DNA from: Longibacter salinarum | GTDB taxonomy: Bacteria; Bacteroidota; Rhodothermia; Rhodothermales; Salinibacteraceae | Direction of reading: 5' to 3' | Assembly (NCBI RefSeq): GCF_002554795.1 | Contig: NZ_PDEQ01000002.1 | Coordinates: forward strand, 434,001 to 498,000 | Length of the DNA stretch: 64,000 nucleotides | Part shown: positions 1-64,000 of the stretch, piece by piece | How the letters are laid out: each line of letters begins with the position of its first letter | Position numbering within the stretch: position 1 is the first letter of the stretch | Notes under the pieces: model-generated | Told to the model about the DNA's origin: nothing | Databases searched by the model: none | The model's input: the letters and a program-made list of their open reading frames with translations, nothing else | Position numbers and translations under genes: made by a program

Positions 1-500
1 TTGCCGAGCGACTTCTGGCGGGGGAGTGTCCGGAAACGACGACCTACGAGGCCATTGAGTTGAGCTGCACGATGGCGTCAATAGCCCGCGCACGACTCGA
101 GCCGTGGGCGGATCGGGTAACGGTTCGTTGGACTGACGGTGCCCCACCAATCGACAACCCCAGCCGATCGGTGGATCGTGTGGTCGTGGCATACGTGTTC
201 GACCTGCTTCCCCGCCCGGAGGTGCGCACGTTACTCAGCGAAGCGCGCCGGGTGTTGAAGCCGGGCGGACGGCTGTGCGCATGTGGGCTCGCGCCGGGAA
301 TTGGACCGATGAGTCGCGCCGTCGAGTGGCTTTGGCGGAGCGTTTTCGCATTGCGGCCAACGCTCGTCGGCGGATGCCGACCGCTTGAGGTTCGACCCCT
401 GCTGGGTCGCAGTTGGCGCGTACACCACCACGATCACGTGGCACCGTGGGGCGTGCCGTCCGAGGTTCTGGTTGCTACGCCGCGACCCGACACTGTCTAA
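1..500 (+). CDS. class I SAM-dependent methyltransferase, 5' end outside window
   Basis: The reading frame is open from the first bases (frame starting at base 3) to the TAA at 498-500, so about 165 C-terminal residues of a larger protein are visible. The segment VDRVVVAYVFDLLPRPE followed by LSEARRVLKPGGRL has the motif II/post-motif pattern of UbiE/type-11 methyltransferases: an acidic-aromatic strand, then a helix, then LKPGG. The glycine-rich SAM motif I would lie outside the window. A TTG at 60 could serve as a start, but the frame continues upstream with plausible protein, so I treat the gene as truncated by the edge. It ends 31 bp before the metal-binding lipoprotein gene and may be co-transcribed with it. 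The substrate cannot be told from the sequence. Confidence 0.75.
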   Translation, partial: AERLLAGECPETTTYEAIELSCTMASIARARLEPWADRVTVRWTDGAPPIDNPSRSVDRVVVAYVFDLLPRPEVRTLLSEARRVLKPGGRLCACGLAPGIGPMSRAVEWLWRSVFALRPTLVGGCRPLEVRPLLGRSWRVHHHDHVAPWGVPSEVLVATPRPDTV

Positions 501-530
501 CCATTTTTCTTCTTCTGGACTCCGACCTGA

Positions 531-1508
531 ATGCGCATCTTGCTCTCGCCGTGGCGTGGACGGTGCACGCTTCTTCTTATCTGCCTTTTGTTTGTCGGAT
601 GTACCGATGATGAGGCCTCGTCGGAGCTTCCACCCGGTGCAGATGCAAAACCGTCCATTACGACGACCATCCCGCCGCTCGGGATGATTCTGCGCCCGCT
701 CGTGGAGGGGCGCGCCGAGGTGCGTGTCCTGCTCGATCCCGGCCAATCGCCTCACACGTATGAGCCCACGCCGTCCGCCGTGCGAGAGCTTTCCGGTAGC
801 CTAATGCTCGTGCATGCGGACGAACATCTGGATGGCTGGGTCGCATCCCTTCCGGCAAAGCAAACTGTTGCGCTCGTTCCGCTGCTGCCGGAAGCTCAGC
901 GTCTACAAATGCCTCCTGCAGCGTCGAAGGACCACGCGCACGCAGAGGAATCCAACGGAGGGCATGAGCATGGCGAAGTCGACCCCCACTTTTGGACGTC
1001 GCCGCGAGCCGTGCATAGTCTGTTGCCCGCACTCGTGGACACATTATGCACGGCCGATCCCGGCGGCTGCGCCACCTATCAGATGAACGCAGATTCGCTC
1101 GGGACGCAGCTTGAGGCACTGGATGTTCGAATTTCGACGATGCTGAAGCCGGTTGAAGGCATGCACGTCGGATTGTCGCAGCCGTTCTTCCGCTACTTTC
1201 TCCAGCGATACGGGCTCCACGTCGCAGAAATTATCGAGCCTCGGCCTGCGAAGGAACCATCACCCCAACAGCTATCTCGACAGATTCGACAGCTTCAGGG
1301 CGCAGATGTCCGCGTCATTTTTACGCAGGCGCAGCTTCCCGATCGGTCGGCTCGTGCCGTAGCGGATGCAGCGGAGATTGCGACGGTTAATTTAGATCCG
1401 ATCGGTGGCGTTGAGGGACGGGCGAGTTATGCAGAACTACTCGAATACAACGCGACGCAGATTTTGAACGCACTCGGACCCGAACCCACATCGTCACCGT
1501 CACGTTAA
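531..1508 (+). CDS. metal ABC transporter substrate-binding lipoprotein (ZnuA/MntA family)
   Basis: The product is 325 aa. It is a cluster A-I solute-binding protein that captures Zn2+ or Mn2+ at the cell surface and delivers it to the ATPase/permease encoded next. The N-terminus is a lipoprotein signal with lipobox FVGC (Cys24). The family metal ligands can be placed: His75 in SPHTYEPTPS, His153 in DPHFWTSP, and Asp289 in NLDPIGG. A His-rich loop with six His between residues 135 and 153 is typical of zinc members. The third ligand position (His in ZnuA, Glu in PsaA/MntC) is Gln217 in LSQPFFRYF, so the metal cannot be assigned by ligand set. The two following genes complete the transporter, and a P1B efflux ATPase follows them. 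Confidence 0.9.
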   Translation: MRILLSPWRGRCTLLLICLLFVGCTDDEASSELPPGADAKPSITTTIPPLGMILRPLVEGRAEVRVLLDPGQSPHTYEPTPSAVRELSGSLMLVHADEHLDGWVASLPAKQTVALVPLLPEAQRLQMPPAASKDHAHAEESNGGHEHGEVDPHFWTSPRAVHSLLPALVDTLCTADPGGCATYQMNADSLGTQLEALDVRISTMLKPVEGMHVGLSQPFFRYFLQRYGLHVAEIIEPRPAKEPSPQQLSRQIRQLQGADVRVIFTQAQLPDRSARAVADAAEIATVNLDPIGGVEGRASYAELLEYNATQILNALGPEPTSSPSR

Positions 1509-1568
1509 GCAGGACTTGCACGGGGGTTCTTCCCGTGCATCGAACCGACCGCACGCAGCCACGACTCT

Positions 1569-2321
1569 ATGTCTTCTCCCGCCGTTAGCGTCAGCGATCT
1601 TCTGGTCCGCTTTGGCGACCACCGTGTGCTGGACGGGATCACGTTCGAAGCTCAGGGAGGCGATTTCGTTGCCATTGTGGGGCCCAACGGTGCCGGAAAA
1701 ACGACGTTGATGAAAGTGCTCCTTGGGCTCGATGTGCCCGAAAATGGCATTGCGCGAATCTTTGGGCAGCACCCGCAGCAGGTAGATCCAGGCATCGTCG
1801 GGTACGTGCCGCAGATCAAAACGCTCGACCGATCCTTTCCTGCCCTCGCGATTGAATTGGTCGTGTCCGGGCTCTACGAACACTGGCCGTTTCGCATATC
1901 GCAGGAAGAACGGGAACTGGCGATCGATGCACTCGAGCACGTTCACGCTGAGAAACTAGCGGACCGCTCTCTGTCCGCCCTCTCCGGTGGAGAACTACAA
2001 CGTGTCTATCTGGCACGAAGCCTGATCCGCACGCCGCGCGTCATTATCCTCGACGAACCGGCTACCGGCGTGGACGTCGTCGGGGCGACGGACCTGTACG
2101 AACTGCTCGACAACTACCAGGAAGAACATCAGGCCACCGTTTTGATGGTGACGCATGACTGGAATGCTGCCTTTCATCATGCGACGCACGTCCTGTTGCT
2201 AGACGGGCGGCAGGTCGCCTACGGCCCGCCCGAAGCTGCACTGAAGGAAGAATGCCTTCGGGAAGCCTTCGGCCATATCGGACACGCGCACGCCATGATG
2301 ATCGGGGACCGACATGAGTGA
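1569..2321 (+). CDS. metal ABC transporter ATP-binding protein (ZnuC/MntB family)
   Basis: The product is 250 aa and is the cytoplasmic nucleotide-binding subunit of the Zn/Mn uptake system. The Walker A motif GPNGAGKT is at residues 38-45. It is followed by a Q-loop (YVPQIKT), the signature LSGGELQR, the Walker B motif VIILDEP, a D-loop and an H-loop (VTHDW). Length is normal for ZnuC-type ATPases. Its last eight bases overlap the start of the permease gene, and the ATG lies 60 bp after the lipoprotein stop, so all three genes are almost certainly one operon. Confidence 0.93.
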   Translation: MSSPAVSVSDLLVRFGDHRVLDGITFEAQGGDFVAIVGPNGAGKTTLMKVLLGLDVPENGIARIFGQHPQQVDPGIVGYVPQIKTLDRSFPALAIELVVSGLYEHWPFRISQEERELAIDALEHVHAEKLADRSLSALSGGELQRVYLARSLIRTPRVIILDEPATGVDVVGATDLYELLDNYQEEHQATVLMVTHDWNAAFHHATHVLLLDGRQVAYGPPEAALKEECLREAFGHIGHAHAMMIGDRHE

Positions 2322-3114
2322 ACTGATCGACGCATTCCAACTTGCTTTTATGCAGCGCGCCATGATCGCGAGCGTTCTCATTGGGGCGCTGGCGAGCTAC
2401 TTTGGCGTGTTTGTCGTGCAGCGGCGCCTCAGTTTCCTCGGCGTGGGTCTCTCGCACGCCGCGTTTGGCGGAGTTGCTCTGGGCCTATTGCTTCAGGTCG
2501 ATCCGATGTGGGTCGCATTACCGTTCACGGTTGTCGTCGCACTCGGAATTAATGTCGTGACGCAGCGTGGCGATATTGCGGGTGATACAGCCATCGGTAT
2601 CTTCTTCGCCGTGGCGATCGCTCTTGGCGTCGTTTTTCTTGCGCTCACGCCTCGCTACACGTCCGACGCGTTCGCGTACCTCTTCGGGTCGATTCTGGCC
2701 GTTCAGACGTCAGACGTATGGCTGGTGGCGATCGTGGCGGCGACGACACTCCTTCTGCTTCCAATGTGGGGCCGATGGGCGTACGCGTCGTTTGACCGGG
2801 ACCTGGCTCAAGCGGGACGGGTGCCGGTGCAGCGCGATGACCTGCTGCTCTCCGTGCTCTTAGCCGTGACGATCGTCGCGTCCGTCAAAATTGCCGGCAT
2901 CATTCTTATCGCAGCGTTTTTGGTGATCCCTGCCGCCACCGCACGGCTTCTCGCTTCGCGGTTTCGGACGATGACGGCGGTGTCCGTTGGGATCGGGAGT
3001 CTCACCGCTGCGATTGGCCTTGTGCTGTCGTACGTACTCGACGTTCCAAGCGGAGCGACGATCGTGCTCGTTCAGGCGATGCTGTTCTTCGGTGCGTTCA
3101 TAGCGAATCGATAG
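2314..3114 (+). CDS. metal ABC transporter permease (ZnuB/MntC family)
   Basis: The product is 266 aa and is the membrane channel subunit of the Zn/Mn uptake system. It is almost entirely hydrophobic, with about eight predicted membrane segments. It carries ABC-3 family hallmarks: GVGLSHAAFGGVALG near residues 47-61, GDTAIGIFFAVAIALG, and a C-terminal SYVLDVPSGATIVLVQ. The ATG overlaps the ATPase gene by 8 bp, which indicates translational coupling. No Zur- or MntR-like operator could be recognised in the short upstream gaps of this operon. Confidence 0.92.
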   Translation: MSELIDAFQLAFMQRAMIASVLIGALASYFGVFVVQRRLSFLGVGLSHAAFGGVALGLLLQVDPMWVALPFTVVVALGINVVTQRGDIAGDTAIGIFFAVAIALGVVFLALTPRYTSDAFAYLFGSILAVQTSDVWLVAIVAATTLLLLPMWGRWAYASFDRDLAQAGRVPVQRDDLLLSVLLAVTIVASVKIAGIILIAAFLVIPAATARLLASRFRTMTAVSVGIGSLTAAIGLVLSYVLDVPSGATIVLVQAMLFFGAFIANR

Positions 3115-3190
3115 CTCGGGCAAGGAAAACTCGTCGAAGCGATCGAAGTACGATTTGATGTAACTTGCCGAATGGCATTGAGAAAAGGGT

Positions 3191-5293
3191 ATGGCGAAAC
3201 AGTGTGAGCTTTCCGTTCGCGGTATGGACTGCGCGGGATGCGCCCGCCATGTGCAGGGTGCTTTGGAGGACATTCCGGGTGTGGCATCTGCGGACGTACG
3301 TCTGATGGCGGAACGAGCATCCGTTATGCTGGACGATGACGCGCCCGCCTCGCGCGAGGCACTGGTGCGTGCTGTCGAAGCGGCTGGATACGACGTGGAT
3401 GAACTCGATACACGTCGGTCCACAGGAAGAGAACATACCGAACGGAGGTCGCTCCTTCTGCTCGCGGGTACCGTCGTGCTAGTTTTAGGACTGGCCGCGG
3501 TTGGACATGGACTGGGCTACGTCGAGTGGCTGGAGGCGCGAACGCCCTGGTGGGCCGGACTGGCCGGTGTCCTGGCGCTCGGGTACCCTGTGTTCAAGAG
3601 TGTCGGGCGCGCGGCCGTGAAGCTTCGCGTGACCGCCCACACGCTCATGACCGCAGGGGTTGTGGCAGCCGCCGTCGTCGGCGCCTGGGTGACGGCGTTT
3701 GTGATCGTCATCTTTATGCGTTTGGGAGACTACGTCGAGCATGCGACGACCGAGCGTGCGCGCGACGCCATTTCTGGCCTGATGAAAGCCGCACCGCAGA
3801 CGGCCCGCGTGGAACGCGATGGCGAGGAGGTGGATGTGCCGGCCGATCAGGTAGAGCGTGGAGAGATTGTCGTGGTGCGTCCGGGCGAAAAGATTCCGGT
3901 TGACGGCAGGGTCGTCAGTGGGCGAGCCGTAATCGACCAGAGCGCGGTCACCGGGGAGCCCGTTCCGGTGGAGGTGATGGACGGGGACGACGTGTACGCC
4001 GCGACCATCGCGGAGGGAGGGGCGCTGCGCATCCAAACGGAGGAGGCGGGCTCCGAGACGACCTTCGGCCGCGTCGTGACGATGGTCGAAACAGCCGAAG
4101 CGCACCGGGGCGAGACAGAGCAATGGGCCGACAAATTTTCGGGATACTACTTGCCTGTTGTGGTAGGCGTCGCAGCCGTAACGTACTTCGCTACGGGAGA
4201 TGCGATGTCGTCCGTTGCCGTGCTGGTTGTGGCCTGCTCGTGTGCTTTCGCTCTGGCGACGCCGGTCGCTATGCTGGCATCGATTGGTGTATCTGCTCGT
4301 CGTGGGCTGCTCGTCAAGGGAGGACGGTACCTGGAGACGCTGTCTCAGGTCGACACGCTCCTCATCGATAAGACGGGCACTCTAACAGTGGGGCGGCCGG
4401 AGGTGACGGAGATTCGTCCGCGAGAAGGGTGGAGTGAAGACGAGGTTTTGCGCCTTGCGGCGAGTGCGGAGCAGTACGCCGAGCATCCCCTGGCCGGAGC
4501 CGTGCGTGAAGCGGCCGGCGCTCGGGCGATTACGCTGGACACGCCCGACGACTTTGACGCCGTGCCGGGACGGGGCATCCGTGCTATCGTAGGCGAGGAA
4601 ACGGTTATTGTCGGAAACCGACGGATGATAGAGGAGGCCGCGGGAGGGGACGGGCAGGCGGTGGCCATCGACATTGGGGACTCAACGCCTGCTGCGGGTG
4701 AAACGTATCTCTACGTCGCCGCGAACGGTACCTTGGCCGGTGTAATCGTGACGGCCGACCGGGCGCGAAAAGGGATCGCCGAGGCGCTGGATGCAGTCCG
4801 GCAGCAGGGCATCGAAACCATCGAAGTGCTGACGGGCGACCGCGAGGAGGCGGCCCAGGCGCTGGCTAAGCGGCTCGGTCTTGATGTCCAGAGCGAACTT
4901 CTGCCCGAGGACAAAATTGAGATTGTGCGCGAATATCAGCGTGCCGGAAAGACGGTCGCTATGATCGGCGACGGCGTGAACGATGCACCGGCGCTGGCCC
5001 AGGCGGACGTCGGGATCGCGATGGGCGACGTGGGAACGGACATCGCGGTGGATGCGGCACCGGTCGTGCTGCTTCGAGAGGACTGGTCACTCGTTCCAGA
5101 TCTTCTGCGAACGGCGAACCGCACGATGAACGTTGTGAAGGGTAACTTCTGGTTCACCGGGCTCTACAACCTCGCCGCGCTCGGTCTTGCCGCAACCGGC
5201 TTCTTGCCGCCTGTCGTCGCGGCGGCCATGCACAGCATCCCGGATCTCGGCATTCTCGCCAACTCGTCAAGGCTCCTCCGAAACCGCTCTTGA
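3191..5293 (+). CDS. heavy-metal translocating P1B-type ATPase with a CSC membrane motif
   Basis: The product is 700 aa and is an inner-membrane pump that exports a transition metal using ATP. An N-terminal heavy-metal-associated domain has GMDCAGC (Cys14, Cys17). It is followed by membrane helices, the actuator TGEPV, the phosphorylation site DKTGTLT (Asp393), the EHPL nucleotide-binding motif and the hinge GDGVNDAP. The membrane-4 motif, usually CPC/CPH/SPC, is Cys349-Ser350-Cys351 here. The C-terminal helix ends in [18 protein letters not shown], which resembles Mn/Zn-type exporters more than CopA, but this is memory-based. The gene lies 77 bp after the metal-uptake operon, suggesting shared metal homeostasis. 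The metal itself is not established. Confidence 0.9.
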
Positions 5294-5306
5294 GGTGGTG
5301 CCGGAG

Positions 5307-5335
5307 GACCGACCCGAGCGACATTCGGATCGGTC
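5307..5335. terminator. hairpin between convergent genes
   Basis: The arms GACCGA-CCGA and TCGG-TCGGTC pair around a short loop with single-base bulges, in the 60-bp gap between two converging genes. There is no clear T-run on either side, so its function as a terminator is only suggested by its position. Confidence 0.4.
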
Positions 5336-5353
5336 TCATCAGCGTTTCCGGCC

Positions 5354-8050
5354 TTACTCCTGCGGGTCTGTGATGCCGCGTGTAAGGAACTCGTAGATGC
5401 GCAGTAGACGATCGATTCGGTGCTGTGGATCGCCCGAGCGGCTAAGGTCGTGTCCTGCGTTCGGGTAGCGCACGTATTCGACCGGACGGTCAAGCACCTT
5501 CAGGCTCCGGTACAGAAGTTCGCTCTGAATGACGCCGGTTCGCAGGTCATTGTCCGCGTGCATGATGAGCAGCGGCGTTTCGATGTCGCGAACGAACGTC
5601 TGCGGCGAGTTGCGGAGGAGCGCCTCCCGTGGCGGCATCCGCAGTGAGTCCACGGCGAGACTGTCGAGCCCGAAGCCACTGGCCTGCTCCTCGACGAAAT
5701 ATGTGCTGTCCACAGGCATCGGGATGCCGTCGGCGCGGGCACTGTCTTGCGCCGGAACGGGGTATGCACCCTCCCACGGATAACCGCCGAAGTGGGTCGG
5801 GACGAGGCGCCAGGCGTTGCCCTCGCCGAAGAACACGCTGAGGTCGTATACCCCACGCTGCGCCACCGCCGCGTCGAAGCGATCCGTCTGCGAGATGATC
5901 CATGCCGTCAGGTAGCCTGCGTACGACCCGCCGGTTAGAACCTGCTGCTCTGCATTGGTCCACTCTAGGTCGGCGGCTGCGTCGGCGGCCGCGAGGACAT
6001 CGTTCATTGGGCCGGTGCCCCAGTCCTGGAAATTCGCCGTTTTGAAGTCGAACCCGTAACCTCCGGAGCCGCGCGGATTGGCGTATACGATGGCGAATCC
6101 GCGGGCGGCGAGCATCTGAAACTCGTGCCACATCGTGGCCTCGCCCGGTCCCCACATAGCCGAGGGTCCGCCATGCATCTCGACGAGAAGCGGGGCGGTT
6201 TCTCCCTCACTCAGGCCCGGCGGTCGGATGACCCAGGCGTCGATGGTTCGTCCATCGTTTTCGACCTCGATCTTGCGGTGCGTCGCCACCGTTTTGTCGG
6301 TGAGCCAGCTGGCGTTGTGCGACGAAATTCGCCGCTCGTTGTCTCCGCCGACGGTGCTGGTGTACAGCTCGTACGGGTTCTGGACCGTTGTGGCGGCATA
6401 CACGAGGGTGGCGTCGGTCGCGTCGTAGCTCCGGACGCCCGTCTCGGGGCCTGTCAGAATCTCCGGTTCGACCGGCGTGATCATCGTCGAGTCAACAGCG
6501 AAGACGGCAGTACTCGTCTCCGCTTCGGGGGCAGCTGCTGGGGCGTCTGGTCGTTCTCCTTCTTCAGAGTCTGCGTCCGGTCGCGCGAAAGGGGCAAACC
6601 GTATCAGCGGGAACGCGCCTTCGGAGGCCGACACACCGTAGAGGTACCAGCCGTCAGGCGACCACTTGATCTGGGAGACGGATCGGTCGTAGTCCATGCT
6701 GATCAGACGCGGCTTCGTGCGGCCATCCAGCGCGAAGAGCCCGACTTCAGTTTGCGCGTAGCCACTCTGGTTGAGGCTGCTGGCGGTGAAGGCTATTGTC
6801 GTGCCATCGCTCGTGACGCGTGGGTTGGAGAGGGCGTATCGCTCCAGGCGAAGGAGGCGCTGCAGGTCCGGCGTGTCGCCCGCGTCGGGGACTTCCGCGA
6901 CGTAGAGATCGCGCTGGCGTACGCGGTCCGGGTGGGTGGCTACCGCGGGAGCACCACTAAGGACGATCTGTGTGCCAGAAGGAAGCCACTCGGCGCCGCC
7001 GTAGCTCCGGAATCCGGATGTCACGGGGCGTGCCGCGGGGCGCTCTGGCGTTGCCGACATCACGTTTCCGGGAACGTCGACAATAAAGAAGTGCCGGAAG
7101 GAGACTTCGGGGTCGAGTTCATGCTCGCCCTGGAAGTCGAGGCGCGTGATGACTCTCGGATCATCCGCAGAGCGACGCTCGCCGAGCCATTTTCGGATCT
7201 GGAGTAGGGAGCCATCCGGATTAGACGCTGTCGCGCTGGGAATGGGCTGTGAGATCGTGTCCCGAAGTGCGTTCAATGAGTCGGCAAGAACGGCGATACG
7301 GTCGCTGTTAACCGCCAGCGTATCGATCGGGTCGAGCGTGATGGAGTCGCGCAGCACGACCAGTTGTCGGCTTTGCTCAGATCCGAGCGTGTCCGACGGG
7401 CTCCGGTTCCACCGTTCCTCGCCAAACGTGGCTCCAAACGCGAGCTGCTTTGCAACCTCGCTCCGAGAAAGAGAAGAGGCGTACATCAGGTGCTCGCCGT
7501 TCGGGCTCCACTGCGGAGAGGTCGCTCCATTCGGCGCGTCCGTCAGTTGGTAGGGCTCGCCGCCGAAAATCGGCAGGATGAACACCTGCGGCGTGCCGTC
7601 GACGGGGCGAACAAAGGCGAGGCGGTCGCTTTCCGGATGCCACGCCGGGTTCGTCGCACCGGCGGGGGACCGCGTCAGGACGTGCGGGGCCGACCGACCG
7701 TTCGCCGGGACAACATAAATGCGTTGACGGTAGGCGTATGGCCGATCCTCGCTTGGCGTCTCCTCAACGGTTTTTACGACGTAGGCAGCCGTTCGACCGT
7801 CTGGCGACAGCGTCACGTCAGAGATCTGATGGATGTTCAACAGGTCCATCGCCGTGATGGCAGAGGGACCGGGAGCCTCCGTCGGTTGAGCCGTCGCTGC
7901 AAGCGGGGCCAGAGCGACAAGGAGGGAAAAAAGAACGGCACACCACCGATCAATACGTTCGGTGAACCGTCGATAAGGCGAGAGCGAAGGGGTAGCAGCG
8001 TACGTCATCAGCGAAAAAAGCAGAAACGGTCGGACGTAATGAGTCAGCAT
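5354..8050 (-). CDS. S9 family prolyl oligopeptidase / dipeptidyl aminopeptidase, secreted
   Basis: The product is 898 aa and is a serine exopeptidase expected to cleave short peptides in the periplasm. A signal peptide (hydrophobic core near residues 37-53 ending ATAQ) precedes TolB-like PD40 propeller repeats such as SDVTLSPDGRTAAYVV and PQWSPNGEHLMYAS. The C-terminal 260 residues are the alpha/beta-hydrolase domain. The nucleophile Ser709 is in GGSYAGY, an Asp lies in MHADNDLRTG, and His867 is in NAGHDL. An ATG at 8008 is an alternative start that would give a tidier signal peptide. A low-complexity stretch rich in Glu, Ala and Pro (EEGERPDAPAAAPEAE) interrupts the propeller. The gene is transcribed alone, convergent with the metal ATPase gene. 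Confidence 0.92.
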   Translation of the reverse strand: MLTHYVRPFLLFSLMTYAATPSLSPYRRFTERIDRWCAVLFSLLVALAPLAATAQPTEAPGPSAITAMDLLNIHQISDVTLSPDGRTAAYVVKTVEETPSEDRPYAYRQRIYVVPANGRSAPHVLTRSPAGATNPAWHPESDRLAFVRPVDGTPQVFILPIFGGEPYQLTDAPNGATSPQWSPNGEHLMYASSLSRSEVAKQLAFGATFGEERWNRSPSDTLGSEQSRQLVVLRDSITLDPIDTLAVNSDRIAVLADSLNALRDTISQPIPSATASNPDGSLLQIRKWLGERRSADDPRVITRLDFQGEHELDPEVSFRHFFIVDVPGNVMSATPERPAARPVTSGFRSYGGAEWLPSGTQIVLSGAPAVATHPDRVRQRDLYVAEVPDAGDTPDLQRLLRLERYALSNPRVTSDGTTIAFTASSLNQSGYAQTEVGLFALDGRTKPRLISMDYDRSVSQIKWSPDGWYLYGVSASEGAFPLIRFAPFARPDADSEEGERPDAPAAAPEAETSTAVFAVDSTMITPVEPEILTGPETGVRSYDATDATLVYAATTVQNPYELYTSTVGGDNERRISSHNASWLTDKTVATHRKIEVENDGRTIDAWVIRPPGLSEGETAPLLVEMHGGPSAMWGPGEATMWHEFQMLAARGFAIVYANPRGSGGYGFDFKTANFQDWGTGPMNDVLAAADAAADLEWTNAEQQVLTGGSYAGYLTAWIISQTDRFDAAVAQRGVYDLSVFFGEGNAWRLVPTHFGGYPWEGAYPVPAQDSARADGIPMPVDSTYFVEEQASGFGLDSLAVDSLRMPPREALLRNSPQTFVRDIETPLLIMHADNDLRTGVIQSELLYRSLKVLDRPVEYVRYPNAGHDLSRSGDPQHRIDRLLRIYEFLTRGITDPQE

Positions 8051-8363
8051 CGAACAAACCTATGACCCAGACCGGAGGAATGGTACCCGCTGAATGGAAG
8101 GATACGGGAAGAGTGGGGCGAGGGCGAAATTTGAAATGCGAAGTTCGAAATGTCGATTGTGGATCGTGGGTTGGATTTATGTCTGGCGTCCTTGGTTGAG
8201 TCGAGGGGTACGGTATTCAGGGAATGGGATCGTTGAAATCGTTTTGCCGGTCTCACCTTTCGGGTGATGTTGATTGGTTTGAACGCTGCGTTTCGATATC
8301 GGTTAGACGGGCAGCTTTTTCCATACACGATCCCGTTCGCTTACTAGACATACGCACGCTTGC
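8051..8363. other. divergent intergenic region
   Basis: This 313-bp gap separates the divergent peptidase and hydrolase genes and must hold both promoters. About a sixth of it is the word-like repeat described at 8123. No convincing sigma-70 or Bacteroidetes-type promoter and no ORF with coding character could be picked out. Confidence 0.5.
8123..8177. repeat. intergenic word-like repeat (GAAATGCGAAG / GATTGTGGATCG type)
   Basis: The stretch consists of short, imperfectly repeated words: GAAAT-TTGAAATGCGAAGTTCGAAATG, then TGTCGATTGTGGATCGTG. The last 18 bases (8151-8168) recur exactly at 28655-28672, 20 kb away in another gap, and the GAAATGCGAAGTT word recurs there as GAAATGCGAAGTTT. It has no coding character. 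Confidence 0.7.
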
Positions 8364-9143
8364 ATGGACCTCCATTACGCTGAATACGGTGACGAAGGAC
8401 CCGCACTCATCATTCTCCACGGGCTTCTCGGTGCGCACGGAAACTGGCACACGCTCAGCCGGACACGGTTCAGCGAGCATTCTCAGGTTTACGCCGTCGA
8501 TCAGCGGAATCATGGTGAGAGTCCACACTCGGATCAGTTTGACTACGATGTGATGGCGGTCGACACGCGCGATTTTATCGAACAGCATCACCTCGGCACC
8601 GCGACACTCCTGGGTCACTCGATGGGAGGGAAGACGGCGATGCAGACGGCCCTCACTTATCCCGACATCGTCGACCGCTTGATCGTCGTCGACATGTCAC
8701 CTCGTTCGTACCCGCCCTCGCACGAGCCGCTCCTCAACGCGCTCCAGAGGATCGACCCGACCGACTATAACGACCGGTCCGCGATTGACGACGTTTTAGC
8801 GAAGGATGTCCCCTCGTTTAGCATCCGCCAGTTTCTTCTCAAGAATCTGGATTATGACCGGGATGCGGAGCACTATCGCTGGAAAATGAATCTGCCTGTG
8901 ATCGCAGCAAACTACGGACAGGTCAACAAGCCGGTACAGGCAGATCAGCCCTTCGATAAACCGGCCCTCTTCATTCGCGGAGGCACTTCGTCCTACGTGC
9001 AGGATGAGGACATGGACCGGATCAACGAGCTCTTTCCACAAGCCGAACTAGTGACGGTTGAGGGGGCGGGACACTGGGTCCACGCGGAAAAGCCAACAGA
9101 ACTGGCAGATGCCGTTGAGTCTTTTATCAATCAGACGGCGTAG
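8364..9143 (+). CDS. alpha/beta hydrolase (YbfF-like esterase)
   Basis: The product is 259 aa and is a cytoplasmic single-domain alpha/beta hydrolase. The oxyanion segment ILHGLLGAHGNW, the early motif VDQRNHGES, the nucleophile elbow GHSMGG (Ser86) and the catalytic His in GAGHWVHAEKP are all present. They match the YbfF/ABHD11 branch of carboxylester hydrolases. Length is normal. The gene stands alone, followed by a probable intrinsic terminator. The physiological substrate is unknown. Confidence 0.88.
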   Translation: MDLHYAEYGDEGPALIILHGLLGAHGNWHTLSRTRFSEHSQVYAVDQRNHGESPHSDQFDYDVMAVDTRDFIEQHHLGTATLLGHSMGGKTAMQTALTYPDIVDRLIVVDMSPRSYPPSHEPLLNALQRIDPTDYNDRSAIDDVLAKDVPSFSIRQFLLKNLDYDRDAEHYRWKMNLPVIAANYGQVNKPVQADQPFDKPALFIRGGTSSYVQDEDMDRINELFPQAELVTVEGAGHWVHAEKPTELADAVESFINQTA

Positions 9144-9218
9144 TGACATAGCCAGCATGAGAAGGAGATGAGGACACCGGCTGAACACTCAGTCTTGACC
9201 GGCGCTACCGAAGGCAGC

Positions 9219-9254
9219 GGCGAGTCCTAGAAGCACGGGTCGGTCGCCTTTTTT
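9219..9254 (+). terminator. probable intrinsic terminator after the hydrolase gene
   Basis: A GGCGA/TCGCC stem with internal mismatches is followed directly by six Ts (9249-9254), 76 bp after the stop codon of the hydrolase gene. Confidence 0.5.
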
Positions 9255-9308
9255 GATTGTCTGGCCCGTTGCTCAGAAATAAGACCTCTCGTTCCAAAGG
9301 AACCTAAA

Positions 9309-9320
9309 CAAAGATCTTTG
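9309..9320. promoter_or_regulatory. 12-bp perfect palindrome upstream of the metal-uptake island
   Basis: The sequence CAAAGATCTTTG is a perfect palindrome 39 bp before the start of the His/Cys-rich protein gene, inside an AT-rich stretch where a promoter would lie. A dimeric regulator site is possible but unproven. Confidence 0.3.
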
Positions 9321-9359
9321 CATTTAGCGACTGTCGAAATGTAAACGTGTGTCCTGACT

Positions 9360-9731
9360 ATGCTCTCCCGTCTTCGTACATTTGGTGCATGCATCCTTCT
9401 CCTGGCCTTCGGGTTGGGCGGAGTCGTGGCGCCCCATGTGCATACGGCACAGCATGCGGTCGAGAGCACGACGGCCGCGCAGGAGGCGATTCACTGTCAG
9501 GATGCCTCGCATGATGCGACAGCGCCGGTCGCTACGGCGCACTTTCATGTTGTCGACGTGCCGGACTGTGTCCTGTGCGCGACGACCCATTTCTTTTCTG
9601 CCGTAGTAGCGGACGTCGGTGTAGCCACCGCGCTCGTTACGAAGGCGTTGTCCCTTTTTCCGAATCAGCATGTCCCGCTGATTCGAACGTCCGGCCTCGA
9701 TATACGCGGCCCGCCGGCTGGAATCGCGTAA
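9360..9731 (+). CDS. small exported His/Cys-rich protein, DUF2946-like
   Basis: The product is 123 aa and starts with a hydrophobic signal or anchor segment (residues 9-25). It is rich in His (HVHTAQHAV, SHDATAP, HFHV) and has a DCVLCATTHFF centre and a DIRGPPAG end. This layout (signal, scattered His, CxxC, arginine-glycine-Pro-Pro terminus) is that of small proteins encoded before TonB receptors for metals; I recall them as DUF2946-like. A role in handling a transition metal in the periplasm is inference. The next gene in the same direction is a TonB receptor. The function is unknown. Confidence 0.7.
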   Translation: MLSRLRTFGACILLLAFGLGGVVAPHVHTAQHAVESTTAAQEAIHCQDASHDATAPVATAHFHVVDVPDCVLCATTHFFSAVVADVGVATALVTKALSLFPNQHVPLIRTSGLDIRGPPAGIA

Positions 9732-10054
9732 CTCATTCGAGGATGCATTGCAGCGTCGCTTGGTAATCAGATGCATGTCCAGTGTGTCTGAACTCGGCTT
9801 TCGCCCGTTTACGTAACCGCACGATCTGTGCGGGGATATGGCGGTCAAGTCGTCCAAACGGCGTCTTCGTCGACCGAACCTGATCGTTCAGGAGATTTCT
9901 GTCGACGGAGAAGTCTGTCGAATCGCTGCGCTTCCGGTCCCATCCGCGTGATGGGCGGAGAATCGTCGGGTGAGCTCAATTCGATTCCCTTGTTGGTCTG
10001 CGTGTGCGGACGCTTTGTCTGCGCCAGACCTGAGCTATCTCGATTTTAGCAATT
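9732..10054. other. intergenic region before the first TonB receptor
   Basis: This 323-bp gap contains one small hairpin (CCGCAC/GTGCGG, 9817-9833) without a T-run. I see no cobalamin or other known riboswitch consensus, no tRNA and no convincing ORF. Confidence 0.5.
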
Positions 10055-12424
10055 ATGCCTGGTTCTTTCGGTTGGGCCGGGGAAGTGGTCTGTCGACGCT
10101 GGTCGCAGCTTCTCCCGTGGATTTTGATGATTGCCATGCCCGGTGCCGTGTTCGGTCAATCCGTGCACGGTCGCGTCACGGATGCCGTCGATAGCGCGCC
10201 GCTTGCAAACGTGAGCGTCGTCCTTCGTGGGACGTCGACCGGCGTCGCCACCAATCAGCGAGGCGAGTTTTCCCTGCGGCTTCCCGTGCCCGGCACGCAC
10301 GTCCTCGTCTTCCGGCACCTCGGTTTTCAAACCCAGAGCCGAACGGTGACCGTTCGATTTGACGAACGCATTCGGGTCGATGTCGAGCTTGAACCGGTCG
10401 TGATTGGAGCGGAGGAGGTCATTGTTCAGGCACGAGCCCTTGCTGCCGCCGATGCGGCTCGGTCGGTTGAAACGCTGGATACGGGCGAGTTGCGCGCGGA
10501 CCGGGGGCAGACACTTGGAGACGCTTTGCAGCACATCGCAGGTGTCACGACGCTCAGCACCGGACCCAGCATCGACAAGCCCATCGTTCGTGGTATGCAC
10601 AGCGAGCGCGTCGTTCTGGTGAATAACGGCGTCCGTCAGGAGGGGCAGCAGTGGGGGCGCGAGCACGCACCCGAGGTCGACCCGTTTGCGCCGGTCGAGG
10701 TCTCGATCCTAAAAGGCGCGGCGGGAGTCGAGTACGGCGCGGGCGCGATCGGAGGCGTTCTTCGTTTAACGCCTCTTCCGCTTCCCGATTCGACCGGTGT
10801 TGGAGGTAGCCTGGATCTGGATGCATTCTCCAACAACGGACAAGGGGCCGGGTCCCTTCTCCTGGAGGGGGCGCGTGCTGTGGCCGGCGGACTGTGGAGC
10901 TGGAGAACGCAGGGAAGCCTCCGGGTCGCCGGAGCATCGCAAACGCCCGACTACGTGATCGGAAACACGGCATTTCGAGAAAACAATCTGAGCGTAGCGA
11001 CGACCTACCGGCGAGGGCATTGGACAGTCGAGGCCACGGCCAGCCGCTTCGACAGCGAGCTCGGCATTTTTTCCGGTGCCCATGTCAACACCGTGGAAGC
11101 CTGGGAGAACATCGTCGAACGATCTCGACCCGCGATCGACTACAATTTCAGCTATGACATCGACGCGCCGAAGCAGGAGGTGAGGCACGACCTTGCCACG
11201 CTCGGCGTCGAGCACCGAATGACAAATGGGTACCGGGTCGAAGCGAAGTACGGCATTCAGAGAAATCTGCGCCGCGAATTCGATGCGCACAGTCCAGGAG
11301 GCGGGCCGCCCTCCGCGCCGGGCGTCGAGTTGACGCTGATGACCCACTCGGTCGATGCATCGCTCCGGTCGCCCGCGATAGATGCCGCTGGAGGGGCGTT
11401 GATCTGGAGCGCGGGGCTTGCAGGCATGAACCAGGGGAATGAAAACGGCCGCGCCAGCTATCTCATTCCCAACTATCGCGCTCTTTCCGGCGGCGTCTTC
11501 ACGCGCTCGACATGGAGTCGTGATCGGTGGACGGTCGATGCTGGTGCTCGTCTCGATCATCAGTGGTCGCGATCCTTTCCGCGGGACAACGGCGGGACAA
11601 CGTTTCTCAATCGCACGCAGTCGTTTTGGGGCGGAAGCGGGGTGTTTAGCGTGACGTCGGAGCTGGACCCAGCATGGGAGGTGAGCCTGGCTGCGTCGAC
11701 GGCGTGGCGTCCCCCTGGTTTCAGCGAACTGTACAGCGACGGTGTCCACCATGGCAGCGCACAGTACGAAGAGGGGCGGGCGGACCTCGGAGCAGAACGA
11801 GCGTGGGCTCTCGACGCCACGCTCCGTCATCACGGGGAGCGCACACGCCTTCAACTGGGCGTGTATGAAACCCGCGTCGACGATTTTATCAACCTCGTTC
11901 CTTCGGGGCAGCCCAAGGTGACGATCCGCGGGGTCTTCCCGCTCTTTCGCTACGAGCAGCGTGACGCCATACTCCGAGGCGTTGACGGCTGGGCGGAGAT
12001 CGACGTCGCAGAGCCTGTGACGCTCGGACTGACGGCCTCAATCGTTCGAGGCACAGACCGATTGTCCAGCGAACCCCTCGCAGACATGCCGTCCGATCGG
12101 GGCAGTCTGTTCGCTGACCTGCGCGTCTTCCATCGTCCGGTGGCCCGTTCGCTTCGTACCGTGCGCCTTCGCATCGACGGACACCGAGTCACGCGCCAGA
12201 CACGGTACCCGGAGAACGTCGACTTCGCGCCGCCTCCTGCCGGATATGCGCTTCTCGACGTGTCATTGCACAGCGACTGGCGGGTGAGCGGCGTTCCAAT
12301 GTCGCTCCAGCTCGCAACAGAAAACGTGTTCGACACGCGCTATCGGGACTACCTGGACCGGATGCGATATTTCACCGATGCCTCCGGGCGAACCGTCATT
12401 CTTCGACTTCACGTGAAGGTATGA
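10055..12424 (+). CDS. TonB-dependent outer-membrane receptor, possibly ZnuD-like
   Basis: The product is 789 aa. It starts with a signal peptide (core PWILMIAMPGAVFGQ), then a carboxypeptidase-regulatory-like domain (residues 36-120: RVTDAVDSAPLANVSV, ATNQRGEFSLRLP). A TonB plug follows (LGDALQHIAGV, KPIVRGMHSERVVLVNNGVR, GAAGVEYGAGAIGG). The rest is a 22-strand-type barrel ending VILRLHVKV. The plug segment GVRQEGQQWGREHAPEVD resembles the ZnuD zinc-receptor group, so metal or metal-chelate import is likely; this is inference. It follows a His/Cys-rich small protein and precedes an EEHxFFY lipoprotein, which fits a metal-uptake island. Confidence 0.9.
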   Translation: MPGSFGWAGEVVCRRWSQLLPWILMIAMPGAVFGQSVHGRVTDAVDSAPLANVSVVLRGTSTGVATNQRGEFSLRLPVPGTHVLVFRHLGFQTQSRTVTVRFDERIRVDVELEPVVIGAEEVIVQARALAAADAARSVETLDTGELRADRGQTLGDALQHIAGVTTLSTGPSIDKPIVRGMHSERVVLVNNGVRQEGQQWGREHAPEVDPFAPVEVSILKGAAGVEYGAGAIGGVLRLTPLPLPDSTGVGGSLDLDAFSNNGQGAGSLLLEGARAVAGGLWSWRTQGSLRVAGASQTPDYVIGNTAFRENNLSVATTYRRGHWTVEATASRFDSELGIFSGAHVNTVEAWENIVERSRPAIDYNFSYDIDAPKQEVRHDLATLGVEHRMTNGYRVEAKYGIQRNLRREFDAHSPGGGPPSAPGVELTLMTHSVDASLRSPAIDAAGGALIWSAGLAGMNQGNENGRASYLIPNYRALSGGVFTRSTWSRDRWTVDAGARLDHQWSRSFPRDNGGTTFLNRTQSFWGGSGVFSVTSELDPAWEVSLAASTAWRPPGFSELYSDGVHHGSAQYEEGRADLGAERAWALDATLRHHGERTRLQLGVYETRVDDFINLVPSGQPKVTIRGVFPLFRYEQRDAILRGVDGWAEIDVAEPVTLGLTASIVRGTDRLSSEPLADMPSDRGSLFADLRVFHRPVARSLRTVRLRIDGHRVTRQTRYPENVDFAPPPAGYALLDVSLHSDWRVSGVPMSLQLATENVFDTRYRDYLDRMRYFTDASGRTVILRLHVKV

Positions 12425-12593
12425 CGTCTGAGTCGAAGCCTCCGAGCCCCGTCTGAGCTGTCTCTGGCCACAGAGAGCACGGCAAATATTGGCCGTCGAA
12501 GCTTTCCGTGGGCAGAGACCGATCCGCCGCAACCGGCAGCGGATGTTCAGTCTGCCATTACGTCCTTAACAACCCTCTTCCTTCGTAGCGACC

Positions 12594-13214
12594 ATGCCAA
12601 CAAATTTTCTATCGCTCCTTCGACCTGTCCTGACCGTGGTTCTCGCTATCGGTCTTTTCACCGCCTGCGATAGCAACGAGCCGAGCGACAACGCCGGTGA
12701 GCAGGAAGTGATTTCTAATGTCACGCTTTCTTTCGATGACCCGGCGACGACCACGGCACCTGATGTGACGGCAGAAGCGGTGTTCGGCTCCGGAGGCGAC
12801 CTTCAGTCCGTCGAGCCGATCCCGCTCACGAACGGTATTAGCTACGACGTGTCGATCGAGCTGCGCGACCGCTTCAACGACGAAGATATCACCGCGGAAA
12901 TCGAGGAGGAAGACGAAGAGCACCGCTTCTTCTACCGCGTGGAAGATGCTGAATCCGGCGGCAGCCCCGTCAATGGCATTCTCGACATCTCGGGGCTGGA
13001 CGCCGATGCGAATGGCGACGATCTCGGTCTGACCTTCGCTGCCGAGACACTTTCGGCAACGTCGGGGACCGTCTATCTCCGCGTCAAGCTTCGGCATTAC
13101 GAAGAAAACGCCACGCTTCCGGAGGACAAGCGCAACGACACCATCGAGGCGCCCGAAGAGCCGGAGATCGTGGAGAACGATGTGGACTTCACCTATCCGC
13201 TGACAGTGAACTGA
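12594..13214 (+). CDS. surface or periplasmic lipoprotein of the EEHxFFY family
   Basis: The product is 206 aa and starts with a lipoprotein signal (lipobox LFTAC). It then has VISNVTLSFDDPAT, a central acidic segment ITAEIEEEDEEHRFFYR, and a C-terminal Ig-like pattern (TSGTVYLRVKLRHYE). Similar lipoproteins with an EEHQFFY core are encoded beside TonB receptors in Bacteroidetes and are often named type 1 periplasmic binding fold proteins. That name is from memory and the fold is not shown here. The cluster of acidic residues and His could bind a metal. It sits between two TonB receptor genes in one direction, so it probably acts as their partner. Confidence 0.75.
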   Translation: MPTNFLSLLRPVLTVVLAIGLFTACDSNEPSDNAGEQEVISNVTLSFDDPATTTAPDVTAEAVFGSGGDLQSVEPIPLTNGISYDVSIELRDRFNDEDITAEIEEEDEEHRFFYRVEDAESGGSPVNGILDISGLDADANGDDLGLTFAAETLSATSGTVYLRVKLRHYEENATLPEDKRNDTIEAPEEPEIVENDVDFTYPLTVN

Positions 13215-13238
13215 CGCTGCTGATTTCCTGCCGCACGG

Positions 13239-13263
13239 CCCGGACAACGACGTATCGTCCGGG
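13239..13263. terminator. hairpin after the lipoprotein gene
   Basis: A 7-bp stem CCCGGAC/GTCCGGG lies 25 bp after the stop codon. It lacks a T-run, so it may protect the 3' end or attenuate the downstream receptor gene rather than terminate fully. Confidence 0.35.
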
Positions 13264-13421
13264 TCGACCGTGGCCCTCTCCCGCCCTCGGTGGTTGGGGA
13301 CGAGAGCTCTCCTGTTATAGCGGGCGGGATCTCGTTTCGAACGACCGCTCGACGCTTTATCCTCGCGGGCAACCACCGCCCGTGAACGGACGATTTTCCT
13401 TTTCCCAATAAACTGCATCTG

Positions 13422-15845
13422 ATGATTCGTCGCACTCGCGTACGATTCCTACCTCTTTTCTTCGCTTTTCTACTCATCGCAGCTTCAAGTCCGGACGCCT
13501 GGTCCCAAACCCGCGGCACGGTGAAAGGCACCGTGTATGCGACCGATGGTGAGCCGTTGCCCGGCGCAGAGGTCGTCGATCCGGCCCTTCAACGGGGAAC
13601 GACCACCGGTCCTGATGGGACGTTTCGCCTGGATAAGCTCCCGGTCGGGCAGCACAAACTGGAGATTCGTTTCATCGGGTACCAGACCGCTGTTCGTACC
13701 GTGACGCTCGAGGCGGGAGAGACCGTTTCCATTGAAGTCACGCTCAAGTCGCGGGTTCTTGAGTCCGAAGGCGTAACCGTGACGGGCACAGCACGGGCGC
13801 GCTCCACGCTCCGGGCGCCGCAGGACGTGGACGTGATTGCGGCCGAGGACCTGTCCGTGAACCGAAACGCTGCGCTGGGCGACCTGCTCCGAGAGAACGT
13901 GAGTGGTGTATCGTCCATTCAGACGGGATCACAGGCCGGCAAGCCGGTGCTTCGCGGTCTCAGCGGCAATCGGGTCGTGCTCCTGAAAGACGGTATCGCG
14001 CAGGAGTACTATCAGTTCGGCGTCCGCCACTTTCCAAGCACCAATGCCAGTGAAGCAGAGCGGGTCGAGGTGGTGCGCGGGGCCAGCAGCATCCTGTACG
14101 GCTCCGACGCGCTGGGCGGAGCGGTCAACGTCATCACGAAGACCGCGCCGACGAGTGCTAGCGGCGAACTCGACGTTGGCGGTGCGGCCAGCACGCAGTA
14201 CTTTTCGAACAACAACGAGCGCGCGGTGTCGGTCGACCTCAGCGTGGCCGATGGAAATGTTGGCTGGCGAGCCGGCGCGGAGCGTCGGATCGGTGGCAAT
14301 TTCCACACCCCGGAGGATCCCACATTCTTCGAAACGGGCAGCGGCGGTACGTATGGCGATCCGAAGTATACAGGTGAAATCCCCTTCACCAACTTCGAGC
14401 AGTGGAGTGCCTACGCGCAAACGGGTGTTCAGGGCGACTTCGGTACGCTGCAGCTCTACGGCGACTACTGGGCAAACGCGCACAACTTCGTCCTACCGAC
14501 CGGTGGACCCGTGGGCAATGCCGGCAATCCGCCGGATGGCCTCGGGCAGAACCTCGAACACAGTAACGTCCTGTTGAAAGGAAATATCGTCGCGGACGGC
14601 TTCGTGCTGAAGCCGCGCGTGAGTTGGCAACGATCGATTCGTCAGTCGGCGCCGCCATCGGGCGATGTTACGCTCTCGACGATTCGGGCGAACGGCGGTC
14701 TCGGCGGCTTCGACTATCCGCTGGATCTTAAGACCGATATCTACACAGCGCGCCTTGAGGCGGCGCATCCAGAAATCGGTTCCATGAGCGGTACCATCGG
14801 CGCAGAGGTTCAACACCAGGATGCAGACACGCGCGGTCCGGCCGAATTGCAGCCCTCCGCCCGCACCTGGAATGCCGGGGTCTTCTTCTTCGAGGACGTG
14901 GACCTCGACCCGGTCACGGTATCCTTCGGTGGTCGTGCAGACTACCGAACGGTTGAGGCCGTGCCGAACGAGCGCACGTCGGACACCGATGCGCTGGAGA
15001 ATGATTACTTCGTCCTGTCCGGCTCGGTCGGGGCATCGTACGAGTTTGCTGACGGATACGCGGTCGCGACCAACGCCAGCACCGGTTTCCGGGCACCGTC
15101 TGTCTTCGAACTGTACGCTAGTGGTGTGCACGGTGGCGTCGCCGCGTTTCAGGTCGGCGACCCGAACCTGGACCCGGAGCGCTCCTACAGCGCCGACCTC
15201 TCGCTGCGCGTCCGTCAGGATCGCCTCACCGCGGAGGTGACGGCCTACGTGAATGCGATCTCGAATTACATCTACCTCGCGAATACAGGCGAAAACCAGA
15301 ATCCGGACGGGTCGGGTCTCCCGGTGTACGCTGCCGCTCAAACGGATGCTATCATCCCCGGCGTCGAAGCCAAAGTCGAAGCGAGTGTGCTTCCATGGAT
15401 GCAGGTTGGGATGAACGCTGCCTTTCTGGACGGCACCGGAGAAGGCCTCGGCAGCGGTGGTAGTGACGGACAGCTCCCGCTGCTTCCCGCGAACAATCTC
15501 GGGGGCTTTGTGAAATGGGTGCCGACCGGTCCCGGCATCCTGTCCAATCCGTACGTCGAGTTCTCGGCGAAGCACGCAAACTCGAAGGATGCCGCCGGCC
15601 GCTTTGAGCCGTTTTCGCAGTTCGACGGCGGGTTCGGCCCGCCCTTCGGCACGGCATCGACGCAGGCGTACACGCTCGTCAACGCAGAAGCGGGCACCAC
15701 GATCGATCTGGGCGCACCGCTGACGCTGTCGGTCGAGGTACGCAACCTATTTGACGAGAGCTATCGCGACTTCCTCGATACGTACAAGGGCTACGCGCTC
15801 TCGCCGGGTCGAGATGTGCGGTTTACGCTTTCGACACGCTTTTAA
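13422..15845 (+). CDS. TonB-dependent outer-membrane receptor
   Basis: The product is 807 aa. It has a signal peptide (LFFAFLLIAASSPDAWSQ) and a carboxypeptidase-regulatory-like domain (residues 33-115, GTVKGTVYATDGEPLPGAEV). The plug runs from LGDLLRENVSGVSS to RVEVVRGASSILYGSDALGGAVNVIT. The barrel ends in FTLSTRF with a terminal aromatic residue, as expected for outer-membrane insertion. The plug is more classical than that of the receptor at 10055, and the two share the same architecture. The context (EEHxFFY lipoprotein before, tandem-cupin lipoprotein after) suggests the same import system. The ligand is not known. Confidence 0.92.
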   Translation: MIRRTRVRFLPLFFAFLLIAASSPDAWSQTRGTVKGTVYATDGEPLPGAEVVDPALQRGTTTGPDGTFRLDKLPVGQHKLEIRFIGYQTAVRTVTLEAGETVSIEVTLKSRVLESEGVTVTGTARARSTLRAPQDVDVIAAEDLSVNRNAALGDLLRENVSGVSSIQTGSQAGKPVLRGLSGNRVVLLKDGIAQEYYQFGVRHFPSTNASEAERVEVVRGASSILYGSDALGGAVNVITKTAPTSASGELDVGGAASTQYFSNNNERAVSVDLSVADGNVGWRAGAERRIGGNFHTPEDPTFFETGSGGTYGDPKYTGEIPFTNFEQWSAYAQTGVQGDFGTLQLYGDYWANAHNFVLPTGGPVGNAGNPPDGLGQNLEHSNVLLKGNIVADGFVLKPRVSWQRSIRQSAPPSGDVTLSTIRANGGLGGFDYPLDLKTDIYTARLEAAHPEIGSMSGTIGAEVQHQDADTRGPAELQPSARTWNAGVFFFEDVDLDPVTVSFGGRADYRTVEAVPNERTSDTDALENDYFVLSGSVGASYEFADGYAVATNASTGFRAPSVFELYASGVHGGVAAFQVGDPNLDPERSYSADLSLRVRQDRLTAEVTAYVNAISNYIYLANTGENQNPDGSGLPVYAAAQTDAIIPGVEAKVEASVLPWMQVGMNAAFLDGTGEGLGSGGSDGQLPLLPANNLGGFVKWVPTGPGILSNPYVEFSAKHANSKDAAGRFEPFSQFDGGFGPPFGTASTQAYTLVNAEAGTTIDLGAPLTLSVEVRNLFDESYRDFLDTYKGYALSPGRDVRFTLSTRF

Positions 15846-15921
15846 GTCTGGTCGTACGATGTTGTACGGCTTCTTGCGACCGTGAGGTCGTATCGGCGTC
15901 GTACAATCTCTGAATGAAATT

Positions 15922-15972
15922 GTCCGCGGGTGAAAAGGGGACTGTCCGAAGGTCTCCTTCTCACCCGCGGAC
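15922..15972. terminator. long hairpin after the TonB receptor gene
   Basis: GTCCGCGGGTGA (15922-15933) pairs perfectly with TCACCCGCGGAC (15961-15972), and the inner arms AAGGGGAC/GTCTCCTT extend the stem. The helix is about 20 bp and very stable. No T-run follows, so it may be a processing or retention structure rather than a classical terminator. Confidence 0.5.
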
Positions 15973-16035
15973 GTCGTTTGGTACCCTACGAACTTTCTCG
16001 AATGTTTGAGGCGTGCATCGCCAGAGCGTCACCTT

Positions 16036-16071
16036 CCCGCCACCCTCGAACGGCCGTTCAACAGTGGCGGG
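16036..16071. other. two-tier hairpin upstream of the cupin lipoprotein gene
   Basis: The stem CCCGCCAC/GTGGCGGG encloses a second perfect palindrome, GAACGGCCGTTC (16048-16059). The structure ends 65 bp before the ATG of the lipoprotein gene. Together with the hairpin at 15922 it makes this 290-bp gap strongly structured. It could be a 5' leader element. Confidence 0.45.
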
Positions 16072-16136
16072 GGAGTAGTTGCGGAAAACGATCTCCCAGA
16101 CCAGGTCATCTTTCTTCTCAAACGCAATCCACAACC

Positions 16137-16904
16137 ATGAACGCTTTGAACAGATACACGTCCTTTCCGGGACGCGTCTCTCGAATTCTCATGCTCGGGC
16201 TAATCTGTGTCGTCGTTCTTGCCGGGTGTGCCGATGCAGAAACGGGCGACGAGCCCACGGAGAACGACGTGGAAGCCGCGGAGAACCTTTCCGCACTGGA
16301 CAGTGAGTTTGTCCAGATCCCGTTCGAAAATGCCTTCGCCCGCGTCTATCGGATCGATCTCCCGCCCGGGGACTCCATTTTGGCACATGACGCCGGCCCG
16401 CGAGTCGTGTACTCGATGGGCACCTACTCGCTCGCGTTCGAGACAAACGGGGAGGCATCCGAGCGTTCGTTTGAGGGTGGGGCCGTCCATGCGCACGATG
16501 CCGGTGTCCACTCTGTATCGAACATGAGTGATTCTCTTGCCTCGTACGTCGTCTTCGAGCGGATTGGCGAGGTGGATTCGGTGGATTCAGGGGATGCATC
16601 GACCCTGGACGAGGTTGACATCCCGGATCGCTCGGTGCACGAGGTGCTGCTAACGAACGATGCATTCACCGTTCACAGAATCTCACTCGTACCGGGTGAC
16701 GAATTGCCCGAGCACTTCGGCTATGACCGCGTTGTGTTCGCGCTTTCGGACTACACCGTCACGCTCACCAATCCCGAAGACGGGTCGTCGATGGAGCGAT
16801 CCTACGAGGCTGGAGATGTGCACGACCATGAAGCCGGCCTCCACCGGGTCGAGAACACGGGGTCAACACCGGCTGACTATCTGGTTGTCGCCTTCAAGCC
16901 GTAA
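16137..16904 (+). CDS. lipoprotein with two tandem cupin-like domains
   Basis: The product is 255 aa when read from the ATG at 16137. This start is chosen because it directly precedes a lipoprotein signal (lipobox VLAGC); the frame is open further upstream, but without signal character. The mature protein is an internal duplication. Unit 1 runs from FENAFARVYRIDLPPGD to GGAVHAHDAGVHSVSN, and unit 2 from TNDAFTVHRISLVPGD to AGDVHDHEAGLHRVEN. Each unit ends in a conserved HxHDAG/HDHEAGLH element that could hold a metal, as cupins do. It is the last gene of the TonB island and is closed by a strong terminator. The substrate and reaction are unknown. Confidence 0.75.
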   Translation: MNALNRYTSFPGRVSRILMLGLICVVVLAGCADAETGDEPTENDVEAAENLSALDSEFVQIPFENAFARVYRIDLPPGDSILAHDAGPRVVYSMGTYSLAFETNGEASERSFEGGAVHAHDAGVHSVSNMSDSLASYVVFERIGEVDSVDSGDASTLDEVDIPDRSVHEVLLTNDAFTVHRISLVPGDELPEHFGYDRVVFALSDYTVTLTNPEDGSSMERSYEAGDVHDHEAGLHRVENTGSTPADYLVVAFKP

Positions 16905-16992
16905 TCGGGATGCCGGGGCCGGGGCGGGCTCGGCAGAGGTCCCATCGTCGCCTGCCCACGACAGCTCCGTGAGATCCTGAATCATTCGATAC

Positions 16993-17041
16993 AACAACGA
17001 ACAGCCCCGCCGGGATGACCGGTCGGGGCTGCTCTGTTGTT
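16993..17041. terminator. bidirectional intrinsic terminator
   Basis: AACAAC-GAACAGCCCCG pairs with CGGGGCTGCTC-GTTGTT around a loop of about a dozen bases, giving a GC core flanked by A and T runs on both sides. It lies between the converging lipoprotein and TonB receptor genes. Confidence 0.85.
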
Positions 17042-17064
17042 CATTGAGATGAATCGATCCGTGC

Positions 17065-19491
17065 TCAGAACCCGATCGCCGCGGTGAATGCGATCACCCG
17101 GCCGGGTTCGGCAATGCGTGCTCCCGAAAACGGGTTGCTCGCGCTCAGGTGATTCGTGTAGCTGACGTCGAATACGTTCTCAGCCGTGACCCGGAGGTCG
17201 ACGCGCTGAAAGAGGCGAACGCCGGTTTGCAGGTCGACGACGGTGTATCCAGGTGTGACGCGCTCGCCGCGGGTGGTCGCGACACGATCCTGCTCCGCCG
17301 TCATCGTGACCGATCCGTCCAGGTAGAACCGCTGCACGGTTGAGCCTTCGATCGGGAGCGTCCACCGAGCGCCGGCCGACGCCGAGGCGGGAGAGACGCC
17401 CAGGGCCGGCTCATCCAGCGTCTCATCCTGGCCCCAGAGGTAGCTTCCGGCTGCGCGCAGCTCGATGTATTCCACCGGGCGAACGTTGCCCTGGAGTTCC
17501 GCCCCGTAAAACGTGGCTTCACCGTTCACGTACCCGTACACGGTGGAGGGGCTGAGCGGAAGGAGCGGGTTGATGCTCGTAGCCTCAAGCGTCACGTAGT
17601 TGTCCAGCCGACGTGTAAATGTGCTGGCTCGAAGCGTCCACGTGTCTGCGTACCCCTCGATCCAGAGGTCGGCCTGCGTGCTCCGCTCCGGTTCGAGGAA
17701 CGGGTTGCCTTGAAACTCCGCCGATGTCTGCGCGCGGGACGCCGGAATCCGGTCGGAGTACAGCTCAAGTGCCTGTGGCGATCGGGCAACGGACCCGAGC
17801 CCGGCGCTTACGCTCCAGACGTTCGTCAGCGGGACCGAGGCAGTCACCGCGCCGCTTCCCATCGTAAACGATCGGTCGAGGTCCGCCTCCGTGACCGTCG
17901 CTCCGCGGACCGTGGAGGCATTGTTCAGGAAGACAGTGCTCGGATCATCCGGATCGGATTGCACCAGGTCGAGGCGACCCGTCGCGGCAATCTCAAGCAC
18001 ACCGAGGCTCCGTTGCACATTTAGGAACGCACCTTCGTGCATCATGCGAACGCCGGGCCACACGCGGTCGCTCGTGTAGAATGGCGGTGTCATCTGCATG
18101 CCATTCGGCATCACGGCTGCAAGCGGCCGCCGCGCATCCCGATAGGTGGACAGCAAATCCGCTCCCACCTCGAACGACCAGGCGTTCGTTTCAAGCGATG
18201 TGGACGCTCGAGCCCCGAAGTTCTGCACCTCGGCATCGACGCCGATGCGAAGGGGCGGGCGCGGGTTCCCGTTGGGAAACTGCCCGGCTTCATAGGTCGG
18301 CTTGCCCTCGTTTGTCATGCCGTGCGTCGTTTGCTGCGCATGAAGCTGGACCTCGATCCCGGTCAAAGACAGTCCATCTCCGACCGCTTCAGGAGCGTAC
18401 GACAGGTCAACTTTGCCCATGCCGGTCTTGAAGTAGTCGGCGTTCAGCAGACGACCAGGGTAGTCGATATCGGTTTGCTCTTGGTAGCCGCCGCGTACTT
18501 CAAGTGTCGTCGCGGGGGTGAGGTGGATGCCGATGTGCCCACGCGCCTCGCTCGACGTGTAGTCTGCCGCGATGGTCCGACCGGCTCCCGTTTCGTAGTC
18601 GTTGCCCGTTCGCCAGGCGCCATTTGCCGAGTAAAAGACGCGTCCCTGTCGGCCCATGGCGAAGGCGCTGGTCTCGACGGATTCGGTATTCGTATCGTAT
18701 CCGGTCCGGAGCGTGCCCGTGAGGGTCGTCGGTGGTGGCGACTGGCCGCGAGGGATCGCTCGAATCGCGCTCATATTACCGGGCCCCCACGTCAGAGCGT
18801 ACGGGCCTTTGACTACCTCGATGGAGGCGATTGTGCTCGGATCGACGTGACTCAGCGGCGAGTCCATGCGGAGCGGGCCGGCGGGAAAGGTGCGCATGCC
18901 GCCGATGTAGACGCCCACCGATGTTTCCGTCAATCCCCGGACGTTGGGGTCGAATCCGATCGGGCCACGCCGGGCGACGTTGATGCCAGGAACAGATCGA
19001 AGGTATTGTCCGCTATCGTCGGCTTCAATTTCGCGAACACGTGTGGCGTCGATACCGGCCGATGGGTTGAGGCCCGGCGAAAGCGCGGACACTTCGACAC
19101 CGTCCAGCCCGATCGTCGAGGGGTGGAGCGTGATATTGATGCGAATCGTGTCTCCGGCGACGATCTCGACCGTTCGCCTGTCCGTGGAGTAGCCGATGTG
19201 CTTGGTGATGATCGTCTGTGTGCCGGTCGAGATCTTCGTAAGACGGGCGATTCCGTCCAGGTTGGTCGCTGTGCCCCGTCTCGTCTGCTCGACGAACACG
19301 TTGGCTCCGGGCAATGGGGACTCATTCGCGCCGTCCGTAACCGTCGCTATGAGCGTTCCGGTCGACTGGGCGTAAGCGGGGGAGGTCGCAGTGGATATCG
19401 CGGCTGCAAGTAAGAGGAAGAGGCTGATTAGACGTCGGACCGAGGCAGATGGACCGCTTCGATCGGTTGGGGAAATTGTATGTGTAGACAT
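17065..19491 (-). CDS. TonB-dependent outer-membrane receptor, OprC-like plug
   Basis: The start is placed at the ATG at 19491 (MSTHTISPTD), 35 codons inside the longest frame, because a signal peptide follows directly (LISLFLLLAAAISTATSPAYAQ). This gives 808 aa. A carboxypeptidase-regulatory-like domain (LIATVTDGANESPLPGANV) precedes a plug with NVRGLTETSVGVYIGGMRTFPAG, MDSPLSHVDP and IEVVKGPYALTWGPGNMSAI. The plug wording resembles OprC/NosA copper receptors; this is a family resemblance from memory. The barrel ends VIAFTAAIGF. It lies 160 bp after a His/Cys-rich small gene in the same direction, which supports a metal ligand. Confidence 0.9.
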   Translation of the reverse strand: MSTHTISPTDRSGPSASVRRLISLFLLLAAAISTATSPAYAQSTGTLIATVTDGANESPLPGANVFVEQTRRGTATNLDGIARLTKISTGTQTIITKHIGYSTDRRTVEIVAGDTIRINITLHPSTIGLDGVEVSALSPGLNPSAGIDATRVREIEADDSGQYLRSVPGINVARRGPIGFDPNVRGLTETSVGVYIGGMRTFPAGPLRMDSPLSHVDPSTIASIEVVKGPYALTWGPGNMSAIRAIPRGQSPPPTTLTGTLRTGYDTNTESVETSAFAMGRQGRVFYSANGAWRTGNDYETGAGRTIAADYTSSEARGHIGIHLTPATTLEVRGGYQEQTDIDYPGRLLNADYFKTGMGKVDLSYAPEAVGDGLSLTGIEVQLHAQQTTHGMTNEGKPTYEAGQFPNGNPRPPLRIGVDAEVQNFGARASTSLETNAWSFEVGADLLSTYRDARRPLAAVMPNGMQMTPPFYTSDRVWPGVRMMHEGAFLNVQRSLGVLEIAATGRLDLVQSDPDDPSTVFLNNASTVRGATVTEADLDRSFTMGSGAVTASVPLTNVWSVSAGLGSVARSPQALELYSDRIPASRAQTSAEFQGNPFLEPERSTQADLWIEGYADTWTLRASTFTRRLDNYVTLEATSINPLLPLSPSTVYGYVNGEATFYGAELQGNVRPVEYIELRAAGSYLWGQDETLDEPALGVSPASASAGARWTLPIEGSTVQRFYLDGSVTMTAEQDRVATTRGERVTPGYTVVDLQTGVRLFQRVDLRVTAENVFDVSYTNHLSASNPFSGARIAEPGRVIAFTAAIGF

Positions 19492-19650
19492 GGGACATGA
19501 AACCCTGGAAGAAGACGGGGAAATGCAGGCACGTGTAGGCTCTTCGACCACGTGGATACAGTCATTGGCCTGTCGTGCAGATGCTATCGTGTTCACCGCG
19601 AGGTAGCGACATACCGCAAAAAACGAGGGGTACGCTACACGCGTGATGGA

Positions 19651-20031
19651 TCACGACATCCAGGGTGGTCGGAAAATGTCTACCGGGGGAGGGTCCGGGA
19701 CGGGACCTGTGTGGTACGGCCCGTACTCGTTGGACGTGGACGCGGCGACCGGTATCATCGTATAGCTGAACGCGATCGCGCGAATGTCGACATCTGCGGC
19801 GCGCATCGATAGAGACGCGTGATCATGCGACCCGTGAGCATCTTCGATGCGCTTCACGAGAAAGCACATCCCGTCGCACTGTACATCCGGGTTATTCCGG
19901 TTGACGCAGTGGTGCTCTGCGATATGGTCCTGATGAATCAGGAAAAGTGCCTCAACCAGAATCGTCCCCTGCATCCCGGCACAGACGACCAGGATAAGAC
20001 TGATTCGGATAAGCTTTCGAAGTCGAGGCAT
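19651..20031 (-). CDS. small exported Cys/His-rich protein ending in FRPP
   Basis: The start is uncertain: ATGs at 20049, 20034 and 20031 are in frame, and 20031 (MPRLRKLIRISLILV) is chosen because the hydrophobic segment begins there. The product is about 126 aa. It has one membrane or signal segment, then HQDHIAEHHCVNRN, QCDGMCFLVKRIEDAHGSHDH, and the end PVDIFRPPWMS. This pattern (AEHxCVNR, QCxGxCFL, final FxPP) is one I recall in Bacteroidetes, where such small genes sit directly upstream of copper or iron TonB receptors. The clustered Cys and His suggest metal binding in the periplasm. The following TonB receptor gene is probably co-transcribed. Confidence 0.75.
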   Translation of the reverse strand: MPRLRKLIRISLILVVCAGMQGTILVEALFLIHQDHIAEHHCVNRNNPDVQCDGMCFLVKRIEDAHGSHDHASLSMRAADVDIRAIAFSYTMIPVAASTSNEYGPYHTGPVPDPPPVDIFRPPWMS

Positions 20032-20034
20032 CAT

Positions 20035-20349
20035 GGCACCGTGCGACATTAGTCCATGTAACAACTCTGTCGCAGTATCTAGGATTCGCGCTTGTTGCAC
20101 GAATGCACGAACAAATGACAAAGACAGTGGCCTCGGGACGGCTCTGTGTTTGATAATCGATCTGGATACCGATCTCGTCTTTACAAATCCATTGCCTGCA
20201 AAAAGGAACTCCGAATTGGGTAGACGCTTGCACCGGTACCCGCCGACAGCGTTGATGATATAGGCATCGGATCAGCCCAATATGGTCCGGTGGCATCTCG
20301 CGCTTTCGTGATGTTAGACCGTTTTTCTACATTCGATATTTTCTCCCCT
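20035..20349. other. divergent intergenic region with an 8-bp tandem direct repeat
   Basis: The gap separates the Cys/His-rich gene (minus) from the acidic protein gene (plus). TGCACGAA occurs twice in tandem at 20096-20103 and 20104-20111, 65 bp upstream of the minus-strand start, within a TTGTT...AACAA inverted arrangement. It could be an operator. Nothing else was recognised. Confidence 0.35.
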
Positions 20350-20571
20350 ATGCCCGAAGATTTTGGTCTCCATGCTGAGCTCGATCCCGAAGACGAGGAG
20401 ATCGAGTATGACGACGACTGGGACATTGACGACGAGGATGAGGAGGAGCTCCTCGACGAAGACGACGAATATGACGATTACGACGAGTGGGAGGACGAAG
20501 CCCCGTGGGATGACGAGAGCGTCTTTGACGACTTCGAAGAAGACTTCTTCGATGAAGACGAGGAAGACTAG
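20350..20571 (+). CDS. very acidic small protein
   Basis: The ATG at 20350 (MPEDFGLHAEL) is preferred over an upstream in-frame ATG because the latter adds unrelated residues. The product is 73 aa and about 60 percent Asp or Glu, with aromatic residues (Trp, Tyr, Phe) spaced through the chain, for example DDDWDIDDEDEEELLDEDD. No domain is recognisable. Extreme acidity is common in halophiles, and such proteins may bind cations or basic proteins, but no function can be assigned. A good terminator follows the stop codon. Confidence 0.65.
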   Translation: MPEDFGLHAELDPEDEEIEYDDDWDIDDEDEEELLDEDDEYDDYDEWEDEAPWDDESVFDDFEEDFFDEDEED

Positions 20572-20606
20572 GCGGATGTAGTACAACGATTTTGTCTCGT
20601 TGCACG

Positions 20607-20641
20607 GCGGGGGTCGAATGGCGGCCCCCGCTGTTTCTGTT
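20607..20641 (+). terminator. intrinsic terminator after the acidic protein gene
   Basis: GCGGGGG pairs with CCCCCGC (20607-20613 with 20625-20631), followed by TGTTTCTGTTTT, 36 bp after the stop codon of the acidic protein gene. Confidence 0.75.
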
Positions 20642-20643
20642 TT

Positions 20644-20766
20644 ATGCCCTCTCAGTTGATTCTGAGTCGACGGACGGGTGCAGAGCGTAAAGCGTGGTCG
20701 ACTATGCGCCGATGGATCAAACACTGGCTTCGGGCGAAAAACGGCCGTCGAGCCCGGAAACAATAG
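20644..20766 (+). CDS. candidate 40-aa basic peptide
   Basis: The frame from ATG 20644 to TAG 20764-20766 encodes 40 residues, of which 14 are Arg or Lys, with three Trp. The C-terminal half (MRRWIKHWLRAKNG) could form an amphipathic basic helix. It begins just after the terminator of the highly acidic protein gene. Coding is uncertain: there is no clear ribosome binding site and the frame is short enough to occur by chance. Confidence 0.22.
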   Translation: MPSQLILSRRTGAERKAWSTMRRWIKHWLRAKNGRRARKQ

Positions 20767-20918
20767 AACCGGTGAGCGTCGAAATTTATCGCCTGGGGAC
20801 GTAGACTTCATGGACGCCACCGATCGGGAGACGGTTTAGCTTGAGTAGCGTTCTGGTTGGAGGTCGAGAACATGATCGTCGCCGGCGATCGTGCTCTGTC
20901 CGCTTCAGCCCCTGCGCC

Positions 20919-23900
20919 ATGAATCGATTGTTATGTAGCGCTTCGTTCGTCCTCGCTCTGGCTGTTGTCGCAGCCCTTGCCGTCGCCCCGGCTCAGGCCC
21001 AGATCTTTGTTCGTGAGGGGGCATCCGGCACGGGGACCGCCAGCGACCCCTATGGCTCGTTGCAAGACGCGCTGGCTGACGGGTCGAGCAACGAAATCCG
21101 TGTCGCGGAGGGTACGTACGTTCCGTCCTCCTCCGATCAATCGGCCTCGTTCGTGCTTACGGACGGTGTCACGATCTTGGGAGGATATGCGTCGGACTTC
21201 AGCACGCGCGATCCATCGACCTTCATTACGGTGCTGGGCGGCGACATTGACCAGGATGGCACGTCCAGCGGAAACACGTATCGCGTCGTCGTCTCTCCCT
21301 CAACTCTCGCGAGTTCCGCTACGCTGGACGGACTGGTCATCAGCGGGGGCAATGCCTCACAGCTGGGTGGAAGTGATGCAGGAGCCGGACTGTTCGTCGA
21401 CCAATCGTCGCCTACTGTCCGTAATGTCACGTTCCGCAACAATCAGGCGATCGTTGGGGGAGGTGCCGTGCTCATCCAGGGAGGCAGTCCGACCTTTGAA
21501 TCGGTTGTGTTCGATCAGAACACAGCGACAGCCACGGTCGGAGGCGGAGCTGTGTATGTGATCGAGGCAGACCCCTTGACGATCCGCCAGAGTACCTTTG
21601 TTGGCAACCAGGGGCTATCCGGAGGCGCGCTGAATATCAGTGCCGGCACGGTCGACATCGACAACTCGGAGTTTACTCAGAACACGTCGGCCGACGGAGG
21701 CGGCGCAATCTTCGCTGACACGGGAGACCTCACCATCACGCGGTCGATCTTCGACCAGAATACGACATCGGGGACGACGGGCGGTGGTGGCGCAATTTAT
21801 CAGGTAACGGGGTCGTCTCGCATTACCAATACAGTGTTCGCTGGAAATACGACGACGGGTACGGTCCCCGGCGGAGCGATCCACGCAGCGGAGGGAAGTT
21901 CGGCGTCAATCTTCAACAGCGTTTTTACCGGAAATGCGGCTACCGAGGCTCGCGGAGGTGCCATCTTCCTCGAGGGGGCTGACCTCACCGCGACGCACAT
22001 CACGGCGCTTTCGAACGATTCGCCAGACGGGAGTGCAGTACATGCGGGGGATGGAGGTACGGCCACTCTTCAAAACATCATCCTCTGGCCGCAGACGGGT
22101 CCAGTCATCGCCACAACTCTGTCCGGTACCGTTTCGGTGGGAGCCGCGTTAATCGATGGTGGCCTGCCGACGGCTGCGACGTTAATTGATGGCGCGCCGC
22201 CCGTATTGGACGCGAACCCCGATTACACGGATGCTGGTGGATCGGACGGTGTGCAGGGAACGCTTGACGACGACGTGCGGCTTTCAGAGGCCTCTCCCGC
22301 CGTCGGGTACGGGCTCTTCAGCGCGCTTCCGCCCGATGATAGCGACCTGGACGAGGATGGAAACACGACGGAATTTCTGCCGCTTGACCTTGACGAGACC
22401 GCTCGTGTGGAGGACAGTCACCTGGCGGACGGGGACAGCGGTGGCCCGGATCTCGGCGCGTATGAGACGCCGACCATTCTTGTCATTCCGGGCACGGCGG
22501 ACGATCCGCCCGAGGATAGCGATCGGGGCGAGGATAGCGGATGGCGAATGATGGCGATGCCGGCTCCGTCGACCGTGGGAGACATCGATGACGACATCTT
22601 CTTCGGGCCCTTTGGTCTCTCGGGCTCGCCACCAACGGCGATGATCTACAAGTGGAACGATTCCGTCGAGAATGACACCTCCGAGTACACAGGCGTCTGG
22701 GATGGACTTTCCTCCCTGAGTACGCCGATCGCATCCGGAGAAGGATTCATCCTGTACTTCTTCGATGATGACCGCGACCCCATTCGCCCGTCCTCGCCGC
22801 TCGAATTTGATGTGCCGGGTGAGCGACCGATCCAGGACGTGGTAGTGGAAAATCTGAGTACGACAGCCCTCTATCACCTCATCGGAAATCCCTATCCGCA
22901 GGCGTTTGATGTCAGCGGATTGACGATCGGCGGGACCAGTGGCTTTCAGGCGTTCGTCTGGGTCTGGGATCCCGCGACGGAGTCCTACATCCGTCGCGAG
23001 CAGGGGACCGCTGGAGATGAGGTGGCTTCGTGGCAGGGCTTTTTCATCGAGCGGAGCGTCGGCAGTTCGGCGACCTCGGTCACCTTCAACGCGAGTGGAC
23101 GCATTTCGGAGGTTCCGTTCGTCGGAAAACGGGGACGCACAGGTGAGATCGCGCGCATTGGATTGCGCCTGCAGGCGGTCGAGGAAGACTCCGTTGTGTT
23201 CAGTGACGATCTTCCGGAAGTCAGTTTTCGACGGGATGCGCAAAACGACTGGGACGTTTGGGATGCAACGCGACCGATCGGACCCTCTGGAGAACGGGCG
23301 CGGCCTCTTCTTGCGTTCAAAGGAGAGCGCGCAGATCGCTGGGTGGAAAAAGCCCACGAAAGCCGACCTCTTCCGCTTCGCTACGGCGTTCGCATTCCGC
23401 TCTCCGTCCGACCCATGGGCTGGAGCGGGACGATGCGAATCGATGCGCCGAGGTGGACGAATATACCTAAGGCCTGGACCGTGCGGTTGATTGACACGAA
23501 AGGGACGCCGTCGCAGGACGATGATGTTGAGACGGAGCTTGAGCCAGACGGGGGCGGCTATACCTTTGAAGTGGACAACGAGGATGCGAAGGAGGCCGGA
23601 GCGCACGGGTCTGTGGGACTACCGGCCGTCGTGCGCACCCCTCGTGAGTTAAAGCGGGGGAGGGACGGTGGATCGCTGACAAGCAGCGATTTCGTGCTCG
23701 TGATCGCCCCGGGAGAATCCGGGCGTGGAGCGTGGGGCATTCAGGCGCGAGCGGAAGGTGGTCGGGCGATCCTGTCCTGGCCCGACGACCTACCCGCGAA
23801 CATCGTCATCGAACAGTCCCATGAGGAGAGCCCGTGGACGACGATCGAGACGCGCCCGGAAGGTGAAGCCGGTTCCAATCGGTTGCGCGTCGTTCTCTCT

Positions 23901-24269
23901 GATCTGGAGCCCGGCCGCCACGAGTTTCGGCTGAAGGCGGATGTAGAGGGTACGGTCGCGTACAGCGAAGTGGTTACGGTCGACATCACGATGTCCGAGG
24001 CCGTTCGAATCGAGCCCGTGGCACCGAATCCCGTATCGCAAAGGTCGACGATGACCGTCACCGTTCGGGATCCGCAGGAGGTGCGCGTTGAGCTCTTCGA
24101 CGTACTCGGTCGCCGCATTGTCACGCTGTTCCGCGACTCGATGGATGGAAGCCGACCGCAGCAAGTCGAGATTGATGCAGGAGAACTCGACCTCGCGAGC
24201 GGGACATACGTGGTTCGTGTCAGCGGAGAGACATTCGTCGACACGCAGCGCATCGCGGTCGTCCGGTAG
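20919..24269 (+). CDS. secreted beta-helix protein with T9SS C-terminal domain
   Basis: The product is 1116 aa from the ATG at 20919, which directly precedes a signal peptide (FVLALAVVAALAVAPAQAQ). Residues about 25-390 are right-handed beta-helix repeats of the polymorphic-membrane-protein kind, with recurring FxxN and GGGA units (RNNQAIVGGGAVLI, TQNTSADGGGAIFAD, GNAATEARGGAIFLE). A middle region of about 500 residues has beta-sandwich character (GEGFILYFFDDD, LIGNPYPQAFDVSGL). The last 90 residues (VAPNPVSQRS, VRVELFDVLGRRIVTL, LASGTYVVRVSG, QRIAVVR) are a T9SS type A sorting domain. The protein is therefore exported through the outer membrane and probably anchored at the surface. The ligand or enzymatic activity is not evident. 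Confidence 0.85.
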   Translation: MNRLLCSASFVLALAVVAALAVAPAQAQIFVREGASGTGTASDPYGSLQDALADGSSNEIRVAEGTYVPSSSDQSASFVLTDGVTILGGYASDFSTRDPSTFITVLGGDIDQDGTSSGNTYRVVVSPSTLASSATLDGLVISGGNASQLGGSDAGAGLFVDQSSPTVRNVTFRNNQAIVGGGAVLIQGGSPTFESVVFDQNTATATVGGGAVYVIEADPLTIRQSTFVGNQGLSGGALNISAGTVDIDNSEFTQNTSADGGGAIFADTGDLTITRSIFDQNTTSGTTGGGGAIYQVTGSSRITNTVFAGNTTTGTVPGGAIHAAEGSSASIFNSVFTGNAATEARGGAIFLEGADLTATHITALSNDSPDGSAVHAGDGGTATLQNIILWPQTGPVIATTLSGTVSVGAALIDGGLPTAATLIDGAPPVLDANPDYTDAGGSDGVQGTLDDDVRLSEASPAVGYGLFSALPPDDSDLDEDGNTTEFLPLDLDETARVEDSHLADGDSGGPDLGAYETPTILVIPGTADDPPEDSDRGEDSGWRMMAMPAPSTVGDIDDDIFFGPFGLSGSPPTAMIYKWNDSVENDTSEYTGVWDGLSSLSTPIASGEGFILYFFDDDRDPIRPSSPLEFDVPGERPIQDVVVENLSTTALYHLIGNPYPQAFDVSGLTIGGTSGFQAFVWVWDPATESYIRREQGTAGDEVASWQGFFIERSVGSSATSVTFNASGRISEVPFVGKRGRTGEIARIGLRLQAVEEDSVVFSDDLPEVSFRRDAQNDWDVWDATRPIGPSGERARPLLAFKGERADRWVEKAHESRPLPLRYGVRIPLSVRPMGWSGTMRIDAPRWTNIPKAWTVRLIDTKGTPSQDDDVETELEPDGGGYTFEVDNEDAKEAGAHGSVGLPAVVRTPRELKRGRDGGSLTSSDFVLVIAPGESGRGAWGIQARAEGGRAILSWPDDLPANIVIEQSHEESPWTTIETRPEGEAGSNRLRVVLSDLEPGRHEFRLKADVEGTVAYSEVVTVDITMSEAVRIEPVAPNPVSQRSTMTVTVRDPQEVRVELFDVLGRRIVTLFRDSMDGSRPQQVEIDAGELDLASGTYVVRVSGETFVDTQRIAVVR

Positions 24270-24301
24270 AACCGGCGAGTGCAGGGCCGACACCCCCGTT
24301 C

Positions 24302-25132
24302 TTACGCTTCCGGCGGCTGGGACGGGCGCGACCGGCTCGACCACAGAAGCCAGATGCCAAACGCTACGACGGGGATGCTCAGCAGCTGTCCCATCGTGAG
24401 CGAGAGCCCGAGTTCGAAGTGGGCCTGTTGGGCCTTGACGAACTCGATCATGAAGCGGGACCCAAACACGAGCACCATAAATGCGCCGGAGAGCGTGCCG
24501 AAGCGCGGGGACGAGTCGGAGCGGCGGTAGAGCCACACCAGGATACCGCAGATGGCAAAGTAGGACAGCGATTCGTAGAGTTGCGCTGGGTGACGCGGCG
24601 TCATATCGCGAAGCTCGAAGATGAACGCCCATGGCACGTCGGTCGGGGTGCCGAGAATCTCCGAGTTAAACAGGTTGCCGAGGCGGATGAGTCCGCCCGT
24701 GAGGGCCGCGGGCATCGCGATGCGGTCGAGGAGCCACAGGAACGGCTGGCCGGGGCGCGAACGGGCGTAGAGGTACAGCGCGGTGAGGACGCCGATGAAC
24801 CCGCCGTGGCTCGCAAGTCCGCCCTCCCAGACCTGTAGGATTTGGCCCGGATGCGTGAGGTAGTAGCCGGGGTCGTAGAACAGGACGTGCCCGAGCCGAG
24901 CGCCGATCACCGTGCCGCCGAGAATCCAGTAGAGTAGGGTGTCCACATCGTGCTCGGGCTTCCCCTCGCGCAAAAAGATGGACCGCATCGCGTAGAAGCT
25001 CAGGAGGAAGCCGATCCCGAACAGAAGGCCGTACCACCTTGGGGCGAGCGAACCAAGCCGAAACATCACGGGGTCGACGTTCCACCGGATCACGGCGAGG
25101 CCGGAGGCGACGAGGGACAGGCTGGGGCTCAT
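24302..25132 (-). CDS. lgt: prolipoprotein diacylglyceryl transferase
   Basis: The product is 276 aa from the ATG at 25132 (MSPSLSLVASG), preferred to a start 20 codons upstream that lacks membrane character. The enzyme transfers diacylglycerol from phosphatidylglycerol to the lipobox cysteine of prolipoproteins in the inner membrane. It has about seven membrane segments, the signature GGLIRLGNLFNSEILG, the HPAQLYESL motif near the C-terminus and a conserved WYGLLFGIGFL start. Its work is needed for the lipoproteins encoded nearby. It converges with the T9SS protein gene with only 32 bp between them. Confidence 0.93.
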   Translation of the reverse strand: MSPSLSLVASGLAVIRWNVDPVMFRLGSLAPRWYGLLFGIGFLLSFYAMRSIFLREGKPEHDVDTLLYWILGGTVIGARLGHVLFYDPGYYLTHPGQILQVWEGGLASHGGFIGVLTALYLYARSRPGQPFLWLLDRIAMPAALTGGLIRLGNLFNSEILGTPTDVPWAFIFELRDMTPRHPAQLYESLSYFAICGILVWLYRRSDSSPRFGTLSGAFMVLVFGSRFMIEFVKAQQAHFELGLSLTMGQLLSIPVVAFGIWLLWSSRSRPSQPPEA

Positions 25133-25339
25133 GGGCGAGTGTTTGTAGAGTCGAGAATCCGATGGTGCAACGAACCTTCGACATGCAGGCACGCAATGCG
25201 AGTGGATACCGTTCGGGCTTCGTTTAACCTTAACACGGAGGGGGCGTCCGAGTGAAACCGTGTTGTTTGTATTCGATCTAAATAGTGTGCCTCGACGCTG
25301 TGACAGCGGCTCACGACCATCTGGAAGCGACCGGAAACA

Positions 25340-25693
25340 ATGATTACGTCCCCTTCTGCCTCCTCAGACGCCGTCGTGCTATACTCGACGGGGGCCGGAT
25401 CGGCGGTGCAGCGAGATGATGATCGCGTGACGTTGACTTTTAATGACCTGGCGATCACCCTACCGACGCCTGCCATCAACGAGTTGCGAGACTCGGCTCG
25501 GTCGCTCGCGGCGGATGTTCGCCGGTGCGGGTCGGACTGCCGGTGGCAATTACGGGTGCCTCAGGCAGATCAGCGAATGGTCATCGTGCTTACGTCTGAG
25601 GATGTGCTGGCCCTCGACGACCTCGTGTCCGGCGCGAGTGCGATGATGGAACTGAACGCGATTCTGGAGGAGACAGCGATCGACGTCAGGTAG
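25340..25693 (+). CDS. conserved hypothetical protein, 117 aa
   Basis: The product is cytoplasmic, with no signal or membrane segment. It reads as a small alpha/beta protein (DRVTLTFNDLAITLPTPAINELRDSARSL, then a basic and Cys-containing loop RRCGSDCRW, then LTSEDVLALDDLVSGASAMMELNAIL). The layout resembles a family I remember as DUF6686, but I am not certain. It is divergent from lgt and ends before a bidirectional terminator. No function is known. Confidence 0.6.
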   Translation: MITSPSASSDAVVLYSTGAGSAVQRDDDRVTLTFNDLAITLPTPAINELRDSARSLAADVRRCGSDCRWQLRVPQADQRMVIVLTSEDVLALDDLVSGASAMMELNAILEETAIDVR

Positions 25694-25999
25694 AGCCCGT
25701 CGGTCGCGTAGGTTCTTTCGCGGTCCACGTTGGCAGATTAGAAAAAGCGTCGCGTCCGGATGGCAGCGACGCTTTTCCTTTGTCTCAATGCTTTGGTACG
25801 CGGGTTTGGCACCCTGTATTTCGTGCAGCGTACCGCGCCGCGGGGACTTGGGGCATTCCGGTCCGAGGGTTGCCGTTGTCGATAGACGTGCCCCGTGGAT
25901 GCGGACGCGCTGGCAGAACGATCAGGACGGGCACGGCGAAGCTACGTGGCGGCCGAAGTTTCCCAACTCCATCCCTACTCCGCGTACGGGGACCAGCAT
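25694..25999. other. intergenic region between converging genes
   Basis: This 306-bp gap holds the terminator at 25743-25776. The remaining 220 bp has open frames only without coding character, and nothing else was recognised. Confidence 0.5.
25743..25776. terminator. bidirectional intrinsic terminator
   Basis: AAAAGCGTCGC (25743-25753) pairs perfectly with GCGACGCTTTT (25766-25776), giving an 11-bp stem with A and T runs on both sides. It can serve the upstream hypothetical gene and, more distantly, argS. Confidence 0.85.
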
Positions 26000-27688
26000 C
26001 TACATTTCACGCGGGGCGTCGATGCCGAGAACGGTGAGTCCGTTGTGGATGACCGTTTGCGTGGCGCGAGCGAGATTCATTCGGGCGGTGGCGAGCTCCT
26101 TGTCTTCGCCGATGATCCGGCACGATCCGTAGAACTGGGAGAACGCCGACGCGACCTCGCGGAGGTACGTCGGGATGAAGTGCGGGGCACGGGCTTTCGC
26201 GGCCTGGTCAATGACGGTCGGGAAGCGGAGCAGCTCCTTGATGAGTGAGGTTTCGTCCTCGTGCGTGAGGAGCGAGAGGTCGACCTCGTCCTCGAAGGTG
26301 AAGCCGACGTCTTCTGCCTTGTCGACGATCGAGCAGATGCGCGCGTGGGCGTACTGCAGGTAGAAGACCGGATTTTTGTCGCTGGCCTCCTTGGCGAGCT
26401 CAAGGTCAAAGTTGAGATGCGTGTCGGCGGAGCGCATGAGGAAGAAAAAGCGCGTCACGTCGGCACCGACCTCGTCGATCAGGTCGTCGAGGGTGACGTA
26501 GTTGGCGCGCCGCGTGCTCATCTTCACCGGTTCACCGCCGCGGACGAGCGTGACGAACTGGTAGAGGATGATCTCGACCTTTTTGCTGTCGTAGCCAAGG
26601 ACATCGAGAGCGCTCAAGACGTCGGGATAGGTCGCGATGTGGTCGGCACCGAGCACGTCGATGATGACGTCGTAGCCGCGCTCGAACTTGTCCACGTGGT
26701 ACGCCATGTCGGGCGTCCGGTAGGTGGGCTCGCCGCTGCTTTTGATCAGGACCGTGTCCTTGTCTTTGCCAAAGTCGGTCGTCTTAAACCAGAGGGCGTC
26801 GTCCTTCTCGTACGTGACGCCGGCGTCCTTGAGGGCATCGACCGTTTTCTCGACCCTGTCGTCCTCGTAGAGCTTCTTCTCATTGAAGAACGTCTCCATG
26901 TGGACGTTGATGCGTTCCAGTGTCGACTCGATATCGGCGAAGATAATCTCCTCCGCCTTGGCCTGGAACGGGTCGAGGCTTTCCTCGTCGAGAAGCGCGT
27001 CGCCGTGCTCCTCGTACAGCGCCTCCGCAACGTTCTTGATGTACTCGCCGAGGTAGCCGTCGTCGGGAAAGCTCACCGGCACGTCCGCCGTTTCGCCGTC
27101 GCCCAGGTCCAGCGTCTTCATGTCGACATCGCCGGCGACCTCTTCGTAGCGGGCGCGGACCGACTGCGCCAGGACGCGCATCTGCCGACCGGCGTCATTA
27201 AAGTAGTACTCGCGATCGACCTCGTAGCCGGCCCAGTCGAGCAGGTTGGCGATCGTATCCCCGAGCACCGCGTTGCGGCCGTGGCCGACCGTGAGCGGTC
27301 CGGTGGGGTTGGCGCTGACGTACTCAACAAGTGCCGATTCGCCGGCTCCAAGATCTGTGCGTCCGTAGTTGTCGCCCGCGTCGAGCACCTCGGCGAGGCT
27401 GTCCAGGAGGTGGTCGCTCGCGAAGCGGAAATTGATGAACCCCGGTCCAGCGACCTCGATGGCCTGGATGCGGGATGGATCCACGGCCTCGCGCAGCTTC
27501 TCGGTCAGGTCCTCCGCGATCGCGCGCGGGTTATTACGGAGCACACTGGCCAGCCGCATCGCTGTGTTCGTCGCAAGGTCGCCGTGCTCTTCACGGGCCG
27601 GCTTTTCTAGCTCGATCTCGAAGTCGTCCGGCACGGCCTCGTATTCATCGAGGACGGCGCGGATGGTGGAACGTAGGTAATCCTTCAT
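26000..27688 (-). CDS. argS: arginyl-tRNA synthetase
   Basis: The product is 562 aa from the ATG at 27688 (MKDYLRSTIRAVLDEY). It is a class I synthetase that charges tRNA-Arg. The N-terminal Add-1 domain has REEHGDLATNTAMRLA. The HIGH-type signature is SANPTGPLTVGHGRNAVLGD, the catalytic core includes VDKFERGYDVIIDVLGADHIATYP, and the KMSKS-type segment reads PVKMSTRRANYVTLDDLI. The C-terminal DALR anticodon-binding domain follows (NPVFYLQYAHARICSI). Length and motif order are normal. It is a single gene with no obvious operon partner. Confidence 0.96.
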   Translation of the reverse strand: MKDYLRSTIRAVLDEYEAVPDDFEIELEKPAREEHGDLATNTAMRLASVLRNNPRAIAEDLTEKLREAVDPSRIQAIEVAGPGFINFRFASDHLLDSLAEVLDAGDNYGRTDLGAGESALVEYVSANPTGPLTVGHGRNAVLGDTIANLLDWAGYEVDREYYFNDAGRQMRVLAQSVRARYEEVAGDVDMKTLDLGDGETADVPVSFPDDGYLGEYIKNVAEALYEEHGDALLDEESLDPFQAKAEEIIFADIESTLERINVHMETFFNEKKLYEDDRVEKTVDALKDAGVTYEKDDALWFKTTDFGKDKDTVLIKSSGEPTYRTPDMAYHVDKFERGYDVIIDVLGADHIATYPDVLSALDVLGYDSKKVEIILYQFVTLVRGGEPVKMSTRRANYVTLDDLIDEVGADVTRFFFLMRSADTHLNFDLELAKEASDKNPVFYLQYAHARICSIVDKAEDVGFTFEDEVDLSLLTHEDETSLIKELLRFPTVIDQAAKARAPHFIPTYLREVASAFSQFYGSCRIIGEDKELATARMNLARATQTVIHNGLTVLGIDAPREM

Positions 27689-27820
27689 TGCAGGCTTGAA
27701 GAGTGAGCGAGGCGGAACGACGGCACGCACAGTGCCACACGACGCCCTAAGATATCCGGGCGAACTGGGAGAGGAAACCCGCTATTGCCGATTTGCCGGA
27801 ATCTGAACGTTCGGGCAAGG

Positions 27821-27856
27821 TGGGGACGTGTGGACGTATGGACGTGTGAAGGTGGG
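27821..27856. repeat. intergenic word-like repeat (GGACGTGT type)
   Basis: The words GGACGTGT-GGACGTAT-GGACGTGT follow each other at 8-bp spacing, then GAAGGTGGG. The perfect part is three imperfect 8-bp units, too short and degenerate for CRISPR. Confidence 0.6.
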
Positions 27857-27883
27857 AAACGGGGCAACTCCACTATTGAACCA

Positions 27884-27911
27884 CCACCGTCGCACGGCCG
27901 TGCGACGGTGG
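27884..27911. other. perfect 28-bp palindrome
   Basis: The half-site CCACCGTCGCACGG is followed directly by its exact reverse complement. On the plus strand it is followed by TTCGTCTTG rather than a T-run. It may be a terminator-like hairpin, a protein site or a repeat; the sequence does not decide. Confidence 0.6.
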
Positions 27912-27917
27912 TTCGTC

Positions 27918-27952
27918 TTGAACCCTGAACGTTGAACCCTGAACGTTGAACC
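27918..27952. repeat. intergenic word-like repeat (TTGAACCCTGAACG, 2.5 copies)
   Basis: The 14-bp word TTGAACCCTGAACG is present twice in perfect tandem (27918-27931 and 27932-27945), plus a half copy TTGAACC. Thirteen of its 14 bases recur at 28813-28825 on the other side of the chorismate mutase gene. Confidence 0.75.
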
Positions 27953-27956
27953 AAAC

Positions 27957-27985
27957 TTGACATCCGTGCTGCTTTCTCGTACCGT
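27957..27985 (+). promoter_or_regulatory. candidate sigma-70 promoter for the chorismate mutase leader
   Basis: A consensus TTGACA (27957-27962) is followed, at 17 bp, by TACCGT (27980-27985), which keeps the T, A and T positions of a -10 box. Transcription would start close to the ATG at 27995, so the leader message would be nearly leaderless. The -10 match is poor and the call is tentative. Confidence 0.3.
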
Positions 27986-27994
27986 GGTATCAAC

Positions 27995-28147
27995 ATGAAA
28001 GCAATCGACCTCCCAACCGCCTGCCCCCAACTGGGCACTGAAGACGCAACGGCTGCTGCCGCTGCACTGGGATCGTACGCATATGCCTTTATCTTTTTTG
28101 GCTATGCGTATTTTTATTTTTATGCGACCTCAACCGGCGGCTTGTAG
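27995..28147 (+). CDS. candidate Phe/Tyr leader peptide (attenuator peptide), 50 aa
   Basis: The frame runs from ATG (27995) to TAG (28145-28147) and encodes 50 residues. The first half is ordinary (MKAIDLPTACPQLG, then an Ala run). Residues 28-43 read YAYAFIFFGYAYFYFY: 11 of 16 are Phe or Tyr. All five Phe codons are TTT and five of the six Tyr codons are TAT, while neighbouring genes favour TTC and TAC. The stop codon lies 30 bp before a strong terminator and 135 bp before the chorismate mutase start, the enzyme that commits chorismate to Phe and Tyr. The peptide therefore has the composition and place of a translated sensor of Phe/Tyr-tRNA charging, as in pheA leaders. Its start codon lacks a Shine-Dalgarno sequence. 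The role is inferred from layout. Confidence 0.7.
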   Translation: MKAIDLPTACPQLGTEDATAAAAALGSYAYAFIFFGYAYFYFYATSTGGL

Positions 28148-28185
28148 GCTTTCTGTTTTCATACCCACATGCTACGACCCGCCGG
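28134..28185 (+). promoter_or_regulatory. candidate antiterminator helix of the Phe/Tyr attenuator
   Basis: CCGGCGG at 28134-28140, in the last codons of the leader ORF, is complementary to CCGCCGG at 28179-28185, which is most of the 5' arm of the terminator. A ribosome stalled at the Phe/Tyr codons (28088-28123) would leave 28134-28140 free to pair and disrupt the terminator. A ribosome reaching the stop at 28145 would cover it and allow termination. The pairing is seen in the sequence; the mechanism is inference. Confidence 0.6.
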
Positions 28186-28210
28186 CCGCCAGGCCCGCGG
28201 GTTTTTTTTG
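28177..28210 (+). terminator. intrinsic terminator inside the chorismate mutase leader
   Basis: ACCCGC and an inner GGCC pair with GGCC and GCGGGT around a four-base loop (GCCA), giving a 10-bp GC-rich stem with single-base bulges, followed by eight Ts (28202-28209). It lies 73 bp before the chorismate mutase ATG and after no gene other than the leader ORF, so its natural role is attenuation. Confidence 0.8.
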
Positions 28211-28282
28211 TTTGTGGGCCTGTCGCACCGGTCGAGCGGCGTCGTCTGCGCCTCCATCGACCCTGTTTACGCACTCCTCACC

Positions 28283-28600
28283 ATGTCTTCTTCAAGTACC
28301 CCGCTTCGTGACATCCGTTCGCGCATCGATCAGCTCGATCGAGCGATTGTCGAACTCTTGGCCGAGCGTCAGTCGGCCGTCGATGACATCGCCGACATCA
28401 AGGAGCAAAAAAACGACAATGTCCGTGACCCCGACCGCGAATCACAGCTGATGGATCGCCTCCGTGGGATCGCCCGCGACCACGACGTCTCTCCCGACCT
28501 CGTCGAGGACCTCTTCGGCTCAATCATCGCGCACAGCGTTGATCGACAAAACGACCGCCGAGACGACGCCCGGCCGTCTCGGCTCCGGAAGGTCGGGTGA
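28283..28600 (+). CDS. chorismate mutase, AroQ class
   Basis: The ATG at 28283 (MSSSSTPLRDIRSRID) is chosen; the frame upstream runs through the terminator. The product is 105 aa, an all-helical single-domain AroQ protein. It has the typical LRDIRSRIDQLDRAIVELLAER first helix with its catalytic Arg, a middle VDDIADIKEQKNDNVRDPDRESQL with a Lys and Arg, and a last helix ending VEDLFGSIIAHSVDRQ. It converts chorismate to prephenate, the branch step to Phe and Tyr, in the cytoplasm. A PchB-type isochorismate lyase is less likely but shares the fold. The leader peptide and terminator upstream suggest expression is attenuated by Phe/Tyr supply. The tail (DRRDDARPSRLRKVG) is basic. Confidence 0.88.
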   Translation: MSSSSTPLRDIRSRIDQLDRAIVELLAERQSAVDDIADIKEQKNDNVRDPDRESQLMDRLRGIARDHDVSPDLVEDLFGSIIAHSVDRQNDRRDDARPSRLRKVG

Positions 28601-28603
28601 GCG

Positions 28604-28679
28604 ATTTCGAAATACGAAATGGGAAGTGCGAAATGCGAAGTTTGGGTTGTGGATTGTCGATTGTGGATCGTGAATTGGA
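28604..28679. repeat. intergenic word-like repeat (GAAATGCGAAG / GATTGTGGATCG type)
   Basis: Words such as CGAAATACGAAATGGG, GAAGTGCGAAATGCGAAG and GTTGTGGATTGTCGATTGTGG follow each other with small changes. The 18-mer TGTCGATTGTGGATCGTG at 28655-28672 is identical to 8151-8168. It starts four bases after the chorismate mutase stop codon. Confidence 0.75.
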
Positions 28680-28800
28680 CTGGCGCCCGGTCGTTCTGAG
28701 TCAATTCCGAACGTTCGAAGCCGAATCCCACTAACCATGCACCACGGACCATCAACCCGCTCACCCCAAGACGCCCGCGATTCAACAAAGCATCCCCGTC

Positions 28801-28833
28801 GAACCCTGAACTTTGAACCCTGAACCCTGAACC
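28801..28833. repeat. intergenic word-like repeat (GAACCCTGAAC type)
   Basis: The word GAACCCT recurs three times in 33 bases (GAACCCTGAACTTTGAACCC, then TGAACCCTGAACC). It shares TTGAACCCTGAAC with the repeat at 27918. It directly precedes the 3' end of rodA. Confidence 0.75.
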
Positions 28834-28836
28834 TAT

Positions 28837-30102
28837 TCAATAGCCGTAGATCGACAGGTCGTCGCGGCGCATGTGGATCGTCAGCACGATTGCCAGCATG
28901 GCGGTGTTGGCGAGGAGTGCAGAGCCGCCGTACGAGAGGAAGGGGAGCGGGATGCCGATGACCGGGAGCATGCCCGTCGCCATTCCGATGTTGATAAAGA
29001 TGTGCAAGAGGTAAACGCCGACGGCCCCCGCGGCCACGATGGAGCCGAAGGGATGTTTGACGTCGGTGCCCAGCTTGATCAGGCGCAGAAGTAGGATGGC
29101 GAAGAGGGCAAGTACCACCAGGGAGCCCACAAAGCCAAATTCCTCGCCGATCACGCTAAAGATGAAGTCGGTCGACTGCTCCGGGACGTATGCGCCCTGC
29201 GTCTGTGTACCCTGCATAAAGCCTTTGCCCCAGAGTCCGCCAGAGCCAATGGCCGCCTTGGACTGAACCAGGTGAAAGCCGACGCCCTGCCGGAATTCTT
29301 CGGCCTCCGGGTTCGTAAACGACACGAGACGGGCGACCTGGTGGGGTTGCAGCACGTACGAGATGGCGATGGACGATATGGCTGCTACCCCGCCCGTGAA
29401 CGCGGCAGCGATGGCGCCGATGTAGCGCTGACCCGTGTACCATCCCATGCCGATTGTGAAGAGGACGGAGAAGGCGATCGCGGCTGGCATGTACACCAGC
29501 GAGAGGTAGCCCGCTACGGCTGGCGAGATCATGAGGAGGATGGTCGTGAACGGGAGCCCGCTCCAGAACAGCATGATGGGCACGAGCCCGAAGAACACCA
29601 GCGCCGTTCCCATGTCGTTTTGCATCACGATCAGGATCGCTGGCACCAGGATAAGGCCGCTGGCCTTTAGCGCGTACTCGACGCTGCTTCCAAGACGCCC
29701 CCGGCGGTCAGCCAGTAGCTGAGCAACGGCAAGGACCGTCCCCACCTTCGCCAGCTCGGACACCTGCAGTCGCAGGGGACCGAGCACAAGCCAGGATTTC
29801 GCCCCGTTGACTTCCTTTCCGAACACGAGCGCTGCGATGAGCAACAGAATCGTCGTCGCGTAAATTGGGAACGCGGCGTGCCGGAAGAAGCGGACCGGGA
29901 GCATCAATGAGATGCCGATCCCGACGGAGCAGATCGCCAGCCAGGTAAACTGCCGGTAGAAATTCGACTGAACGCTCGCCGCCATCTGCTCGGCCGCCGG
30001 ACCGTGCGTCGTGCTGTAGATCGCCGTCAGCCCGACGCCGACGAGGGCGAGCCACGTCAGCAGGGTGCCGACATCGAGCGTGTTGTACCAGGAGCGCTTC
30101 AC
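28837..30102 (-). CDS. rodA: rod-shape SEDS glycosyltransferase RodA
   Basis: The product is 421 aa with about ten membrane segments. It is a peptidoglycan polymerase of the SEDS family that works with PBP2 to elongate the side wall. Recognisable elements are MQNDMGTALVFFGLVPIMLFWSG, the loop with EQSTDFIFSVIGEEFGFVG, and the C-terminal IGIPLPFLSYGGSALLAN typical of RodA/FtsW. It starts 35 bp after the mrdA stop, so the two form an elongasome operon. MreB, MreC and MreD are not in the window, which means the mre genes lie elsewhere or are absent. Confidence 0.94.
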   Translation of the reverse strand: MKRSWYNTLDVGTLLTWLALVGVGLTAIYSTTHGPAAEQMAASVQSNFYRQFTWLAICSVGIGISLMLPVRFFRHAAFPIYATTILLLIAALVFGKEVNGAKSWLVLGPLRLQVSELAKVGTVLAVAQLLADRRGRLGSSVEYALKASGLILVPAILIVMQNDMGTALVFFGLVPIMLFWSGLPFTTILLMISPAVAGYLSLVYMPAAIAFSVLFTIGMGWYTGQRYIGAIAAAFTGGVAAISSIAISYVLQPHQVARLVSFTNPEAEEFRQGVGFHLVQSKAAIGSGGLWGKGFMQGTQTQGAYVPEQSTDFIFSVIGEEFGFVGSLVVLALFAILLLRLIKLGTDVKHPFGSIVAAGAVGVYLLHIFINIGMATGMLPVIGIPLPFLSYGGSALLANTAMLAIVLTIHMRRDDLSIYGY

Positions 30103-30137
30103 AGAGGCGAGGAGATTCGGTCGGGAGGACGGTGCGG

Positions 30138-32120
30138 CTAGTCGTTGTCCGTGGTCGACGTGCTACGGATCGGAGCAATCGGCTCGAGGCGAACGGAGCG
30201 GGTGGAGCGGCTGCGCGATTCCTCGACGGTATCTGGCGCAGCGTCTGCATTGAGTACCCGTTCGGATTCTGATTCTTCCTCGTCGGGCGGAGCGCCAAAT
30301 CCTTTCGGTGGTGCGGAGCGGACCTCTTCCATCAGGCGCTTGATCCAGTAGCGTCGCTGCCAGATGTCGAGATCGATCTTACCGTTGAGGTATTGCTCGG
30401 CCATCAGGCTCGCTATTGGGGCGGCGGCGCTTCCCCCGTAGCCAGCGTTCTCCACGGCGACGGCAATAGCGATTTCCGGGTCGTCGAATGGCGCGAACAT
30501 GATGAAGAGCGAGTGGTCTTCACCGTGCGGATTTTGCGCGGTACCGGTCTTGCCTCCGCTCGTGACGCCTGGAACTTGGACCCATTGCCCGGTGCCATTT
30601 TCCATGACCCGACGCATTCCTTCTCGGACGGTCGCAAAGTGCGCGCTGTCGATCGGGACGGTGCTCGGCTTGGGGATGTCCGGTTGGACGACTTCGCCGG
30701 TCTCCGGGTGCTGGAGCTCGTGGACGAAATGGGGAACGTGGAGTGTGCCTCCGTTCGCTATTGCTGCGACATACCGCGCGAGCTGCATGGGCGTTACTGA
30801 CATGTCGCCCTGACCGATGCCCAGGTTCACGGTGTAGCCGGCCGTCCAGCGTCCATAGGTTTCGTTGAAGTACGTGGAGTCTGGGATGAGGCCACCACTC
30901 TGATCCGCGACGTCCAGCGGAATTCGCTGTCCGAACTCGAACATCCGTGCGTAACGGCTCCATGTGTTCACGTCGGTTTCCATCATGAGATGGTAGTAAA
31001 ACGTGTTACAGGAGACCTCCAGCGCCTTCTTGACGTTGATCCAGCCCTCGTCCTTGTAGCCGTGGTTATGAAAAACGCGGCTGCCGACGCGATATCCCGG
31101 CGGACAATTGACGCGCTGGTTCGCCGTGATCACTCCTTCTTGAAGCGCCATCAGCGACATCAGCGGCTTCCACGTCGAACCCGGGGGGAAGCCACTCATC
31201 GTTGCGCGATTGTAGAGCGGGTCCGCGGGGGCGGTCCGGATGCTGTCCCATTCCGCGCCGCTGACCGACCGGGAGAAGATACCGGGGTCGAAGTCGGGGT
31301 GGCTAACAAACGAGATGATTTCTCCATTGTCCGGGTCGAGTGCCACGGCGGCGCCGCGTTTGCCGACGAAGAGCGATTCTGCCAGCGCCTGGACCTTGTG
31401 ATCGAGGGCCAGGTGAAGATCATAGCCACTGGTAGGGGCACGATCTTCCCGACCGTCGCGATAGGCCTTCACTTCGCGCCCGCGCACGTCGACCAGCATG
31501 AATTCACTGCCCTGCTCGCCTCGTAGCCGTTTTTCGTAGTAGCTCTCGAGACCCGTTTTGCCGATCCGATCTCCTTGGCGGTAGCCGTCGTCGCGCATTT
31601 TCCCCAGTGCGCGGCCATCAATTTCGCGAACGTATCCGAGCGCATGCGTTGCATGTGCCTCGGTGTGATACCGGCGGCGCTGTTCGATTTCGTACGTCAC
31701 GCCAGGCAACTCGTAGAGATGCTCCTGCACGCGACTGAACGTGTCGAACGAGACCTCCCGAAACGACCGACTCGGTTGAAATAGGCTCCAGTCGCGTGCT
31801 TCCGTCAGCTTCCGTTGAACCGTTGTATCCGGCACGCTGAGCAGGTCGGCGAGGAGCGGGACGTTGTCGTCCTCGAAGAAGCGGGGCGTGATCATGATCG
31901 TGTAGCTCGGCTGGTTGTCGACCAGGAGCGTCCCGGAACGATCATAGATCGCGCCGCGAGCGGGCTGAACGCGCTGCTCACGAACGGCATTACTCTGCGA
32001 GGCTCCCCAGTAGGCCTCGGCGCTGACTACCTGCAGTTGGATGAGCCGAATGCACAGAATCGCCAGGATAACCACGACGACGCCAGCATACACACGAACT
32101 CGGTTCCGGAACTCGTCCAT
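30138..32120 (-). CDS. mrdA: penicillin-binding protein 2, rod elongation transpeptidase
   Basis: The product is 660 aa. A short cytoplasmic tail and one membrane segment (VYAGVVVVILAILCIRLI) precede the PBP dimerisation domain (ARGAIYDRSGTLLVDN). The transpeptidase domain has the active-site SxxK as Ser315-Thr-Trp-Lys318, the SxN motif as SCN in VSCNTFYYHL, and the KTGTAQ motif. The C-terminus carries a 70-residue acidic and Ser/Arg-rich tail (EEESESERVLNADAAP) beyond the usual end. It crosslinks peptidoglycan together with RodA, encoded next. The gene is the first of the pair and faces a 626-bp divergent gap. Confidence 0.94.
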   Translation of the reverse strand: MDEFRNRVRVYAGVVVVILAILCIRLIQLQVVSAEAYWGASQSNAVREQRVQPARGAIYDRSGTLLVDNQPSYTIMITPRFFEDDNVPLLADLLSVPDTTVQRKLTEARDWSLFQPSRSFREVSFDTFSRVQEHLYELPGVTYEIEQRRRYHTEAHATHALGYVREIDGRALGKMRDDGYRQGDRIGKTGLESYYEKRLRGEQGSEFMLVDVRGREVKAYRDGREDRAPTSGYDLHLALDHKVQALAESLFVGKRGAAVALDPDNGEIISFVSHPDFDPGIFSRSVSGAEWDSIRTAPADPLYNRATMSGFPPGSTWKPLMSLMALQEGVITANQRVNCPPGYRVGSRVFHNHGYKDEGWINVKKALEVSCNTFYYHLMMETDVNTWSRYARMFEFGQRIPLDVADQSGGLIPDSTYFNETYGRWTAGYTVNLGIGQGDMSVTPMQLARYVAAIANGGTLHVPHFVHELQHPETGEVVQPDIPKPSTVPIDSAHFATVREGMRRVMENGTGQWVQVPGVTSGGKTGTAQNPHGEDHSLFIMFAPFDDPEIAIAVAVENAGYGGSAAAPIASLMAEQYLNGKIDLDIWQRRYWIKRLMEEVRSAPPKGFGAPPDEEESESERVLNADAAPDTVEESRSRSTRSVRLEPIAPIRSTSTTDND

Positions 32121-32746
32121 CTAGCAGGCTCTGGGGGATGAAAGGGGTGGTGAGGGGCGCGGGTCGATACAGCTGGAAGACGGCTTGGCCGTTCGGCGTA
32201 GCGTGCGCCATCATAAAAAGCGCGACCGAACAGTATGCTACGGAATTGGCCGGTGCTGGCAGAAAGAGGTCGCCAGCGAAACTGGTTTAGATCAAATATA
32301 ATGCCGCTGCTGCTGTCGAAACACCTCTGTGCACAGTCAGCTCCACGCCAGAAGGCGCTGTGCGCGACTACCCAAGAAGTACGAACCGCGCGCCGTAACC
32401 CGTACGTCAAACCTGACGGATAGTTGCTTGTTACCGTTCGCGGGTACTCTTCATGCAGGCATGTTTCTCAAGAGATCAAAGATGTCGTAGCCCGAACTTG
32501 CAGCGTATCCTGGGTAATGTTTGATCTTTTTGGAGAAACGTTCGTTCGGGCGACGGAATCAACACTGTATCATCCCCGCGTCCGCATCGGAGTCCAGCCG
32601 GATGTTTGGATGGGCTATGGGGTCTCTGATGGACCATGAGGTACAAGAAAATGAACTCCTTCAGGTGAACCCCACGGCGCTCCGTGTGTAGTAGACGAGC
32701 GCCATTGTGTAGTTTTCTTCAAGTCCACGATCTAGCCGTTTCCCCA
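32121..32746. other. 626-bp divergent intergenic region
   Basis: This is the longest gap of the window, between mrdA (minus) and the surface peptidase-like protein (plus). Its GC content is lower than that of the genes. The longest open frame (32424-32639) has no coding character. I searched by eye for tmRNA, RNase P, SRP and 6S RNA signatures and found none. An unrecognised small RNA is possible. Confidence 0.4.
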
Positions 32747-35700
32747 ATGCGCCGATCGACGTTTTTACCCGCTGTTCTACTGACTCTTCTGACGTTGCTT
32801 TGGAGCGTGACGCCTGCGGAGGCGCAGTACTTCGGTCGAAATAAAGTTCAGTACGACGATTTCGACTTCAAGACGATTCAGACAGACAATTTTGAGATTT
32901 ACTTCTATCCGGAGGAGCGTGTCGCCGTCGAAGATGCCGCTCGGATGGCCGAACGCTGGTATCGGCGCCACTCGCGAACCTTCCTTCGTGAGTTTAATGA
33001 GCGGAAGCCGCTGATCTTCTACGCGAATGACGCGGATTTCCAGCAAACCAACGTCATCCAGGGGCAGCTAGGCCAGGGCACCGGCGGTGTGACCGAAAGT
33101 CTGAAAGAGCGTGTCGTGATGCCGTTCACGGGCAGCTACAAGGAGACGGATCACGTTCTCGGCCACGAGCTCGTGCACTCCTTCCAGTACGACATCGCAC
33201 TTCGAGGAGATACGCCGGGCTTCTCCCTTCGTCGCCTGCCGCTCTGGCTGGTCGAGGGGATGGCGGAATACCTGTCGGTTGGGCGAAACGACCCGCACAC
33301 GGCCATGTGGCTTCGCGATGCGGCGCTTCGCGATGACCTGCCGACCGTCGAGCAGATGACGCGCGATATGGCGAGCTATTTCCCCTACCGATACGGGCAA
33401 GCTTACTCTGCGTATATCGGGGGGAAGTACGGCGATGCCGCTGTCACCAACCTGTTCAAGCTGAGTGGCCGCGTCGGGGTTGACTCCGCGTTCGTCTACG
33501 CCCTCAACATTTCCGCCGACTCGCTCTCGCAGGAATGGAAGCAGTCCGTTCGGGATACGTACCTGCCTGGGACGGAGGGCCGGACGCCCGTCGACAGCAT
33601 TGGCCGTGCCGTGATTGGCACACCGGGCGACAAGCGTGAACTAAATATTTCGCCGGCCGTGAGTCCGGATGGTCGGTACGTCGCGTTTATTTCGCGGCGC
33701 GACATCTTTAATACGAACCTCTATGTTGCTGACTCGGAGACGGGACAAATCATCTCGGAGCTCGAGTCGACCAAGTCGAATCCCCACTTCGACGCCCTGC
33801 GATTTATAAACTCCGCCGGGGCATGGTCTCCGGATGGGCGCCGGTTTGCCTTCGTGACCTTTGTTGAAGGTGACAACGAGATCAACACGTTCGACGTCGA
33901 GAGCGGGGAGGTCACCGAGAGAATTGCTGTGAAAGGCGTGGGGGCGATCCAGAACCTCGCCTGGTCTCCGGACGGACGGTACGTCGCGTTCACCGGAATC
34001 GACGGAGGGATCAGCGATCTCTATATTCTGGATCTCAATACGCGGACGGTTCGCCAGATTACCAACGACCGGTACGCGGACCTGCAACCCGCCTGGTCGC
34101 CGGATGGAACCACGCTCGCCTTCACGACGGATCGCGGTCCGGAGGGCACGAATTTTCAAACGCTCGAGTTCGGAAAGTACCGGATTGGAACGGTGAACGT
34201 GGAGACGCGAGAAATCGAGACGATTCGTCCGTTTCCGTCATCTATGCATCATAATCCGCAGTATTCGCCGGACGGGCGGAGTCTCTACTTTATCGCCGAC
34301 AGGGACGGCTTCAAGGATATCTACCGGTACTCGCTTGCCGATGAGCGGTCTTACCGCGTAACGGCACTACAGACGGGTGTGAGTGGGATCACCGCGCTGT
34401 CGCCGGCCATGTCCGTGGCAAGTCAGAGTGGACGGATGATGTTTAGCGTCTACTCGAACAGCGGCTATACGATTGTAGCGCTGGAGCAGGATGAGACGGA
34501 AGGTATTCCGATTACGGATGCAGATACGTCGTTTGCTGTCGCCGGGGCGAACGCCGGACTTCTGCCCCCGATTCAGAGCGCGGATGAGGGGCTTGTGGGG
34601 AACTACCTCAGTGATCCCAACACGGGATTGCCGCCGCCTCAGAATTTCGAGGCCGCCGAGGCAAGCAATCGCTTGCGGCTCGACCGAATTGCTCCGCCGA
34701 CAGTTGGAGGTGGATACTCTCAGGGCTTCGGTACGCAGATTTACGGTGGTGTCGGGCTCTTCTTCAGCGACATGCTGGGCAATCAGAGCCTTGATGTCTT
34801 CTTGCAAGCCAACGGTACGCTGAAAGACATCGGAGGCGGTGCGTTTTACACGAACCGAGAAAACCGGCTCAACTGGGGGATGGGGGCTGCTCACGTCCCG
34901 ATCCTTTACGGTGGCTTCGGCATCGTGGATGTCAACGATAACGGATTTCGCGATGTGGGTGAGCCGTTCGCACAGATCCTGCAGCGTATTTTCCAGACAC
35001 AGGGCGGAGTCAGCCTGAGCTACCCGCTCTCACAAACGCGTCGATTCGAGATTAGCGCGACCGGTGTTCGCTACGGCTTCGACATCGAAACCTTCGCACT
35101 GACAGCCGGCGGACGCGAAGAAATCGATCCCGATCTTGTTCTCGGCGCAGGAGAAGCACCGGAACAGGTGTATCTCGGGCGCGTCGGCCTCGCCTATGTC
35201 GGGGATTTCTCGAACTTCGGGTTCACCTCGCCGACGCAGGGCGGACGCTACCGCGTGCAGGTGACGCCGAATTTTGGCTCCCGACAGTTTGTGAACGTGC
35301 TGGTTGATTATCGGCGGTACTTCTTCTTCAACCCGGTAACCGTGGCCGTGCGCGGCTTGCAATCCGGCAACTACGGTGCGACGTCCGAAAATCTCGGTTC
35401 GAATGACTATGACAATCTCTTCGTTCGGGAAACCCTCGGATCGCCGTATCAACTCGGATTCGTTCGGGGCTACAGCTTCTCGTCGTTCTTCGATGAGGAG
35501 TCGTGTCGGTCAGGTCGGGTATGCCGGGTCGAGCGCCTGTACGGCACACGCCTCGGTCTCGCCAGCGCGGAGGTTCGCCTCCCGCTTCTTGGGAACGACA
35601 TCTTTGGCCTGGTGAACTTTCCCTTCGTCCCGACGGAGTTTGTCGTGTTCACGGATGCCGGCGTGGCCTGGACAAACGAGAGTCTGAGCTTCGACAATGT

Positions 35701-35881
35701 TCGGTTCTCGACGTCGACCGTGACCGAGCAGGGAACGGTGCCGGCTCGCCCGGTTGTGAGTACCGGCGTGGCTGCGCGGATGAATCTCCTCGGGGCGGCT
35801 ATCTTCGAGGTCTTCTACGCGCGTACATTTCAGCGCGATCAGGACTGGAACTTCGGGCTCGTGCTCCGTCCCGGATGGTAG
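32747..35881 (+). CDS. surface protein: HExxH peptidase domain, TolB-like propeller and outer-membrane barrel
   Basis: The product is 1044 aa from the ATG at 32747, which precedes a signal peptide (AVLLTLLTLLWSVTPAEAQ). Residues about 30-260 are a gluzincin-like peptidase (peptidase MA type) with His140-Glu141-Leu-Val-His144 and a probable third ligand Glu170 in LVEGMAEYL. Residues about 290-590 are PD40/TolB propeller repeats (ISPAVSPDGRYVAFIS, LAWSPDGRYVAFTG, QPAWSPDGTTLAFTT). The last 350 residues look like an outer-membrane beta-barrel (GGGYSQGFGTQIYGGVGLFF, RYRVQVTPNFGSRQF, DWNFGLVLRPGW). It may be a membrane-anchored protease or a biopolymer receptor. The three-part layout is clear; the activity is not proven. 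Confidence 0.8.
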   Translation: MRRSTFLPAVLLTLLTLLWSVTPAEAQYFGRNKVQYDDFDFKTIQTDNFEIYFYPEERVAVEDAARMAERWYRRHSRTFLREFNERKPLIFYANDADFQQTNVIQGQLGQGTGGVTESLKERVVMPFTGSYKETDHVLGHELVHSFQYDIALRGDTPGFSLRRLPLWLVEGMAEYLSVGRNDPHTAMWLRDAALRDDLPTVEQMTRDMASYFPYRYGQAYSAYIGGKYGDAAVTNLFKLSGRVGVDSAFVYALNISADSLSQEWKQSVRDTYLPGTEGRTPVDSIGRAVIGTPGDKRELNISPAVSPDGRYVAFISRRDIFNTNLYVADSETGQIISELESTKSNPHFDALRFINSAGAWSPDGRRFAFVTFVEGDNEINTFDVESGEVTERIAVKGVGAIQNLAWSPDGRYVAFTGIDGGISDLYILDLNTRTVRQITNDRYADLQPAWSPDGTTLAFTTDRGPEGTNFQTLEFGKYRIGTVNVETREIETIRPFPSSMHHNPQYSPDGRSLYFIADRDGFKDIYRYSLADERSYRVTALQTGVSGITALSPAMSVASQSGRMMFSVYSNSGYTIVALEQDETEGIPITDADTSFAVAGANAGLLPPIQSADEGLVGNYLSDPNTGLPPPQNFEAAEASNRLRLDRIAPPTVGGGYSQGFGTQIYGGVGLFFSDMLGNQSLDVFLQANGTLKDIGGGAFYTNRENRLNWGMGAAHVPILYGGFGIVDVNDNGFRDVGEPFAQILQRIFQTQGGVSLSYPLSQTRRFEISATGVRYGFDIETFALTAGGREEIDPDLVLGAGEAPEQVYLGRVGLAYVGDFSNFGFTSPTQGGRYRVQVTPNFGSRQFVNVLVDYRRYFFFNPVTVAVRGLQSGNYGATSENLGSNDYDNLFVRETLGSPYQLGFVRGYSFSSFFDEESCRSGRVCRVERLYGTRLGLASAEVRLPLLGNDIFGLVNFPFVPTEFVVFTDAGVAWTNESLSFDNVRFSTSTVTEQGTVPARPVVSTGVAARMNLLGAAIFEVFYARTFQRDQDWNFGLVLRPGW

Positions 35882-35914
35882 CAGCTTCCTGAACACGCAT
35901 ACAGACTAAACCAG

Positions 35915-35956
35915 AACGCCCTCACGATATCCAAGCGGATCCGTGAGGGCGTTTTC
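35915..35956. terminator. intrinsic terminator
   Basis: AACGCCCTCACG (35915-35926) pairs with CGTGAGGGCGTT (35942-35953), followed by further Ts, 33 bp after the stop codon of the surface protein gene. The A-rich left side lets it act on the opposite strand too. Confidence 0.85.
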
Positions 35957-36000
35957 TGTACGAACCATCATCGTTTCGGAGCGCATGGGAGGTGTTGGAG

Positions 36001-36852
36001 TTAGACCTCCAGCCGGGCAGGGTCGGATAGCGTTCCGCGAAAGACGGTAGTGGCCTCTCCCGTCAGTGTCACGCGCTCATCAACGGATACGTCGACGCCA
36101 ACCCGTCCCCCTCGGGCAGACACCTGTCGGCCGACGAGCCTTTCTTTGCCGAGTTGCTCCGCCCAGTAAGGGGCGAGGGCACAGTGGGCGCTGCCCGTGA
36201 CCGGATCCTCTGGCACGCCAACGGCCGGGCCGAAGAATCGCGACACGAAGTCCGCATCGTCCATCGCGTCCGGCGCAGCTGCTGTGATGATGATGCCGCG
36301 GGCGTCGATTGCTTCCAGCGCCTTCATGTCGGGCTGGCAGCGGTCGACGATTGCGGGGGCCGTAACGTGAACCACGACATCTCGCTCGCTCCGACCGACG
36401 AAGATCGGGCTCGTGACGCCGAGCGCGTCGAGCAGTCCGTCTGGAGTGGAGGCTGGACGGGGCGGGTCTGCGGGGAAGTCCAGCATGATGGAGCCGTCGT
36501 CCGTCTGCGTCGCCGTCAGCGTTCCGCTCGCCGTGTCAAACGTGATCGCGCCTGGGCCGGAGCCGTCGCCATGGTTCACGTCGTCCGATTCCGACCAGAT
36601 GACGTGCGCGGTCGCGAGTGTGGCGTGCCCGCAGAGGTCAACCTCGGCCGTGGGCGTGAACCACCGGAGGGCGTACGCCGCAGGCTCGGCCGTTGGAGCG
36701 ACGGGAACGACGAAGGCGGTTTCCGACAGGTTCATTTCCGCTGCGAGCTTCTGCATCCAGTCGACGGACGGAAATTCGGGCGCAACGTAGACCGCGGCGG
36801 GATTTCCCGTGAACGGCGTTGTCGTAAAGGCGTCGACCTGAAACAAAGACAT
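36001..36852 (-). CDS. PhzF family isomerase-like protein
   Basis: The product is 283 aa from the ATG at 36852 (MSLFQVDAF); a start five codons upstream is also possible. PhzF-type proteins have two diaminopimelate-epimerase-like lobes. Seen here are VDAFTTTPFTGNPAAV, the catalytic Glu in EMNLSETAFVV, DLCGHATLATAHVIW, and DPVTGSAHCALAPYWAEQLGK in the second lobe. The true substrate is unknown for most members, and nothing here suggests phenazine synthesis. It is divergent from pyrD with about 100 bp between the starts. Confidence 0.88.
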   Translation of the reverse strand: MSLFQVDAFTTTPFTGNPAAVYVAPEFPSVDWMQKLAAEMNLSETAFVVPVAPTAEPAAYALRWFTPTAEVDLCGHATLATAHVIWSESDDVNHGDGSGPGAITFDTASGTLTATQTDDGSIMLDFPADPPRPASTPDGLLDALGVTSPIFVGRSERDVVVHVTAPAIVDRCQPDMKALEAIDARGIIITAAAPDAMDDADFVSRFFGPAVGVPEDPVTGSAHCALAPYWAEQLGKERLVGRQVSARGGRVGVDVSVDERVTLTGEATTVFRGTLSDPARLEV

Positions 36853-36954
36853 CGGCGGTGGAGGCATTATGGAAACGTGAGCGCAGGACCATCGTCCAAC
36901 GAGTCCCCCGTTGCCGGGGATTCTTCGCTATCGATCGGGCCCGACTTCACCGTT

Positions 36955-38079
36955 ATGTACAAGCTCTTCCGTCCCTTCCTCTTCCGCATGGATGCGGAGC
37001 GTGCACACGACGTCAGCCTCCGCATGGCGAAGTACGCGCAGTCGCTCACGCCGGGCATGGTGTCGTCGCTGTTTGAGTTTGAGGACGAGCGGCTGAAGCA
37101 GCGTCTGCTGGGATCCACGTTCTCCAACCCGCTCGGGCTCGCAGCGGGCGCGGACAAGAACGCTGTTCTCGTCGACTTCTGGGAAGCGGTTGGCTTCGGG
37201 TTCGTCGAAGTCGGCTCGGTCACAGCACAGGCATCCAAAGGCAACCCGCAGCCTCGCGCCTTTCGTGTCCAGGAGGACGGCGCCCTCATCAATCGCATGG
37301 GGCTAAACAACGAGGGTGCAGCGGCCGTGGCGAAACGGCTCGGTGAGACGCGGTCTCAGAGAAAACGTCCGCTGGGTGTGAACATCGCCAAAACGCACTC
37401 CCCCGACATCATGGGCGAGGCGGCGGTAGAGGATTTCCGCGAGAGCTTTCGCCTGCTTGCACCGCAGGCGAGCTATGTTGCTTTGAATGTGTCGTGCCCG
37501 AACACACGCGAGGGCAAGACCTTCGAGGACCCCGAGGCGCTCGATGCACTTCTGACGGTGATCATGAAGGAGCGCGAGGCTCCAGAGCGCCGCGTTCCCG
37601 TTCTAATCAAGGTGAGCCCTCCCAATAGTCCACGAATCGTCTTTGACAGTGAGCTGGAGGAGATGATCGCTATCGCCGTCGAGCACGGCGTCGACGGATT
37701 CATTGCGACGAATACGGCGTCGGACCGCTCCGGCCTGACGGCAGAGGAGACCGATCTGGACCAGATCGGGCAGGGTGGGATGAGCGGCGCCCCGCTGCAC
37801 GCCCGTTCGACTCAGATGGTCCGATACCTCTATCGTGCCACCGACGGTGAAACTCCAATTATCGGTGTTGGCGGCATCCGGGATGCGGAGACAGCATACA
37901 ATATGATCTGCGCCGGCGCGTCCCTCATCCAGATGTACACGGGGCTGGTCTATGAAGGGCCGGGCCTCGTCAAACAAATCAAACAGGGACTCGTGGAGCG
38001 CATGAAACGAGACGACCACACGAATATCGGTGAAGCGGTCGGGACGCGATCCCAGATTGGCGAAGCCGCTCAGGTCTGA
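36955..38079 (+). CDS. pyrD: dihydroorotate dehydrogenase (quinone), class 2
   Basis: The ATG at 36955 (MYKLFRPFLFRMDAERAHD) is chosen because class 2 enzymes begin with this membrane-associating helix; the frame is open far upstream antisense to the PhzF gene. The product is 374 aa. Signatures are NPLGLAAGADKNA, GFGFVEVGSVTAQASKGNPQPRAFR, GALINRMGLNN, LNVSCPNTREGKT with the catalytic Ser region, ATNTA and the FMN-binding IGVGGIRDAETAYNMICAGA. It oxidises dihydroorotate to orotate with quinone as acceptor in pyrimidine synthesis at the inner membrane. Confidence 0.95.
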   Translation: MYKLFRPFLFRMDAERAHDVSLRMAKYAQSLTPGMVSSLFEFEDERLKQRLLGSTFSNPLGLAAGADKNAVLVDFWEAVGFGFVEVGSVTAQASKGNPQPRAFRVQEDGALINRMGLNNEGAAAVAKRLGETRSQRKRPLGVNIAKTHSPDIMGEAAVEDFRESFRLLAPQASYVALNVSCPNTREGKTFEDPEALDALLTVIMKEREAPERRVPVLIKVSPPNSPRIVFDSELEEMIAIAVEHGVDGFIATNTASDRSGLTAEETDLDQIGQGGMSGAPLHARSTQMVRYLYRATDGETPIIGVGGIRDAETAYNMICAGASLIQMYTGLVYEGPGLVKQIKQGLVERMKRDDHTNIGEAVGTRSQIGEAAQV

Positions 38080-38438
38080 CTCTCCCTCGATTCCTTTCCC
38101 GCTTCCTTTTTCGCGATCCATCCGCTAAACAGGTTTTGGATGCTTCGTCATTAGGGCGGCGGGTGATGGCACAAAATTGAGGCGCAGCGTCAGAGTTAGT
38201 TGCGTTCTCATTTGGAAACAGCCTGGCGCGTATACAGTACACGGCGATTGGTTTCTAAATATTGCGCAATGGTGGTGTAACGCTCCGTTTTGCTGGCCTA
38301 TCAGCATTTTGGAGGACGACCTCAACGGGTCGGGACCGATGCTTTGCTGTCGTTTCGGGCACCGATTCTCGCTTCACCGCCTCATTTCATTGCCCTCGTA
38401 TTTTCTCGGACATCCGGCCCAGCTCTTGCCGATTATTT

Positions 38439-40331
38439 ATGCCCGCACAGGTTGATTTCGATACCATCCCGCAGCTCTTCACGCGACTCTGTGACCGTTA
38501 CGACGGCCAGGAACGCACCATCCTCAGATACAAAGAACGAGGAGAGGGATGGATTGACATTTCGTGGGAGTCTCTGCGCGACCGAGTCGAGTCGCTGGCC
38601 GGCTTTCTTCACAGGGAAGGTGTTCGGAAAGGAGATCGCGTCGCGCTGCTGTCGGAAAATCGCCCGGAGTGGGCCATGACCGACCTCGCGACGCAGCTTA
38701 TTGGCGGGGTCAACGTGTCGATCTACACGTCGTTGCCGCCGGCGAAGGTGGCCTACATCCTCCGGGACAGCGGCGCCAAGTTCGTGGTCGTTTCCGTCCC
38801 CGTGCAGCGGAAGAAGGTCGAGGAAATCATGGACGAGTGTCCCGATCTCGAAGGGGTGATCGTCATGAGCGACCTGCCGGACGATCCGCCGTCGAACATG
38901 ACGCACTGGGATGATGCGCTCGAGGTCGGTCGGACGTACTGGACCGAGAACGCGGCGGAGCTGGAGCCCATCGCCGAGTCTGTGCAGCCCGATGACACGA
39001 GCGCGCTTATTTACACGAGCGGCACGACGGGCGAGCCGAAGGGCGTGGTGCTGACGAACCGTAACTTCTGCTCGAACGTGAAGGCGGCACTCAAGGTCGT
39101 TCCGTTCGACGAGGACGACCACCACCTGTCGTTTCTTCCTCTTTGCCATGCGTTCGAACGGACGGCCGGGTACACGGCGGTCATGTCGGCGGGCGCGACG
39201 ATCAGCTATGCCGAGAGCATCGAGGCCGTCAGTCAGAACCTGCAGGAGGTAAACCCCACGGTGATGATCTCTGTGCCGCGGATGTTCGAGAAGATGTACA
39301 ACCTGGTTTCGAAGCAGGCGACGAGCGGGAGCGCGATCAAAGAAAAGGTGTTCAACTGGGCCGTGAGCGCCGGCCGCAAATACGCAGAAGCTGCAGATAA
39401 TGGGAATGCAGGGCCGCTCCTCAAAGCCCAGCGCGCGATGGCCAACCGGTTTGTGTTTTCCAAACTGCACGAGAAGCTGGGCGGAAACTTGAAATTTGCT
39501 GTTTCCGGTGGAGCCGCGCTGCCGAAGGAGATCGGCAAGTTCTTCCAGGCCGCCGGGGTTACGATTATCGAGGGCTACGGTCTGACCGAAACCGCTCCGG
39601 TGATGGCGGTAAACCCGCTCGATGCTCCGCGGTACGGCACCGTTGGTCACATCCTGCCCGGCGTGACGGTCGCGATTCAGGACATCGAAGACGGGAGCAT
39701 CATCGGCCAGGTGTCTGGCGACGATTATCCCACGGATCTGACGACCCGAGAGGGCGAGATCGTGACGAAGGGCCCGAACGTCATGAAGCAGTACTGGAAG
39801 TTGCCGGAGGAAACGCGGGCAGCCTTCGATCCGGAGGGCTGGTACCACACCGGCGACGTCGGGAAGTTTGACGACGGCTACCTGCAGATTACGGATCGCA
39901 TCAAGCACATGATCGTCTCACGGGGCGGAAAGAACATTTACCCCGGTCCGCTCGAGGATGAGTTCAAAACGCTCGCGTGGGTCGACCAGATCATGATCGT
40001 TGGAGAAGATCGACCGTTTCTCACGGCGCTCGTCGTGCCGGACTTCGAGTCGCTTCGGATGGCCGCGCGCGATCAGGGCATCGACGAGTCGAAGTACACG
40101 AACGACGAGTTGATCGAAATGGATGGCGTTCGAAAGCTCTTCGACCAGGCGTTTCGCAAATACAATCGCGACGCAGCGGCTCACGAGAAAATCCGTAACT
40201 TCCACCTGATCGCTGAGCCCTTCACGGTCGAAGACGGCGCGCTGACCCCGACGCTGAAGCTGAAGCGACGCGTCATCGTGGCTCGATACGACGAGGAGAT
40301 TGACGCGATGTATGCGAAGTTTGAACGATAG
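38439..40331 (+). CDS. long-chain acyl-CoA synthetase (AMP-forming)
   Basis: The product is 630 aa from the ATG at 38439 (MPAQVDFDTIPQLF). It is an ANL-superfamily enzyme that activates a fatty acid with ATP and CoA. The P-loop-like motif is YTSGTTGEPKGV. Also seen are the acyl-pocket region SFLPLCHAFERTAGYTAVMS, EGYGLTETAPV, the hinge GWYHTGDVGKFDDGYLQITDRIKHMIVSRGGKNIYPGP, and a C-terminal Lys near LKLKRRVI. It matches the FAA1/FadD15-like bacterial group. It is a single gene followed by tRNA-Pro. Confidence 0.92.
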   Translation: MPAQVDFDTIPQLFTRLCDRYDGQERTILRYKERGEGWIDISWESLRDRVESLAGFLHREGVRKGDRVALLSENRPEWAMTDLATQLIGGVNVSIYTSLPPAKVAYILRDSGAKFVVVSVPVQRKKVEEIMDECPDLEGVIVMSDLPDDPPSNMTHWDDALEVGRTYWTENAAELEPIAESVQPDDTSALIYTSGTTGEPKGVVLTNRNFCSNVKAALKVVPFDEDDHHLSFLPLCHAFERTAGYTAVMSAGATISYAESIEAVSQNLQEVNPTVMISVPRMFEKMYNLVSKQATSGSAIKEKVFNWAVSAGRKYAEAADNGNAGPLLKAQRAMANRFVFSKLHEKLGGNLKFAVSGGAALPKEIGKFFQAAGVTIIEGYGLTETAPVMAVNPLDAPRYGTVGHILPGVTVAIQDIEDGSIIGQVSGDDYPTDLTTREGEIVTKGPNVMKQYWKLPEETRAAFDPEGWYHTGDVGKFDDGYLQITDRIKHMIVSRGGKNIYPGPLEDEFKTLAWVDQIMIVGEDRPFLTALVVPDFESLRMAARDQGIDESKYTNDELIEMDGVRKLFDQAFRKYNRDAAAHEKIRNFHLIAEPFTVEDGALTPTLKLKRRVIVARYDEEIDAMYAKFER

Positions 40332-40456
40332 GCCACGCCGTACACCGCACGGTGGAGCTTCGTCTATTGAAGACTCAGTTGATGGCGAAGCCACCGTGTG
40401 GATAAAGGTTGAACTCCGCTCGATCGCTTGAAGATGACGCGTTTCGAGTGGTATCG

Positions 40457-40488
40457 TTGGGATCCCTGAAGGGCAAACAGCCTATAAG
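40457..40488 (+). promoter_or_regulatory. candidate promoter of tRNA-Pro
   Basis: TATAAG (40483-40488) lies 13 bp before the tRNA. TTGGGA (40457-40462) is a possible -35 element at a long spacing of 20 bp. The -10 box is the better part of the call. Confidence 0.4.
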
Positions 40489-40501
40489 GGTAGCGAAATC
40501 A

Positions 40502-40578
<77 letters not shown>

Positions 40579-40593
40579 ACACAGCCAGCGTAG

Positions 40594-40629
40594 ACGCGGC
40601 CTTTGCCACACGGCAGGGGTCGCGTTTTT
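40594..40629 (+). terminator. intrinsic terminator of tRNA-Pro
   Basis: ACGCGGCC pairs with GGTCGCGT (one GT wobble), followed by five Ts, starting 16 bp after the tRNA. Confidence 0.75.
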
Positions 40630-40715
40630 ATTTTCGACGTACACCTGATTTCCTCGACTCCGGTACCTGCTCAGATCCTGCGGCCGCAGCCCGCGTCTTC
40701 AGTCACGTTCATAGC

Positions 40716-42518
40716 ATGCACGAGCCCTGTCCATCATATCTCCGTGACCTCGTGTCACGCCACCGGGACGCCCCCGCGTCTCCGCTCGTGGTGCTGACTC
40801 CGACGGATGATGTGGGGCGGTCCATTCGTACAGCGCTTCTGCGGCAGGGCACAGGGCAGACCGGTATGTGGATCACGACGCCGACGCAGTTTGCGCGCGT
40901 GCTGGGGAGAACGCACCCGTCCGCACGGACCGCTAGACTTGTGGGACGAGGCGATACGTTCGGCATCCTGATGGACGCCCTGAAGGGCATCAGCGAACGG
41001 GTTCGCGATCAATTGTTTCAGGGGGAAAGCTTGGAGTCAGTCGTGGAGGCGATGGTCCCGGTCGTACGCCGGCTCCGCGAAAACGACATCTCGCCCGCGA
41101 CGCTCTACGCTCTGTCCCTCGGCCGCTCGCTGTCGCCCGCGCACCGGGCCCTCGTCGTCGGCTATGAGGCGTACGACCGGGAGCTCTTGAACGGGCCAAT
41201 GGCCGGACCCTCGGATGTGTTCGGCTGGGCCACGGCGCAGGTGCGTAACGGCCGCATTTCCTGGCTCGGCCAGACGACGATCGTTTCCTTCGATGACACG
41301 ACGGTGGGCGCGGCGGGAGCGACCTTTCTCAACGCAATTCGGCGTGAGGCACGATCGTTCGTTCGCCTTGGAGACCCCATTTCGTCCACGCACGCTCCAT
41401 CTGCGGCGCTCGCGTCTCACATGTCGTCTGACGCTCCTCCGTCTGCGGATGCGCCGGCTCCCCAAACCGGTGCCGTAGAAGGGTCGGAGGAGACGGGCGG
41501 CGTACGCGTCGATTCGCTGCGTGCCGCCGTGGAATGGATTCAGACGCAGATGGATGAGGAAGCGCTAGACGCGTCGTCCATCGAAATTGCCGCGCCTGCA
41601 GATCTCCTCGATGAGCTCGAAGAGAAGCTCCACGCCTGTGGCATCCGCGCGGCCGTCCATCAGGAGAACCCGGACGCGGTGTCCCTCACGTCATTCGACC
41701 GCGCGGGCTTTTCTCGGCGACACCATTTTGTTGCCGTGGCGGCGGCTGAGGAGATTCGAGAGAAGGGGTCGATGTCCCTGCTGACGAAGGACGACTGGGC
41801 GCGGCTCGCGGAGTTGAGCGAAGCCCCCGTCGCCCCGGAGACCGACGCGGAGGCCGCCCGACGCTGGCAAATGAGCCAGGTGCTCTGGCGGCACGAGGGG
41901 CGCGCGACCGTCCTCGGCATCGACACGTCCCTGCCCGAGGGCGTCGGCAAAGATGCGGGCGAGGTGATTGGAGTGACCGGAACGCCTGATGCGGGCTCTG
42001 CCGCCACGGTGCGCACGAATCAAACACACGAGGAGTCGATCGTTACGGAGGCGCTGCGCCGCTGGGTGGTCGATGCGGTGAGCGTCTATCACGTGCCCGG
42101 AGAGCTCGAACGGATCGGGCAAACCTCACACCTCTGCTCGCTTCTTCCGGACGAGGCGCAGGACGACGCGGTGGACCGGCTGGAATCCGCCGTTCGGCGT
42201 TTGCTCAATGCCGGTTTCTCAGAATGGCTGGCGGATGCTGTATCCGTTCACCCCGCGCCTGCCAACTGCGCTATCGGGACGGATGGCGAATGGGTACAAA
42301 TTCCAATTCACGTTGCCATCCGTCGACCGGCGGGATGGTGTCTTCTTTCGATCTCAGATATAGTGCTCGACGGCGAGGATCCATCCGAGGCCGCAATCCA
42401 GGATGCGGTACACGTCTGGAGCGAGGCAACTGGACAAGATGTGGTCCTCGTCGCACGATTCGGAGAATCGTCCGGATGGACGCCTGTGTCTGTCGAGTCG
42501 ACGAGGCCTTTCTCGTAG
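40716..42518 (+). CDS. AddB/RexB-like protein, probably degenerate helicase-nuclease subunit
   Basis: The product is 600 aa, without signal or membrane segment. The N-terminal third (PLVVLTPTDDVGRSIRTALL, ITTPTQFARVLGR, and a Leu/Arg-rich helix region) resembles the start of AddB-type exonuclease subunits. The middle holds a low-complexity Ala/Pro/Ser insert (HMSSDAPPSADAPAPQ). The C-terminal part (GEWVQIPIHVAIRRPAGWCLLSISDI) sits where the PD-(D/E)XK nuclease would be, but I see no clear nuclease triad and no four-Cys cluster. AddB proteins are usually 900-1100 aa, so this is short. It could be a diverged repair factor or a decaying paralogue. The AddB link is a weak inference. Confidence 0.5.
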   Translation: MHEPCPSYLRDLVSRHRDAPASPLVVLTPTDDVGRSIRTALLRQGTGQTGMWITTPTQFARVLGRTHPSARTARLVGRGDTFGILMDALKGISERVRDQLFQGESLESVVEAMVPVVRRLRENDISPATLYALSLGRSLSPAHRALVVGYEAYDRELLNGPMAGPSDVFGWATAQVRNGRISWLGQTTIVSFDDTTVGAAGATFLNAIRREARSFVRLGDPISSTHAPSAALASHMSSDAPPSADAPAPQTGAVEGSEETGGVRVDSLRAAVEWIQTQMDEEALDASSIEIAAPADLLDELEEKLHACGIRAAVHQENPDAVSLTSFDRAGFSRRHHFVAVAAAEEIREKGSMSLLTKDDWARLAELSEAPVAPETDAEAARRWQMSQVLWRHEGRATVLGIDTSLPEGVGKDAGEVIGVTGTPDAGSAATVRTNQTHEESIVTEALRRWVVDAVSVYHVPGELERIGQTSHLCSLLPDEAQDDAVDRLESAVRRLLNAGFSEWLADAVSVHPAPANCAIGTDGEWVQIPIHVAIRRPAGWCLLSISDIVLDGEDPSEAAIQDAVHVWSEATGQDVVLVARFGESSGWTPVSVESTRPFS

Positions 42519-42791
42519 GTGATCCGGATAGATCGAAAGCCAAAGACGGACCGGCGCGAAAGACGATTTAGCACGCGTGTCGAGAGGAACGTCTCCAGCA
42601 GGTGTTGGCGGGGCGCGACCAGTACCCGCATCCGTCTCGGTGGCAAAAAAGGTCGCGAAACGGATTTGACAAGAAGGATCGTGCACGATGATCGGCGACA
42701 ATAGCGTTTCTCCATCGTCGTAAATTATATTGATCCGATCCATGTCCGTGGACGATCTTATTTCCCCCCACAATCTTCGCTCCGGCGCGCC

Positions 42792-43460
42792 ATGGCTGGT
42801 TCTGAGTTCGACGAGAAGCCCGATTCTGAAGATGAGAACAGCAACGACGATTCGTTCGATGCAGAGGAGCCGCTTCCAGAAGTCGACGTAACGCAACTGC
42901 TTCATCGCGCGAGGGACGGTAGCGACACCGCCCGCGAAGAACTATTTCGGCTGACGTACGACGAGCTGCGTCGGATCGCCCGCCGGGAGCTGCGGCGTCG
43001 CCACTCTGGCGGCACGCTCTCGGTCACGTCGGTTGTCAACCGCGCCTACCTCCGGCTCGTAGACGGGGACGAAGGCCAGATTGGTGAGTACGCGAACCGG
43101 CTTCATTTCTTCGGCACGGCGGCCCGGGCGATGCGGTCGGCGATTATCGACTACGCGCGCTACAAGACGCGGCAGAAGCGCGGCGGAGAAGAGCCGGATC
43201 TGGCGCTCGAGGACGTGCTGTCGCCGGAGGCGGAGGATCAGCCGCTCGAAACGCTGCTCACGGTCGAATCTGCGCTGCAGCGCCTGGAGGCCATGGACGA
43301 GGATCTGGCCCGTGTCGTCGAGCTCATTTTCTTCGGCGGCATGCTGCAGCGGGAGGTTGCCGAGCTTGAAGGGGTGGACGTTCGGACCGTTCAGCGCCGT
43401 TGGCGGAAATCGAAGCTCATCCTGCGCGAATTTCTGGACGCCGAGGGAGCGTCCTCGTAA
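42792..43460 (+). CDS. ECF-family RNA polymerase sigma factor (PF07638 type)
   Basis: The product is 222 aa. After a 40-residue acidic N-terminus, region 2 reads LFRLTYDELRRIARRELRRRH and TSVVNRAYLRLVDGD, with HFFGTAARAMRSAIIDYARYKTRQKRGG. Region 4 is ARVVELIFFGGMLQREVAELEGVDVRTVQRRWRKSKLILREFL. This is the ECF_sub type often encoded beside membrane Ser/Thr kinases. The next gene is such a kinase, so the sigma factor is probably controlled by phosphorylation rather than by an anti-sigma factor. No anti-sigma gene is present. The target promoters are unknown. Confidence 0.93.
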   Translation: MAGSEFDEKPDSEDENSNDDSFDAEEPLPEVDVTQLLHRARDGSDTAREELFRLTYDELRRIARRELRRRHSGGTLSVTSVVNRAYLRLVDGDEGQIGEYANRLHFFGTAARAMRSAIIDYARYKTRQKRGGEEPDLALEDVLSPEAEDQPLETLLTVESALQRLEAMDEDLARVVELIFFGGMLQREVAELEGVDVRTVQRRWRKSKLILREFLDAEGASS

Positions 43461-43564
43461 GCCGACCCGGAGACCCGTTCGCGGTTCGCTCGCACAGAGA
43501 CAGCGAGATCGGCGCGTCCATGATGATCTTGCTTCAGATTCCAGTGCGCGCTCACGTGTTTTGA

Positions 43565-43603
43565 CCGGTGAGGAATATGGTGGTCTTCACCGGCCAGTCA
43601 TTT
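43565..43603 (+). terminator. terminator-like hairpin between sigma factor and kinase genes
   Basis: CCGGTGA (43565-43571) pairs with TCACCGG (43587-43593), followed shortly by four Ts. It lies in the 246-bp gap between the sigma factor and the kinase and could separate their transcription. Confidence 0.5.
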
Positions 43604-43706
43604 TATGTCCTGTTGACGGCGGTTTTTGCGTACTTCAGGTTGAGAGCAAGGCCCAAGATTGCCTCTGTTTGCTTCGTCGTTCTGAACTTTTCTTTCCCCC
43701 ACTCGC

Positions 43707-46616
43707 ATGCAAGACCTCACGCAGAATGAATGGCGCGAGGCGATGGCGCTGCTCGACGACGTCCTCGACATGGAGCCATCGGAGCAACGCGACGCCGTGG
43801 CGTCGTCTGACGTCCCCGAGAAGGTTCGAGAGGCGGTCGCGCGTATGCTTGCAAACGAGTCGTCGGAGGCGGACGTCCTGGATCGCGGAGCGTTCGATCT
43901 CATTTCTCCGGTGGTGGAGGAGGATGACCACTTCGACGATACGGCCGTGCGAGCGCTCGAAACGCTCAGTTCGGGTGGGAGAAAATTGCCGCCGCGGCCG
44001 AGCGACCTCGAGCGGGGCATGGTGGTCGGTCCGTACCGCGTCGAAAAGCTGATTGGACGAGGCGGGATGGGCGAGGTCTATCTCGCAGAGCGCGACGACG
44101 GGACCTACCAGCAGAAGGTCGCGCTCAAGCTGGTGCGGGTCCAGGGGCTTCGCGGCGGCGAGATCGAGGCGCGGTTCCAACGCGAGCGGCAGATTCTGGC
44201 AACCCTTCGTCACGAGAACATCGCTCGCCTGCTCGACGGCGGCGTGACGGATCGGGGGCGGCCGTATCTGGTGATGGAGTACGTCGATGGTAAGACGATC
44301 ACGACGTACGCCGACGACAACGGTCTGACGATCGATGAACGCCTCCAGCTGTTCGAGCAGGCCTGCAGGGCAGTCCAGTTTGCGCATCGCCGTGCGATCA
44401 TTCACCGCGACCTGAAGCCGTCGAACCTGATCGTCGAAGAGCAGCCGGTCGGTGGTGACGGCGAAGAAGGGGCCGTGCGCCCGACGGTGAAGCTGCTCGA
44501 CTTCGGCATCGCGAAGCTGCTGGAAGTTGACGATACCGAGGAGCCGCTTACCCGCGAAGATGAGCGGCTGATGACGCCGGAGTACGCGGCGCCCGAGCAG
44601 ATCTCCGGTGCGGCCGTGACGACGGCGACGGACATCTACCAACTGGGCACGCTCATGTACGAGATGCTCACGGGTGAGCGTCCGTTCTACAAGGCGACGG
44701 AGGGGAAGTCCGGTCGCTCCCGGATTCGGGCGGCCGAAGACGCCATTCTACAGACCGACCCGGAGAACCCCAGTCGCGTGCTGACGCGCAATTCCGAAAC
44801 GGTCGAGCGCACGCACGGGACGGACGCCGAACTCCTGATCGGGAGTGTACGCGGGGATCTCGATGCGATCGCGAGGAAGGCGCTTCGGAAAGACCCAGAC
44901 GGCCGGTATGGCTCCGTTGGCGAAATGCTGGACGACCTGAAGCACTATCGCGAGGGGCGTCCGGTGGAGGCGCGGCGCGGGACGTGGACGTATCGCACGA
45001 AGAAGTTTTTACGCCGCAATCGAACGCCAGTCTTCATCGGAGCGGCCATTGCCGTGCTCATTGCCGGGTTCGTCGTCTCGCTGATGATCCAGACGGATCG
45101 CCTGGAGACGGCGCTTGCGGATGTGCGGGCAGAGTCCGAGCGGCGCGCGGAGGTGCAGGACATGTTCACCTCAATCCTCGACGTCGCGGAGCCGAGCGCG
45201 GAATATCGGGATACGCTGACGGTTCGCGACATGCTGAACCGAAGCGCCGAGCAAGCACGACAGCAGTTCCAGGGGTACCCGAGGCTCAAGGCGTGGACGT
45301 ATACACGTCTCGCATCGTACGAGCACAACCTCGGGGAATATGATCGGGCGATCGCGTTCGGGGATTCAGCTGTGGCGATGTACGATTCGCTGTATGCGTA
45401 TGCGGTGGAAGACCGATTCGCAATCGCGAAGGAGTACGCCAGGGCACTTGGAGCCGCCGCAGTTTCTCGTCAAGAACTTGGCCAGCGAGACGAGGCACTG
45501 GAGCTTCGGAAGAGATCTGTAGAGATTATCAGCAATAGGTCGACGCCGACATCCCGTGCAAGCGCCTTCGGGGACTGGTTCGAGTCTTCGGTTTCGAAAA
45601 AAGACGTTTTGATTTCCGAAATCGAAGTCCGACTTGCTTATCTCGTTGTATTAGAAAAGGTGGACCGTGAACGAGCGCGTGCGCAGGTTGACACGATTAA
45701 TGTACTGATCCAAAAGTTCAAAGACGCCGGCGGTTCGGACCAGAATGAGACTTTGCTGCGCGAATACAGCATACTCGCCGGGTATTATCTCGACGAGGGG
45801 AAATATGAGGTCGCCGATTCACTGTTTTCGAAAACGCTCGCGTTCAGGGAAGAGCGGTATGGGCACGTATCTCAGGAGGTAGAGATGATCTTGAACAATA
45901 TGATCCCGATGTATGTCCGTAAGGGGAATGACCAGAAGGCGTACGAGACCGCGAGTCAGGCATTGAAAATTAGCGAACAAATTTATGGAGAGAGCCACCC
46001 GTCGCTACGTCCCACGTTAAATCATGTTGGGAATGCTCTCGTCAATCTGGACCGATACGAAGATGCCGTGCCCTATTTCCGGGAGGCGCTCAAGATTAGC
46101 GTCTCCGAGTTTGGGGAAAGTCATGAACACACTCTGGATGCACGGCTCCGATTAGCCAACGTATACAGCTCAATTGGGCAGAACGAGAAGGCCGCCTCTA
46201 TGCTGAAAAATGTCCTTCAGGAGCGTATCTCGGAACACGGACGTAGATCGTTGAAGGCCACCTACGTGCGCTTAAATCTTGCGGCGACCCTACAGAAGGC
46301 GGATCGGTTCGAAGCGGCTGCAGCACAACATCAGATCGTTCTTCGATCGGTCCGTGGGATGTATCCGGACGAGATCACGGACGGTACCGTCCAAAAATTG
46401 GAGTATCGTCGGGTCGCCCGACCGTATCTTGTGGCCTTAAACTTCTATTCTGATTTACTTGAGAACATGGGTCGTGAGCGAGAACGGTGCCAGATCATGA
46501 CCGAATATGATCGAATCTTCCATGACTCGGAAATTGGTACACAGATGTACGGCAAAGACGCCGGTGCTGAGATACGATCGGTTTTGCAAATGTGTGATCA
46601 ATCATTGATCCCATAA
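43707..46616 (+). CDS. membrane Ser/Thr protein kinase with TPR sensor domain
   Basis: The product is 969 aa. The cytoplasmic kinase domain (residues about 109-420) has the Gly-rich loop IGRGGMGEVY, Lys141 in VALKLV, HRDLKPSN (His233, Asp235), DFGIAK (Asp265) and MTPEYAAPEQ. One membrane segment (residues about 441-460, FIGAAIAVLIAGFVVSLMI) separates it from a 500-residue extracytoplasmic part made of TPR units (LGEYDRAIAFGDSAV, LDRYEDAVPYFREALKI, IGQNEKAASMLKNVL). The preceding ECF sigma factor gene is the expected partner or substrate. Codon use becomes less GC-rich from about 45.5 kb, in the TPR part, suggesting the sensor was exchanged or diverges faster. The signal is unknown. Confidence 0.93.
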   Translation: MQDLTQNEWREAMALLDDVLDMEPSEQRDAVASSDVPEKVREAVARMLANESSEADVLDRGAFDLISPVVEEDDHFDDTAVRALETLSSGGRKLPPRPSDLERGMVVGPYRVEKLIGRGGMGEVYLAERDDGTYQQKVALKLVRVQGLRGGEIEARFQRERQILATLRHENIARLLDGGVTDRGRPYLVMEYVDGKTITTYADDNGLTIDERLQLFEQACRAVQFAHRRAIIHRDLKPSNLIVEEQPVGGDGEEGAVRPTVKLLDFGIAKLLEVDDTEEPLTREDERLMTPEYAAPEQISGAAVTTATDIYQLGTLMYEMLTGERPFYKATEGKSGRSRIRAAEDAILQTDPENPSRVLTRNSETVERTHGTDAELLIGSVRGDLDAIARKALRKDPDGRYGSVGEMLDDLKHYREGRPVEARRGTWTYRTKKFLRRNRTPVFIGAAIAVLIAGFVVSLMIQTDRLETALADVRAESERRAEVQDMFTSILDVAEPSAEYRDTLTVRDMLNRSAEQARQQFQGYPRLKAWTYTRLASYEHNLGEYDRAIAFGDSAVAMYDSLYAYAVEDRFAIAKEYARALGAAAVSRQELGQRDEALELRKRSVEIISNRSTPTSRASAFGDWFESSVSKKDVLISEIEVRLAYLVVLEKVDRERARAQVDTINVLIQKFKDAGGSDQNETLLREYSILAGYYLDEGKYEVADSLFSKTLAFREERYGHVSQEVEMILNNMIPMYVRKGNDQKAYETASQALKISEQIYGESHPSLRPTLNHVGNALVNLDRYEDAVPYFREALKISVSEFGESHEHTLDARLRLANVYSSIGQNEKAASMLKNVLQERISEHGRRSLKATYVRLNLAATLQKADRFEAAAAQHQIVLRSVRGMYPDEITDGTVQKLEYRRVARPYLVALNFYSDLLENMGRERERCQIMTEYDRIFHDSEIGTQMYGKDAGAEIRSVLQMCDQSLIP

Positions 46617-46630
46617 GCAGTTTCGCAAAA

Positions 46631-46672
46631 TGCACGGAGCCCTCTGATATATCATTCAGAGGGCTCCGTGCA
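46631..46672. terminator. 17-bp perfect hairpin
   Basis: TGCACGGAGCCCTCTGA (46631-46647) pairs perfectly with its reverse complement at 46656-46672 around an 8-base loop. On the minus strand it is followed by TTTTGCG, so it fits best as a terminator for minus-strand transcripts, but it also lies 14 bp after the kinase stop codon. Confidence 0.8.
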
Positions 46673-46691
46673 GAATCATTCAAACCGATTC

Positions 46692-46766
46692 CTAGTCGTC
46701 GCCGTCCGTGCTCGGTACCGGCTCTTCAGGTTCTTCTTTCGTATCGGTATCTTTGTCGATCGGCAT
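46692..46766 (-). CDS. candidate 24-aa acidic peptide
   Basis: The frame from the ATG at 46766 to the TAG at 46692-46694 encodes MPIDKDTDTKEEPEEPVPST plus GDD and one more D, rich in Asp, Glu, Pro and Thr. A strong hairpin with a minus-strand T-run starts 20 bp after the stop codon. TAATTTTG, which fits the Bacteroidetes -7 consensus TAnnTTTG, lies about 80 bp upstream on the same strand. Coding is uncertain because of the length. Confidence 0.3.
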   Translation of the reverse strand: MPIDKDTDTKEEPEEPVPSTDGDD

Positions 46767-46940
46767 GGTGATGTGGTCGTTTTGTGAAGGAAGTGATAAC
46801 GCGTGCCGTTGTCTACCTTAATGTTCCGAAACGATATTTGCAAAATTATCGATGTACGTTCGGAAATGAATTCGTTTCCCCCCATGTGATGCCCACGCAC
46901 ATCATCACGGAAGAAGCGATGGCCGGTCAGGCCTCGCACG

Positions 46941-47132
46941 TCAGGCTGCCATCATCAACAGGACGAAGACGAACAGGGACGTGAGCAAGCCATAGGCTGC
47001 GGCGGTATAGCGCGTCCGCTCGGGACCCGCCGCGAGGTCTGCAGTCAGAAGCGTTTGGAGCGTGCGCATGGCGGTCCGTTGGCCTGGTTTCAGAGAACGG
47101 AAGTTCGGGCGACCCTTGTAGTCGCCGTCCAC
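46941..47132 (-). CDS. small membrane protein, 63 aa
   Basis: The frame starts with GTG at 47132; an in-frame ATG at 47069 (MRTLQTLLTADL) is an alternative. The N-terminal half is basic and soluble, and the C-terminus is one hydrophobic segment (AYGLLTSLFVFVLLMMAA) ending at the stop codon, the layout of a tail-anchored small protein. It follows the folA terminator on the same strand. No family is recognised. Confidence 0.45.
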   Translation of the reverse strand: MDGDYKGRPNFRSLKPGQRTAMRTLQTLLTADLAAGPERTRYTAAAYGLLTSLFVFVLLMMAA

Positions 47133-47177
47133 CTACACATACGCGGTCGCGGCCTCCAACCCGACACACCATAGACT

Positions 47178-47208
47178 AAAAAAAACGGCACGCCGGATCG
47201 ACGTGCCG
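47178..47208 (-). terminator. intrinsic terminator of folA
   Basis: Read on the minus strand, CGGCACG pairs with CGTGCCG and is followed by eight Ts (the A-run at 47178-47185). It lies 34 bp after the folA stop codon. Confidence 0.85.
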
Positions 47209-47241
47209 ATTTCTCCATCTTCCGTTTTTATTTCCGACTCG

Positions 47242-47736
47242 CTACGTTCGCTCGAACGTCACGAAGCGGTAGCCGTCGCGTTCGTCCACCTCGGTCGCTT
47301 CGAAGACGTCGCCGATGAGGTGCTCGTACTCCGGGAAGTACGTGTCGCCGTCATATTCGCCCTCTACGAGCGTCAACTCGAGCCGGTCCGCGTGCGGGAG
47401 GAACTGGCGGTAGATGGCCTCTCCGCCGCCGATGAACACGGTGTTTTCGCCATCCACAGATTCGAGCGCCCGGTCGAGCGACGAATACGTTTCCACCTCT
47501 TCGTAGTCCTCGTCGAGTCCCTTGCGCGTAAGGACGATCATCCGGCGGTTCGGGAGCGGTCCGCCGAACTGATGGACGATGGACTGAAAGGTTTTCCGAC
47601 CGAGGATGAGCGGGTACCCCGTCGTGAGCCGCTTGAACCGCTTCAGATCTTCCGGGAGGTGCCAGGGAAGATCGAGATCTCGACCGATCACACGGTTCTC
47701 TTCGGCGACGGCGGCAATAAGGACGATTTCGGGCAC
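47242..47736 (-). CDS. folA: dihydrofolate reductase
   Basis: The product is 164 aa, normal for bacterial DHFR. Seen are IAAVAEENRVIGRDLDLPWHLPEDLKRFK (substrate and Met20 loop region), LILGRKTFQSI, the NADPH-binding RRMIVLTRKG, VFIGGGEAIYRQFL and the C-terminal GYRFVTFERT. It reduces dihydrofolate to tetrahydrofolate with NADPH, regenerating the cofactor used up by thymidylate synthase, whose gene lies 3.5 kb away on the same strand. Confidence 0.95.
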   Translation of the reverse strand: MPEIVLIAAVAEENRVIGRDLDLPWHLPEDLKRFKRLTTGYPLILGRKTFQSIVHQFGGPLPNRRMIVLTRKGLDEDYEEVETYSSLDRALESVDGENTVFIGGGEAIYRQFLPHADRLELTLVEGEYDGDTYFPEYEHLIGDVFEATEVDERDGYRFVTFERT

Positions 47737-47771
47737 AGGGAATGGGTTCGGTTAAAAGAGAAGAGGAAGCG

Positions 47772-48173
47772 TCAGGTCGTGCGCGACGGAGGAGAGGATG
47801 TATGTTCGTCGAGGGCGTTTCGATCCGTGTCGGAGGCGCGATCGATCTGCTCGATGAGGTCGCGACTGCGAACGCCGCGCCGGGCAAGGAGGCCATCCGG
47901 ATGTGTGGCCGCCTCCCGCGCCGGTCCGTACAGGTTCAGCCACAGGTCGAACCGTTCCCCGAGGCGCATCACCTTATAGAACAGACTTTTCTGTCCCGAG
48001 CGGCCCGACAGGATGTCGATACCAGCCCCGATAATCGAGAGAGGCGACAGCACGATATCCTTGATGCCGTCGAGCCAGAGCTTGATCTGGAAAAAAATAA
48101 GATCGCGGATAATGACGGTACGGCTCGCAGACGTCTCACGAGAACCGGACAGCGGTTCGTACGGGTCAGGCAT
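47772..48173 (-). CDS. conserved hypothetical protein, 133 aa
   Basis: The product is 133 aa. The central part (FFQIKLWLDGIKDIVLSPLSIIGAGIDIL, then GERFDLWLNLYGP) is hydrophobic and amphipathic and could contact or cross the membrane once. The ends are charged. It lies 35 bp upstream of folA on the same strand and is probably co-transcribed. I recognise the pattern as conserved in related genomes but know no function. Confidence 0.6.
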   Translation of the reverse strand: MPDPYEPLSGSRETSASRTVIIRDLIFFQIKLWLDGIKDIVLSPLSIIGAGIDILSGRSGQKSLFYKVMRLGERFDLWLNLYGPAREAATHPDGLLARRGVRSRDLIEQIDRASDTDRNALDEHTSSPPSRTT

Positions 48174-48501
48174 AGCACGACGGCTTCAGGTACGGGAAGC
48201 ACGGGGTCAATTCTTACCTCGAATCTTGCCCGCAGGTTCGGGATTCGCGCGGAGGATCGAGCCGGAATCACTATCTACCGGACACGTTCATTAGAGTGTG
48301 TCATTTCAGCACCCCCCGGTGCGGCGGCTTCGAAATGCGCGGGCGTATGAGAGTATGAGAGTATGGGAGTGTGAGAGTAAGTCATGATCGGAGATGCGGC
48401 CTCGCTTTCGGGACGCATGAGGCGTACGAGGTTCGCTTGTATATGACAAACGAAGACATTCGGGTTAGAAATCAAACGGCCCGGTAGCTAGCCGGAATCA
48501 T
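48174..48501. other. intergenic region with word-like repeat
   Basis: This 328-bp gap lies between the amidase and the hypothetical gene, both on the minus strand. It holds the repeat at 48343-48382. The rest has no gene or clear terminator. Confidence 0.5.
48343..48382. repeat. intergenic word-like repeat (GTATGAGA type)
   Basis: The words GTATGAGA-GTATGAGA-GTATGGGA-GTGTGAGA-GTAAG follow each other at exactly 8-bp spacing. It has the same period and style as the stretch at 27821 but different words. There are no spacers between units, so it is not a CRISPR array. Confidence 0.7.
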
Positions 48502-49962
48502 TCAATCGGTGCCGATCACGGTTTCCAGCGCGTGCGCCGTTGCGAGAACAGCGTCGTCGTGGCGGTAGCGGCCGTGGACCTGGACCCCGATGGGACGCTG
48601 CGGCTCGTTCCCTTTCTGCGTAAAGCCGGCGGGTAGCGTGACGATCGGGTGGCCGGTGACCGCGAGAGCGGGGAGATGATAGGCGAAGGGGAGTGCGTAC
48701 GGGACCGATTCGCCGTCGATCTCCAGGGAGCGGCCCGTGCGGCAGTGCGGAAACGAGGGAATGGACGCCGTCGGCGTGATCCAGGCATCGACGGTTTCGA
48801 GGAACGAATCGAGTTCAGCGCGAAGGTCGTCTCGGTGTTGCAACGCTTCCTGGTACTCCCGCTTGCTGAGCTTCGCGCCCGCGACGAGGTACGACGCGAG
48901 GAAGCCGAAGAGGAAGCGAATGACCCCGTTCCAGATGATATGGCGTCCGGGCGTATCCCGAAAGACCCAGGGCAGGCCGCGCGACAACTCGTACCCTTGG
49001 ATTCGGCCCCAGACGATCAGAGCTTCGTCCATGTCGATCGGGCAGGCGACCGACCGCACGTTCGCACCTGCCTCAGTAAGACGGTGCTCCACGTTTCGGA
49101 GCACGCGCTGCGTATCGGCGTCGGCCGGTACACCGCCGAGCATGTCCGTGACGGCAATGTTGAGGCTGGCGGGGTCGGGGGAAGACGGCCGGTGGGGCGG
49201 TTCGAGCGGAGTGTCTATCGGCGTGCGGAGGACGTGGAGGCCAAGCTGGAGATCTTCGACACTCCTCGCCATCGGTCCGGGGACGACGATGTTTTTCACC
49301 GTCATCGGCCGGTCGCTCGGCATCATCCCATCGGTGGGAAGCAGTCCGTCGGATGGGCGAAGGCCGCAGACGCCGCAGAAGTGGGCCGGGAGTCGAATGG
49401 AGCCGCCGACGTCCGCGCCGAGTTCGAGCGGGACGAAGCCCGCCGCCAGGCTCGCGGCAGACCCTCCGCTGCTGCCGCCGGGCGTATAGCCCTGCGCCCA
49501 GGGATTGTGCGTGCGCCCGAAGAACGGATGCCAGCACTGCCAGTCGTACGCGGCGAACGGCAGGTTCGTCTTCCCGACGATAATCGCTCCGGCCCGCTTC
49601 AGCCGGGCCACCATGACGGCGTCGTGCTCGGGCACCCAGTTCTGGTGGGACGGCAGGCCGTAGGTCGTGCGCAGGCCCTCGGTGCTGAACTGATCCTTGA
49701 CCGTGATCGGCACACCGTGCAGCGGGCCCCAAACCGTTCCGCGTCGAAGGGCCTCGTCGGCCTCCTCCGCCCGGCGGCGTGCTCCGGTTTCGTTGAGCGT
49801 GACGACCGCGTTCAGCTGCGAGTTTCGCAGTTGGATCCGCTTCAGCGTGTCCTCGAGCGCTTTGGTTGCCGACATCTCCCCGTTTCGGATGCTGTGGGCG
49901 AGGTCGGTGGCCGTCGGCGGGCGGGATGTCGGGGAAGAGGAGAGAAGGTCCACGTTCGGCAT
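48502..49962 (-). CDS. amidase signature family protein
   Basis: The product is 486 aa, without signal peptide. The amidase catalytic triad is visible: Lys89 in ITVKDQF, the cis-Ser in the GYTPGGSSGGSAA loop (Ser164/Ser165) and the nucleophile Ser188 in GADVGGSIR. It hydrolyses a carboxamide. It is not clearly GatA: the motif LHGVPITVKDQF is shared, but no GatB or GatC genes are nearby, so a general or fatty-acid-amide-type hydrolase is more likely. It ends near the word-like repeat gap and follows the DUF6429 gene on the same strand. Confidence 0.9.
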   Translation of the reverse strand: MPNVDLLSSSPTSRPPTATDLAHSIRNGEMSATKALEDTLKRIQLRNSQLNAVVTLNETGARRRAEEADEALRRGTVWGPLHGVPITVKDQFSTEGLRTTYGLPSHQNWVPEHDAVMVARLKRAGAIIVGKTNLPFAAYDWQCWHPFFGRTHNPWAQGYTPGGSSGGSAASLAAGFVPLELGADVGGSIRLPAHFCGVCGLRPSDGLLPTDGMMPSDRPMTVKNIVVPGPMARSVEDLQLGLHVLRTPIDTPLEPPHRPSSPDPASLNIAVTDMLGGVPADADTQRVLRNVEHRLTEAGANVRSVACPIDMDEALIVWGRIQGYELSRGLPWVFRDTPGRHIIWNGVIRFLFGFLASYLVAGAKLSKREYQEALQHRDDLRAELDSFLETVDAWITPTASIPSFPHCRTGRSLEIDGESVPYALPFAYHLPALAVTGHPIVTLPAGFTQKGNEPQRPIGVQVHGRYRHDDAVLATAHALETVIGTD

Positions 49963-49991
49963 AAGCGAGTCGGGGCAGAGAGACAGCGGGA

Positions 49992-50258
49992 TCAGCGGGA
50001 GCCAGGCGAACGATCCCCGAAGAGTTGTTCGAAGAGGTCATGCGAACGTTTCCGCCCCTCCGCGGTGAAGACGACGGATTTGTTCTTACCGCGTGGATCT
50101 TCAATCCATCCTTTCTCGTGAAGCCGGTCCATGTGGCGATGGGCCATTTTCTTCCACGCGCGCGTCTGGATTACGTCGTCGCCGATCTCTTCGTCGAACG
50201 CGGTGAGCCAGAGAAGGGCGAGCATCACATCATCCACTTTATCGCCGTCATACTCCAT
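49992..50258 (-). CDS. DUF6429-like small protein, 88 aa
   Basis: The start is the ATG at 50258 (MEYDGDKVDDVMLALLWL); the frame upstream is antisense to nothing conserved and lacks coding character. The layout (MEYDxDKVDxxxLALLxLTxFDE, then RAWKKMAHRHMDRLHEKGWI, DPRGKNKSVVFTAEGRKRS) matches what I remember as DUF6429. The C-terminal half resembles a small winged-helix with a basic recognition segment, so DNA binding is possible. It lies 100 bp after thyA and 29 bp before the amidase gene. Confidence 0.7.
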   Translation of the reverse strand: MEYDGDKVDDVMLALLWLTAFDEEIGDDVIQTRAWKKMAHRHMDRLHEKGWIEDPRGKNKSVVFTAEGRKRSHDLFEQLFGDRSPGSR

Positions 50259-50359
50259 AACGAAATGGGGCGAGGGGCCCGGGTCGGGGAACAGGAAGTC
50301 GATTTCTAAACATGATGGGTGTCGGAGACAGGTCCGACGGATGCGGCAGCGCGGGATCG

Positions 50360-51244
50360 CTACACAGCGATTGGCGCGCGGAGTGCAGGATGGTGTTCGT
50401 AATTCGCGATGGTGATGTCGTCGATCGTGTAGTCGAAGATCGAGTCGCGCGGCGTCAGGTTCAAGGTCGGGAGCGGGTGCGGCGTCCGTTCGAGCTGTTC
50501 GTGGACGACATCCAGGTGGTTCGTGTAGATATGGCAATCGCCGCCGTTGAAAATGAGCTGGTGCGGCGTCAGATCGGCCTGCTGGGCCAGCATGTGCGTG
50601 AGCAGCGCATAGCTCGCGATGTTGAACGGGAGCCCGAGGAAGGAGTCGACGGACCGTTGCTGCCACATCAGCGAAAGGCGGCCGTCGCCCGGCTCGCCCT
50701 CGACGAAGCACTGAAAGGCGTAGTGGCAGGGCGGGAGCGCCATCCGATTCGTTTGGGCCGGATGCCATGCCGAGACGAGGTGGCGGCGCGATCCCGGGCT
50801 CTCCCGGAGCCGCTCCACGAGCGTAGCGATCTGGTCGACGTATCCGTCTGGTCCCTCGAAGTGGCGCCACTGCTTTCCGTACACCGGCCCGAGCTCGCCC
50901 CACTTGCTGGCGAAGACCTCGTCCTCAATGATCCGCTGTTCGAAGTCGTCCTGCGAGATGTCGTCCCCCGTGACATCGCGATATCGCTTGAGCGGCCAGT
51001 CTGTCCAGATGGAGACGCCTTGCTCGAGCAGCGGCCGGATGTTCGTGCCGCCGGACAGGAACCAGCAGAGCTCCGTCGCCACGCCGTGCATCCACACCCG
51101 CTTCGTCGTGATGAGCGGAAAGCCGGCGTTGAGATCAAACCGAAGTTGCCGTCCGAACACGCGCAGCGTGCCCGTTTCCGTGCGGTCGGCGTGCTCGGTG
51201 CCGTTCTCCAGGATGTCGCGAAGGTAATCGATGTATTGCTCCAT
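50360..51244 (-). CDS. thyA: thymidylate synthase
   Basis: The product is 294 aa. It methylates dUMP to dTMP with methylene-tetrahydrofolate, producing the dihydrofolate that FolA recycles. Signatures are GFPLITTKRVWMHGVATELCWFLSG, ELGPVYGKQWRHF with the Arg pocket, the active-site Cys in MALPPCHYAFQCF, QRSVDSFLGLPFNIASYALL and NGGDCHIYTNHLD. Length is normal for the long ThyA form. It is divergent from the 92-aa hypothetical gene. FolA is nearby but not adjacent. Confidence 0.96.
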   Translation of the reverse strand: MEQYIDYLRDILENGTEHADRTETGTLRVFGRQLRFDLNAGFPLITTKRVWMHGVATELCWFLSGGTNIRPLLEQGVSIWTDWPLKRYRDVTGDDISQDDFEQRIIEDEVFASKWGELGPVYGKQWRHFEGPDGYVDQIATLVERLRESPGSRRHLVSAWHPAQTNRMALPPCHYAFQCFVEGEPGDGRLSLMWQQRSVDSFLGLPFNIASYALLTHMLAQQADLTPHQLIFNGGDCHIYTNHLDVVHEQLERTPHPLPTLNLTPRDSIFDYTIDDITIANYEHHPALRAPIAV

Positions 51245-51542
51245 GTGTTGGCCCGAACGAAAATGTCAGTGGTCAACCGGAAATGTTAGAAACGTCGGGC
51301 GTATGTTCAAGCCGATTCGAACGATCACCCGCGACCTTCTCGAAAAGAACGGCTGGAAGCGGCGAAAAAGCGATTCGCCGATCTCTGCGGTTGGTGCGCG
51401 AGGAAGCGCAGGCATGGGCCGTGTACGAACGGCGCGGGAAAACGTCGTTCGAGCGGCCATCGGCAGGAACGTTTGAAAACGCGCTATCGTTGGCGCGAAG
51501 AACCAGATTCGACCGCCCAGCACGGAGAACGGACGACGAGAT
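51245..51542. other. divergent intergenic region upstream of thyA
   Basis: This gap of about 300 bp has three overlapping plus-strand open frames (for example 51304-51476, MFKPIRTITRDLLEKNGWKR at its start), but none shows convincing codon bias. It must hold the thyA promoter. I see no RNA gene. Confidence 0.4.
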
Positions 51543-51821
51543 ATGGATCCCGAAATTCCAGCAAACAAGCACGTAAAGATGGCCGTCAACCATCTGAACA
51601 AGGTGCTACAGTACGCCCCGATGGTTGCCGAAGGCCGAGACGCGCAGGTTCACCTGACCGCGCAGGACTGGCAGGTTGTCGCTGATGTCCTGTTTAAAAT
51701 GGACACGCCGGACGACAAGCTCCCGGACGCGATTAACGAGTATGGACTCGCCAACGAGAATCAGACGATCACGCTGACGACGGACGATCACGACATCCGT
51801 CTCGACGTCGTCGCGAGCTAA
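51543..51821 (+). CDS. hypothetical protein, 92 aa
   Basis: The product is a small soluble acidic protein (MDPEIPANKHVKMAVNHLNKV, LTAQDWQVVADVLFKMDTPDD, then a beta-rich end QTITLTTDDHDIRLDVVAS). It has good GC3 coding character. No domain is recognised and it has no operon partner. It ends 75 bp from the converging apaG gene. Confidence 0.55.
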   Translation: MDPEIPANKHVKMAVNHLNKVLQYAPMVAEGRDAQVHLTAQDWQVVADVLFKMDTPDDKLPDAINEYGLANENQTITLTTDDHDIRLDVVAS

Positions 51822-51896
51822 CCGTGGCCCAGATGCACGTCAGGCATGACCGGGCCCCGGCCATGCCATCGGCGTTTTCTCAGATGTTTGTCCGCG

Positions 51897-52280
51897 CTAG
51901 TTTGCCGCGGCCTGGAGCGGAAAGCTCGGGATGTCGACGCGGTAGCGTTCGCCATCGGAGCGCTGGACGAGGTAGTTGCCCTCGACCGAGCCTACGAACG
52001 AGCTGAGCGTGCACGATCCGTCGTAAACGTGCTCTTCGCCGGGGGCGAGAACGGGCTGGGCGCGAAGCTCGGTGTCGCCTTCCGTGTCGTGAAGCGTACC
52101 ATCGGACTCCCGGATCGTCCAGCGGCGTCGAATGAGTTGGATTTCGTCATCGCCCTGGTTTTCGATAAACACAGCATAGGCGAACGAGAACGAGCCTTCC
52201 AGGATGTTCGTTTTCCCGTCGAGATAGACCGGGCGGACAGTGATCTGGATGTCGCGAGTCTTGGTGGCGTAGCTTAACAT
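51897..52280 (-). CDS. apaG: ApaG domain protein
   Basis: The start is the ATG at 52280 (MLSYATKTRDIQITVRP), 19 codons inside the longest frame, because the ApaG domain begins there. The product is 127 aa. The fibronectin-III-like fold elements are recognisable: ITVRPVYL, FSFAYAVFIENQGDDEIQLIRRRWTI, VLAPGEEHVYDGSCTLSSFVGSVEGNY, and VDIPSFPL. ApaG is linked to Co2+ and Mg2+ resistance in enterobacteria, and the name is historical. It shares a 377-bp divergent gap with cysH. Confidence 0.92.
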   Translation of the reverse strand: MLSYATKTRDIQITVRPVYLDGKTNILEGSFSFAYAVFIENQGDDEIQLIRRRWTIRESDGTLHDTEGDTELRAQPVLAPGEEHVYDGSCTLSSFVGSVEGNYLVQRSDGERYRVDIPSFPLQAAAN

Positions 52281-52657
52281 AGTGATGCGTGCGGCGCAGA
52301 ATCGAGGTTGCTTCGCCCCGAGCGGGGTCCAGAGCACACGATGCTGACGATGCGATCGGAGTCGGGGGCGTAGGGCAGATTACGTCCGGCAGAAATCCTG
52401 CCGAACAGTACTCTGTAACGGCACTGTTACCAATTGTTCGATTTCTGCCGTCGATTTCAAGAAAGGGCTTCCACCCTGTCGGCGGCTTGAAGAAGTCGAA
52501 CAAAGTCCGTCTTTTAGGGACGTGTAATACGAGAACCCGCACTCCATCCCCTGTTGTTTCCCCTGGATGTCGCGCGGCATTGAATCGTAGCATTCTTTCC
52601 GTACGGGCATTGCCCGCGGTTGAAATTGCTACCCCCACCCTTCATCCCTTCGTGTGA
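52281..52657. other. divergent apaG-cysH intergenic region
   Basis: The 377-bp gap contains the structured element at 52387-52503 and a smaller hairpin after it (GTCC/GGAC, 52505-52521). It must hold both promoters. No tRNA and no ORF with coding character is present. Confidence 0.55.
52387..52503. promoter_or_regulatory. candidate RNA switch with mutually exclusive helices
   Basis: CGGCAGAAATC (52387-52397) is exactly complementary to GATTTCTGCCG (52440-52450), enclosing a hairpin GCCG-ACAG/CTGT-CGGC (52400-52422). TTGTTCGATTTC (52434-52445) is complementary, with one GT wobble, to GAAGTCGAACAA (52492-52503), enclosing TTCAAG/CTTGAA and AGGG/CCCT. The two long helices share 52440-52445 and cannot coexist. 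GCCG (52447-52450) can also pair with CGGC (52480-52483) as a pseudoknot. It lies 155 bp before cysH on the plus strand, or 107 bp before apaG on the minus strand. I do not recognise a known riboswitch consensus. Confidence 0.45.
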
Positions 52658-53536
52658 ATGGTTTCCTCTTCTGTGTCTGACGACTCCGCTGCGTCCGCTT
52701 CCAGCACGTCCTCGAGTCCCACGTCCTCTTCGGCAGATGATTGTCCACCGAAAGGGCGCCCGGATGCATCGGATGCTGCTTTCGGCGACGTGGATGATCC
52801 GGTCGTGGATCTGTCCGCCATCACCCCGCCCGCCGCAACGGACCCACAGTCGTGGACGCGCAGCCGTCTCGCCGCGCTGAACGCACAGTTCGAGCCGCGC
52901 GACCCGCAGGTGATCCTGCAGTGGGCGGTTCAGACCTTCGGCAGCGGTCTCGCTCAGGGAACGGGCTTCGGGCCCTCGGGCGTCGTGATCATGCACATGC
53001 TGTCCGAGATCGACCCGTCGACCACGTTCTTTTATCTCGACACCGACCTTCTTTTTCCCGAGACCTACGACCTGAAGGACGAGCTGGCGGACACCCTTGG
53101 GATCAGCATTACCCGCGTTCACGGCGGAGCGACGCCGGACGAACAGGCGGAAGCGGAGGGGCCGGAGCTCTGGAACCGCGACCCGGACCGCTGCTGCTTC
53201 CTGCGAAAGGTCGAGCCTCTGCAGAATTTCCTGGCGAAGCGCACAGCCTGGGTGACGGGCATCCGGCGTGATCAGTCGTCTTCACGGAAGAAAGCACGAA
53301 TCGTCGACTGGGCGCCGAAGTGCGAGGTCGTGAAAGTCAACCCGCTGGCCACGTGGTCGCGAAAGGACGTATGGCGCTACATCATCGAAAATAGCCTGCC
53401 GTACAACGAGCTGCACGACCGTGGCTTCCCGAGCATCGGCTGCATCCCGTGTACGAAAGCCGTCGACGGATCCGGCTATTCGCGGGATGGTCGTTGGGAC
53501 GGCACCGACAAGTCCGAGTGCGGCATCCACACCTGA
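52658..53536 (+). CDS. cysH: assimilatory adenylyl-/phosphoadenylyl-sulfate reductase
   Basis: The product is 292 aa. It reduces activated sulfate to sulfite with thioredoxin in the cytoplasm. The PAPS-reductase fold is seen in WAVQTFGSGLAQGTGFGPSGVVIMH and FYLDTDLLFPETY. Cys179-Cys180 and Cys262/Cys265 form the CC...CxxC set that binds a 4Fe-4S cluster, so the substrate is probably APS. The catalytic Cys288 is in the C-terminal SECGIHT. Residues 1-60 are an unusual Ser/Ala/Asp-rich extension with no known role. No other cys genes are adjacent. A structured upstream region may regulate it. Confidence 0.93.
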   Translation: MVSSSVSDDSAASASSTSSSPTSSSADDCPPKGRPDASDAAFGDVDDPVVDLSAITPPAATDPQSWTRSRLAALNAQFEPRDPQVILQWAVQTFGSGLAQGTGFGPSGVVIMHMLSEIDPSTTFFYLDTDLLFPETYDLKDELADTLGISITRVHGGATPDEQAEAEGPELWNRDPDRCCFLRKVEPLQNFLAKRTAWVTGIRRDQSSSRKKARIVDWAPKCEVVKVNPLATWSRKDVWRYIIENSLPYNELHDRGFPSIGCIPCTKAVDGSGYSRDGRWDGTDKSECGIHT

Positions 53537-53899
53537 TGCAGGGATATCCTTCGGCGCCATCGATCCCGAATAATGTAGGGAATCGCCGGGCAGGCAGATG
53601 GGGAGCCGCCCGGTGCAGACCGGGTGCGCGAATTGGTAGATTGTCTGGACCTTCCCCCGATCCCGGCTCACTGTTTCGTTTTTGGCAACTCCGCACGGAT
53701 TGAGATCTTTGTCGGACCCGCGCAGGGCATTCTGCATTCTGTTCTGCGACGTAAAAATGGAATACAGCTTTGGGTTCTATGGACCGGGTTCCGTGTTTGG
53801 TGAACCTCCCGTGCGTTCGAGCGCGCGTCTGGAATCATCGCACCGGGTCCGTCGTTTTATCCCCCTGTTTAGATCTATTCTAAAGTACGAGTGTCTCGA
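53537..53899. other. intergenic region with alternative hairpins, upstream of korA
   Basis: In this 363-bp gap CCGGGC-GGC pairs with GCC-GCCCGG (53586-53613). CCCGGT/ACCGGG (53609-53624, tetraloop GCAG) uses part of the same bases. No T-run follows either hairpin. They may end the cysH transcript or act in the korA leader. No gene is seen. Confidence 0.45.
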
Positions 53900-55792
53900 A
53901 TGAGCGCCTCCCCCTCGACCAACGTGCAGCAGATACCCGAGGCGACGATCCTGTTTGCCGGTGACTCGGGCGACGGCATGCAGCTGACGGGTTCGCAGTT
54001 TACCCTGGCCTCGGCGTACGCGCACAACGATCTGGCTACGCTTCCCGACTATCCCGCAGAGATTCGTGCCCCCGCCGGGACGACGTACGGCGTCAGTGGA
54101 TTCCAGCTTCACTTCGGTGAGGTGGACATCCACACGCCGGGAGACGAGGTCGACCTGCTCGTCGCGATGAACGCGGCGGCGCTGAAGGTGCACCTGCACC
54201 GGGTCCGTCCGGGTGGCACCGTCGTCCTCAACGTCGACAAGATGACCGACCGCGACCTCGAACTCGCCGGTTTGGACTCGAATCCGCTTGAAGACGGGAC
54301 GCTGGATGGTTATCAGGTGCTTGAGGTGCAGCTGACGAAGCTCACCCACGAGGCGCTCGACTCGTTCGACCTGTCGAAGAAGCAGAAGGACCGGTCGAAG
54401 AACATGTTCGCGCTTGGACTGGCGCTCTGGATGTACTCGCGCCCAATTGAGCCGGCGGAGAACTGGATCAAAAAGAAGTTCGAGGATAAGCCGGAGATTC
54501 GCGACGCCAACCTGCACGTCCTTCACAAGGGCGCGCATTACGGCGAAACGGTCGAGGCCTTTGCGGTTCGCTATGAGGTGAATGCAGCCGCGATGCGGTC
54601 CGGGACATACCGGGCCATTCGTGGCGCGGAGGCTCTCGCACTCGGCCTTGTGGCAGCGGCGGACAAGAGTGGGCTCCCGCTCTTCTACGGCTCCTACCCG
54701 ATCACGCCGGCGTCGGACATCCTGCACGAGGTCAGCAAGCACAAGAACTTCGGCGTGATGACGTTTCAGGCCGAGGACGAAATCTCCGCCGTGGGCGCGG
54801 CCGTCGGGTCGAGCTTCTCCGGTGGCATCGGCGTCTGCGCGACATCCGGTCCGGGCCTCGCGCTCAAGACCGAAACGATCGGCCTGGCCGTCATGACGGA
54901 ATTGCCGCTCGTGGTGATCGACATGCAGCGCGGCGGACCCTCCACGGGCCTGCCGACGAAGCCGGAGCAGAGCGATCTCCTGCAGGCGATCTACGGACGA
55001 AACGGTGACGCCCCGCTCCCGGTCATTGCGGCCACTTCGCCGGGCGACTGCTTCTACGCGGCCTACGAAGCCTGCCGTATTGCCACGAAGTACATGACGC
55101 CGGTGATTCTGCTGGCCGACGGCTACCTCGGCAACGGCTCCGAGGCCTGGCGCATCCCGGATACCGACAAACTCAAGCCGTTCGACGTCTCCTTCGAGAC
55201 GAAGAAACGGGCCAAGACTTTCCACGAAGATGACGACGGGAATCCGCAGTTCCTGCCGTACGTCCGGGATGAGGAGACCCTCGCCCGCGTCTGGGCCAAG
55301 CCCGGTACGCCCGATCTCGAACATCGGCTCGGCGGGCTCGAGAAGCAGGACAAGACCGGCGACGTCTCATACGATGCAGCGAACCACCAGAAGATGACGC
55401 AGCTGCGCGCGGAGAAAGTGAAGCGCGTGCGCCAGGATATTCCTCCGACGCAGGTTCACGGCGACCCCGATGCCGACCTGCTTGTTCTCGGCTGGGGGTC
55501 GACGAAAGGCGCTATCGAGGAGGCCGTCGAACGGGCCGTTGAGGATGGGCTCCCCGTCGCACGGGCACAGCTTCGCCACGTCTGGCCGCTGCCGGGCGAT
55601 CTGGGCGACCTGCTCGATCGCTACGACCAGGTTCTGGTGCCCGAACTCAACAACGGGCAGCTCTCGCGTCTCCTGCGCGACGAATACCTCAAAGATGTGC
55701 GCCCGCTGAACAAGGTGCAGGGCCGCCCCTTCCGCGCGGAAGAGATCCTGGAGGAAGTTCGTCGTCTCCTCGGTCACGCCACGCCCGCCTGA
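53900..55792 (+). CDS. korA: 2-oxoacid:ferredoxin oxidoreductase, gamma-alpha fused subunit
   Basis: The ATG at 53900 is preferred to a GTG three codons upstream. The product is 630 aa. The N-terminal gamma domain (ILFAGDSGDGMQLTGSQFTLASAY, PAEIRAPAGTTYGVSGFQLHFG) is fused to the alpha domain (residues about 215-600: FYGSYPITPASDILHEVSKHKNFGVMTFQAEDEISAVGAAVGSSFSG, then GGPSTGLPTKPEQSDLLQAIYGRNGD). This is the 2-oxoglutarate (KorA/OorA-like) fusion type. With KorB it oxidatively decarboxylates a 2-oxoacid to an acyl-CoA, reducing ferredoxin. 2-Oxoglutarate is the likely substrate by family. Confidence 0.93.
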   Translation: MSASPSTNVQQIPEATILFAGDSGDGMQLTGSQFTLASAYAHNDLATLPDYPAEIRAPAGTTYGVSGFQLHFGEVDIHTPGDEVDLLVAMNAAALKVHLHRVRPGGTVVLNVDKMTDRDLELAGLDSNPLEDGTLDGYQVLEVQLTKLTHEALDSFDLSKKQKDRSKNMFALGLALWMYSRPIEPAENWIKKKFEDKPEIRDANLHVLHKGAHYGETVEAFAVRYEVNAAAMRSGTYRAIRGAEALALGLVAAADKSGLPLFYGSYPITPASDILHEVSKHKNFGVMTFQAEDEISAVGAAVGSSFSGGIGVCATSGPGLALKTETIGLAVMTELPLVVIDMQRGGPSTGLPTKPEQSDLLQAIYGRNGDAPLPVIAATSPGDCFYAAYEACRIATKYMTPVILLADGYLGNGSEAWRIPDTDKLKPFDVSFETKKRAKTFHEDDDGNPQFLPYVRDEETLARVWAKPGTPDLEHRLGGLEKQDKTGDVSYDAANHQKMTQLRAEKVKRVRQDIPPTQVHGDPDADLLVLGWGSTKGAIEEAVERAVEDGLPVARAQLRHVWPLPGDLGDLLDRYDQVLVPELNNGQLSRLLRDEYLKDVRPLNKVQGRPFRAEEILEEVRRLLGHATPA

Positions 55793-55884
55793 CGGCACGA
55801 GCTCTCCACGCAGTATTTTCCCCTTTCTGTGTCCGGTGCTCACCGACCGCCGGACCTGCTTTACCTGACGACGCAACGAACGAC

Positions 55885-57165
55885 ATGGCCGACGATCCGT
55901 CGACATCCAACGCTTCCGACAACGCCCGGAATGGGTCTGCTTCGAAGTCGAATCGTCCCGGGACGAAAAAGCCGTCCGGGCCGCCTGGCTCGAAGAAACC
56001 CGGCTCGAAGAAGCCCGCGGGGCCTCCCGGTGCGAAGAAACCAGCTGGACCGCCGGGTGCGAAGAAGCCCGCGGGACCGCCCGGAGCGAAAAAGCCCGGT
56101 AAGAAGCCGGCTGGCCCTCCCGGGTCGAAGAAACCGAAGATGCCGCCCGGCATGAGCGGGGACGGCGGCGGTCTGACGCGGAAAGACTTTTCCAGTGATC
56201 AGGACGTGCGGTGGTGCCCCGGTTGTGGTGACTACGCCATCCTCTCAACCGTGCAGCGGCTCCTTCCGGAGCTCGACGTCAAGAAGGAGAATGTCGTGTT
56301 CATCAGCGGGATCGGCTGCTCGGGGCGTTTTCCGTACTACATGGACACATACGGGATGCACTCCATCCACGGCCGCGCGCCGGCCTTCGCGACGGGGCTC
56401 AAGTCGACGAACCCGGAGCTGGACGTGTGGATCGTGACCGGGGACGGCGATGCCCTCTCGATCGGGGGCAATCACCTGATCCACGTGCTTCGCCGCAACC
56501 TCAACACGCAGATCTTGCTCTTCAACAACAAGATCTACGGTCTGACGAAGGGACAGTACAGTCCGACGTCGGAGATGGGGAAGGTGACGAAAAGCACGCC
56601 GTACGGAAGCATCGACCAGCCGTTCAACCCGGTGGCCGTCGCGCTCGGAGCGGACGCTACGTTCGTCGGCCGAACGATGGACCGCGATCCGAAGCACATG
56701 AAGAAGATGATGCGGGCCGCGCACGATCACCATGGAACCGGCTTCCTGGAGATCTACCAGAACTGCAACATCTTCAACGACGGTGCCTTCTTCGAATTCA
56801 CCGAGCGGGAGACGAAGTCCGACCGTGCTCTCTTTGTCGAAGATGGCAAGCCGCTGACCTACGCGAATGGCGCGAAGGGCATTCGTCTAGACGGCCTGCG
56901 CCCCGAGCCGGTCGACCTCACGAACGGCCAGTGGTCCGCCGACGATTGCCTCGTGTACGACGAGACCAGCCAGGAGATGGCGACGATCATCGGTCGTATG
57001 TTCTGGCGGAACGATCTGCCGCGCCCGTTCGGTGTGCTGTACCGTGTGGAGCGCCCGACGTACGAAGATCTGCTCCACCAGCAGATCGAAGCCGTTGTCG
57101 AGAAGCGAGGAGCCGGCGACCTCGACGAACTCCTCCGTCGGGGCAACACCTGGGAGATCGAGTAA
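55885..57165 (+). CDS. korB: 2-oxoacid:ferredoxin oxidoreductase beta subunit with collagen-like N-terminal tail
   Basis: The product is 426 aa. Residues about 99-400 are the thiamine-diphosphate beta subunit: RWCPGCGDYAILSTVQRLLPEL, FISGIGCSGRFPYYMDTYGMHSIHGRAPAFATGLK, the TPP motif VTGDGDALSIGGNHLIH with LLFNNKIYGLTKGQYSPTSE. Residues 1-98 are an extra tail rich in Lys, Pro, Gly and Ala, with five GPPG units between residues 27 and 89 (for example AKKPAGPPG repeated three times in phase). Ordinary KorB proteins start near the CPGCGDY domain, so the tail is an addition. The gene starts 92 bp after korA and the two form one complex. Confidence 0.93.
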   Translation: MADDPSTSNASDNARNGSASKSNRPGTKKPSGPPGSKKPGSKKPAGPPGAKKPAGPPGAKKPAGPPGAKKPGKKPAGPPGSKKPKMPPGMSGDGGGLTRKDFSSDQDVRWCPGCGDYAILSTVQRLLPELDVKKENVVFISGIGCSGRFPYYMDTYGMHSIHGRAPAFATGLKSTNPELDVWIVTGDGDALSIGGNHLIHVLRRNLNTQILLFNNKIYGLTKGQYSPTSEMGKVTKSTPYGSIDQPFNPVAVALGADATFVGRTMDRDPKHMKKMMRAAHDHHGTGFLEIYQNCNIFNDGAFFEFTERETKSDRALFVEDGKPLTYANGAKGIRLDGLRPEPVDLTNGQWSADDCLVYDETSQEMATIIGRMFWRNDLPRPFGVLYRVERPTYEDLLHQQIEAVVEKRGAGDLDELLRRGNTWEIE

Positions 57166-57304
57166 CGTCTCCCGGTGGCTTCTGACGTATTGGAAATGAA
57201 TGTATGTGGCGGCGTCTCCACTTTGGCCAAACCTCTCCAAAGTGTTGTGGCGTCGCCACGGAAGTATCTGCCCTCACTTTCTCTCCTCACCCGGATTCCC
57301 GCTC

Positions 57305-57709
57305 ATGATTGGTAACAAGTTTAAGACGTACCCTGACCTTGCATTGCTCCTCCTTCGCGTCGTATTTGGTCTGTACATGGCGATCGGTCACGGCTGGGGT
57401 AAGATGATGGGCGGTCCGGATGTCTGGGCGAGAGTTGGTGGGACCATGGCGATGTTCGGTCTCGACTTCTTGCCGACGTTCTGGGGGTTTATGGCGGCAT
57501 TTTCTGAGTTTGTTGCCTCCTTGCTCGTAGCAGTTGGCTTCGTGACGCGACCGGCGGCACTCCTCGTTGGGTTTACCATGCTTGTAGCGTCTTCGTCCCA
57601 CTTGATGCAGGCGGAGAGCCCGGAAAAGGCGGCAATGTACCTCGTCGCTTTTCTTGTGATTGCTCTCTACGGTCCCGGCAAATACAGTGCAGACAAGATG
57701 GTCGGTTAG
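57305..57709 (+). CDS. DoxX family membrane protein
   Basis: The product is 134 aa from the ATG at 57305 (MIGNKFKTYPDLALLLLR). It has four membrane segments and the DoxX pattern: LLLLRVVFGLYMAIGHGWGKMMGGPDVWARVGGTM, FWGFMAAFSEFVASLLVAVGFVTRPAAL, and LVAFLVIALYGPGKYSADKM. DoxX proteins are quinone-related or redox membrane proteins of mostly unknown detail. It follows korB by 139 bp and precedes a related DoxX gene, a tandem duplication that has diverged. Confidence 0.85.
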   Translation: MIGNKFKTYPDLALLLLRVVFGLYMAIGHGWGKMMGGPDVWARVGGTMAMFGLDFLPTFWGFMAAFSEFVASLLVAVGFVTRPAALLVGFTMLVASSSHLMQAESPEKAAMYLVAFLVIALYGPGKYSADKMVG

Positions 57710-57813
57710 CCCATCGACGGTTCTGGCGGTGGGATGCGAGGGACGAGTGCTGGCTCGCGTTGCTGATTCACGTTGATATCGACTCACGTTCTCACTCTTC
57801 TGGGTATCTCACC

Positions 57814-58254
57814 ATGAACACGTCTCGGTGGTCTTCCGTCGATGCGGCGCTACTTGTTTTGCGCGTCGGCATCGGCATCTCGTTTGTTTTCGTGTACGGT
57901 TTCGGAAAGCTCTTCGGTGGTCCAGAACAATGGTCGCAGCTGGGACAAAACATGGCGGCCCTCGGTATTGACTTCTGGCCCATGTTCTGGGGCTTTATGG
58001 GCTCATTTGCCGAGTTTGGCGGTGCACTGCTCGTCATGCTTGGACTGTTCACCCGTCCGGCGCTGGGGTTGCTCATCGCAACGATGATCGTGGCGGCGAC
58101 CGGGCACATCACAGGAATGATCGACGGTGGTCCCTGGCACGCGACCGAGATGCTGACCGTGTTCGTCGTGCTGCTTCTGCTTGGGCCGGGACGGTATAGT
58201 CTCGACGCGATGATCGAGAACCGCTTCTCCTCGTCGACCGCAGAAACGGCCTGA
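57814..58254 (+). CDS. DoxX family membrane protein, second copy
   Basis: The product is 146 aa from the ATG at 57814 (MNTSRWSSVDAALLVLR). It shares the layout of its neighbour: four membrane segments, VLRVGIGISFVFVYGFGKLFGGPEQWSQLGQNM, FWPMFWGFMGSFAEFGGALLVMLGLFTRPALG, and LGPGRYSLDAM. The two copies align along most of their length at moderate identity. The context (ferredoxin-linked oxidoreductase upstream, flavin oxidase downstream) hints at a redox theme but proves nothing. Confidence 0.85.
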   Translation: MNTSRWSSVDAALLVLRVGIGISFVFVYGFGKLFGGPEQWSQLGQNMAALGIDFWPMFWGFMGSFAEFGGALLVMLGLFTRPALGLLIATMIVAATGHITGMIDGGPWHATEMLTVFVVLLLLGPGRYSLDAMIENRFSSSTAETA

Positions 58255-58323
58255 AGCCGCGTCTCATCGCTGGGTGCTCCATCATTCTTTTCTTGAACGG
58301 ATTGAACGTCGTTGACGGTCGAT

Positions 58324-59472
58324 ATGCCAATAGCTCCTTCCGGATCGGTTGATGTCGTCGTCGTTGGTGCCGGCATCTCCGGACTGCTCGCGGCGTATCG
58401 TGCCGCATCGGAGGGGTTAGAGGTCATTGTTCTGGAGGCGAGGGATCGCGTCGGCGGGCGCTGCCACAGCATGGAAGCGGGCGGCGTGCACGTCGACCTT
58501 GGTGCGGCGTGGCACTGGGAGGAGCACAAGCGTGTGCCGCGAATCCTGGAGGAGTTTAGCCTGGAGCGGTTTCGCCAGCATGAGCCCGGTGTCGCGATCT
58601 ATGAGCCTCAGCGCGACCGCCCGGTGCAGAAATTCGAGTGGCCCGATGTCCCACCCCCATCTTGGCGCGTTGCCGGAGGGGCTCAGGCCATTGCGAATGC
58701 CATCGCCGCCGAGCTGCCTGACGCCGTCCTGCACCTGGGAAGTCGCGTGAGGTCCGTCGACCGGGAGGGCGGCGAGGCGGATACAGGGGCCGTCGTCGTC
58801 TCAGGAGAGCAGGAAGACCATTCATTTATGGTGCGGGCTGACATTTGCCTGTGTGCCGTCCCGCCCCGTCTCGTTGCGCACACAATCGACTTCGGTCCCG
58901 ACCTACCGGTATCGATCCGCTCCGCGCTCCGCCGTACGCCCACATGGATGAGCCACAGTTTGAAGGCAGGCGTCGTATACGAACGACCCTTCTGGCGGGA
59001 AGACGGGCTCTCTGGACGAATTCGTAGCTTCGCTGGCCCGATCGGGGATTGGCACGATGCCACTCCGCCGTCATCGATGGGAGATCATGACGGGGCCTCG
59101 GGCGCGGGAGCACTGTTCGGCTTCGGTCCGCCGGGCGCCGTCTCGGGTGTCGACGCGGCGACGGTACGCACAGCCATCATCGAACAACTCACGCATTGCT
59201 TCGGCCCCGATGCGGCGGACCCGGTCGCCGTTGACACCCACGACTGGACTGCCGATTCGTTCACGACGCCCGAGCAGGGGAGTGCGTGTCAGGGCCAGCA
59301 TCCAGAGCCGGTACCGGAACTCGCGTCATCCTACTGGAACGGACAGCTGCACTTCATTGCAGCAGAAACGGCGCAGGACCATCCCGGATTTCTTGACGGC
59401 GCCATCGAGGCGGCTGAACGATGGGACCGGGACGGAGGCTACGACGCTGTACGATTCGGCCAGGCGATCTGA
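58324..59472 (+). CDS. FAD-dependent amine oxidase family protein
   Basis: The ATG at 58324 is preferred to a TTG four codons upstream. The product is 382 aa. The FAD-binding Rossmann motif is VVVVGAGISGLLAAYRAASEGLEVIVLEARDRVGGRCHS. The middle has the FAD-contacting DLGAAWHW segment, and the C-terminus has AAETAQDHPGFLDGAIEAAERW, the typical end of monoamine-oxidase-like flavoproteins. It is shorter than most monoamine oxidases (about 450 aa), and the substrate domain is small. Substrate and partner are unknown. It follows two DoxX genes in the same direction. Confidence 0.88.
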   Translation: MPIAPSGSVDVVVVGAGISGLLAAYRAASEGLEVIVLEARDRVGGRCHSMEAGGVHVDLGAAWHWEEHKRVPRILEEFSLERFRQHEPGVAIYEPQRDRPVQKFEWPDVPPPSWRVAGGAQAIANAIAAELPDAVLHLGSRVRSVDREGGEADTGAVVVSGEQEDHSFMVRADICLCAVPPRLVAHTIDFGPDLPVSIRSALRRTPTWMSHSLKAGVVYERPFWREDGLSGRIRSFAGPIGDWHDATPPSSMGDHDGASGAGALFGFGPPGAVSGVDAATVRTAIIEQLTHCFGPDAADPVAVDTHDWTADSFTTPEQGSACQGQHPEPVPELASSYWNGQLHFIAAETAQDHPGFLDGAIEAAERWDRDGGYDAVRFGQAI

Positions 59473-59653
59473 TATGTCGCCCGCGTTCGACGCCACGTGC
59501 GTAATTGAAACGAACTGTTAACATGAATGCGTTTGTCGCGTCTCCGCGGCGATCGGAGGCGTCCCGGTGAATCCATCTCGTGTCGCCGAGGTGTATGGAT
59601 ATGCCTAGCTGTACAAACTGCGGATCTCATCCGAACCAATTCGAGGTACACCG

Positions 59654-60250
59654 ATGGCTAAAAAGATTTTGATGATCGCCGGCGACTTCGGCGAAGACTA
59701 CGAGACGATGGTCCCCTTCCAGATGCTGCAGATGGTGGGCCACACCGTGCACGCCGTTTGCCCGGACAAGGAAGCGGGTGAGACGGTCAAAACGGCGATC
59801 CACGACTTCGAGGGCGACCAGACGTACACGGAGAAGCCGGGCCACAATTTCGCGCTAAACGCTACGTTCGATGACATCGACGTGACCGAGTACGACGCAC
59901 TGGTCCTGCCAGGCGGACGGGCGCCGGAGTACCTGCGCCTCAACGACCAGGTGCTGGAGTACATCCGCCACTTCTTCGAAGAGAATAAACCGGTGGCAGC
60001 GGTCTGCCACGCCGCACAGCTTCTGACGGCTGCAGATGTGGTTGACGGGCGACGCCTTTCTGCGTACCCAGCCTGTGCGCCGGAAGTTGAAGCCGCGGGC
60101 GGCACGTACGAAGATATCGACATGAGCGAGTCGGTCACCGACGGTAATCTGGTGACGGCACCGGCATGGCCCGCCCATCCCGCCTGGATCGCGGCCTTTC
60201 TCGAAGTTCTCGGCACGCGTATCGACCATTCGGATCCGGTGACCGCGTGA
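59654..60250 (+). CDS. DJ-1/PfpI family protein
   Basis: The product is 198 aa, a flavodoxin-like cysteine protein. The active-site pair is Glu14 (FGEDYE) and Cys118 in [10 protein letters not shown], the nucleophile-elbow position, followed by [12 protein letters not shown]. Members act as glyoxalase-like deglycases, chaperones or amidotransferase-like proteins; the exact role cannot be read here. The start is the ATG at 59654 ([17 protein letters not shown]). A terminator follows 80 bp after the stop codon. Confidence 0.9.
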
Positions 60251-60329
60251 GCATCGATGACGTGACGTTCATCAGGTGGTGTCCGGTTTCGTCTCGACAG
60301 TCGTTTACATGACACTACCGCAAATTCGA

Positions 60330-60363
60330 AGGCGTCGGTCCGGGAAAGGGTCGGCGCCTTTTT
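60330..60363 (+). terminator. intrinsic terminator of the DJ-1-like gene
   Basis: GGCGTCGGTCC pairs with GGGTCGGCGCC through three GT wobbles around a loop of six bases, followed by a T-run (60359-60363). Confidence 0.75.
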
Positions 60364-60364
60364 G

Positions 60365-60669
60365 CGTGGCATGATCTTCGTAGGGCTTCGAGTATGAATG
60401 TATCACCTTTCCGTTATAGATACCCGTCTGCATCGAGTCGACCGCTTTTGTTCGGTTGATGTTGACCGGCCTCGTTTTCCAAAAGGATAAGTTTGAGTTG
60501 GAATGCGAAACGGAACGCGACGACGAGTAAAATCACCGCTATCGATGTAAGGATGCGGAACGGAGCACATGTGCTTCTCCGTTGACTTACTTGTACGTTA
60601 TCTAATGCCCATGCATTCTTCCGTCCCAACAGCCGGGCGGAGGATTCATTCACACCCTCCAGCGGAGGT
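60365..60669. other. intergenic region upstream of the receptor kinase gene
   Basis: The 305-bp gap should hold the kinase promoter. GGAGG at 60664-60668 lies almost against the ATG at 60670, too close for an ideal ribosome site. A minus-strand open frame with a hydrophobic segment crosses it but has no convincing start. No RNA gene is seen. Confidence 0.4.
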
Positions 60670-63600
60670 ATGGATCGAGAAGACATCTTCCATGAAACTG
60701 GTGATCGCCTGGCGATCGCACTCCCGTCCGGTACATTGTTACGGGACCAGTTTCGGATTGGCCGTGTGCTCGGCGCCGGAGGGTTTGGTGTCACGTACCT
60801 CGGCTTTGATGAACTGCTGGAACGACCGGTGGCGGTGAAGGAGTACTTTCCGCGTCACCTTGCCGTCGATCGGACGGATAATAACACGGTTAAGCCTCGC
60901 TCGTCGACGCAGGATCCCGACTTTGACTTCGGGCTGCAGCGATTCCTTCAGGAAGCGCGGACGCTCGCCAAGTTTGAGGACCATCCGAATATCGTGCGGG
61001 TGCGAACGTTTTTTGGCGAGAACGGCACCGGTTATCTCGTGATGAACTTCTACGAGGGCTTTACCCTCGAAGAGTATATCGAGTCCCAGTCGGGCTGGCT
61101 GCCGGAAGACGAGGCCCTCTACATCATCCACGACGTCCTGGACGGTCTTCAGGCGGCCCACGACGCGGGCGTCCTGCATCGTGATATCGACCCGTCGAAT
61201 ATCTATTTAAATGGCGACGGCCGGGTCGTTTTGCTCGACTTCGGTGCGGCGCGAACCGCTGTCGGTGAGCGCACGCAGACGCTCTCGGTGATGCTGAAGC
61301 GGGGGTACGCACCGCACGAACAGTATCACTCGCGAGGAGAGCAAGGGCCCTGGACCGATATTTATGCCTGCTCCGCGACGCTGTATCGGACCCTAACCGG
61401 GTACAAGCCGCCTGAGGCACCGGCTCGTGTCATGAGTGAGGATCTTGTGCCACCGAGCGAGATCTCGCCGGGCTTGTCGGAGGAAATCAACGACGCGGTC
61501 GTGGCAGGACTCGAAGTCCTTCCGCAGAGCCGGCCACAGAGCATTGAAGCGTTCCGGGACTTGCTTCCCGCCCGCCCCGACATCACGGCGGCAGCCTGGA
61601 TCGACGGTAACCGTGTCCCGCACGATCACGAGCCCTCCGAGGATGACCTTGGCGATGCAGTTGTCGAGATCCGCACGGATGCCGACTGTCGCCTTTACGT
61701 CAATGGCCGGGTTTCCGAAATCCTTGAAGCTGGGCAAACCGTTTCCCTGAACCTGTCCAGCGGCTGGCATCGCCTGCGAGCCGTGCGCACGGACCGGGCG
61801 GCTGCGTCCGGTGGAACCGCCACTCTGACGACGACTGCGACGACGTCCGCCAGCAATCAGGGCGACTATGTTTCACTTCACGACCTGATCTGGCAGTCGG
61901 AAATCAGCGCTAGCCCGGAGAGCCCCACCGCTGTTCACGTCACGTTTGGGCCGGATGCCCCGACCTTCCCGGCCACGAAGGTGTCGCCGGTGCGTGAGTC
62001 CACGGGACAGACCGAAACGATTGCACCCGGTGAAGACGCTCGGTCAACGGGCCGTGTCGATGTAGCACCGAGCGAAGACGCTGCATCGGACGATGCTCAC
62101 GTCAGCAAAGAGCAAGACGAAGAACAAGAGTCTTCGGCTTCGTCCAAGGATGCGAACGGGCAGGCGGTTGAAGAGTCTGGAGATGAAGAGACGGAATCAG
62201 AGGACGATTCCCCAGCGGAGCCCGGTGAGACCACAACGGACGAGCCGGAGCGCTCTCTGTCACGGGTGCAGGTCGAATATTCGGCTGACGATGACACGAC
62301 CGCCCAGTCCGACATCGAGGTCGCACTTCATCACGCGTCCCGGGCCGCCCGCAAGGTGAGCAAGCGCGTCGCTACGGAAGCCTCGGAGGCCATTGGGCGG
62401 ACGCGAGATGCGACGACCACGGTGGCGCGCTCGATGTCCGACCGCATGAAGAAGGTCGATTTCTCAGATTACTGGGCGCGCATCGGTCGGAGCATGTCGA
62501 GTGGTGGCACAGCCGATGGTGACGACGGGGACGCGGATACGACGACCGATGAGGCCGCCAAATCGTCTGATGTTGGTGGCATGGCGTTCGGGTCCACGGA
62601 TTCGAAGCGCGCACTACAGATCGGCGGGGTCGCGGCCATCGCGCTATTCCTGATCGTCGGAGGCTGGTGGGCGGTGCTCGGCAGCAGCGCCCCGAAACAG
62701 CCAGTGAACAAGGCCCCGGTCACGGGAGATGATCTTGCGACGACACAGTCTGATGTCGTTCAGGTCAACGTGATAGCGAATGACCGAGACCCGGAAGGCC
62801 GGTCTCTCCGGCTTGCATCGGTGATGGCGCTGCCCGGAAGCGTGGGGGCGGTATCTCAGCTCGACAGTGCACGTATTCAGTTCCGGCCGGCAGACGGGTT
62901 CGCGGGGGTTGCGGAGATTCATCACACCGTGATGGATGCAGATAGCAATTTCTCCGATGGCATTTTGCGAATCCACGTTCCGTTTTCCAAAGAGCCGTCT
63001 CGCACATTCGTTGCTCCCCGGGACCCGCAGGTGCTGACTCCGGCCGACGTCGACGGGGATGGAACGCTCGATCTCCTCACGGCCACATACGCCGGCAATC
63101 GGATCCTGCTCTTTTCGCTGGGTCGCGATGAACCGGTTGAAGTGATGGACGGGGCAACCGGGGCGATCGACGCATCGGCTGCAGACATGGATGGTGATGG
63201 AGACGTGGACGTTCTCGCGGCCGCCTTTCGGAACGATGCCGTCTACATCGTACAGAACGTATCGACAGGGGAGGAGCTTGCGTTCTCCGAACCGATTGCC
63301 CTGCCGACGCCCGTTGAAGGTGCATTGCTCGCACAACCTGCGGACGTAAATGGTGACGGCCAACCGGATGTCGTCGCGGTGTCGCAGATCAGTGGGCGAA
63401 TCGTCTGGTTTGAGAATCGAAGCGCATCGGGCGGTTTCAAGTTCTCCGAGGCGAAGACGATCGCGACGGGTTTTGGGAGTCTGGAAGCCGCCGTCGTAGC
63501 TGACATCGATGGTGATGGCGATCCGGATGTTGCGTCCGCGGATTATCAGGAGGACACCGTTTCGTGGCACGAGAACGATGGGACTGGCACATTCGTCACG

Positions 63601-64000
63601 CACCGCATCGACGAGTCGGCGCGAGGCGTCATCGCTGTCGCAGCAGCCGATGTGGATGGTGACGGGCGGCGTGACGTGCTGGCCAGCACCGCTACGGATG
63701 ATCGAGTGGTCTGGTATCGCCGTCAGCCCACCGACTCGCTAAGCAGCGGATCCGCTTCGTTTAGTGACCCGATTCTCGTTTCCGATAGCGTCGATGAACC
63801 AGAGTCGATTGCGGTTGCCGATGTCGATATGGACGGCGATAACGACGTCATGACGGCGTCCTTCCGGTCCGGTGTGGTTGCGTGGCACGAAAATCTCGGT
63901 GACCGGACGTTCGGAGCGGTCCACGTCATCACGCGCGATGCGCCGGAAGCGCTCGCCGTGTTGCCGATCGACTTCGATGCCGATGGTGATGTCGATATCA
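60670..64000 (+). CDS. receptor Ser/Thr kinase with FG-GAP/VCBS propeller ectodomain, 3' end outside window
   Basis: The frame is open from the ATG at 60670 to the edge, 1110 residues so far. The kinase domain (residues about 28-300) has the Gly-rich loop GAGGFG (35-40), Lys57 in VAVKEYFP, His170-Arg-Asp172, DFG (190-192) and GYAPHEQYH with GPWTDIYA. The usual catalytic-loop Lys is Asp174 (HRDIDPSN), as in the HRDISPDN subgroup I recall. A PEGA-like unit (about 326-370), a 230-residue acidic linker and one membrane segment (about 650-673) follow. Outside, a cadherin- or Ig-like unit (about 675-775) leads to at least seven FG-GAP/VCBS units (from residue 787), each with a DxDGDG calcium-type loop. 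The ligand is unknown. It may signal surface contact. Confidence 0.88.
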   Translation, partial: MDREDIFHETGDRLAIALPSGTLLRDQFRIGRVLGAGGFGVTYLGFDELLERPVAVKEYFPRHLAVDRTDNNTVKPRSSTQDPDFDFGLQRFLQEARTLAKFEDHPNIVRVRTFFGENGTGYLVMNFYEGFTLEEYIESQSGWLPEDEALYIIHDVLDGLQAAHDAGVLHRDIDPSNIYLNGDGRVVLLDFGAARTAVGERTQTLSVMLKRGYAPHEQYHSRGEQGPWTDIYACSATLYRTLTGYKPPEAPARVMSEDLVPPSEISPGLSEEINDAVVAGLEVLPQSRPQSIEAFRDLLPARPDITAAAWIDGNRVPHDHEPSEDDLGDAVVEIRTDADCRLYVNGRVSEILEAGQTVSLNLSSGWHRLRAVRTDRAAASGGTATLTTTATTSASNQGDYVSLHDLIWQSEISASPESPTAVHVTFGPDAPTFPATKVSPVRESTGQTETIAPGEDARSTGRVDVAPSEDAASDDAHVSKEQDEEQESSASSKDANGQAVEESGDEETESEDDSPAEPGETTTDEPERSLSRVQVEYSADDDTTAQSDIEVALHHASRAARKVSKRVATEASEAIGRTRDATTTVARSMSDRMKKVDFSDYWARIGRSMSSGGTADGDDGDADTTTDEAAKSSDVGGMAFGSTDSKRALQIGGVAAIALFLIVGGWWAVLGSSAPKQPVNKAPVTGDDLATTQSDVVQVNVIANDRDPEGRSLRLASVMALPGSVGAVSQLDSARIQFRPADGFAGVAEIHHTVMDADSNFSDGILRIHVPFSKEPSRTFVAPRDPQVLTPADVDGDGTLDLLTATYAGNRILLFSLGRDEPVEVMDGATGAIDASAADMDGDGDVDVLAAAFRNDAVYIVQNVSTGEELAFSEPIALPTPVEGALLAQPADVNGDGQPDVVAVSQISGRIVWFENRSASGGFKFSEAKTIATGFGSLEAAVVADIDGDGDPDVASADYQEDTVSWHENDGTGTFVTHRIDESARGVIAVAAADVDGDGRRDVLASTATDDRVVWYRRQPTDSLSSGSASFSDPILVSDSVDEPESIAVADVDMDGDNDVMTASFRSGVVAWHENLGDRTFGAVHVITRDAPEALAVLPIDFDADGDVDI

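Follow-up and report, generated by a model that had tools for sequence, protein, structure and literature searches.

A predicted phenylalanine/tyrosine leader attenuator in front of chorismate mutase in Longibacter salinarum and its relatives

Introduction

In Gammaproteobacteria, the pheA and pheST leaders are attenuators that respond to phenylalanine through the translating ribosome. Leaders carrying codons for more than one amino acid precede ilvGMEDA (Ile/Val/Leu) and thr (Thr/Ile). The pheST leader attenuator is also cited in PMC1262725. In Streptomyces (Actinobacteria), trpL and leuL are leaderless leader peptides (PMC8079986). According to Naville and Gautheret (2010), leader peptide systems were known only in Proteobacteria and Actinobacteria, with Firmicutes added (PMC2965389). 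A transcriptome study of Flavobacterium reports strong clues that amino-acid operons are preceded by leader peptides acting in attenuation (PMC9723704). Neither a leader peptide case for Salinibacter or Rhodothermota nor a Phe/Tyr leader outside the classical cases was found in the literature searched, in which subscription journals are thinly covered, so that neither absence is proven.

The locus described here lies in a 64-kb stretch of Longibacter salinarum DNA, referred to as the window, upstream of a chorismate mutase (CM) gene. It resembles pheA and pheST in that a leader ORF rich in codons for the product and then a terminator stand before the gene, with pairings 2:3 and 3:4 as alternatives. 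Unlike these, it has mixed Phe and Tyr codons, its target is a monofunctional CM or a CM-PDT-DAHPS fusion, and it occurs in an unrelated lineage with a long leader, a 5′ UTR predicted to be nearly absent and no Rfam leader match. Its logic is that of the trp operon leader (trpL), with different codons and target; its Trp counterpart is found upstream of trpE, both in this genome and elsewhere in the family. As at ilvGMEDA and thr, one leader would serve several end products of a branched pathway, but here the two products would be those of the chorismate-to-prephenate branch. The leader start codon is at or near the transcription start, as in Streptomyces trpL and leuL, although here this is only predicted from promoter spacing and the leader comes from another phylum.

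Results and Discussion

The CM downstream of the leader is the sole CM match in the genome of the window, and is a separate protein at the Phe/Tyr branch point. The upstream gene, argS, is divergent and on the opposite strand. The terminator between the two genes (28178-28209) thus ends no upstream gene of the plus strand and acts only on RNA begun between argS and CM.

Table 1. Elements of the chorismate mutase leader region (positions in the window)
Feature	Position	Strand	Details
-35 box TTGACA, leader promoter	27957..27962	+	sequence; family comparison
-10 box TACCGT	27980..27985	+	17 bp from -35, 9 nt before leader ATG; spacing near-constant in relatives
Leader peptide ORF	27995..28147	+	50 codons, MKAIDLPTACPQLGTEDATAAAAALGSYAYAFIFFGYAYFYFYATSTGGL, stop TAG (28145-28147); homologous leaders in 17 relatives
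Sensor codons (5 Phe + 6 Tyr)	28076..28123	+	Phe/Tyr-rich block at the same place in relatives; last Tyr codon 28121-28123
Candidate pause hairpin inside the sensor codons	28076..28110	+	28076-28087 with 28100-28110; 79% of cells paired
Segment 2, CCGGCGG, end of leader, antiterminator 5′ strand	28134..28140	+	pairs with 28179-28185
Segment 3, CCCGCCGGCC, terminator 5′ arm and antiterminator 3′ strand	28178..28187	+	sequence, fold, alignment
Segment 4, GGCCCGCGGG, and eight Ts, terminator 3′ arm and T-run	28192..28209	+	arm 28192-28201, Ts 28202-28209; fold; pairing in relatives
Chorismate mutase type II, AroQ, 105 aa, regulated gene	28283..28600	+	Pfam CM_2, 5.8e-23

Within the leader ORF, 11 of the 16 residues of YAYAFIFFGYAYFYFY are Phe or Tyr. 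All five Phe codons of this block are TTT and five of the six Tyr codons are TAT. T-ending codons thus make up 10 of the 11, whereas 29 genes of the window use TTT at 31% and TAT at 25% (P = 2e-5). When the 18 leaders of the family were pooled (TTT 49, TTC 21, TAT 65, TAC 19), the bias was weaker but still present. A search of all six frames of the 64-kb window revealed no other non-overlapping 16-residue stretch with at least eight Phe/Tyr, and random 64-kb sequences of the same composition reached a maximum of only 5-7. The Phe/Tyr density of the leader is not due to chance.

The promoter boxes are placed almost uniformly with respect to this ORF. In every family locus except L025, the -35 hexamer (TTGATA once) is found 38-39 nt before the leader ATG, with 17-18 nt between the boxes and 9-10 nt from the -10 box to the ATG; the -10 box of L024 is weaker. 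This near-constant distance confirms the start codon of the leader. Transcription probably starts 2-4 nt before the ATG, which would make the 5′ UTR just two to four bases long. Two repeated or symmetrical elements are present further upstream. A TTGAACCCTGAACG-like intergenic repeat (27900-27953), with 46 more matches in the genome, ends just before the leader promoter, and a perfect 30-bp palindrome, ACCACCGTCGCACGGCCGTGCGACGGTGGT, is located at 27883-27912, ~45 bp upstream of the -35 box.

The terminator begins 30 nt after the leader stop and ends 73 nt before the CM ATG. Owing to one C-C mismatch, its stem has 9 pairs over 10 positions. The folding energy of the terminator (28160-28201) is -19.1 kcal/mol and that of the antiterminator (28134-28187), in which CCGGCGG of segment 2 pairs with the complementary CCGCCGG in segment 3, is -21.4 kcal/mol. 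An extended antiterminator, with the stop-codon region pairing with CTACG, was also considered; it pairs well in the window and in a small number of relatives, but does not hold generally. The preliminary description of this DNA had reported the 50-codon ORF with its aromatic block and TTT/TAT preference, the hairpin with eight Ts and the pairing between leader end and terminator arm; all coordinates and counts were reproduced exactly in the sequence, and the pairing proved to be conserved as well.

The position of segment 2 relative to the sensor codons is important for the proposed regulation. When a codon occupies the A site, the front of the ribosome is ~12 nt past the first base of that codon. 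With the last Tyr codon in the A site, the front is expected at ~28133, just short of segment 2, whereas a ribosome at the stop (28145) would cover this segment. With this footprint, the spacing is such that stalling would free segment 2 and arrival at the stop would cover it.

We consider it very probable that the CM leader is a ribosome-mediated transcription attenuator. This interpretation, on the logic of pheA and trp and with both products of the branch sensed, had been put forward in the preliminary description and is supported by the comparison of relatives given below. The course of events that we infer is as follows. Transcription would begin just upstream of the leader ATG, and a ribosome following RNA polymerase would translate the leader. 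A shortage of Phe-tRNA or Tyr-tRNA would make this ribosome stall in the aromatic block; segment 2 would then be free to pair with segment 3, the terminator would be prevented from forming, and CM would be transcribed. With an ample supply of both charged tRNAs, the ribosome would reach the stop and cover segment 2, segment 3 would pair with segment 4, and transcription would end near 28209.

Relatives were gathered using the CM protein, and in family f1 this CM type is carried by 18 loci (L009-L026, the window and 17 relatives). All 18 have a leader ORF in which a Phe/Tyr-rich block lies towards the end, and a GC-rich terminator follows the leader stop by ~24-37 nt in each. Complementarity between the leader-end segment and the 5′ arm of the terminator is likewise seen in 18/18, with one mismatch in L017, where a single substitution breaks the 2:3 helix. 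T-runs are poor in two loci, L014 (GTGTT) and L024 (CTTTCTT). Thus, leader, terminator and antiterminator segment are retained throughout f1, and in further families; a loss of the aromatic codons or of the terminator in relatives, which would have spoken against the proposal, did not occur.

Across the 18 loci of alignment A1, 97% of cells are paired in the terminator helix. For the 2:3 helix the figure is 95%, compared to 14-55% when the partner was slid. Its pairs are mostly invariant; two carry double changes and 21/500 shuffles scored equally high, so that covariation is thin. At L024, segment 3 is changed from CCGCCGG to CCGTCGG, segment 2 from CCGGCGG to CCGATGG and segment 4 from CCGGCGG to CCGACGG. 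These changes match across all three segments, and as a result both alternative helices survive, which speaks for selection acting on the RNA. A protector helix (1:2) for an untranslated leader could form between segment 2 and a CCGCC close to the start of the leader in 88% of cells, with covariation not above that of shuffles. The hairpin inside the sensor block is paired in 79% of cells compared to 23-50% with the partner slid, and five of its pairs are changed on both sides among the relatives. It may represent a pause hairpin which lets the ribosome catch up.

A comparison of close leader pairs did not reveal a strong excess of synonymous changes. Such a result is expected if the sequence of the leader peptide is mostly free, and does not by itself prove translation.

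Aromatic leaders with terminators are also found in families f10, f12 and f13 of the same order, where the downstream gene is a long fusion (L027, L029, L030 and L052-L055 are loci of this kind). Pfam analysis of one f13 and one f12 member identified CM, prephenate dehydratase, ACT and DAHP synthase domains; the f10 gene was classed as a fusion by length only. At four of the six f13 loci the aromatic block also contains Trp (GYWF). This is suggestive, in a single clade, of a fit to an enzyme which includes the DAHP synthase domain of the common pathway. The CCGGCGG of segment 2 is read as GCC-GGC-GGN (Ala-Gly-Gly) in f1, as Thr-Gly-Gly in the window, and as CCG-GCG-GGC (Pro-Ala-Gly) at the f13 fusion loci. 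Since the reading frame differs between f1 and f13, it is the RNA and not the peptide that is kept.

Across 245 genomes of the class, a pattern combining segments 2, 3 and 4 with the T-run was matched 10 times, all 10 at a CM-leader locus, and had no match when reversed as a control; this, too, speaks for selection on the RNA. The window is not matched by it because its segment 4 is CCCGCGGG. Among the other CM types of the class that were sampled, those with the N-terminus WRDRIDALDRAI and the CM fusions of other orders, the leader is absent.

The region between terminator and CM start was also considered as a site of control. At L010-L023 it contains a third copy of the segment, CCGGYGGG, with some compensating changes, and this copy may gate translation. 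One can envisage two levels of regulation, in which the Phe/Tyr leader, nearly leaderless itself, controls termination and the third copy gates translation, either by competing for segment 3 or by closing the CM start; we regard this arrangement as rather unlikely. Control mainly at translation, with the leader ribosome making the CM start more or less accessible and with a secondary role for the hairpin and T-run, is very improbable. The third copy, found in most relatives, can indeed pair with bases before the CM ATG (76% of cells compared to 39-56% slid, with one pair in CG, UA and GC forms), but this pairing is not visible in the sequence of the window itself, and the terminator is better conserved. 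A rival pairing of the bases at the CM start with a post-terminator GTGTGGG was discarded, as it showed no covariation and was not clear in the window.

A slightly smaller chance is left for the ORF being a real small membrane protein with a hydrophobic Phe/Tyr-rich helix, the hairpin being its own terminator and CM having its own start. In favour of this, the aromatic residues could make up a membrane helix, and the f1 leaders show fair conservation of the motif (L)GYAY(V/F)YFY. However, what the fusion-locus leaders have in common with those of f1 is limited to aromatic density and the segment-2 nucleotides and does not extend to the peptide. The terminator arm has its complement in segment 2, the nucleotides of which are also read in another frame. 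Moreover, the leader is always found directly before CM or a CM fusion, and the segment pattern nowhere else in the 245 genomes. Although premature terminators serve many sensors, the idea that a T-box, a riboswitch or a protein-bound attenuator acts on this terminator, with the aromatic ORF incidental, can practically be dismissed, as an Rfam search of the element gave no T-box, riboswitch, Phe_leader or other leader-family match up to E = 5, and no property of the loci is as constant as the aromatic codon block, while the 5′ part of the leader RNA varies.

For attenuation by the translating ribosome, the mechanism is classical; what seems to be new is the dual sensing of Phe and Tyr at CM, together with the presence of such a leader in this lineage. 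The preliminary description knew of no such case in a Rhodothermota-like genome. This part is reasonable, with none in the literature searched. Only the degree of interest attached to it was overstated, as leader attenuation was already suspected for Flavobacterium, which belongs to the neighbouring Bacteroidota (PMC9723704), and the logic is that of the classical systems. A sensor of two amino acids would match the place of CM in the pathway. The loci also form a comparative set for asking whether such attenuators are passed on by descent or originate again and again, and for studying attenuation on a leader mRNA that is predicted to be almost leaderless.

Other amino-acid genes were inspected for similar leaders. 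No aromatic leader with a terminator was found at prephenate dehydratase, prephenate dehydrogenase or type II DAHP synthase in this genome and one relative, and no leader at hisG in the same two genomes or at LeuA-type genes in the relative. At trpE of the window's genome (L083, G000:C6:292862-293302), an upstream leader with WRWWW is followed by a terminator, and the segment CGGGTCAAGGG pairs with CCCTTGACCCG at the terminator. A Trp-rich leader and a terminator are present at most trpE loci of the family, and the conserved trpE leader is predicted to be a trp attenuator. Both enzymes that draw on chorismate, CM and trpE, are thus predicted to be attenuated, which would place textbook attenuation at both exits of chorismate, with Phe/Tyr at CM and Trp at trpE. 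A Trp-codon leader (e.g. MANAINNTTWRWWWPGLRVKGCACFHLASE), a terminator and a complementary segment, conserved in most members of the family, were observed before trpE in the set L083, L084 and L099-L120.
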